33,618 bases of DNA from positions 1 through 33,618 of the forward strand of contig JAUVIV010000018.1 of assembly GCA_030592575.1 (NCBI GenBank). Direction: 5' to 3'. Within the stretch, counting starts at the first letter, position 1, and each line of letters begins with the position of its first letter. Origin of the DNA: a bacterium. GTDB lineage: Bacteria; Hydrothermota; UBA3073; JACQXS01. Made by a program: the position numbers and the translations under genes. A model generated the notes under the pieces. The model saw nothing but the letters and a program-made list of their open reading frames with translations, was not told the DNA's origin and did no database searches. Positions 1-33,618 of this stretch are shown here, one piece after another.

Positions 1-156
1 CGTGATTAAACTCTTTAACCCTTGAACTCTTCAACCCTTAAACTCTTTCCCTCTGCGGTCAAAATTTTGTTTTTTATCTGATATCCTGCTCCACTATATT
101 CCTCCGTGTTCTCTGTGGTTAGTTTTTTAAAATAAGGGTAGTGAAGTAAATCAGTA

Positions 157-1311
157 TTATTTTTTGCAAGAAATTTTACTCATTGCTTGTTCCAGTCCTT
201 CGAGCAAATCTTCCACATTCTCTATACCTACTGAGAGTCGGATAAGTTTATCGGTTAATCCTACTTCTAACCGTTTTTCCTTTGGTATTGAAGCATGACT
301 CATTGAAGCAGGATGTTCAATTAGTGATTCTACACCTCCAAGACTTCCAGCTAATGAAAAATACTTGGTTAGACTTACAAACTTTTTTGTTGTTTCTATA
401 TCAGACTTAAGCTCAAAGGAAACGATTCCACCAAACCCACTCATTTGCTTTTTTGCCAATTCATATTGTGGATGAGAAGGGAGTCCGGGATAATATACTT
501 TCTCAACTTTTGAATGTTTTTCTAAATAACGAGCTATAACGAGAGCATTTTCATTATGTCTATCCATCCGTAAGGCAAGCGTCTTAATGCCCCTCAAAAC
601 CAACCAGCAGTCAAAAGGACCAGGCACACCACCTACTGTTTTTTGATAAAAAGCAAGTTTATTATAACAATCTTTATCTTTTATTACAATCGCTCCACCG
701 ATAATGTCACTATGCCCACCCAAATATTTAGTTGTACTGTGAACGACAATATCTGCTCCCAATTTCAAAGGTTGTTGCAAATAAGGTGTAGCAAAAGTAT
801 TATCAACCACCAAAAGACAATTATTAGATTTAGCAATTCCAGCTATTTTTTTAATATCAAGTATTTTAAGTAATGGATTTGTTGGAGTCTCGAGCCAAAT
901 TAGCTTTGTTTTTTTGTTAATTGCTTTCGCAATGTTGTCAGGATTTAATGCATCTACAAAATCGAAAGTCAACCCATAATTTACATATACTTCTGTAAAA
1001 AGCCGATAGGTTCCACCATATAGATTGTTACTCACAACAATATGAGCACCTAATTTCAAAAGATTCATCACCGTATTCATAGCTGCCATGCCGGATGCAA
1101 AGGCAAATCCATACTTACCTTCCTCTAAAGCAGTAATATTCTCCTCTAAGGCAGTTCTTGTTGGATTTCCTACTCTCGAATATTCGTATCCTTTGTTTTT
1201 CCCAATAGCAGTTTGCACATAAGTTGAAGTTTGATAAATAGGTGTTATTATTGCACCGGTAGATTCATCCGGTGCTTGGCCACAATGAATTGCCTTGGTT
1301 TCAAATTTCAT
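157..1311 (-). CDS. Cystathionine gamma-synthase / gamma-lyase family PLP enzyme
   Basis: 384 aa ORF; KAIHCGQAPDESTGAIITPIYQTSTYVQ, SGMAAMNTV, VVDNTFATPYLQQPLKLGADIVVHSTTKYLGGHSD (PLP lysine), SLGGVESLIEHPASMSHASIP; SD-like GGAGAAATT upstream. Confidence 0.95.
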   Translation of the reverse strand: MKFETKAIHCGQAPDESTGAIITPIYQTSTYVQTAIGKNKGYEYSRVGNPTRTALEENITALEEGKYGFAFASGMAAMNTVMNLLKLGAHIVVSNNLYGGTYRLFTEVYVNYGLTFDFVDALNPDNIAKAINKKTKLIWLETPTNPLLKILDIKKIAGIAKSNNCLLVVDNTFATPYLQQPLKLGADIVVHSTTKYLGGHSDIIGGAIVIKDKDCYNKLAFYQKTVGGVPGPFDCWLVLRGIKTLALRMDRHNENALVIARYLEKHSKVEKVYYPGLPSHPQYELAKKQMSGFGGIVSFELKSDIETTKKFVSLTKYFSLAGSLGGVESLIEHPASMSHASIPKEKRLEVGLTDKLIRLSVGIENVEDLLEGLEQAMSKISCKK

Positions 1312-1424
1312 AATTTCTCCTTTTTACTATATAAGGTATTATCAAAAATTCAATCACAGAAAACTCAAAGGAATCAATTAACAATTATCAATTAATAATT
1401 AACAATTGCTCATTTTGCATTGTG

Positions 1425-1740
1425 AACTATCCGACCATACAACCATCCGACCATAAGACTACCCAGCTCTATCTGAGGGCTAATCTTGAAAAGCGTATCA
1501 GGATACCAGATTATCAGATGGAGAATTCAGACATCAGAAGGTCAGATAAAAAGAGTCTCTAATATTCTGATTCTCTGAGTATCTCATTCTGGTATTCTGA
1601 TTTTCCGATATACTCATTTAAACCCTGCACTAAAGTGCGGTAGAAACACAATCACTACCCATATCTTCCTTCTCCATCTCTCACACTGACTTTTATCTGA
1701 CTATTCGACCATAAAACTATCCGACCATAAGACCATCTGA
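1425..1740. repeat. Composite intergenic repeat: 16-bp-period CCGACCATA units paired at both ends, with CAGA/TCTG inverted-repeat interior
   Basis: CCGACCATA at 1431 and 1447 and (T/C)CGACCATA at 1705 and 1721; interior holds ATACCAGA and its inverse TCTGGTAT. Confidence 0.7.
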
Positions 1741-1830
1741 TTATTTATAAAGAGTGGATTTTAGATGATAGTTGAGCTTTACAATCAATTATTTTGGAGT
1801 AGCAAGTCAGCAAAGTACAATATCGCTATT

Positions 1831-2355
1831 TTATCTTCTCCACGCTTTTGACTGCCATTTCCTTGCTTCTTGTTGCCATCGTTTGAGTTCTTGTTTGTAT
1901 TGTTCCTTTTCTATCCAACGATCTTCCCAGGATTTTATTTTATCAAGTCTGAGCTGATGACGTTCGCCTTCAAACTTGGTATTAAGCCATACATCTATAA
2001 TCTTAGATGCAAGTTCTTCAGGAACGAATTCAGCTGATAAAACAAGAATATTTGCATCATTATGTTGTCGCGAAGATTCTGCAAATTTCTCATTTAGACA
2101 AAGAGCGGCTCGTATTCCAGTTACCTTATTTGCAACAATCGACATTCCTATCCCACTATTGCAGATAAGAATTCCCCGTTCGAAATTCTTTTTTGCCACT
2201 TCCTGAGCAACTTTAAATCCAAAATCAGGGTAATCACAAGACTTTGCATTATCAGGACCAAAATCTTGAACCTTTATTTTTTTGGACTTTAGAAACTTTT
2301 TTATACTTTTTTTAAGCTCAACTCCTCGATGGTCTGAACCAATTGCAATATTCAT
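1831..2355 (-). CDS. rpiB: Ribose-5-phosphate isomerase B (RpiB/LacB family)
   Basis: MNIAIGSDHRGVELKKSIKKFL, CNSGIGMSIVANKVTGIRAALC, HNDANILVLSAEF; start moved to ATG at 2355 from the ORF-track start; about 25-aa charged C-terminal tail. Confidence 0.92.
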   Translation of the reverse strand: MNIAIGSDHRGVELKKSIKKFLKSKKIKVQDFGPDNAKSCDYPDFGFKVAQEVAKKNFERGILICNSGIGMSIVANKVTGIRAALCLNEKFAESSRQHNDANILVLSAEFVPEELASKIIDVWLNTKFEGERHQLRLDKIKSWEDRWIEKEQYKQELKRWQQEARKWQSKAWRR

Positions 2356-2384
2356 ATAACATAAAGTACTTAATAATTTTGTTT

Positions 2385-2390
2385 TGTCAA
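2385..2390 (-). promoter_or_regulatory. Putative -35 TTGACA of rpiB promoter, 35 nt before the ATG
   Basis: minus strand TTGACA-N16-TACTTT-N9-ATG; no SD visible. Confidence 0.5.
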
Positions 2391-2487
2391 GTATTTTTCT
2401 TCTATGATAAAATACTGTAGAATCAGGTAAATACAACTACTCATTTTTTCTTGACAAAGCTTGTTTTTGTATTATTTTTTAAATGAT

Positions 2488-2562
2488 GCGGGAGTAGCTC
2501 AGTGGTAGAGCATCACCTTGCCAAGGTGAGGGTCGCGAGTTCGAGCCTCGTCTCCCGCTCCA
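2488..2562 (+). tRNA. tRNA-Gly(GCC), CCA encoded
   Basis: GCGGGAG...CTCCCGC acceptor, anticodon loop TTGCCAA, T-arm GCGAGTTCGAGCCTCGT, 3' TCCA. Confidence 0.97.
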
Positions 2563-2591
2563 AAAATTGAACTTATTTGTTCTCTGTTTTT

Positions 2592-2666
2592 GGCGGCGTC
2601 GCCAAGAGGGAAGGCAGTGGTCTGCAAAATCACTATTCGCCGGTTCGAATCCGGCCGCCGCCTCCA
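2592..2666 (+). tRNA. tRNA-Cys(GCA), CCA encoded
   Basis: GGCGGCG...CGCCGCC acceptor, anticodon loop CTGCAAA, T-arm GCCGGTTCGAATCCGGC, 3' TCCA. Confidence 0.96.
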
Positions 2667-2689
2667 TAAACAATTTGCAAAACTTCACA

Positions 2690-3090
2690 AAACACAGAAT
2701 CAGCACGCAGATTTTCGCAAAAAAACTCTCTCTTTACTTTGTACTCTTTGCGTAAAAAAAGATTTTTAACACGAACTCATCACAAACATTGCACACAGAT
2801 ATTCACAGATAAAATAGATTTACACAGAAAAAACAAGATTTTAAAATCCAGTAAATCATAAAAATCTGCTGTTATCCGTCAAAAAAAAGTTTGTGTTTTG
2901 TTGGTTTTTGTTTGTGTCCTGTTCGTGTTGAAAAAATCTGTGGTAATTTTTCTAATCCGTGTAAATCTGTGTGCAAATGTTTTTCAATCCTTAATCTTCT
3001 AATCTTTGAATCTATCTCCATCTGTGTCCTAATTTTCTCACCGGCAAACATTTTATCAAAATCGTATACCATAAAAAATCAAAAAACTTG
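2690..3090. repeat. Degenerate CACAGAT / ATCTGTG intergenic repeat region
   Basis: left half rich in CACAGAT/ACACAGA, right half rich in ATCTGTG/GTGTAAATCTGTGTG; no supported CDS. Confidence 0.7.
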
Positions 3091-3115
3091 ACAAAAACAA
3101 ATCTAGAGATATTCT
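3088..3115 (+). promoter_or_regulatory. Putative sigma70 promoter of iorB (leaderless arrangement)
   Basis: TTGACA 3088-3093, N16, TATTCT 3110-3115, ATG at 3123. Confidence 0.5.
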
Positions 3116-3122
3116 TCCCTAA

Positions 3123-3683
3123 ATGGATATATTATTTATCGGAGTCGGGGGACAAGGAATACTTTTCGCATCGGAACTTGTAGCTCGTGCAGCAATGATT
3201 AACGGGCTCAATGTGAAAAAATCAGATATTCATGGTATGGCACAACGAGGAGGAAGTGTAATATCTGGGTTAAGATTTGGACAAAAAGTATATTCTCCTA
3301 CCATAGATAAAGCAGATGTAATCTGTTCTCTTGAACTTATAGAAGCTCTTAGAGTTATCAATTATTTAAAACCCAACGGTAAAATATTTGTGAATAATCA
3401 GAGAATAATTCCAATGACAGCATTCATTGGAAATGTACCTTATCCTGATGATCCGTTCCAAATGATAAAAAAAATCTCAAATAACGCTACTCTATTAAAC
3501 GCATTAGATATAGCAAAAGAGTTAAGCAATCCGAGAATTGTAAATGTAGTTATGGTAGGAGCAGTTTCTACAGCTCTTGATTTCCCTGAAAAAGTGTGGC
3601 AAGAAGCTATTGAAAGTATTGGAAAATTTGTAGAGATAAACAAAAAAGCATTTGCCGCAGGTCAGAAACTATGTGAGTCATAG
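3123..3683 (+). CDS. iorB: Indolepyruvate/2-oxoacid:ferredoxin oxidoreductase beta (gamma-domain) subunit
   Basis: 186 aa; ILFIGVGGQGILFASELVARAAM...KKSDIHGMAQRGGSVISGLRFG. Confidence 0.9.
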   Translation: MDILFIGVGGQGILFASELVARAAMINGLNVKKSDIHGMAQRGGSVISGLRFGQKVYSPTIDKADVICSLELIEALRVINYLKPNGKIFVNNQRIIPMTAFIGNVPYPDDPFQMIKKISNNATLLNALDIAKELSNPRIVNVVMVGAVSTALDFPEKVWQEAIESIGKFVEINKKAFAAGQKLCES

Positions 3684-3721
3684 ACTCATCAAAAACCATT
3701 AGAAATCTAAAAAGTTTTCCC

Positions 3722-3750
3722 TTGACACTTATTCCAATTTCTTATATTAA
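3722..3750 (+). promoter_or_regulatory. Putative sigma70 promoter for the phenylacetate-CoA ligase gene
   Basis: TTGACA 3722-3727, N17, TATTAA 3745-3750. Confidence 0.6.
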
Positions 3751-3793
3751 AAAGAAGTCTTTTTAAAAAAACCTATACGGAAAGGAGAATAAA

Positions 3794-5095
3794 ATGAAAC
3801 AATTTTGGAATGAAAAGTTTGAATGTATGTCTTTAAAGGAAATAGAAGCTTTCCAATTACAATCTCTTCAAAAAACTATTAAGTGGGTCTATCAGAAAGT
3901 TTCTTTCTATAGGAAAAAATTTGACGAAGTAGGAATAAAACCAGATGATATAAAATCACTTGAAGACTTAAGTAAATTCCCCTTTACCGTAAAGACAGAT
4001 TTAAGAAATAATTATCCTTTTGGATTATGTGCTGTTCAAATGCCTGATGAAACAGTAAGAATTCATGCTTCTTCAGGGACAACCGGCAAGCCTATTACCG
4101 GACCATATACCGCAAATGATATGGAGCAATGGATAGAATGTATGGCAAGAAGTTTATGGTCAGCTGGAATTCGCCCAAATGATATTGTTCAAAATTCCTA
4201 TGGTATGGGACTTTTTACAGGCGGATTGGGATTCCTACAAGGAGCAGATAAAATAGGATGTGCCGTTATCCCTGCCGGACCTGGAATGACCGAAAGACAA
4301 ATTACATTAATGAAAGATTTTGGAACTACAGTATTATTTGCTACTCCTTCCTATGCTTTGACAATTAGCGAAAAAGCAAAAAAGTTAGGTGTAGATATCA
4401 AAAAGCTTCCTTTAAAAATTGGAGCGTTTGGTGCTGAACCCTGGAGTAATGAGATGCGTCAAGAAATAGAACAAAGATTAGGAATTAAAGCTCATGAAGC
4501 ATACGGATTAACAGAGTTGATGGGACCTGGAGTTGCTTTTTCTTGCAGTGCTTATAATCTTCACATTAACGAAGACCATATTCTACCGGAAATTATAGAC
4601 CCTGATACAGGAGAAATTCTACCTCTCGGGACACAAGGAGAACTTATTTTGACTTCTTTACAAAGGGAGGCAATGCCAATGATTCGTTACAGAACCAAGG
4701 ATATTACTACTCTCCATCGTGAAAAATGTGCCTGTGGAAGAACTCTTATTACTATGGATAGGGTACAAAGAAGATCTGATGATATGAAAATTGTCAATGG
4801 GGTTAATGTATTTCCGTCACAAATTGAAAGTTTAATTATGGAATCTAATCTGATAGAACCTTTCTATCAGATTATACTGAGAAAAAAAGGGTATCTTGAT
4901 GCTATGATTGTAGAAGTAGAAGCAAAAAATGAAATTTATGAAGCTGGCACAGAAAAAATTAAAAACACAGAAAATATGCTATCCAAACACATTAAGGATA
5001 CTATTGAAATAGGAGCACAGGTAATTATTGTTCCTCAAAATAGTCTTCCTCGAAGTGAAGGAAAAGCAAAAAGACTTATTGACGAAAGGAGCTAA
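3794..5095 (+). CDS. paaK: Phenylacetate--CoA ligase (adenylate-forming)
   Basis: 433 aa; HASSGTTGKPITGPYT, GAEPWSNEMRQEIEQRLGIKAHEAYGLTELMGPGVAFSC, YRTKDITTL; SD AAAGGAG. Confidence 0.94.
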   Translation: MKQFWNEKFECMSLKEIEAFQLQSLQKTIKWVYQKVSFYRKKFDEVGIKPDDIKSLEDLSKFPFTVKTDLRNNYPFGLCAVQMPDETVRIHASSGTTGKPITGPYTANDMEQWIECMARSLWSAGIRPNDIVQNSYGMGLFTGGLGFLQGADKIGCAVIPAGPGMTERQITLMKDFGTTVLFATPSYALTISEKAKKLGVDIKKLPLKIGAFGAEPWSNEMRQEIEQRLGIKAHEAYGLTELMGPGVAFSCSAYNLHINEDHILPEIIDPDTGEILPLGTQGELILTSLQREAMPMIRYRTKDITTLHREKCACGRTLITMDRVQRRSDDMKIVNGVNVFPSQIESLIMESNLIEPFYQIILRKKGYLDAMIVEVEAKNEIYEAGTEKIKNTENMLSKHIKDTIEIGAQVIIVPQNSLPRSEGKAKRLIDERS

Positions 5096-5099
5096 AAAA

Positions 5100-5729
5100 A
5101 TGAAAAAAGGCGATATAATCGGTCCAATTTACTTTATTATTTTGGTCGTACTTCTGATAGTTTTCATTAAACCTTTTATTTATCTAACCCAACATTATCC
5201 AATTCCAATGGGGTTTTTGAAAGTATCTTTACTTGGAACTTTCGGTGAATGTTTAAAAACACGAATTAAAACCGGCACATGGAAAATAAATCATCCGGTT
5301 CAAAGATTTATTCTATGGGGTCTTTTCGGAATATGGTTTGCTTGGGTATTTCCTCTATTTAGAGGAGGTGTTACTACAGCACTTATTGCCAAAAATTTAT
5401 GGTTTGGAGGACCGAATGTTGTACAAGCATTTTCAAAAAGTTTATGGATTAATGTTCTTGGTGGTTATGCTTATTTTATGATGCTTTCTCATGAGTATCT
5501 TAATAATATGATTGAAAAACAAGGATTTATAGGTGCCCAAGAATTTAAAGACAAATTAAATACAAGAGTGTGGTTTCCTTGTTTAAGCTGGAGTTCTATT
5601 CCGGTTACTATCCTTTGGTTTTGGTTACCGGCACATACCATAACTTTTTCACTACCAGGACATTTTCAAGTTTTATGTGCGGCAATGCTCTCAATAGCAC
5701 TGGGATTCATTTTGACTATAAAGAAATAA
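5100..5729 (+). CDS. Hypothetical multi-pass membrane protein
   Basis: about 209 aa from MKKGDIIGPIYF; several hydrophobic segments; 4 nt after the preceding CDS; start moved from 5028. Confidence 0.75.
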   Translation: MKKGDIIGPIYFIILVVLLIVFIKPFIYLTQHYPIPMGFLKVSLLGTFGECLKTRIKTGTWKINHPVQRFILWGLFGIWFAWVFPLFRGGVTTALIAKNLWFGGPNVVQAFSKSLWINVLGGYAYFMMLSHEYLNNMIEKQGFIGAQEFKDKLNTRVWFPCLSWSSIPVTILWFWLPAHTITFSLPGHFQVLCAAMLSIALGFILTIKK

Positions 5730-5731
5730 TT

Positions 5732-5746
5732 CTACTTGAAAAGTAG
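5732..5746. terminator. Small shared hairpin between convergent genes
   Basis: CTACTT-GAA-AAGTAG in the 23-bp convergent gap. Confidence 0.3.
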
Positions 5747-5752
5747 CTGAGA

Positions 5753-6431
5753 TTACTTGAGGATAACACCGGTTTTCATATACCATAAGAATAAATCTAA
5801 TTCTGCAAGATTAAGATTTACTCTCTTAGCAAAGCTTTGTAATTTTTCTTCTGTTGAGTAGTAAAATCCTTTTGAAAGTTGTGCAGGTATTTCTTGAATC
5901 AAGTTATAATCTTTCAATGCTCTCAAAATATGTCTGTCTAAAATTGCAAGATTCTTATATCCTACATTCCTCAAAAAATGACTGCTCTCTTTTAAACCAA
6001 GTCCCCTTACTTCCAAAATCAACCATTTTCGAGCATTGAACTCTATATCAAAAGAAAGGATTTTTACTTTTAGCTTATCAATTAGTTTTCTGGCTCCAAC
6101 AATATATTCTGCTCTTTTATTATAGAATCTATAGCCTTTTTTGTTTTAGTATTGCAGAAAGCTCATTCAATGAGAATTGAATAAATGCATCGTCTATACA
6201 TAAGTCTTCCCAGATATCCAAGACTTTTTTCGCTCCGGAATTTGCAGTTAGGAGACAAAAGCACAGTTCATTAAACCATGCTTTTTTGTCTCCTTCGTGA
6301 CTTTGTTCGAAATCTTTAATGGCTTTTTTAACAGTATTAAAAAACTTTTGATTTCTTTGCAAGACATAAATCTCGTGTTCTAATTTGTCTATATTCACTT
6401 CTTTCTGACAGTTATTTTTAATAGTTAGCAT
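5753..6431 (-). pseudogene. N-glycosylase/DNA lyase (archaeal-type 8-oxoguanine glycosylase, Ogg2-like), split by a frameshift
   Basis: N-part MLTIKNNCQKEVNIDKLE...KAWFNELCFCLLTANSGAKK...LSAILKQK; C-part GYRFYNKRAEYIVGARKLIDKL...NARKWLILEVRGLGLKESSHFLRNVGYKNLAILDRHILRAL; the halves join if one A of the A6 run (T6 on +, 6137-6142) is skipped. Confidence 0.82.
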
Positions 6432-6939
6432 CCATACGAAATTCCGCAACATCAAACCAGAATCCAGATTTAGAAAGAGAATCCTTTTGTGCTTGGAGTA
6501 AGTCATAATGATATTCTTCTTCCTCTCGTATCTTTGTAAATATCTCTCTCGCAAATGGATCTTCTGTTTGTTCCACAATCTTATTATAGTAATCAATGGA
6601 TTTCCTCTCGTTACCCATAGCCGTTCTTAACGCATCTAATTCTGTCAGATTTATATCTGCTTTTTTTTGTAGTTCTCCCTCAAATATTGGAACTTTTCCT
6701 ATTCTGGGAGAATACTGTTGAGCTATTTTCTGCCAATCACCTGTGCCAGTTATTGCATCAAACATTTTCTGAAAAGTGTTCCTATGCTCAATTTCATCTT
6801 TTGCCAAAGTCTCAAACATTTTTTTGCCAAGTTCGTTATCTGTTTTCCGAGCTGCGTCCTCATAAAAAGCATGCCCATCTTTTTCCATTTGTATCGCCAT
6901 TTTCATAGCATCAAGAACAATGGAACTGATTTTATCCAT
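6418..6939 (-). CDS. Ferritin-like / rubrerythrin-family diiron protein (no rubredoxin domain)
   Basis: 173 aa; AIQMEKDGHAFYEDAARKTDNELGKKMFETLAKDEIEHRNTF ... EIFTKIREEEEYHYDLL. Confidence 0.88.
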   Translation of the reverse strand: MDKISSIVLDAMKMAIQMEKDGHAFYEDAARKTDNELGKKMFETLAKDEIEHRNTFQKMFDAITGTGDWQKIAQQYSPRIGKVPIFEGELQKKADINLTELDALRTAMGNERKSIDYYNKIVEQTEDPFAREIFTKIREEEEYHYDLLQAQKDSLSKSGFWFDVAEFRMDANY

Positions 6940-6984
6940 CTCCCCTCCTTCTTTTATCGCAATATTATTAGGTTAATCCAGTAT

Positions 6985-7518
6985 CTAATAATTCTCACAC
7001 GCCAATTCGTAATAACTTTGAGGATGAATACAAGCAGGACATACCTTTGGTGCTTCAGTACCTTCATAGATATAGCCACAATTACGGCATTTCCATTTCA
7101 CGGAACTATCTTGTTTGAAAATTTTTCCACTTTCTATATTTGATAGAAGTTTTCTATATCGTTTCTCGTGTTCTTTTTCTACTTTGGAAATTTCTTCAAA
7201 TATCTGTGCAATCTCCGTAAATCCTTCTTCTTTGGCAATTTTAGCAAATTCCGGATACATTGAAGTCCACTCATAATTCTCGCCTTCAGCCGCTGCTTTA
7301 AGATTTGCTTTTGTATCGCCAATACCATTCAAAAACTTAAATTCCTTTTCAGCGTGTTCTTTCTCGTTATCTGCTGATTCCTGAAATATAGCGGCTATTT
7401 GCTGATATCCTTCTTTTTTTGCCTTGCTGGCAAAATAGGTGTACTTATTTCTCGCTTGAGATTCTCCTGCAAAAGCTGCAAGAAGATTCTTCTCGGTTTT
7501 ACTCCCTTTTAATTCCAT
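6985..7518 (-). CDS. rbr: Rubrerythrin
   Basis: 177 aa; [27 protein letters not shown]..., C-terminal rubredoxin-like [20 protein letters not shown]. Confidence 0.96.
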
Positions 7519-7533
7519 AATTTCTTCCTCCTT

Positions 7534-7914
7534 TTAATTTTTTGACTTCCATAAACCATGAATAGTACAATACTCTCTTGCCTCTATTCTTTCTGCTTTT
7601 ATTTCAAATATAGCTTCCGGGGCATCTCCGGATTTCAGAGATTTTCTACATACCTTACCATCTGCAATTATTTCTATCCATTCTATATAGTGCTTTTCTT
7701 CCATCGGATGTGTAATTGAGCCAACTTTTACTTTTATTCCATTTTCTATTTTCTCTATCACTGGAATATGCTTTTCTTGTCCAATATCTTCTGTTTTCTC
7801 TTTAAGCAATTCCATCGGCTGTCCACAACATACCAATTCTCCAACTCCTGAATGCAATACTTCTACGATATTTCCACAAATATTGCATTTATACACTTGC
7901 AAATTTTTAGTCAC
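7534..7914 (-). CDS. dfx: Desulfoferrodoxin / superoxide reductase (2Fe-SOR type)
   Basis: 126 aa; N-terminal [52 protein letters not shown]. Confidence 0.95.
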
Positions 7915-7952
7915 TTTACGCCTCCTTTTTTATTTTTTTTGTTTTGTCTCTC

Positions 7953-7991
7953 TATCCAACGAAATATCTTAGCGTTTCTATCGGACGCTAC
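7953..7991. repeat. Intergenic repeat copy 1 (TATCCAACGAAATATC ... ATCGGACGCTAC)
   Basis: shares ATCGGACGCTAC and TATCC(A/G)A(C/T)GAAATATC with 9682-9745; supplies the TAG stop of the permease gene. Confidence 0.6.
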
Positions 7992-9232
7992 TTTTTTATC
8001 AAATATCCTTCGCTTTTAATTATTTCTATTACCTTCTCTCGTGAAATAACTATTTCACTTTTAACTTTAACAAGTTTCTTTTTAATATCTATATCCGTTC
8101 CCGTAACTCCATTCAATGCTCGTAATGCTTTTTCAATTGTTCTCGCACAATGCTGGCAAGTCATACCAGGAACTTCTAAGATCAATTCCTCCATTGCAAT
8201 CTTATTCTTGTTTAGTTTGACATATCCTCTAAGGCTGTACAGGATAAGCAAAAGGAGCATCCATCCGCAGACAAGTTTAATTGACATAGGAAGCATTTTT
8301 CCTTGCATTACAACTTTGCTTATTTCTATATCACCCCATAAAACATTCAGCAAAAGACCGAGCAAAATACTTGCTATTCCTATTGATAAAAGATAGATAA
8401 CCAATGACTTTTTACCAAGATATTTACCAATTACCGTAATAGTTACAGCATTTGTAGCAGGTCCAGCGAAAAGGAAGATAAATCCTCCTCCTGCGGAAAG
8501 TCCTTTAAGCATCAAGGCAACAGCAATAGGAATGGAGCCGGTTGCACATACATATATTGGAATAGCCACGACGAGAACTACAAGCATTGACAAGAGTCCT
8601 GAACCTAAATATCTTTCTATAAATCCTTCCGGTATAAAGTAAGTGATTATTCCACCAACCAGTAATCCTAATATAATCCATCTACCTGCATCCTCAAGAA
8701 GTTCAATAAACCCATAAGAGAATATTGCCTTAATTTTATCTATAAAACTATGAGTATGTGGAATAGTTTTATTACAAATATTACAACTTTTTTCTACTAC
8801 TTCTTTCTTTTCATAATTTTCTTTTGTAAAGATATTTGCCAATAATCCTGAAAATATGCCCGTTATAAATGAAGCAATAACTCTATACGCAGCAAATAGT
8901 GGACCCAATAAAGAATAGGTTACAAAAATTGAATCCACCCCGGAGGTAGGAGTAGATATAAGAAAAGACAAACAAGCTCCCTTACTTGCTCCTTGTTTCC
9001 TTAGGGAAGTTACTACCGGAATAACACCACAAGAGCAAAGAGGAAGCGGTACTCCGAAAAGTGCTGATTTAATAACAGACAAGAGTCCTTTTCCACCGAG
9101 ATGACGAGTTACTTTTTCTTTTGGGAAAAACACATATAAGACACCGGCAAAGAAAAAACCCATTAAGAGCCAGGGAGCCATCTCTATTAAAAGGTTAAAT
9201 GACTCTACAAGAATGGAAATTACAACACTCAT
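7988..9232 (-). CDS. ArsP/DUF318-type permease with C-terminal HMA domain (SO_0444-like Cu/Zn efflux family)
   Basis: 414 aa; GVPLPLCSCGVIPVVTSLRKQGASKGACLSFLISTPTSGVDSI, FAGPATNAVTITVIGKYLG, C-terminal VPGMTCQHCARTIEKALRALNGV. Confidence 0.9.
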   Translation of the reverse strand: MSVVISILVESFNLLIEMAPWLLMGFFFAGVLYVFFPKEKVTRHLGGKGLLSVIKSALFGVPLPLCSCGVIPVVTSLRKQGASKGACLSFLISTPTSGVDSIFVTYSLLGPLFAAYRVIASFITGIFSGLLANIFTKENYEKKEVVEKSCNICNKTIPHTHSFIDKIKAIFSYGFIELLEDAGRWIILGLLVGGIITYFIPEGFIERYLGSGLLSMLVVLVVAIPIYVCATGSIPIAVALMLKGLSAGGGFIFLFAGPATNAVTITVIGKYLGKKSLVIYLLSIGIASILLGLLLNVLWGDIEISKVVMQGKMLPMSIKLVCGWMLLLLILYSLRGYVKLNKNKIAMEELILEVPGMTCQHCARTIEKALRALNGVTGTDIDIKKKLVKVKSEIVISREKVIEIIKSEGYLIKK

Positions 9233-9244
9233 TATTTTTATTAA

Positions 9245-9631
9245 TTACTTTGGTTTCTTTTTGTTTTTGTAATCTTCAATTGCTTTATGAAGAGCATCAG
9301 CTGCGAGATTAGAACAATGCATCTTCTGAGGAGGCAAGCCATCAAGTTCATCTGCCACATTATTGCGAGTTATTTTCATCGCTTCGTCAATATTCATCCC
9401 TTTTGCCATCTCGGTTACCATACTACTCGTCGCAATAGCTGAACCGCAACCAAAGGTTTTAAATTTTATATCAGTAATAATATCGTCTTTTACCTTAATA
9501 TATATCTCCATCAAATCTCCGCAGACCGGATTTCCTATCTTACCATATCCGTCAGAATTTTCTATAATACCTACATTCTTCGGATTCATAAAATGCTTCA
9601 TTACTTTTTCACTATATCCTATCTGTGCCAT
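9245..9631 (-). CDS. nifU: NifU/IscU-type Fe-S cluster scaffold
   Basis: 128 aa; GNPVCGDLMEIYIKV, FKTFGCGSAIATSSMVTEMAKG, KMHCSNLAADALHKAI; all three scaffold Cys and the Asp present. Confidence 0.95.
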   Translation of the reverse strand: MAQIGYSEKVMKHFMNPKNVGIIENSDGYGKIGNPVCGDLMEIYIKVKDDIITDIKFKTFGCGSAIATSSMVTEMAKGMNIDEAMKITRNNVADELDGLPPQKMHCSNLAADALHKAIEDYKNKKKPK

Positions 9632-9681
9632 AAATTACCTCCTTTTTTTAAAAATCACTTTTTACGATATATTATACTTCA

Positions 9682-9745
9682 TATCCGATGAAATATCTAT
9701 CTTGTTCATCCTATCCGTCCATCCGATACAGGGATCGGACGCTAC
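9682..9745. repeat. Intergenic repeat copy 2 (TATCCGATGAAATATC ... CCGATACAGGGATCGGACGCTAC)
   Basis: see copy 1; includes hairpin CCGAT-ACAGGG-ATCGG. Confidence 0.6.
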
Positions 9746-9861
9746 ATTTCCGTGAGCCAACACCCAACGTATTTCCTGCGACAAATATTTTCATAATATA
9801 CCTCGTAACCTTGAGTCTCTGTATACAAGGAAATACCCAATATTCTTATCTACTAACCGTT

Positions 9862-9952
9862 TCGTAAGACCAACGCCATAGGATTAACACCACGATTTAT
9901 CGTGGTGAATAGAACTTACGATACCCCACCTATAAAACCGTTTCAACGGTTT
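9862..9952. repeat. REP-like palindrome cluster
   Basis: TCGTAAG(9862-9868)/CTTACGA(9915-9921) enclosing CACCACGATTTATCGTGGTG(9888-9907), then AAACCGTTTCAACGGTTT(9935-9952). Confidence 0.75.
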
Positions 9953-10688
9953 ACAAAATCGTTCTCTTTACAAGGACTTGCTTTATAATTTCAATAACCC
10001 CATATAAATCACTATCATGTATAAAAACCAATTTTCTAATCTCTGCGTCTTTAATATTCCAATAATACTTTCCATTTTTTTGATAAATATCCTTGGAGAT
10101 TTTTTCAAGAAATTTGTCTATAAGTTTAGTTAAATTTGAGGGATGTTCACTGAGCCAAACAGGTACACGGACTACTAAAAAATCAGCACCTTTGTTATCG
10201 GCTTTCTTAATCTGTCTTTTAATCCATTTTCCCAACACTTCTGGTATCTTTGGAGTGTACTCATTCCGATACGCGGACATTATTTCACTACTAACATCCT
10301 TCACCTCCACAAAAATTTTATATTCGCTTTTTTCGACCAAAAGGTCACAATCTTTATTTGTATTAGCATAAATTTTATCAGACCTTACATCAAAATCAAT
10401 AAAATTATAACCCATTTTCTCTGTAAGTATGTATAAAGCGTGAAATTCTGCTAACTGGTTGTGATAATTTCTCTTAATGTCATTTTCGTTCTCGTTATTA
10501 CCTCTTCTTGATGCTAAATTCTGTATTTTCTTCTTTAATTTAGCATTACCTCTAAAATTATCAATTGCATATATAACATACTGTAAAGCTTTGTAATTTT
10601 TCTTTTCAACATCTAACTTTAAGCATCCCCCTAATTTCATCTTATTACTTTTAATATATTGAAGCAAAATATCCAAGGTATTTTTCAT
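9951..10688 (-). CDS. Hypothetical protein, possible PD-(D/E)XK nuclease-like fold
   Basis: 245 aa; DCDLLVEKSEYKIFVEVKD resembles D-Xn-ExK; no family recognised. Confidence 0.6.
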   Translation of the reverse strand: MKNTLDILLQYIKSNKMKLGGCLKLDVEKKNYKALQYVIYAIDNFRGNAKLKKKIQNLASRRGNNENENDIKRNYHNQLAEFHALYILTEKMGYNFIDFDVRSDKIYANTNKDCDLLVEKSEYKIFVEVKDVSSEIMSAYRNEYTPKIPEVLGKWIKRQIKKADNKGADFLVVRVPVWLSEHPSNLTKLIDKFLEKISKDIYQKNGKYYWNIKDAEIRKLVFIHDSDLYGVIEIIKQVLVKRTIL

Positions 10689-10840
10689 TCAAGAGTGCAT
10701 TAGGTTTTAATTATCTTCCACATATCTTTAATTAAAAGTTATTACTTAAGAATAAATTGTCAAATAAAATAAATAGTTGTAAGTGCTTTGCGTCTTTGCG
10801 GTCAAATATTATGATACAAAATAAATAATTATTTTCCTTT

Positions 10841-11992
10841 TCAAAGTGGTGAGAGTCTTCTTAATCTTTTAATCGTTTCTTTAACAGCTTTCGTAATTAT
10901 AGGAACTTCTTCAATCTTATTTGCTCGCCCCAGAGTTAAAACCATTGACCCATGAGCTTCTTCGTGTTTCAATCCTATTGCCAATAGAGTATGCGAAGAC
11001 TCTAATGTCCTGGAGGAACAGGCTGAGCCCGTAGATATTTGTATATTGTACATATCCATATTCAATAGAATGCTCTCTCCTTCTATGCGACTGAACCTGA
11101 AACTTGCATGATTGGGAAGTCTTTGAGTAGGATGTCCAGTGAGATATGAGTCCTCTATCTTCAATATCTCAACGATAAGCTTATCCCTTATTTCCTTAAG
11201 CCGATTACCTTCTATTCCCATTTCATTCTTTGCTATTCTTGCTGCTTCTCCCATTCCGGCAATGGCAAATAAGTTTTCTGTCCCGGATCTAAGCCCCTGT
11301 TCCTGCCCACCTCCGGAAAGGATTGGTTGAAGTTTTACTCCCGATTTTATATACAATACACCGGCACCTTGTGGTCCATACATATCGTTAGATGACAAAG
11401 TTAATAAATCTATCCCATCATTTTGTACATCTATAGGTATAAATCCTGCAGCGATGGTGGCATCTACATGTAAATATAATCCCTTTTTATGAACTGTCTC
11501 GCTTATCTCTTTAATAGGTTCTATCGTTCCTATTTCATTATTCGCATACATTATTGAAGTTACCGTAGTATTTTTTGTTAAACTCTCATCAAGTTTCTCC
11601 ATATTGATAATGCCGATTGAATCAACGGGTATAATGGTAAATTTGAACCCATTTTTCTGGAGCTCTTTCATCGGATTAAGTACCGAGATATGTTCTATAT
11701 TGCTTGCCACAACCTCTTTCCCTTTTGCTATATTCCTCAATGCAGTTCCTTTGATAGCCAGATTATTAGATTCGGTTGCTCCACTGGTAAAAACAATACA
11801 AGTCTCTTTCTCTGCATTTATAAGTTCTGCAACTTTTTTTCTGGCATCCTCAATGGCACTTTTCGCTCTTAATCCTACTGAATACAAAGATGAAGGGTTT
11901 CCAAAATCTTTATCAAAATACCGTTCAGCAAATCTCAATACTCTCTTATCAACTGGCATTGCTGAAGTATGGTCTAAATATATCCTTTTCAT
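10841..11992 (-). CDS. IscS/NifS-like cysteine desulfurase homolog lacking the PLP lysine
   Basis: MKRIYLDHTSAMPVDKRVLRFAERYF; HVDATIAAGFIPIDVQ; LTLSSNDMYGPQGAGVLYIK (usual SAHKxYGPKG); catalytic-loop STGSACSSRTLESSH present; start moved to ATG 11992. Confidence 0.92.
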   Translation of the reverse strand: MKRIYLDHTSAMPVDKRVLRFAERYFDKDFGNPSSLYSVGLRAKSAIEDARKKVAELINAEKETCIVFTSGATESNNLAIKGTALRNIAKGKEVVASNIEHISVLNPMKELQKNGFKFTIIPVDSIGIINMEKLDESLTKNTTVTSIMYANNEIGTIEPIKEISETVHKKGLYLHVDATIAAGFIPIDVQNDGIDLLTLSSNDMYGPQGAGVLYIKSGVKLQPILSGGGQEQGLRSGTENLFAIAGMGEAARIAKNEMGIEGNRLKEIRDKLIVEILKIEDSYLTGHPTQRLPNHASFRFSRIEGESILLNMDMYNIQISTGSACSSRTLESSHTLLAIGLKHEEAHGSMVLTLGRANKIEEVPIITKAVKETIKRLRRLSPL

Positions 11993-12020
11993 AAATTCTG
12001 CTTTAAAAGTTGAGAATGAT

Positions 12021-12056
12021 GTCGGAGTCAATCGCTAAATCATTCAGTGTTCCGAC
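12021..12056. repeat. Inverted repeat GTCGGA-N24-TCCGAC
   Basis: gtcggagtcaatcgctaaatcattcagtgttccgac. Confidence 0.55.
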
Positions 12057-12092
12057 TTTACAACTTATAATCGTTAGCTTTTCGTGATAATT

Positions 12093-12144
12093 TGGAGTGC
12101 AACGACTCTGTCGTTGCATGCAAAAACAGAGTTTTTGCACTCCA
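12093..12144. repeat. Three-way-junction palindromic element with complementary hairpin loops
   Basis: TGGAGT [GCAACGA-CTCTG-TCGTTGC] AT [GCAAAAA-CAGAG-TTTTTGC] ACTCCA. Confidence 0.85.
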
Positions 12145-12148
12145 TAAA

Positions 12149-12168
12149 ATACATTCTATAGAATGTAT
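12149..12168. repeat. Perfect 20-bp palindrome ATACATTCTATAGAATGTAT
   Basis: self-complementary, 14 bp past the glutaredoxin stop. Confidence 0.8.
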
Positions 12169-12181
12169 CATTAGTTAATAA

Positions 12182-12421
12182 TTATTGCGTTTGAGCCAAT
12201 TCTTTCTCTATTGCTGCTTTATTAAATCCTACGATAATCTTTCCGTTTATTTCAGTTTGTGGAACTCCCATTTGTCCGGATTTCTCAATCATTTTTTCGG
12301 CAGCTTCACGATCCGTAGAAACATTTATATCGTCAAATTCAACACCTTTTTCTTTCAGAAAATCTTTTACCATAGTACAATAGGGACAAGTATTTGTTGA
12401 ATACACTTTGATTTTTGCCAT
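12182..12421 (-). CDS. Glutaredoxin / NrdH-like redoxin
   Basis: 79 aa; KVYSTNTCPYCTMVKDFLKEKGVEFDDINV, MGVPQTEINGKIIVGFN. Confidence 0.92.
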   Translation of the reverse strand: MAKIKVYSTNTCPYCTMVKDFLKEKGVEFDDINVSTDREAAEKMIEKSGQMGVPQTEINGKIIVGFNKAAIEKELAQTQ

Positions 12422-12467
12422 TTTTCCCTCCTATTAATTTAATTTGTTCTAATATAATACTTTAACT

Positions 12468-12689
12468 TTACACAGCAACAACTTCTTTAATCTCTGGTAT
12501 TTCTTCTTTCATTGCTTTCTCTATACCCATTTTCAGTGTCATCTGGCTCATCGGACATCCTCCACAAGCACCTGTTAATTTTACTTTTACTATACCATCA
12601 GAAGTAACTTCTACTAACTCAACACCTCCACCATCTGCTTGTAAAGCTGGCCTAACTTTATTTAAGACTGCCTCTACTCGTTCTCTCAT
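12468..12689 (-). CDS. NifU C-terminal domain (Nfu) Fe-S carrier
   Basis: 73 aa; [20 protein letters not shown]...[23 protein letters not shown]. Confidence 0.95.
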
Positions 12690-13384
12690 TATTCCTCCTT
12701 TTCAAACTTATCTTTACCTACCCCACAGATTGGACAAGTCCAATCATCTGGTAATTTATCAAAAGATGTTCCTGCTTCTACCCCAGAATCAGAATCGCCT
12801 TTTTCCGGGTCGTACACATATCCACAAACTATGCATTTATACTTTTCCATTCCACTTACCTCCTTCTTACTTTCATGTATATTGCTGATATATGTTGGAG
12901 CTGTTTTTGGAGCCGTGCCACGTTTTACTTCATGATAATAAGCATACGTCATTGGCTTTCCATCTCCGGTAATTTCAGCATCAATTATCTTTCCAACAAA
13001 AATAGTATGCGTTCCCATATCCATACTATTAACAACTTCTGCTTCCAGGTAGCCAATAGAATTTTCCATAATTATCGGAGCACCGGTCATGCCAACTTTG
13101 TGATTTACATCCTTGAGCTTATCAATATTCCTGCCGGATTTGAAACCAAAATGCCCTATGAATTTCACAGATGTTTCTTTTGACAAGATTGAAACAGTAA
13201 AAACTTTGCTTTCCTGAATAAATTCGTGGGTTAAATTCTGCTTGTTTATGCTCACTGCTATTGTTGGAGGCTCTGCTGTTATCTGAAAAACCGTATTTGC
13301 AATTTGTCCGTTAAGCCTATCTCCTTTTCTTGAACTTATTACATATAGACCATAGCTTATCTTATGAAAAGTTTTAGGATTCAC
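12689..13384 (-). CDS. Flavin reductase-rubredoxin fusion (high-molecular-weight rubredoxin, Hrb-like)
   Basis: 231 aa; FMN-binding flavin-reductase domain plus C-terminal [16 protein letters not shown]...[18 protein letters not shown]. Confidence 0.93.
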
Positions 13385-14564
13385 AACCCGCCTCCTTATG
13401 TTTTTTTACAATACTATCTGCCAGCTTGTCAAGAGATTTAAAATCTTCATCCTTAGGAACTCCTTTGCATAATACAGTATCCAATATTTCAAGTTTCAGG
13501 CTGGAAATAATTCCTGCAAGTTGCTCAATCGCTCTGCTGCCCCAACCATAAGAACCAATAACAGACGCAAACTTTAATTTAGGTCTCAATGCATTTACGA
13601 GATAGGTAGCATAAATTACAACCGGATGTGCCCCGGTTAATACTGTGGATGTACCTATGACAACAGTAGCTGCATCTACCAATGATATTGCCAATTTTCC
13701 AATATCAGCGTTAGTTAGATTAAATTGTTTCACAGTTACATCTCTTTCAATCAAAGCTCCTACAAAATAATCCACCATCTTCTTTGTACTACCATGCATA
13801 GACACATAAGGCACTACAACTATATTTTTGAGTTTATCAAAAACCCAATGTTTGTACGCATTGAGGATAAACTCCGGATTGTTATGCATAGGACCATGAC
13901 TGGGTGCAATAATATCTACCTTCAAGTCTTTTATCTTTTCTAAATTCTTCTGAATTATTGTCCTAAATGGCATCATAATTTCTGCATAATATCTTTTGGC
14001 TGCCTCATAAACCATTGCCTCATCTCTTACATATAAATCAGATGACGCCAGATGAGAACCGAATAAATCGCAGGAGAATAGTATCTTATCTTCTTTTAGA
14101 TAAGTCAACATCGTCTCAGGCCAATGAACCCAAGGAGCATAAATAAATTCAAGTGTCTTATTTCCTAATGAGAGCGTTTCTCTATCCTTAACGGTTACGA
14201 ACTTGTCTTCAGGAATAGCGAGTAAATCCATAAGCATATTTTTGCATTTGGGTGTTGCCACAACTCTTGCTTCCGGATATATCTTCAATATCTGAGGCAA
14301 ACCTCCCGAATGGTCTTGTTCTGCATGATTTGCAATAACATAATCTACGTTTTTAATTCCGAGTCGGGTTAAATTATTTATCAGCACATCCACCATAGGC
14401 AAATCAACAGTATCTATCAATGCCGTCTTCTCGCTACCTTTAATCAAATAAGAGTTGTAGCTTGTTCCATCCGGAAGTGGAACAAGTTCGTCAAATAATC
14501 GTCTATTCCAATCTATTGCACCAACATAACAAACATCCGGTTTCAATTCTTTTGATTTTACCAT
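13374..14564 (-). CDS. fprA: A-type flavodiiron protein (FprA)
   Basis: 396 aa; [51 protein letters not shown], flavodoxin-like [17 protein letters not shown]; overlaps hrb by 11 bp. Confidence 0.94.
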
Positions 14565-14577
14565 TTTTAGTCTCCCT

Positions 14578-14880
14578 CTATTTCAATTTTTTCTCTACTG
14601 CTTCAATTTTGCCAGCCATAGTAAGTTTTTTGTCCATCCTATCATCAATTGTTATATGAGTCGCTACTCTCTTAGCACCTAATTTAAAAGGAACCTGATG
14701 CATCTCCTTAATCGCTTCAAGAATTCTATCCAAATCACCTTCAATCACTGTAACCATAGGTGTCAATTTGTGCTTCAAATCTTTGTATTTATCCAAGATA
14801 CCCTCACATCCAGCCACATAATGACTAATACTTGGATTCTCAGTTCCTATTGGTACAATAGATACTCCCACAACTGCCAT
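14578..14880 (-). CDS. MTH1187/DUF77 family (thiamine-binding-like) protein
   Basis: MAVVGVSIVPIGTENPSISHYVAGCEGIL...GAKRVATHITIDDRMDK; start moved to ATG 14880. Confidence 0.85.
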   Translation of the reverse strand: MAVVGVSIVPIGTENPSISHYVAGCEGILDKYKDLKHKLTPMVTVIEGDLDRILEAIKEMHQVPFKLGAKRVATHITIDDRMDKKLTMAGKIEAVEKKLK

Positions 14881-14904
14881 AATATCCTCCTTCAATTCGT
14901 CAAA

Positions 14905-16206
14905 TCAAGCCAACATCGTTTTTATATCCTCTTCAGGCTCGCCAATAAGTCTTATATCGTAGTTATCTTGAAGCACTTTCAGAATGTCATCGTTTACCCA
15001 TGCAGGAAGTATTGGTCCAAGATATATCTTTTTTATACCCAGCGAAAGAAGACTCCAGAGGATAATTACTGCTTTCTGCTCCATCCAGCTTAAATTCAAT
15101 GTAAGTGGTAGTTCGTTTACTCCAACCCCAAAGAGTCCGGCAAGCGCAGATGCGATTTCAATTGCATCTATTGCATCGTTACATTGCCCCAAATCCAATA
15201 ATCTTGGAATACCTTCTATATCTCCAAGCTCTAAATCATTGAATCTGAATTTCCCACAAGCAAGAGTAAGAATTATGGTATTTTTGGGCAAAAGCTTGAC
15301 GAATTCTCTGTAATAATCTCCTCTTCCAACAGGTGAATCACATCCGCCCACGAGGAAGAAGTGTTTTATTTTGCCATCTTCTACCAATTTTTTAATCTTG
15401 TCCGCCAAAGATAGAATTACTGATTTAGAAAACCCGGTCGTTAGCACAATATCCCCTGATTCTTCTTCAAGCTCCGGCAATGCTTTTGCTTTTTCTATAA
15501 CAGGAGTAAAGTCGTATTCATCTATGTGCTTGACATCTGGCAATCTCACAGGACCTGTTGTAAACATTCTGTCCTTATATTCTTCTTTTGGTATAAGAGC
15601 ACAATTTGATGTTGCAAGAATTGCCATAGGATATTTTGCAAATATTTTTTTCTGGTCAAACCATGCCTTCCCAAGATTACCCACAAGATGCTTGTATTTT
15701 TTCAACCCGGGATAACCATGCGCAGGCAACATCTCAGAATGAGTATAAACATTTACACCCGTTCCTTCTGTTTGCTTGAGCAATTCCTCAAGTGCTTTCA
15801 ATCCATGCCCCGTAACAAGAATACCATACCCTTTTACCGTACCGGTTCGCACTTTAATAGGCTCAGGCTCACCGTATGCTTTAATATGAGCTTCCTTTAA
15901 AAGCTTCATTGTTTTTATGTTCATCTTTCCTGCTTCAAGAGCTAACTGGACAAGACTTCCTGCATCAAAGTTCACATTTGTAAATGTAGTATAAAACGCT
16001 TTCTCTAAAAACGCATCTATTTCAGTGTCGGTAGATCCAAGTTCCCTCGCATGATATAGATACGCACTCATTCCCTTTATTGCATATATTAAGTTATCTT
16101 GCAATCGTGCAACTGTCGGTTCTTTCCCGCACACTCCCTTAACAGTACATCCCATTCCCTTTACAGTTTGGGAACATTGATAACAAAACATTTCCAGTTT
16201 TTCCAT
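14905..16206 (-). CDS. hcp: Hybrid cluster protein / hydroxylamine reductase (short, class III-like)
   Basis: 433 aa; [94 protein letters not shown]. Confidence 0.95.
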
Positions 16207-16237
16207 TTCTCCTCCTCACGGTCGCAAATATTATGAC

Positions 16238-16945
16238 CTATTTTATATTCCCCTTAATCCCCAAAGTAATTTTCTCAAAAGGTATGTTTTTTTCAGAATC
16301 CTCAATAGCATTTTTTACTATGTTCACAAGACCAAAGCAACAAGGAACCTCCATATTTGCCACCAGAACACTCTTGGGAGTATTCAGCTTGAAAATATCA
16401 GTAAGTTTTGACTGATAGTATTCTGCATCATCAAGCTTCGGGCAACAAATTATCAAAATTCTATTTCTCAATAAATCTTGATGAAAATTAGCGTATGCAA
16501 ACGGGACACAGTCTGCCGCAATAAGTAAATCCGCATCATCCAAAAAGGATGCATTAGAAGGAACCAACTTAAGCTGAATAGGCCAAGATGTGAGCTCAGA
16601 GGGAATTTCAACACTCTTCACTGATTCTTTGCCCTTATTTTTAAAAGATTGAACCATCGTTCCCGAACATCCGCATTGCAATGGCTCTTTATGCTTCACG
16701 TTTTCTATATGCCTTTTCGCAGACTCTTCATCAAATTGCTCAACTTCTTTCTCTTCTACAGTAATTGCATCTTGCGGACACTTACCGAGACAGGCACCCA
16801 ATCCATCACAGTATTTTTCACTTACCAGCTTTGCCTTTCCATCAATAATTTGAATAGCTCCCTCAGCACAGGCAAGTACACACAAACCGCAACCGTCACA
16901 TTTTTCTTCATCAATATGAACGATATTTCTTTTTGTTTTAGCCAT
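16238..16945 (-). CDS. 4Fe-4S ferredoxin-domain iron-sulfur protein
   Basis: 235 aa; CDGCGLCVLACAEGAI...CDGLGACLGKCPQDAI; conserved C-terminal region with CVPFAYANFHQDLLRNRILIICCPKLDD. Confidence 0.88.
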   Translation of the reverse strand: MAKTKRNIVHIDEEKCDGCGLCVLACAEGAIQIIDGKAKLVSEKYCDGLGACLGKCPQDAITVEEKEVEQFDEESAKRHIENVKHKEPLQCGCSGTMVQSFKNKGKESVKSVEIPSELTSWPIQLKLVPSNASFLDDADLLIAADCVPFAYANFHQDLLRNRILIICCPKLDDAEYYQSKLTDIFKLNTPKSVLVANMEVPCCFGLVNIVKNAIEDSEKNIPFEKITLGIKGNIK

Positions 16946-16963
16946 TTTCCTCCTAATTATCGC

Positions 16964-17389
16964 TTATTCTTTGGCACTTTGCTCTTTCTTCAAGCATTCG
17001 GAACATACTCCATAAAGATAAGCTTGCGCCTCTTCAACCCTACAACCACTGACCCATCCCTTTTTAATTATTGGGCAATCAACATCCATATCCAGTATTT
17101 TCCCACATTTCCGGCAGAGAAAATGGTGATGAAGCTTTGGGTTAGGATCAAAACACGCCTTACCTCTTTTCATTATAGAAAGCTCCTGTATCTCCCCAAG
17201 CTCTTTCAACAACCTCAACGTAGAATAAACAGTTGCCATTGACATAGTAGGATATTTTCTTTTAATAGCCTTGTGAATATCCTCCACCGTTGGATGAGCA
17301 ACGCTTTTTCCCAGAAACTCCACTATCGCTATCCTTTGAGGAGTTAACGTTATTCCCTTAACCTTTAATCGCTCAATTATTTCCATCAT
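16964..17389 (-). CDS. Fur/PerR family transcriptional regulator
   Basis: MMEIIERLKVKGITLTPQRIAIVEFLGKSVAHPTVEDIHKAI...TVYSTLRLLKELGEI...HHHFLCRKCGKI; start moved to 17389 (SD GGGAGG). Confidence 0.93.
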   Translation of the reverse strand: MMEIIERLKVKGITLTPQRIAIVEFLGKSVAHPTVEDIHKAIKRKYPTMSMATVYSTLRLLKELGEIQELSIMKRGKACFDPNPKLHHHFLCRKCGKILDMDVDCPIIKKGWVSGCRVEEAQAYLYGVCSECLKKEQSAKE

Positions 17390-17444
17390 CTTTTGCCTAC
17401 CTCCCTGACAATACCATCGCCGCAATTTCCATTCATCTAAACTC

Positions 17445-17473
17445 AATGTATAAATAGAAATACAACTTGTCAA
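17445..17473 (-). promoter_or_regulatory. Sigma70-type promoter of the Fur/PerR-headed cluster
   Basis: minus strand TTGACA(17473-17468)-N17-TACATT(17450-17445). Confidence 0.65.
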
Positions 17474-17717
17474 GAAAAAAAATAAAAAAATTATAATTCT
17501 TTTGTAATAATCATTCCAACAATCTATATATACGCATTGCTGAGTGATGATTAGAAGATATACTATTGGTTAAAAATTTTATTTAATTCTCTATTTCATG
17601 GTATAAGAGTATGCTTTTTCGGCAGTCTTTTTGTAATATTTATATGATTTATTATCCCATAAAGATGGGAAGGCTTGAAGATATATCCTTATGAGGTATA
17701 TCATTTTTCTTTTAATC

Positions 17718-17746
17718 TTGACATCGTTTAAATTAGTTGTTATTTT
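17718..17746 (+). promoter_or_regulatory. Sigma70-type promoter for the 17774 CDS
   Basis: TTGACA-N17-TATTTT; CDS has strong SD AAAGGAGGGT. Confidence 0.65.
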
Positions 17747-17773
17747 AAAGACGGTTAAAAAAGGAGGGTAAAT

Positions 17774-18817
17774 ATGTTAGGACTTTTATGGATGTTGCTT
17801 TTTTCAAACTGTGATGGGTGTTCTTCAAAAACAAACGTTGCTGTATTTGAATTTGATGCAATTGGCATAGAGAAGGATTTGGTTACGACTATATCCGATC
17901 TTCTTCGTATTGAATTATCCGAATGTAATAAATACAAAGTTATTGACAAAGGAACTATGATAGATACTTTGGGTGAGGACTTGATAGTTTCGGGTATGGA
18001 TAAAACTGTTAAATATAGCGACTCTTTGGGGGCATCGCTTGCAGTAATCGGTCATATGAGTAAACTTGGAAATAAAATCATTATATCCGTTTCTTTAATT
18101 AATAAATGGGAGAAGGAAAAAATATACACCGATAAGCTCACATCCTTAAGTCTTGAGGACCTTGAAATGGTAATTAAACGACTGGCGGGTAGTTTGTGTG
18201 AAATGAAAAAAGCTAAGGAAAGTGTTACAGTTGAAACCGTTACAGAGGAAGAAGCTATGCCTCACAGAAGAAGAAAAAGTTATCACACTGTTGGGATTTT
18301 GTTAGGATATATGTTTCCTGTAGGAGGTTCTTACGGCAAGAAAGTAGATGGCAATCGTTACGAAAGTCAATTAAGTGGAGATATTGAGCAAATGTCTGGA
18401 GCAATGGGTATTTACATATACGAAAGTTCTAAGTATATGGCACAAATGTCTTATAAAGGATATAGCAAAAGCAAATCTTCCCTCGCTAACGTTACATTCT
18501 CCGGCTATAAATTTCTGTCTCTTGAGGATGTTTCTCCTTATGTAGGTGGCGGATTGGGAATGGCATGGGTAAGAAAATTTACTAGTATTGACTCAACTTA
18601 TGATAGTTATTATAGTTATATTGATACTCCACGATTTGATGGTCTATCGTTAGAATTTGGTGGAGGGATAATGTTGTTTCGCACTTATGATTTTCATTTC
18701 ATGGTAGATATGAAATATCATATCGTATTCACAGAAGGAACTCCAAATGGATTCATATTCTCTTTCGGCGTTTCCTACAACAAAAAGGATGGCGGTGGTT
18801 GCGGTTGCGGGTTTTAA
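17774..18817 (+). CDS. Envelope protein: CsgG/TolB-N-like domain plus outer-membrane beta-barrel-like domain
   Basis: 347 aa; NVAVFEFDAIGIEKDLVTTISDLLRIEL...YKVIDKGTM...GASLAVIGHMSKLGNKIIISVSLIN; C-terminal barrel-like VGILLGYMFPVGG...VSPYVGGGLGMAW; tail GGGCGCGF. Confidence 0.65.
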   Translation: MLGLLWMLLFSNCDGCSSKTNVAVFEFDAIGIEKDLVTTISDLLRIELSECNKYKVIDKGTMIDTLGEDLIVSGMDKTVKYSDSLGASLAVIGHMSKLGNKIIISVSLINKWEKEKIYTDKLTSLSLEDLEMVIKRLAGSLCEMKKAKESVTVETVTEEEAMPHRRRKSYHTVGILLGYMFPVGGSYGKKVDGNRYESQLSGDIEQMSGAMGIYIYESSKYMAQMSYKGYSKSKSSLANVTFSGYKFLSLEDVSPYVGGGLGMAWVRKFTSIDSTYDSYYSYIDTPRFDGLSLEFGGGIMLFRTYDFHFMVDMKYHIVFTEGTPNGFIFSFGVSYNKKDGGGCGCGF

Positions 18818-18925
18818 ATAACCGGACAACATAGAGTATCAAAAATCACTTCTGACATTGCCAAAAAACAGCTTACCCTTTACTGTAATATTTCTGCTCT
18901 CATCAACAAAAGACATAATATAAAA

Positions 18926-18968
18926 AAACACCGAAGGAAAATCATTAAACATTTTTCCTCCGGTGCTT
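18926..18968. terminator. Bidirectional hairpin terminator between convergent genes
   Basis: AAACACCGaAGGAAAA - loop - TTTTCCTcCGGTGCTTT. Confidence 0.75.
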
Positions 18969-18987
18969 TGTTATAACTTACTAATTA

Positions 18988-20706
18988 CTATCTTAATATT
19001 GTAAACTTCTTAGTTTCGTTGAATTTACCCACTACAAGCTTTGCGAAATAGATGCCGCTTGTTAACTCTTTTGTATTAAAGCTAACGTCGTAATTCCCAG
19101 CATCTTTTTCTCCGTTTACCAATGTACTCACTTTCCTGCCGGTAACATCGTAAATATCCAATGAAACTTTGCATCTGGCAAGTATTTGATAGCTAATGAC
19201 TGTAGAGTAGATAAATGTACTGGGAAGAACCTTTATCTGTGGCAATTGGATGTTTAGCATCTCTTCAATTCCAACAGATCTACTACATATCAAACTATCA
19301 CGAACAGATACGATGGAATCCATTATAGGCACCATTTCCATCGCAATATAAGCATCAATTAATGCTGTATCAATCATTACAGGCGAAGAATCCACAATAG
19401 TTTCAATATCTTGAAGACAAGTATCTGTGCCTTGCGGACAAAATATATTTCCATTTACATCTACCTTAGCGACAAGGAAATTATTGGGTGTCCACGGTGC
19501 TAATGGCCATTCCGTGTATCCTGCAGCAACATAAAAACTGTCACACTCAACAACACATTGTCCAAAGTCATTTAAAGTCATTTGCGTTAATGGACAACCT
19601 GTCAATACTCTTGACCATACTATCGCTCCGGTTACATCAATTTTAGCCATCAAAAGGTCAAAAGGTCCTGTTACGCCTGGATTGGTAAATCCCGTAAAAA
19701 CATAATTGCCATCTGAAGTAGTTTCAATACATCGAGAACCGGAACCGCCCAGAGTAGTATATATCCTACAGTTTCCTCCCCATCCAACACTTAAATTCGG
19801 GTTCAATTTCATAACAACAATGCTTGAATCTACATCACCGGTTAGTATATATCCTTGTTGCGAATGGTCGTTTTTAATGCTATAGGCGCATCTATATTGT
19901 CCTGTAAATAGATAATCATAAAGAAATTTTGTTGCAGGGTCAATGGTTCCATTTGATTTTTTCCCTTTAAAAACCAAAACATCAGATACCGGTTCAATTT
20001 CCATACGAGACTCTCCTGCAACTACCCAAAGACTGCACGGAGTTACGGTTGAATCCTCAATAATAGAATACAAATAGTCATTTGTAGGAAAACCATAGGC
20101 CATTTTACCATAAGCCCATGCCCAATTTGCAATTCCATTTACCGCATTAACGCTCATTACCAATGCATCCGAAATTCCTCCACAAGGAGCCGGTATGCCA
20201 ACTCCCTCAAAATTTCCCGCAACCAAATAATCTCCTCCATCCTTGGTAATAGAATATGCATAATCAGCAAGAGGTATCGTTTCATAATAACCACCATATT
20301 GATTTCCCCATATCAAACTACCATCACGAGCATCTACTTTAAAAATCAAAACATCTGCAGGGTCTCCGGCAAAACCAGGCGTAGTATATCCTGTTACGGC
20401 ATAATAGGTTATGTCCTCTCCATAATCCACAATCACAGAACGAGCATAATTATTAACTGCAGAACCATAGACTCTGGACCAAATTACGCTTCCATCATTA
20501 GCATTTAATTTAGTCACCAGCACATCAATTCCACCCAAAGGTCCATTATCTGTATGCCCAACAACTACATATGTATTATCCGTAGTATCACAAGCAATAG
20601 AATAAGCAGTATCCATATAAGAAGAACCCATGTCAATATCAAATCTATCGTATGCTTTTGCCCACGGTTGTCCTATCAACATCAATAAAATACTTACACT
20701 TATCAT
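18988..20706 (-). CDS. Secreted beta-propeller-like protein with T9SS-type C-terminal sorting domain
   Basis: 572 aa; signal peptide; repeated GSVIWSRVYG.../GSLIWGNQYGG...YLVAGNF blades; C-terminal VSLDIYDVTGRKVSTLVNGEKDAGNYDVSFNTKELTSGIYFAKLVVGKFNETKKFTILR. Confidence 0.85.
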   Translation of the reverse strand: MISVSILLMLIGQPWAKAYDRFDIDMGSSYMDTAYSIACDTTDNTYVVVGHTDNGPLGGIDVLVTKLNANDGSVIWSRVYGSAVNNYARSVIVDYGEDITYYAVTGYTTPGFAGDPADVLIFKVDARDGSLIWGNQYGGYYETIPLADYAYSITKDGGDYLVAGNFEGVGIPAPCGGISDALVMSVNAVNGIANWAWAYGKMAYGFPTNDYLYSIIEDSTVTPCSLWVVAGESRMEIEPVSDVLVFKGKKSNGTIDPATKFLYDYLFTGQYRCAYSIKNDHSQQGYILTGDVDSSIVVMKLNPNLSVGWGGNCRIYTTLGGSGSRCIETTSDGNYVFTGFTNPGVTGPFDLLMAKIDVTGAIVWSRVLTGCPLTQMTLNDFGQCVVECDSFYVAAGYTEWPLAPWTPNNFLVAKVDVNGNIFCPQGTDTCLQDIETIVDSSPVMIDTALIDAYIAMEMVPIMDSIVSVRDSLICSRSVGIEEMLNIQLPQIKVLPSTFIYSTVISYQILARCKVSLDIYDVTGRKVSTLVNGEKDAGNYDVSFNTKELTSGIYFAKLVVGKFNETKKFTILR

Positions 20707-20887
20707 TTTTCCTCCTTTGTTAAAAATTACAATTCCTGCAAAACATTCTATATTTCACACATAGTGAGGGAGTCCAACCCTTTATATTTTAGACTTTCCT
20801 CCTTTTGTTAATTTTTTGCAGGACTCTCTAATAAAACTTAATACTGCAATCACATTATATCAATATTTCAAATTGTCAAGCGGAAAG

Positions 20888-22117
20888 TCATTGTTTTATC
20901 GGGCAAGCTGCACATTGTTTGTTACGACAATAGCAATAGAAAATATGAATCATTCCCTGATAATAAATCTCATGATTACCTTGTTTGATTGCAATGCTTT
21001 TTTTCTTATCCCAACAGAGCATCCTGCTCATCTTTTTCGTAATATTATTCTCTGATAACCTCTTATAATTTTTGTAATTTTGAAGCACTTCTTGTTCCTC
21101 ATCACTACCTTCATAAAGAATTGCCAACACGGGCAAACAGACATTTAAAATAGTTGTTCTTGCGCAAGACTTGCTAATTCCTCCTTGAGCAATTTTATTT
21201 TCTATTTCTTTTAAGCTGTGAGTTGAGAGAAAACTACATATCCCTTTATCCATTACATCCGCCCAGAAATAACTTATTCCCATCATTCTTCTCTCGGGAA
21301 ATCCAGGAGGTCTAACCTTAAAAAATTGCCATGATTCTCTTGGCATAGTCTTTTTGAACTCCTTTTTGATTTTCCTCCATTCGTCCTGAAATTCACAAGT
21401 AAGTAAACCTGCAACTCCAAGCAGACTTGTTTTTATTATCTGGACTCGTTTCTTTATAGGATTTCTTAAGCTTAAATACTGGAGTTTTGAAATTGGAACA
21501 AGTCTTGCAAGTTTTCTAAATTGCAATTCGTTTTTCACATATCCCAAAGATTCCATAATCCCAATATATGTCGCTTGTTCCATTCCATAGATTTTCATTA
21601 ACTTCTTAATTTTTTGTTTTCGCTCTTCGAATCTATTAATTCCTTGAGTTTCAATAACATCTATTAATATTTTAAACTTTGGCAAATGAGGACAGGTTTC
21701 TTTTTCAACAAGATACATTTCTTCGTTATAATCTTTTAATAGTTTAGAAATTGGTTTTTTGCTGAATTGCAAAAATTCAAGCGTAGGAATCATTCTTTTG
21801 GATTTAGTAAAAATATCTTGAGATTTATATTTCCATACTACATGAAGCACAACATTATTGTAATTAGCATCTACTTCGTGATGATGTAAATACCAATCAT
21901 TACTTAATCGATGAATTTCAACATCTCCTTGAAGCAATTTGTTATCAAGTTTAACGAGAGTATGTTTAAAATCTGGTCCGTCTTCTTTATTCAGAATTCC
22001 GGGGGAAAGGATTTCAACTTTTACTCCATTTATAGTAGTAAAAGGAGGGGTTAAAAATTGGTTTTCCCAAACCCATTGTAGAAATTTCTCACTTAGTTCT
22101 TTTTCTTCAAAAGCCAT
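20888..22117 (-). CDS. DUF2851 family protein
   Basis: 409 aa; EKFLQWVWENQFL...VEILSPGILNKEDGPDFKHTLVKLDNKLLQGDVEIHRLSNDWYLHHHEVDANYNNVVLHVVW. Confidence 0.88.
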   Translation of the reverse strand: MAFEEKELSEKFLQWVWENQFLTPPFTTINGVKVEILSPGILNKEDGPDFKHTLVKLDNKLLQGDVEIHRLSNDWYLHHHEVDANYNNVVLHVVWKYKSQDIFTKSKRMIPTLEFLQFSKKPISKLLKDYNEEMYLVEKETCPHLPKFKILIDVIETQGINRFEERKQKIKKLMKIYGMEQATYIGIMESLGYVKNELQFRKLARLVPISKLQYLSLRNPIKKRVQIIKTSLLGVAGLLTCEFQDEWRKIKKEFKKTMPRESWQFFKVRPPGFPERRMMGISYFWADVMDKGICSFLSTHSLKEIENKIAQGGISKSCARTTILNVCLPVLAILYEGSDEEQEVLQNYKNYKRLSENNITKKMSRMLCWDKKKSIAIKQGNHEIYYQGMIHIFYCYCRNKQCAACPIKQ

Positions 22118-23139
22118 GCTCTCATAAATTCATCAATAACTCCATCCATTACTTCTTGAACTTTGTGAGTCTCGAATCCTGTCCGATGGTCACGCACAAG
22201 AGTATATGGACAGAAAATATATGACCTTATTTCTCTTGACCATCCAATTTCGTGCTTTTGGGGAAGAGCCTTTTGGAGTTTTTTTTGTTCTTCTTCCTCA
22301 TATAATTGGTAAAGTCTTGATTTTAATACTTTAAGAGCAATTTGTTTATTCTTATATTGACTTCGTTCAGATTGGCAAGTAACAACTGTTTTGGTAGGCA
22401 AATGTGTTATTCTGACAGCAGTTGAAACTGTGTTTACATTCTGCCCTCCGGGACCACTGGCTCGAAAAGTATCAATTTTAAGCTCATCTTCATTAATATC
22501 GACTTTCAATTCATCTTCTATAAGAGGATAAGCTCTACAACTTGCAAACGATGTATGTCTGCGACCTCCGGAATCAAATGGCGAAATACGAACTAATCTA
22601 TGAACACCTGTCTCGCTTTTAAGCCATCCGTACGCATTTTTACCTTTAATTTCTATAGTAATATCTTTGATGCCGGCAACATCTCCCGGTTCATATTGAA
22701 TAATTTTTGTTTTAAATCCTTTTCTCTCGCTCCATCTGAGATACATTCTAAACAACATTGCCACCCAATCACAAGATTCGGTTCCACCAGCTCCGGGATG
22801 AATCGCAAGCAATACACTGTTATGGTCATGCTCGGACTTAAAAGCAAATTCCAATTCTATGTCTTCTACTTTCTTCTCGAATTTATTAATCTCTTGACTA
22901 ACATCCTCACCAAGTATTTCAAACTCTTTTAAATCTTCATATTCCTTTTGAATTTCTTGAAATTTCTTTACAATTTCCTGACTATGAACAACATCTTCGC
23001 TAAGTTTTTTGGCTCGCAGATTATCATCCCAAAATCCGGGCTTTACTACTTCTTTGTTTATACGCTCAATTTCTTTTATGTGATGTTCTATTTCAAGAAA
23101 CTCATGCAATCTTTTGGCATCAAATTTAATATCTTTCAT
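22093..23139 (-). CDS. prfB: Peptide chain release factor 2
   Basis: 348 aa; IHPGAGGTESCDWVAMLFRMY, RASGPGGQNVNTVSTAVRITHLPT; no in-frame UGA near the start. Confidence 0.96.
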   Translation of the reverse strand: MKDIKFDAKRLHEFLEIEHHIKEIERINKEVVKPGFWDDNLRAKKLSEDVVHSQEIVKKFQEIQKEYEDLKEFEILGEDVSQEINKFEKKVEDIELEFAFKSEHDHNSVLLAIHPGAGGTESCDWVAMLFRMYLRWSERKGFKTKIIQYEPGDVAGIKDITIEIKGKNAYGWLKSETGVHRLVRISPFDSGGRRHTSFASCRAYPLIEDELKVDINEDELKIDTFRASGPGGQNVNTVSTAVRITHLPTKTVVTCQSERSQYKNKQIALKVLKSRLYQLYEEEEQKKLQKALPQKHEIGWSREIRSYIFCPYTLVRDHRTGFETHKVQEVMDGVIDEFMRAWLLKKKN

Positions 23140-23159
23140 CTTATTTTTTGACTTTTCGT

Positions 23160-23310
23160 TCTTTTTACAAAAACATTAACACGCAAAAACTCACAGATAA
23201 AATAGATTCCCACGGAAATAGTTTATTTGTTTTATTCAAATCTGTGTGCTGTCTTTTTGCATATTTTTTCGTGCTCTCTGAATTTCCGTGTTTTTCGTGA
23301 TTATGTTTTG
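23160..23310. repeat. Degenerate ACACGCAAA/CACAGAT and inverse text (same family as 2690-3090)
   Basis: aacacgcaaaaactcacagataaaatagattcccacgg ... aaatctgtgtgctg...tttccgtgtttttcgtg. Confidence 0.6.
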
Positions 23311-23313
23311 CAT

Positions 23314-23592
23314 TTAAACCTTACAAATACAGGGAGTTTTTCCACATTTTGGACATCCATTTGCGTATCTACTAAGAGCTTTCTCCATATCTACTCCGAA
23401 TATTGAGGCAAGTTCGAATAACCAAGCAGATACATCGGCAAATTCTTCTTCAAGCCCTTTTTTCTGTCGCATCGCACGAGCAAGTTCGCCAACTTCTTCT
23501 ACAAACCAGGTAAATGTAGCTCGTAGCTCCCGCTCTACATCTTTCTCGTAATATATCTCCTTGATAAGTTCCTGAAATTCCTTTATCTCCAC
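23314..23592 (-). CDS. MazG-like nucleotide pyrophosphohydrolase with C-terminal Cys motif
   Basis: 92 aa; FVEEVGELARAMRQKKGLEEEFADVSAWLFELA; C-terminal CPKCGKTPCIC. Confidence 0.9.
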   Translation of the reverse strand: MEIKEFQELIKEIYYEKDVERELRATFTWFVEEVGELARAMRQKKGLEEEFADVSAWLFELASIFGVDMEKALSRYANGCPKCGKTPCICKV

Positions 23593-23663
23593 GTTTCCTC
23601 CCTCTAACTTATTGCTTACCTTTGCATCCTCTAAAATTATTTATCTATGAATTTTATTTTTAT

Positions 23664-24848
23664 CTAAGCACCAAATTTCTTAAGCTTTAGTGCATTGGCA
23701 AGCATTAATGGAACTGCATCAACTGCTTTAAATCTTCCGAGTCCACCGAGCATACATTCTCTTTCTGTAAATCGGGTAGCTCTATCTGAAATCACCCACT
23801 TAGAATAAAGCAAAAAAGGATTTGGATGCCAGGAATGAGACCGTAAACTTGCAGGAGTAGAATGGTCACCGGTTATTACAAATACATCCGGATTTAATGA
23901 AAGAAACTTCGGAATATATTCATCTATTTTCTCAATTTTCCGCACTTTTTTTTCAAAGTTCCCATCTTCGCCAAAACTATCCGTCTTTTTTATATGCACA
24001 TAGAAGAAATCATATTTTTCCCAGTTATTTTTAAGTGTTTCTATTTTATCTTCTATATTCATGCCAGTCTTTAATATATCCATTCCTACAAGCTTTGCAA
24101 GCCCACAATACATTGGATAAGTTGCAATTGCCACGGGATTCAACTTGAATCTGGTTTGCATTTTAGAAATACGTTGAATTTTCTTAAGACCTCGCAAAAC
24201 AAGCATATTGGCCGGCAGGTCAAGCAACTTTTTTGCACGTTTCACAAATTCCCGTACAATACGAGCAGCTTTTTGTGCCTCTGGGGCTAATGCCTCACAC
24301 CTAATTGGCTTTTGACCTATTTCTTGAGGATCTGTCTCTGTTAGCTGGTCATCAAGATATTTTCCTCTGAACACAACAACAAATCTATGTTCATTACTTG
24401 AGGTAATATCAATTTTCACATCCTCAATTTGTGAGATGTTTTTCTGCAAGTGGGCACATATCTTTTTATTCATTTCAGTAGATATTCTTCCGGCTCTTCT
24501 ATCTATTATCCTTCCATTTGCGTCAATTGTTGCAAAATTACCACGAGCTGCAATGTCATCAGTATCAAGATGTACCCCAGCTCCAAGAGCCTCAAGTACT
24601 CCTCTTCCTATCTGATGTTTGATTGGGTCATATCCAAAAAGAGATAAATGAGCAGGACCTGAGCCCGGTGTGATTCCACGAGAAATTGGATCTGTAACTC
24701 CTGTGATTCCTTGCCTGACAAGTTTATCCATATTAGGAGTATTAGCGGTTTCAAGTTCAGTTTTCCCATTTACAGGCACTCCACCTACTCCATCAATAAC
24801 AAGTAGCAATATTTTAGAATCTGATTTTATAGTTAATTCTTCTATCAT
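23664..24848 (-). CDS. apgM: 2,3-bisphosphoglycerate-independent phosphoglycerate mutase, archaeal type
   Basis: 394 aa; LLLVIDGVGGVPVNGKTELETANTPNMDKLVRQGITGVTDPISRGITPGSGPAHLSLFGYDP, FVITGDHSTPASLRSHSWHPNPFLL. Confidence 0.95.
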   Translation of the reverse strand: MIEELTIKSDSKILLLVIDGVGGVPVNGKTELETANTPNMDKLVRQGITGVTDPISRGITPGSGPAHLSLFGYDPIKHQIGRGVLEALGAGVHLDTDDIAARGNFATIDANGRIIDRRAGRISTEMNKKICAHLQKNISQIEDVKIDITSSNEHRFVVVFRGKYLDDQLTETDPQEIGQKPIRCEALAPEAQKAARIVREFVKRAKKLLDLPANMLVLRGLKKIQRISKMQTRFKLNPVAIATYPMYCGLAKLVGMDILKTGMNIEDKIETLKNNWEKYDFFYVHIKKTDSFGEDGNFEKKVRKIEKIDEYIPKFLSLNPDVFVITGDHSTPASLRSHSWHPNPFLLYSKWVISDRATRFTERECMLGGLGRFKAVDAVPLMLANALKLKKFGA

Positions 24849-24858
24849 TTTTACCTCA

Positions 24859-26232
24859 CTAATTTAATAATTTAGTCTTTACATCATCGACCAATGCTCT
24901 GGTTAATTCCTCATCTTTTGTCTCACATATAATTCTCAAGATAGGTTCAGTATTTGACTTTCTTAAATGAATCCATCCTTCTTTAAAATCTATTCTCAAG
25001 CCATCTTCTTTATTTATCTTTCCCTCTGGGAAAAGCTTAATCAAAAAATCAAAATTTGCAACTTGTAATTTAATTTTATCTTTTAACATATAATATTTCG
25101 GAATACGATTGGCAAGTGTACTTATTTTTTCTTCGGATACTGCCATATATTCCAATATTCCACTTATTCCTGCTAATGCATCTCTCGTATATTGAATCTG
25201 TGGGTTTATTATTCCACCATTTCCTTCACCGCCAAAAACAGCTTGGTTTTTGAGCATTCCCTTTACTACATTGATTTCTCCAACTTTTGTCCGAATCACT
25301 TTGCCATTATGTTGCGATACAACATAATCAATCATTCTGGAGGTTGAAAGATTCGTCACAACTACTAAATTTTGCGTTTTGCATTTTGCATTTTGCATTT
25401 TGCTAAGCACCTGATTTGCTACCAATGGAAGAGTGTATTCTTCTCCAAGAATTTTTCCTTCCTCATTTACAATGCTAAGTCTATCCCCATCAGGATCAAT
25501 AGCAAAACCAATATCCGCATCAACTTCTTTTACTCTTTTTGATAAATTAACTAAATTCTCTGCAATGGGTTCAAATCCACGTTTTGAATTCTCGCAAATC
25601 ACCCGACATCCAAGCTGTTCCAAAAACTTTTCCCCTTCATTTATGAATGAATCAATAACTACCTTGAAGTGTTTATCTTTTATTGCTTTTACATCAATCG
25701 TTTCCAAAACCTTACTTATATGTCTTTCCTGTCCCATTTTGTCTTTTGTAGTCTTGCAATCTTGTAATTTATAATCTGTAATCTGCAATTCATTGTAAAT
25801 CGCATAGACTTTTTCAACTTCTTCCGCATCTAAAAATATCCCTTTTTCTGATGCAAGTTTTATTCCATTCCACTCAGACGGATTATGTGAAGCTGTAATT
25901 ATCACTCCTCCTACCGCTCCGAGTTCTTTGATATTAAACAAAACCCCTGGAGTAGTCATTATTCCCATATCCACAAATTCTATATTCTCTATCGTTCTGA
26001 GTGTTTGCGAAGAATCTTTTGTTTTTACTCCTTTTATAAACGCTTCCTTCAACATCTTTCCACTTTCTCTTGCGTCTCTTCCAATTAAGATTTTTGCAGT
26101 TTGCGAGTTACATTTTACATTTTGCAATATATAAGTTGAAAATGCCTCTCCAATCCTGCTCATAACTTCCGAAGTAAGCGTTTCTCCAACAATTCCCCTA
26201 ACTCCAGATATCCCAAATATTAATTTATTCAT
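24859..26232 (-). CDS. Phosphohexomutase (phosphoglucosamine/phosphomannomutase family)
   Basis: 457 aa; FGISGVRGIVGETLT, ITASHNPSEWNGIKLAS, AIDPDGDRLSIV, GGEGNGGIINP, RKSNTEPILRIICE. Confidence 0.93.
   Translation of the reverse strand: MNKLIFGISGVRGIVGETLTSEVMSRIGEAFSTYILQNVKCNSQTAKILIGRDARESGKMLKEAFIKGVKTKDSSQTLRTIENIEFVDMGIMTTPGVLFNIKELGAVGGVIITASHNPSEWNGIKLASEKGIFLDAEEVEKVYAIYNELQITDYKLQDCKTTKDKMGQERHISKVLETIDVKAIKDKHFKVVIDSFINEGEKFLEQLGCRVICENSKRGFEPIAENLVNLSKRVKEVDADIGFAIDPDGDRLSIVNEEGKILGEEYTLPLVANQVLSKMQNAKCKTQNLVVVTNLSTSRMIDYVVSQHNGKVIRTKVGEINVVKGMLKNQAVFGGEGNGGIINPQIQYTRDALAGISGILEYMAVSEEKISTLANRIPKYYMLKDKIKLQVANFDFLIKLFPEGKINKEDGLRIDFKEGWIHLRKSNTEPILRIICETKDEELTRALVDDVKTKLLN
25369..25403 (-). 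repeat. Heptanucleotide tandem repeat (GCAAAAT)x5 with one mismatch, inside the phosphohexomutase CDS
   Basis: minus strand GCAAAAT GCAAAAT GCAAAAT GCAAAAC GCAAAAT, encoding ...MQNAKCKTQN... Confidence 0.9.
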
Positions 26233-26837
26233 TTTCGATTATACCCAATTACTGCTCCGATTGATGAACCTAAAAATAAATACGAAATATCCTCTTGCTG
26301 ATCCAATACCCACACAACACCACCTATGACTAACCCAATAGTTGAACCAACTACTGATTTTAAAAATGAACCTTCTTGCTTCATAAATTTCCCAGCACTA
26401 GTAACACCATAAGCTGTACCAACTGTGATACCAATACTAACAATGGATTGTATTGCAACAACATTAATCTGGTCGGATGGTAGCCACATAAAAGGTATTA
26501 AAAAAACTCCAATTGATGCTCCTCCCAATATTCCACCACATATTCCCCCAACTCCTTCTATCGCATAATTCATAATTGTCGGCTTTCTTGCTACCCCACT
26601 ATCTGACAAGACATCCAAATTCAAATTCTTTTGTAGAGACAAACCTACGTGTCTGCCTTCTTGTGGCAATAAAGTCTTTTCACTCATAAGACTACTCATT
26701 CCTAAACATAAAGGATTAACTCTCACAACAGCAAAACCCTCACTTGAAGCATAATATCCGGAATCCACAAATTGTCCTGTATTGAATTCAATCCCAATAC
26801 CAGACACTAAACTCAAAACAATCAATATTCCTTGCAT
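26229..26837 (-). CDS. Hypothetical membrane protein
   Basis: 202 aa with signal peptide and Gly-rich hydrophobic segments; overlaps the next CDS by 4 nt. Confidence 0.65.
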   Translation of the reverse strand: MQGILIVLSLVSGIGIEFNTGQFVDSGYYASSEGFAVVRVNPLCLGMSSLMSEKTLLPQEGRHVGLSLQKNLNLDVLSDSGVARKPTIMNYAIEGVGGICGGILGGASIGVFLIPFMWLPSDQINVVAIQSIVSIGITVGTAYGVTSAGKFMKQEGSFLKSVVGSTIGLVIGGVVWVLDQQEDISYLFLGSSIGAVIGYNRK

Positions 26838-26885
26838 CTTTATTAGTTACTAATATAATTGCTAATCTTAATCACTGTTTTACAA

Positions 26886-26957
26886 AGCCGACGGGCAGAA
26901 TTGAACTGCCGACCTGCTGTTTACGAAACAGCTGCTCTACCCCTGAGCTACGTCGGC
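26886..26957 (-). tRNA. tRNA-Thr(CGT), no encoded CCA
   Basis: GCCGACG...CGTCGGC acceptor; anticodon stem-loop GCTGT-TTCGTAA-ACAGC. Confidence 0.95.
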
Positions 26958-26964
26958 ATGAAAT

Positions 26965-27407
26965 ACAGGCATCAAGACATCAGGCATTAGACAATGGAGA
27001 TTGTTTGATTTTCTTTATCAAGGAAATGAGCATTTTAATGACTTCAAAGGTTAATGCCTGAATTTTGAGTACTAAATCAATATTTATTACATCCCTAATT
27101 CTTTTTGAATCAATTAGTTTGCGTAACCAGTTATCTGTTTCAAGAGCAGATTTAAACGAAATTTTTAAATATCGCCCATATTCTTTATTGCTATAACTTC
27201 CATAACCTTCAGCTATATTGGCACTTATAGAGGTTGAAGCTCTTAATAGTTGAGGAGCTATTACATCTAAAGATTTTGTTTTGGGAACGGACTCTACTAA
27301 GTCAATTACCATTAGTCCAATTTGATGTGCTTTCTGCCATACAATTAAATCTGTATAACTCTTAATCTTTTCCAACTATTGCCTAATGCCTGTTAACTTT
27401 TGCCTGT
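26965..27407 (-). mobile_element. Putative IVS-like element: S23/IVP ORF bounded by two-tier complementary ends
   Basis: inner arms CTATTGCCTAATGCCTG(27376-27392) / CAGGCATTAGACAATGG(26981-26997), 15/17 match; outer arms TGCCTGT(27401-27407)/ACAGGCA(26965-26971). Confidence 0.55.
26980..27375 (-). CDS. Four-helix-bundle protein (23S rRNA intervening sequence / S23 family)
   Basis: 131 aa; YTDLIVWQKAHQIGLMVIDLVESVPK...APQLLRASTSISANIAEGYGSYSNKEYGRYLKISFKSALETDNWL; TTG start. Confidence 0.93.
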   Translation of the reverse strand: MEKIKSYTDLIVWQKAHQIGLMVIDLVESVPKTKSLDVIAPQLLRASTSISANIAEGYGSYSNKEYGRYLKISFKSALETDNWLRKLIDSKRIRDVINIDLVLKIQALTFEVIKMLISLIKKIKQSPLSNA

Positions 27408-27415
27408 TTTTTTTA

Positions 27416-27488
27416 TGCCGAGGGGCAGAATTGAACTGCCGACACCCGGATTTTCAGTCCGGCGCTCTACCAACTGAGCTACCTCGGC
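27416..27488 (-). tRNA. tRNA-Phe(GAA), no encoded CCA
   Basis: GCCGAGG...CCTCGGC acceptor; anticodon stem-loop CCGGA-CTGAAAA-TCCGG. Confidence 0.96.
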
Positions 27489-28249
27489 GTAAGTCTTCTA
27501 ATATTTTTAACTTTACCTGTATTATCTTCTATATCTAAAATCACACCGGCAAGTTTTCCTTCTCCGTTTGTTGCCTTAAAATCCATAGGAATTCCTTTTA
27601 AAAAATATTCAATATAAGATTCTTTTTCCATTCCTAAAATTGCATCTTGAACACCTGTCATCCCTACATCTGTAAGATACCCTGTTCCATTGGGTGAAAT
27701 TTTCTCATCCGATGTTTGAACTCTTGTATGTGTTCCTAAAACTGCTGATACTTTTCCATCAACCCACCATCCAAAAGCTTGCTTTTCTGCCGTTGTTTGG
27801 GCATGAAAATCAATTATAATTATTTTTGCTAATTTTTGAATTCTTTCAATTTCATCCATTCCAATTCTAAACGGGCAATCAATATTTGCAAGAAAACTAC
27901 GTCCCAGTAAATTTATTACTCCTATTTTATCTTCATAAACAAAACTCCCAAGCCCTGGCACTCCGGGAGGATAATTTAATGGTCTAAGCAAAGTATTCGG
28001 ATTTCCTTCCAAAAAACCTATGATTTCTTTTTTTCGCCATATTTTTTCGCCGGATGTAATACAATTTATCCCCATTTCAATAAGCTCCTCTACGTCTTCC
28101 GATTTAATTCCAGTCCCATCTTTTTCTGCGCATTCTCCATTCGCTATCACAAAATCTATTTTCTCTTCCACTTTAAGTGAAGGTAAAACACGAGCTACGG
28201 CTTCTTTTCCACTTTTTCCGACTATACTTCCTAAGAACAAAATTTTCAT
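27479..28249 (-). CDS. YmdB-like metallophosphoesterase (TIGR00282-type) with altered metal-site residues
   Basis: 256 aa; MKILFLGSIVGKSGKEAV, VIANGECAEKDGTGI, ITSGEKIWRKKEI, IDFHAQTTAEKQAFGWWVDGKVSAVLGTHTRVQTSDEKI, GYLTDVGMTG. Confidence 0.92.
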   Translation of the reverse strand: MKILFLGSIVGKSGKEAVARVLPSLKVEEKIDFVIANGECAEKDGTGIKSEDVEELIEMGINCITSGEKIWRKKEIIGFLEGNPNTLLRPLNYPPGVPGLGSFVYEDKIGVINLLGRSFLANIDCPFRIGMDEIERIQKLAKIIIIDFHAQTTAEKQAFGWWVDGKVSAVLGTHTRVQTSDEKISPNGTGYLTDVGMTGVQDAILGMEKESYIEYFLKGIPMDFKATNGEGKLAGVILDIEDNTGKVKNIRRLTPR

Positions 28250-28277
28250 TTTTATAATCTACAACTCGCTCATTTAT

Positions 28278-28283
28278 TGTCAA
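28278..28283 (-). promoter_or_regulatory. Putative -35 TTGACA of the YmdB-like gene, 34 nt before ATG
   Basis: TTGACA-N16-TAGATT-N6-ATG; no SD. Confidence 0.5.
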
Positions 28284-28897
28284 GAGAAATTTATAACCTT
28301 AATATTTAGTTTTATTGCGGATACCATTCTTCCTTTCGTTCCTTTTTCTCTGTTATAAGAATAAAACATATCTGTAGATTCGGCAGTGCATATTTCGGGA
28401 TTTATGATATGGGAGACTCCCATCTCTTTTGCTTGTCGGATATTCTCGCTCCACATATTATAATCATAACACTTCGGGCATATTGACGGACCAAAGAGAA
28501 GAAAAACATCATTCGGGTTAGAATTAAATTCCTGAATAAGTAAAGAGATAGCGTTCCTGAGAATAAATTGTTGAGTTCCTTTCTTGCCGGCATGGACAAG
28601 TCCTATAACTTTTTTGTCAGCATCATAAATATATACTGGCAAACAATCAGCAACAAAGACCGTAAGCCAAAACCCAGTTTTGTCAGTCAAAAAACCATCC
28701 CCTTCGTAATTGCCAGTACCATTTACTGTAATAACTTTATCACTGTGTATTTGATGAAGGGATGCAACTCCTTGATGTCTAAGGTGATTCAAAAATGTTT
28801 GTGTTTTATTACGGAGACTAAATAACACTTTAACCCCCTGCCAATCAGTAAATTCAAGATACCCTTCTTCTTTATACTTCCAGGGATTGATTTTCAT
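28280..28897 (-). CDS. pgeF: PgeF/YfiH (laccase-domain) family protein
   Basis: 205 aa; LHQIHSDKVITV, EGDGFLTDKTGFWLTVFVADCLPVYIYD, GLVHAGKKGT, FGPSICPKCYDY. Confidence 0.88.
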   Translation of the reverse strand: MKINPWKYKEEGYLEFTDWQGVKVLFSLRNKTQTFLNHLRHQGVASLHQIHSDKVITVNGTGNYEGDGFLTDKTGFWLTVFVADCLPVYIYDADKKVIGLVHAGKKGTQQFILRNAISLLIQEFNSNPNDVFLLFGPSICPKCYDYNMWSENIRQAKEMGVSHIINPEICTAESTDMFYSYNREKGTKGRMVSAIKLNIKVINFS

Positions 28898-30468
28898 CTT
28901 CCAAACTTTCGTTCAAGTTCTTCTTTTGTTATTTTTATTATGGTTGGACGACCGTGTGGGCAAAAATACGGATTATCAGTTGCGAAAAGTTGTTTCACCA
29001 AAGCACTCATCTCCTCATCTTTCAGAGAATCTCCAGCCAGAATTGAAGACTTACAAGCAACGAGCTTAACTATTTCCATTAATTTATCTCCCCTCACATT
29101 TCCATATTCAGAAAGCTCAAGCAACATAGTTTTAAATAATTCTTGAGTAAAGTTTTTCAAAACAGATGGAACAGAAATTATCCTGAGAGTTGTTCCGCCA
29201 AATTCTCCAAGTTCAAAACCAAGCCGTTCAAAAGAGCTTTTGAATTCCAAGAATAGTTTTTGCTCAATCTTCGTGAGTTCAACAAGTATTGGGAAAAGCA
29301 ACTTTTGGGACATAACTCGTTCTCGTTTAAGTCGTTCATACATAATTCTCTCATGGGCAGCATGCTGATCTAATATTAATATTCCATCCTCAGTTTGAGC
29401 AAATATATACGAATCATAAAACTGCCAGAATTTAGCCCCCTCAAGCTCAAACTCTCCTACTCTTTTCTCATGAGATTCCATGAAATCCCTTATTCCTAAT
29501 GCTTCTCTTACACCCTTAATAATTGCACTGAAGACAAAACTCTCGTTTTTGAATCTCACTTCTTCTTTTCTCGGATGGACATTGACATCTATGAAATTCG
29601 GTGGCACTTCAAGGAAAATGATATAAGACGGAGTTTTCTCTTTGAGTGGAACTCCATAAGCTTGTTCCATTGCTCTTCTCACTATGCGGTCTCTACAAGG
29701 TCGTTTGTTTATGAATATAAATTGCTGATAAGTAGTAGAAAGATTATATGGTTTTGATGCATATCCGTGAATATGCATTCCTGAAGTTTCATAATTTATG
29801 GGAGCAAGTGTGTCAAAAAAATCGGAACTAAATAGAGATACAACTCTTTGAGGAAGGTTTTGTTGCGAAAGATTCAATATCTCACGTCCATCATGCTGAA
29901 AAGTGAAAGAAATATCAGGATAAGCAATTGCAAGACGGCTAATAACCTGGTTAATATAGCGAAGTTCGGTAGCTTCTGATTTCAAAAACTTTCTCCTTAC
30001 AGGTACATTATAGAACAAACTTCTAAGAGTTATTGTAGTTCCGAAAGCTCTTGGAGTCTCCCTTTTTTCAATTATTTCTTCGTTCCGTACTCTTATATAT
30101 TCACCTACTTCCTGATTTTTTGGCTTTGAAGTGATTTCAATCTCAGCTACTATACACATAGAAGAAAGTGCTTCTCCTCTGAATCCAAAATTCATAATAT
30201 TAAAAAGTCCTTCTTCATTCTTAAGCTTGCTTGTTGTATGAGGTTTTACCGCAAGTTCCATTTCTTGAATGCTCATTCCAATTCCATTGTCGGATATTCT
30301 TATCTCGGGAACTCCATTGCCTTTGACTTCACAAGAAATATGAGTTGCTTCAGCATCAATAGCATTTTCAATAAGTTCCTTGATACAAGATGCTGGGCGT
30401 TCTATTACTTCACCTGCTGCAATCTTTAAGATTAAATCATCAGGAAGCTTAATAATATTTGGTTTCAT
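28894..30468 (-). CDS. mutL: DNA mismatch repair protein MutL
   Basis: 524 aa; IAAGEVIERPASCIKELIENAIDAEATHI, DNGIGMS, FGFRGEALSSM, DQHAAHERIMYE endonuclease motif, CPHGRPT. Confidence 0.97.
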   Translation of the reverse strand: MKPNIIKLPDDLILKIAAGEVIERPASCIKELIENAIDAEATHISCEVKGNGVPEIRISDNGIGMSIQEMELAVKPHTTSKLKNEEGLFNIMNFGFRGEALSSMCIVAEIEITSKPKNQEVGEYIRVRNEEIIEKRETPRAFGTTITLRSLFYNVPVRRKFLKSEATELRYINQVISRLAIAYPDISFTFQHDGREILNLSQQNLPQRVVSLFSSDFFDTLAPINYETSGMHIHGYASKPYNLSTTYQQFIFINKRPCRDRIVRRAMEQAYGVPLKEKTPSYIIFLEVPPNFIDVNVHPRKEEVRFKNESFVFSAIIKGVREALGIRDFMESHEKRVGEFELEGAKFWQFYDSYIFAQTEDGILILDQHAAHERIMYERLKRERVMSQKLLFPILVELTKIEQKLFLEFKSSFERLGFELGEFGGTTLRIISVPSVLKNFTQELFKTMLLELSEYGNVRGDKLMEIVKLVACKSSILAGDSLKDEEMSALVKQLFATDNPYFCPHGRPTIIKITKEELERKFGR

Positions 30469-30503
30469 ATTTTAAAGATATTTTATTACTTTGTAATCTG
30501 TCT

Positions 30504-33500
30504 TCATTTAAGTAAGATAAGCTTCTTTGTTTCCTTATACACTTTTTCTGTTCCATCTTTTGCGAAGAACTTCATAAAATAGATTCCAGCTGAGAATTCT
30601 TTACTATCCCATTTGACAGTATAATAACCTATTTCTTTCTCATTGTCTATGAGTGTCTTTACGCATCTACCAGTTATATCATAAATTCTCAATGATACTT
30701 TACTCTTTGTCGGTAACTGATACTTAATAATTGTGGATTTAAAAAATGGATTCGGCTCGTTTTGTGAAAACTTGAAAACCTTTGGCATTGCCAAATCTAC
30801 TTTGTCTGTATTGTCAGTATATACAAGTCTTTCTTCGTTAACTTGTGGAGATATTGACCCAGTATTAGAACAAAACAACAAGTCACCTTCATGTCCTATA
30901 GAGCAGTCTGTAAATGTAGCACTTGCGTCAGCTCCGAAAGTTTCAACCCGCCAGTATTGTTTTCCGTTTTCGGTACTTATTATAAATTGAGCAGAATCAG
31001 CAATCAGAGTACCATACACTTCAATCTCCGGAACTGTAGTATCTTGTCCACTATTCTGATCATCTGAAGGACAAAAATACATAGTAACACCGGGCTCAAT
31101 CGTTAAAGTAACTCCTGAATCCACTGTCAAATCTCCAGTTATATAAGTATTACATCCATAAATCATATCGTCTATTATCTCTCCACTGGTCAAACGAGGC
31201 ATTATAACATTTTTTGTTCCGTATTGTATCCTATAAGGAGCTTCCTGCCCGTATGTATATGTATAATGTAAAGTAGCTAACAGTCCATTCATTACAAACT
31301 GGTTATGTGGCTCTATAGAAACCTGTGGAAAATATTCATTAATATTTCCGCCAATTATATTATCTATATCGCCCGGATTTTCCCAGTTTGTGCCGGTAAA
31401 ACAACTATAATTTATCTGATAAACTCCATTATGAGTTTCTTCCTGCCACAAAATTTGAGACCCACCTACTATTACCGGATACCGACTTTTCTTAATACTA
31501 TTGCTTATATTTGTAGGTATTCTCATCCACCACATCCAATTGGTAGTACCTCTGGGAGTAAGAAGCTTTCCTGTATAATATATGTCGTTATTATCTTCCC
31601 ATACAATATGTGCTCTGTTCCCATCCCATATCTCTAATGATGGATTACTTCCGGTACTAATTATACTGGTTGTCCATTCATTTCCTTCTTTAAATGCATA
31701 ATAGACAGTAGGATTGTCTGTATGCTGAAAGGAATAGACTATATGTGGTTTTTGAGAACGATCTAAATCAATAGAAGGTTTGGGAAGGGATGAGGGAGCT
31801 AAGGCTAAATAGGAATCTATTTCATTTGGAAAATCTGTATCAGGTGAATTTACAGGAAAAGTTTTGTAGAAAACTTTATATGAATATGGAGGCTCAAAAT
31901 TCGGAGATTCTCCTCCATCACCCTCAATAGACGGAACTACGCCTACGCCAAAAGCTATATGCACATTATTATCATCGTCAATAGCTATTGATGGTGCGGA
32001 AATTCTTAAAAACTCATCTTCATATAATTTGTAAGGTAATGGTGGTGGAGACATATATCCTGCCGGTGCAGGGTCTGGTTCAGGGTCAAGAATTTCAGGA
32101 ACTCCTGAATTCTGATAATAGAGCACACTTTTACCATCTTCTTCACCAACCCAGCAAATAATTGGCTTTGGTGACTCACTCTTATCCAATGCCAGAGCAG
32201 GAGAGTTACCACTTCCAAATGTCCAGGTAGTAGCCCATTTAGTTCCTCCGTCATTACTCATTGCATATCGGATATCTCCATAAGTAGAAGATACAAGATG
32301 TAATCTATCATATTCATCCATAATAAGTTTTCTCTGGTTATTGTAAGTAGTAGAGTTATTCTGCTCTGAAGTAAAATAAGTATATTTCATAAGGGTATCG
32401 GCCGAAAATTTATTAATAAGATTATTTTCAAAAACTCCAGCGTTTCCAGCTACCTGTCCTCTTATGAGATCGATATCATCAAGGCTCTTGTCTCCATTTG
32501 TTAGCGTAAAGATAAAAGCTTTGTCTAACCAATCTCTATTAGCAAGCCATGTTTCAAAAAAAGACTTGTACATCTCTGCTTGTTGTTCATTGCTATAACC
32601 AAAATGAGGTCTTGCTCCTGGGATTGTATTCCAGTATCCCATCTCTGTTGCCCATATTTTTTTGTCTGGTGCTCCAAGGTTATCTAAAAAACTTCTCAAC
32701 CCATATTTATCTCCAAGTGTCCAAAGATTTTCACCGGGATTATCAGGATTGACCGTAAAATAATTAGCACTAATTATATCTAAAAAATCCTTTCCACCTT
32801 TATCCAACATTCCTTTCCAAAAGTCATACGGGTCTAAGAAGTGAAATCCTCCTTCATCGTTCCAAAATTCTTGCCAGGGCATAACCGATGGAGCTACAAC
32901 TTTAGCTTCTGGGTCTGCACTATGTACTGCATTAGCACATACCTTCAAATAATAATGAAGACGTTCTATTGTCCCTTTTTCCGGGCTTTTGTAATAAGAA
33001 GAAAAAAAACAGGGCTCATTACATAAATTCCAATACTTAATTGGCTTTGTAAGACCCGGCATAGTAAAACCATCATCTTCTCCATCATATCGGTTAATGG
33101 TTTCTATGCAAACTTCTGCCCATTTCAAAGGATTATCTGACCAAGGAAACCAACCCGGAGGTCCACAACCACTCAAAAGATTAAGGTCAAGCTCCTGCAT
33201 ATAAACTACAAGTGAATCACTACGTCCCCATTCAAAATAATTCTCATCAAGTGGAATAGCACCCGGTGCACAATTAGCTCTATTCCAGCTAATTCCGGCA
33301 CGTTTCATTGTCTTGAGCACCGGATAATAATACGGACGCCACTTTGTTTCATCTAAAACACAATCGTCACCACCGTAAGAAGGCAATTCAGTGAATTTAG
33401 TAGGAAAAACTGCAACTGTCCCCCAGGGTGATTCCTCACTCCCATACAACAAACTAAAACTAAAACAAAAAATCCCAAATATCAAAATACCCTTAAAAGC

Positions 33501-33512
33501 TTTATATAACAT
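30504..33512 (-). CDS. Secreted glycoside-hydrolase-like (GH-A/GH39-type barrel) multidomain protein with T9SS-type C-terminal domain
   Basis: 1002 aa; signal peptide; KYWNLCNEPCFF and KKIWATEMGYWN (candidate acid/base and nucleophile Glu); BNR-like propeller region; C-terminal VSLRIYDITGRCVKTLIDNEKEIGYYTVKWDSKEFSAGIYFMKFFAKDG. Confidence 0.82.
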   Translation of the reverse strand: MLYKAFKGILIFGIFCFSFSLLYGSEESPWGTVAVFPTKFTELPSYGGDDCVLDETKWRPYYYPVLKTMKRAGISWNRANCAPGAIPLDENYFEWGRSDSLVVYMQELDLNLLSGCGPPGWFPWSDNPLKWAEVCIETINRYDGEDDGFTMPGLTKPIKYWNLCNEPCFFSSYYKSPEKGTIERLHYYLKVCANAVHSADPEAKVVAPSVMPWQEFWNDEGGFHFLDPYDFWKGMLDKGGKDFLDIISANYFTVNPDNPGENLWTLGDKYGLRSFLDNLGAPDKKIWATEMGYWNTIPGARPHFGYSNEQQAEMYKSFFETWLANRDWLDKAFIFTLTNGDKSLDDIDLIRGQVAGNAGVFENNLINKFSADTLMKYTYFTSEQNNSTTYNNQRKLIMDEYDRLHLVSSTYGDIRYAMSNDGGTKWATTWTFGSGNSPALALDKSESPKPIICWVGEEDGKSVLYYQNSGVPEILDPEPDPAPAGYMSPPPLPYKLYEDEFLRISAPSIAIDDDNNVHIAFGVGVVPSIEGDGGESPNFEPPYSYKVFYKTFPVNSPDTDFPNEIDSYLALAPSSLPKPSIDLDRSQKPHIVYSFQHTDNPTVYYAFKEGNEWTTSIISTGSNPSLEIWDGNRAHIVWEDNNDIYYTGKLLTPRGTTNWMWWMRIPTNISNSIKKSRYPVIVGGSQILWQEETHNGVYQINYSCFTGTNWENPGDIDNIIGGNINEYFPQVSIEPHNQFVMNGLLATLHYTYTYGQEAPYRIQYGTKNVIMPRLTSGEIIDDMIYGCNTYITGDLTVDSGVTLTIEPGVTMYFCPSDDQNSGQDTTVPEIEVYGTLIADSAQFIISTENGKQYWRVETFGADASATFTDCSIGHEGDLLFCSNTGSISPQVNEERLVYTDNTDKVDLAMPKVFKFSQNEPNPFFKSTIIKYQLPTKSKVSLRIYDITGRCVKTLIDNEKEIGYYTVKWDSKEFSAGIYFMKFFAKDGTEKVYKETKKLILLK

Positions 33513-33528
33513 TGTTCCTCCTATTTTT

Positions 33529-33557
33529 TTAGTATATTACTTCTGCAAAATTTTCAA
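33529..33557 (-). promoter_or_regulatory. Putative promoter for the glycoside-hydrolase-like gene
   Basis: minus strand TTGAAA-N17-TACTAA, followed by SD TAGGAGG. Confidence 0.55.
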
Positions 33558-33618
33558 ACTCTTACAAATGTGTATGAACATTTATCTCCCATCTACTATT
33601 GCCGAGAACTTTTTTAAC

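Follow-up and report, generated by a model that had tools for sequence, protein, structure and literature searches.

A lysine-less (Asp-type) NifS/IscS-like protein encoded with a NifU scaffold among oxygen-defence genes in a bacterial genome

Gene content of the locus

The window, i.e., the whole stretch of 33,618 nucleotides that was analysed, is contig C103 of a host assembly (G000) of 2.49 Mb that consists of 157 contigs and is 93.8% complete. A series of genes on its minus strand surrounds a gene for an IscS-like protein that lacks the PLP-binding lysine:

6418..6939, minus strand, ferritin-like/rubrerythrin-like protein (by resemblance)
6985..7518, minus strand, rubrerythrin
7534..7914, minus strand, desulfoferrodoxin / superoxide reductase (SOR)
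7988..9232, minus strand, SO_0444-type Cu/Zn efflux permease with an HMA domain
9245..9631, minus strand, NifU/IscU scaffold, above the TIGR03419 cut-off (profile search and residues)
10841..11992, minus strand, Lys-less (Asp-type) NifS/IscS-like protein of 383 aa (ORF reading, phmmer against the PDB, profiles and model)
12182..12421, minus strand, glutaredoxin-like protein, TIGR02196 YruB family, above cut-off (profile search)
12468..12689, minus strand, Nfu-type protein, PF01106 NifU C-terminal domain (profile search)
12689..13384, minus strand, flavin reductase-rubredoxin fusion, rubredoxin NF045768 above cut-off (profile search)
13374..14564, minus strand, flavodiiron protein, a family match below the flavorubredoxin equivalog cut-off
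14578..14895, minus strand, MTH1187-family small protein (TIGR00106)
14905..16206, minus strand, hybrid cluster protein (HCP) / hydroxylamine reductase (TIGR01703)
16238..16945, minus strand, ferredoxin-like 4Fe-4S protein
16964..17473, minus strand, Fur-family regulator, putatively PerR-like by context only

The order HCP, flavodiiron protein, flavin reductase-rubredoxin, nfu, grx, iscS*, nifU and SOR is common to several bacteria and to the archaea G178, G198 and G206, with some genes missing or moved in places. The second lineage of the host phylum also has a homologue of the 6418-6939 gene no more than 1.5 kb from its Asp-type gene. In 63 of the 68 Asp-type loci whose flanks were long enough, nifU is the next gene downstream, at a median distance of 24 bp; in the window, the two genes are separated by a 1.2 kb insert that is absent from most relatives. 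The NifU at 9245-9631 has three cysteines and an aspartate, as does the partner in A. fulgidus, and all of the cluster residues (equivalents of C37, D39, C63, K103, H105 and C106), which are kept in 64/64 of the partner NifUs.

The insert carries a 245-aa ORF (9951-10688, minus strand) that has no Pfam or NCBIfam match, matches the PADLOC candidate HEC-02B weakly (E 4e-4) and contains a VEVK stretch that recalls PD-(D/E)xK nucleases. Between the glutaredoxin and IscS-like genes (11995-12181) lies a dispersed palindromic repeat of about 57 bases; this 187-base stretch has 62 matches in the same genome, many on both strands, and the repeat is a candidate REP- or MITE-like element.

Residues and fold of the Asp-type protein

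The reading frame at 10841-11992 starts with ATG, matches these coordinates exactly and contains no stops. For the Lys, His, Gln and loop Cys positions, we take their roles and E. coli numbering to be established knowledge of IscS. The His-Lys pair with which a desulfurase forms the internal aldimine with PLP is replaced by Asn202 and Asp203 (motif LSSND-MYGPQG), and the mobile-loop Cys325 is kept (STGSACSSRT). In addition, the PLP-contacting Gln, Gln183 of E. coli IscS, is Ile180, a loss that was overlooked by the first-pass annotation. Asp for Lys, Asn for His, the lost Gln183 and the kept loop Cys together are the residue pattern of A. fulgidus IscS, which was also the best phmmer match among the PDB sequences (4eb5/4eb7/4hvk, E 3e-129, 54% identity) and was followed by 4r5f, its D199K mutant. 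The alignment bore out the substitutions and the intact Cys that had been described from the sequence, and it contained the A. fulgidus-like stretches TSAxPVD, GLKHEEAHG and the C-terminal SPL. Since the A. fulgidus motif SSND-IYGPKG is in register with that of the window, with no gap around it, and the window motif has no Lys, a lysine shifted by one or two residues was ruled out.

The protein scored below both curated NifS/IscS cut-offs (TIGR03402, 431.6 vs 530.75 bits; TIGR02006, 375.7 vs 643.2 bits). Its AlphaFold model (pLDDT 87.9, with the loop 325-330 poorly resolved) has the aminotransferase class V fold, and the best Foldseek matches were 4eb5, the closest, 4eb7 and 4hvk (TM 0.93-0.94).

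Conservation and phylogeny of the Asp-type clade

At least 70 Asp-type rows were found among the matches listed in the genome searches, which are a sample and not a census. Asn precedes the Asp in 69/70 of these, Gln183 is lost in all 70 (Ala in 65) and the loop Cys is present in 70/70, whereas the 83 Lys-type rows have His-Lys in 83/83, Cys in 83/83 and Gln in 82/83. After reduction at 80% redundancy, Ser103, His104, Gln230 and the Cys were invariant among the 46 Asp representatives; here, the Asp was fixed by the choice of rows and the other four were not. The PLP phosphate and ring sites are retained throughout the clade (Thr76, His104, Ser203) or mostly so (Asp180, Thr243). Four members, L041, L053, L166 and L168, have Glu, Ser or Gln for the Asp, which therefore is not itself strictly required.

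In a tree from which the trait columns were left out, the Asp-type proteins formed a single clade (99/96) that was present in all of the bootstrap trees, and a broader quick tree supported it at 96. The A. fulgidus IscS (G278 of the tree, which we take to be that organism) falls inside this clade together with the window protein. The Asp-type family is an old and well-preserved one that is known mainly from archaea.

In a further seven rows from the host phylum, the Lys is replaced by Thr, Ser or Gln (L020, L022, L024, L025, L026, L037 and L038). All seven have Ala for Gln183 and share Ser103 and Gln230 with the Asp clade; they cluster with the Lys-types of the phylum (96/90), apart from the Asp clade. 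A common origin of both Lys-less clades was only just ruled out (p-AU 0.043). Because this value is marginal and the grouping was picked after inspection of the tree, separate origins are favoured but unsettled. The three Thr rows adjoin rubrerythrin-like genes, while the Ser and Gln rows do not.

Distribution and transfer between archaea and bacteria

Within the host phylum, the Asp-type gene was found in 29 of 147 genomes, which belong to two separate lineages. In the archaeal phylum of G156, about 50 of 295 genomes had a match at 49% identity or more, with the residues read in part of them, and all of the 20 loci that were read in the Bathyarchaeota phylum had Asp. The Asp-type was rare in the samples from Actinomycetota (two among the 8 listed of 346 genomes) and Bacillota (one among the 20 listed of 348 genomes, plus the seed G162). 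For the other phyla, the counts were confined to loci with the residue read because the cut-off of E 1e-108 also admits Lys-types at 45-49% identity. Archaeal orthologues are up to 81% identical to the window protein (G254), they are intermixed in the tree with the bacteria of the window's group, and the operon is common to both. These observations support the transfer of the gene between archaea and bacteria that the earlier annotation had put forward.

Other desulfurases and scaffolds

The first-pass annotation had stated that no other desulfurase was visible. This holds within the window but not for the genome, in which the search that it recommended for Lys-containing proteins recovered two: an IscS/NifS (G000:C58:7077-8162, LSGHKFYGPKG, SSGSAC) beside a gene that resembles nadA, and a SufS/Csd-like protein (G000:C85:8039-9145, SGHKGLLGPQG) near genes that resemble yedE and yedF. 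A NifU homologue was absent from the 12.5 kb contig that carries the Lys-type IscS, while the genome as a whole has three NifU_N proteins, and most of the relatives also have other NifU copies. Each of the 29 genomes of the phylum with an Asp-type gene, G000 included, also codes for an IscS/NifS- or SufS-like protein that contains the Lys. This rules out a desulfurase-free organism, and the suggested desulfurase-independent Fe-S assembly is therefore unsupported at the level of the organism. In one of these genomes, G025, the second IscS carries Leu at the Lys position, which leaves the SufS-like protein as the only one with the lysine. Apart from the Asp-types, Leu was seen at the PLP lysine in L291 (G025:C236, AHLIHGPKG) and Gln in L243 (G1045:C3, an Actinomycetota genome, SSHQFYGPKG), both beside NifU.

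The SufB/D core (PF01458) was absent from G000 and from 19 of the 20 Asp-type genomes that were searched, the sole match being in G011, and all 14 controls were positive. SUF as a backup scaffold was hence ruled out for these genomes. The genomes of the phylum without this core include G000, G004, G007, G009, G014 and G018. In G004 and G007 (assemblies 91-92% complete), the single NifU_N protein that was found adjoins the Asp-type protein, and the Lys-less protein may therefore be the gene partner of a housekeeping scaffold in these two genomes.

Oxygen-defence context

In the host phylum, 27/27 Asp-type loci have an oxygen-defence homologue at a distance of 1.5 kb or less, vs 0/14 Lys-type loci (Fisher p 3e-11, a value that overstates the contrast because the genomes are related and not independent). 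Many other archaeal members have only the iscS*-nifU pair, with no oxygen-defence homologues around the gene. A limited literature search, which is weak evidence of absence, returned no report of the breadth outside archaea or of the oxygen-defence context, and both apparently are new.

Proposed function and alternatives

A. fulgidus IscS is reported to have no desulfurase activity owing to the Lys-to-Asp replacement and to contribute a cysteine as a ligand of the cluster on IscU (PMC7585200), in line with the first-pass annotation. In the crystal of its complex with IscU(D35A), the cluster is held by three IscU cysteines and Cys321 of IscS (PMC9769115). By homology, we consider that the 10841-11992 protein, which belongs to the Lys-less A. 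fulgidus clade, has probably lost the ability to desulfurate cysteine and serves as a partner of NifU. Its homodimer would dock the NifU that is encoded with it, as a dedicated partner, and Cys325 would be the fourth ligand of a [2Fe-2S] cluster that is held by three NifU cysteines. The cluster would then be passed to clients, perhaps via Nfu and Grx. The sulfur presumably would be supplied as sulfide or by one of the cell's Lys-type desulfurases. In the host phylum, the most likely task of the pair would be to build or rebuild clusters or iron sites upon exposure of a strict anaerobe to oxygen. The substitutions, their conservation across the clade, the partner gene with intact ligands and the oxygen-defence context all support the proposal, while the insert before nifU in the window and the other NifU copies in the genome speak against it. 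Moreover, the ligation by Cys might be a trapped state because the cluster-bound A. fulgidus complex was obtained with a D35A scaffold.

Another role for a protein that binds NifU but delivers no sulfur would be that of a decoy or regulator, which shelters the scaffold, with any cluster or iron bound to it, while oxygen is present or blocks its loading by the Lys-type enzyme until the stress is over. The invariable oxygen-defence context in the phylum (27/27), the scaffold that is always intact and the Lys-type desulfurase that every such genome encodes at another locus would fit such a role. A pure block at times of stress, however, would not account for the clade as a whole because many archaeal members have no oxygen-defence neighbours, and the loop Cys that is kept in every Asp-type row would not be needed by a decoy. 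We therefore regard this role as unlikely.

It is less likely still that the protein remains a PLP/PMP enzyme with a non-covalently bound cofactor, Asp203 as the base and a changed substrate or reaction. The pocket does have a coherent and fixed signature, i.e., Ser103, Asn202 and Gln230 together with Asp203 in 69-70 of 70 rows. Because the phosphate-site residues are retained and PLP is shown in A. fulgidus 4EB5 in a published figure, some cofactor chemistry may persist. The substrate pocket, however, is unevenly kept because the Asn155 and Arg355 positions are relaxed: Asn was found in 45/70 rows, and Arg in 54/70, with the closely related proteins having His or Pro, although the latter position also varies among the Lys-types (not Arg in 10/83). 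The Glu, Gln or Ser for Asp in four clade members and the desulfurase inactivity that is reported for A. fulgidus IscS (PMC7585200) also speak against an enzyme.

A persulfide relay, in which sulfane sulfur donated by the Lys-type IscS or by polysulfide would be picked up by Cys325 and handed on to NifU, appears improbable. It would account for the universal loop Cys and the co-occurring Lys-type desulfurases, and the product of the adjacent glutaredoxin gene could reduce a persulfide, but no sequence feature for the docking of a sulfur donor was found. Finally, despite the loss of a catalytic residue, a decaying gene, a frameshift or an assembly or sequencing error is scarcely credible because the same substitution occurs in 70 rows of one clade that spans archaea and bacteria, the dN/dS is 0.07-0.16 in ten orthologue pairs and the reading frame is free of stops.

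Beyond the NifU partnership of this one protein, a wider reading can be offered tentatively, as one that may well not hold in full. The Asp-type pair would be a widespread cross-domain Fe-S module that uses sulfide and in which NifU normally works with a catalytically dead IscS; in some SUF-less bacteria (G004 and G007) it may serve the sole NifU-type scaffold; in the host phylum it would belong to the oxygen-defence set; and the second Lys-less lineage would apparently have arisen separately. Since the Asp-clade proteins resemble IscS/NifS enough to be called desulfurases (4eb5 itself was deposited as a cysteine desulfurase), this activity is probably over-counted when sulfur metabolism is reconstructed for many anaerobes. 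If clusters are indeed built without cysteine desulfuration, these proteins would offer a direct way to study how sulfide is used by anaerobes for Fe-S clusters, a question that was reportedly raised by work on SMS and is said to be unsettled for IscS/IscU-type systems. The strict link with oxygen defence in one phylum suggests a role in rebuilding clusters after exposure to oxygen.

Comparison with known systems

The closest known system is A. fulgidus IscS2 (4eb5, 4eb7, 4hvk; mutant 4r5f), with which the window protein shares the Asp, the Asn, the loss of Gln183 and the loop Cys at 54% identity. The IscU gene is directly downstream in A. fulgidus, and the window pair, although 1.2 kb apart, is adjacent in relatives. 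Unlike the A. fulgidus gene, that of the window belongs to a bacterium, is surrounded by oxygen-defence genes as well as nfu and grx, and occurs in a genome that also has Lys-type IscS and SufS-like proteins. M. acetivorans IscS1 (MA0808), which also lacks the PLP lysine according to PMC7585200, is alike by that description in being paired with IscU in a genome with further desulfurases; it has, however, no assigned function, and its neighbours are described there as genes of unknown function. The MIS system (MisS/MisU) has the same two-gene iscS-iscU layout and is likewise found in anaerobes and archaea, but MisS is described as a cysteine desulfurase and is set apart by this description from the Asp clade, which has no catalytic lysine. 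The NifS/IscS desulfurases (E. coli IscS, 1p3w/3lvm; TIGR03402 and TIGR02006) share the fold (TM 0.94), the loop Cys and an IscU-type partner with the window protein, which differs from them in lacking the Schiff-base Lys and in scoring under both curated cut-offs.
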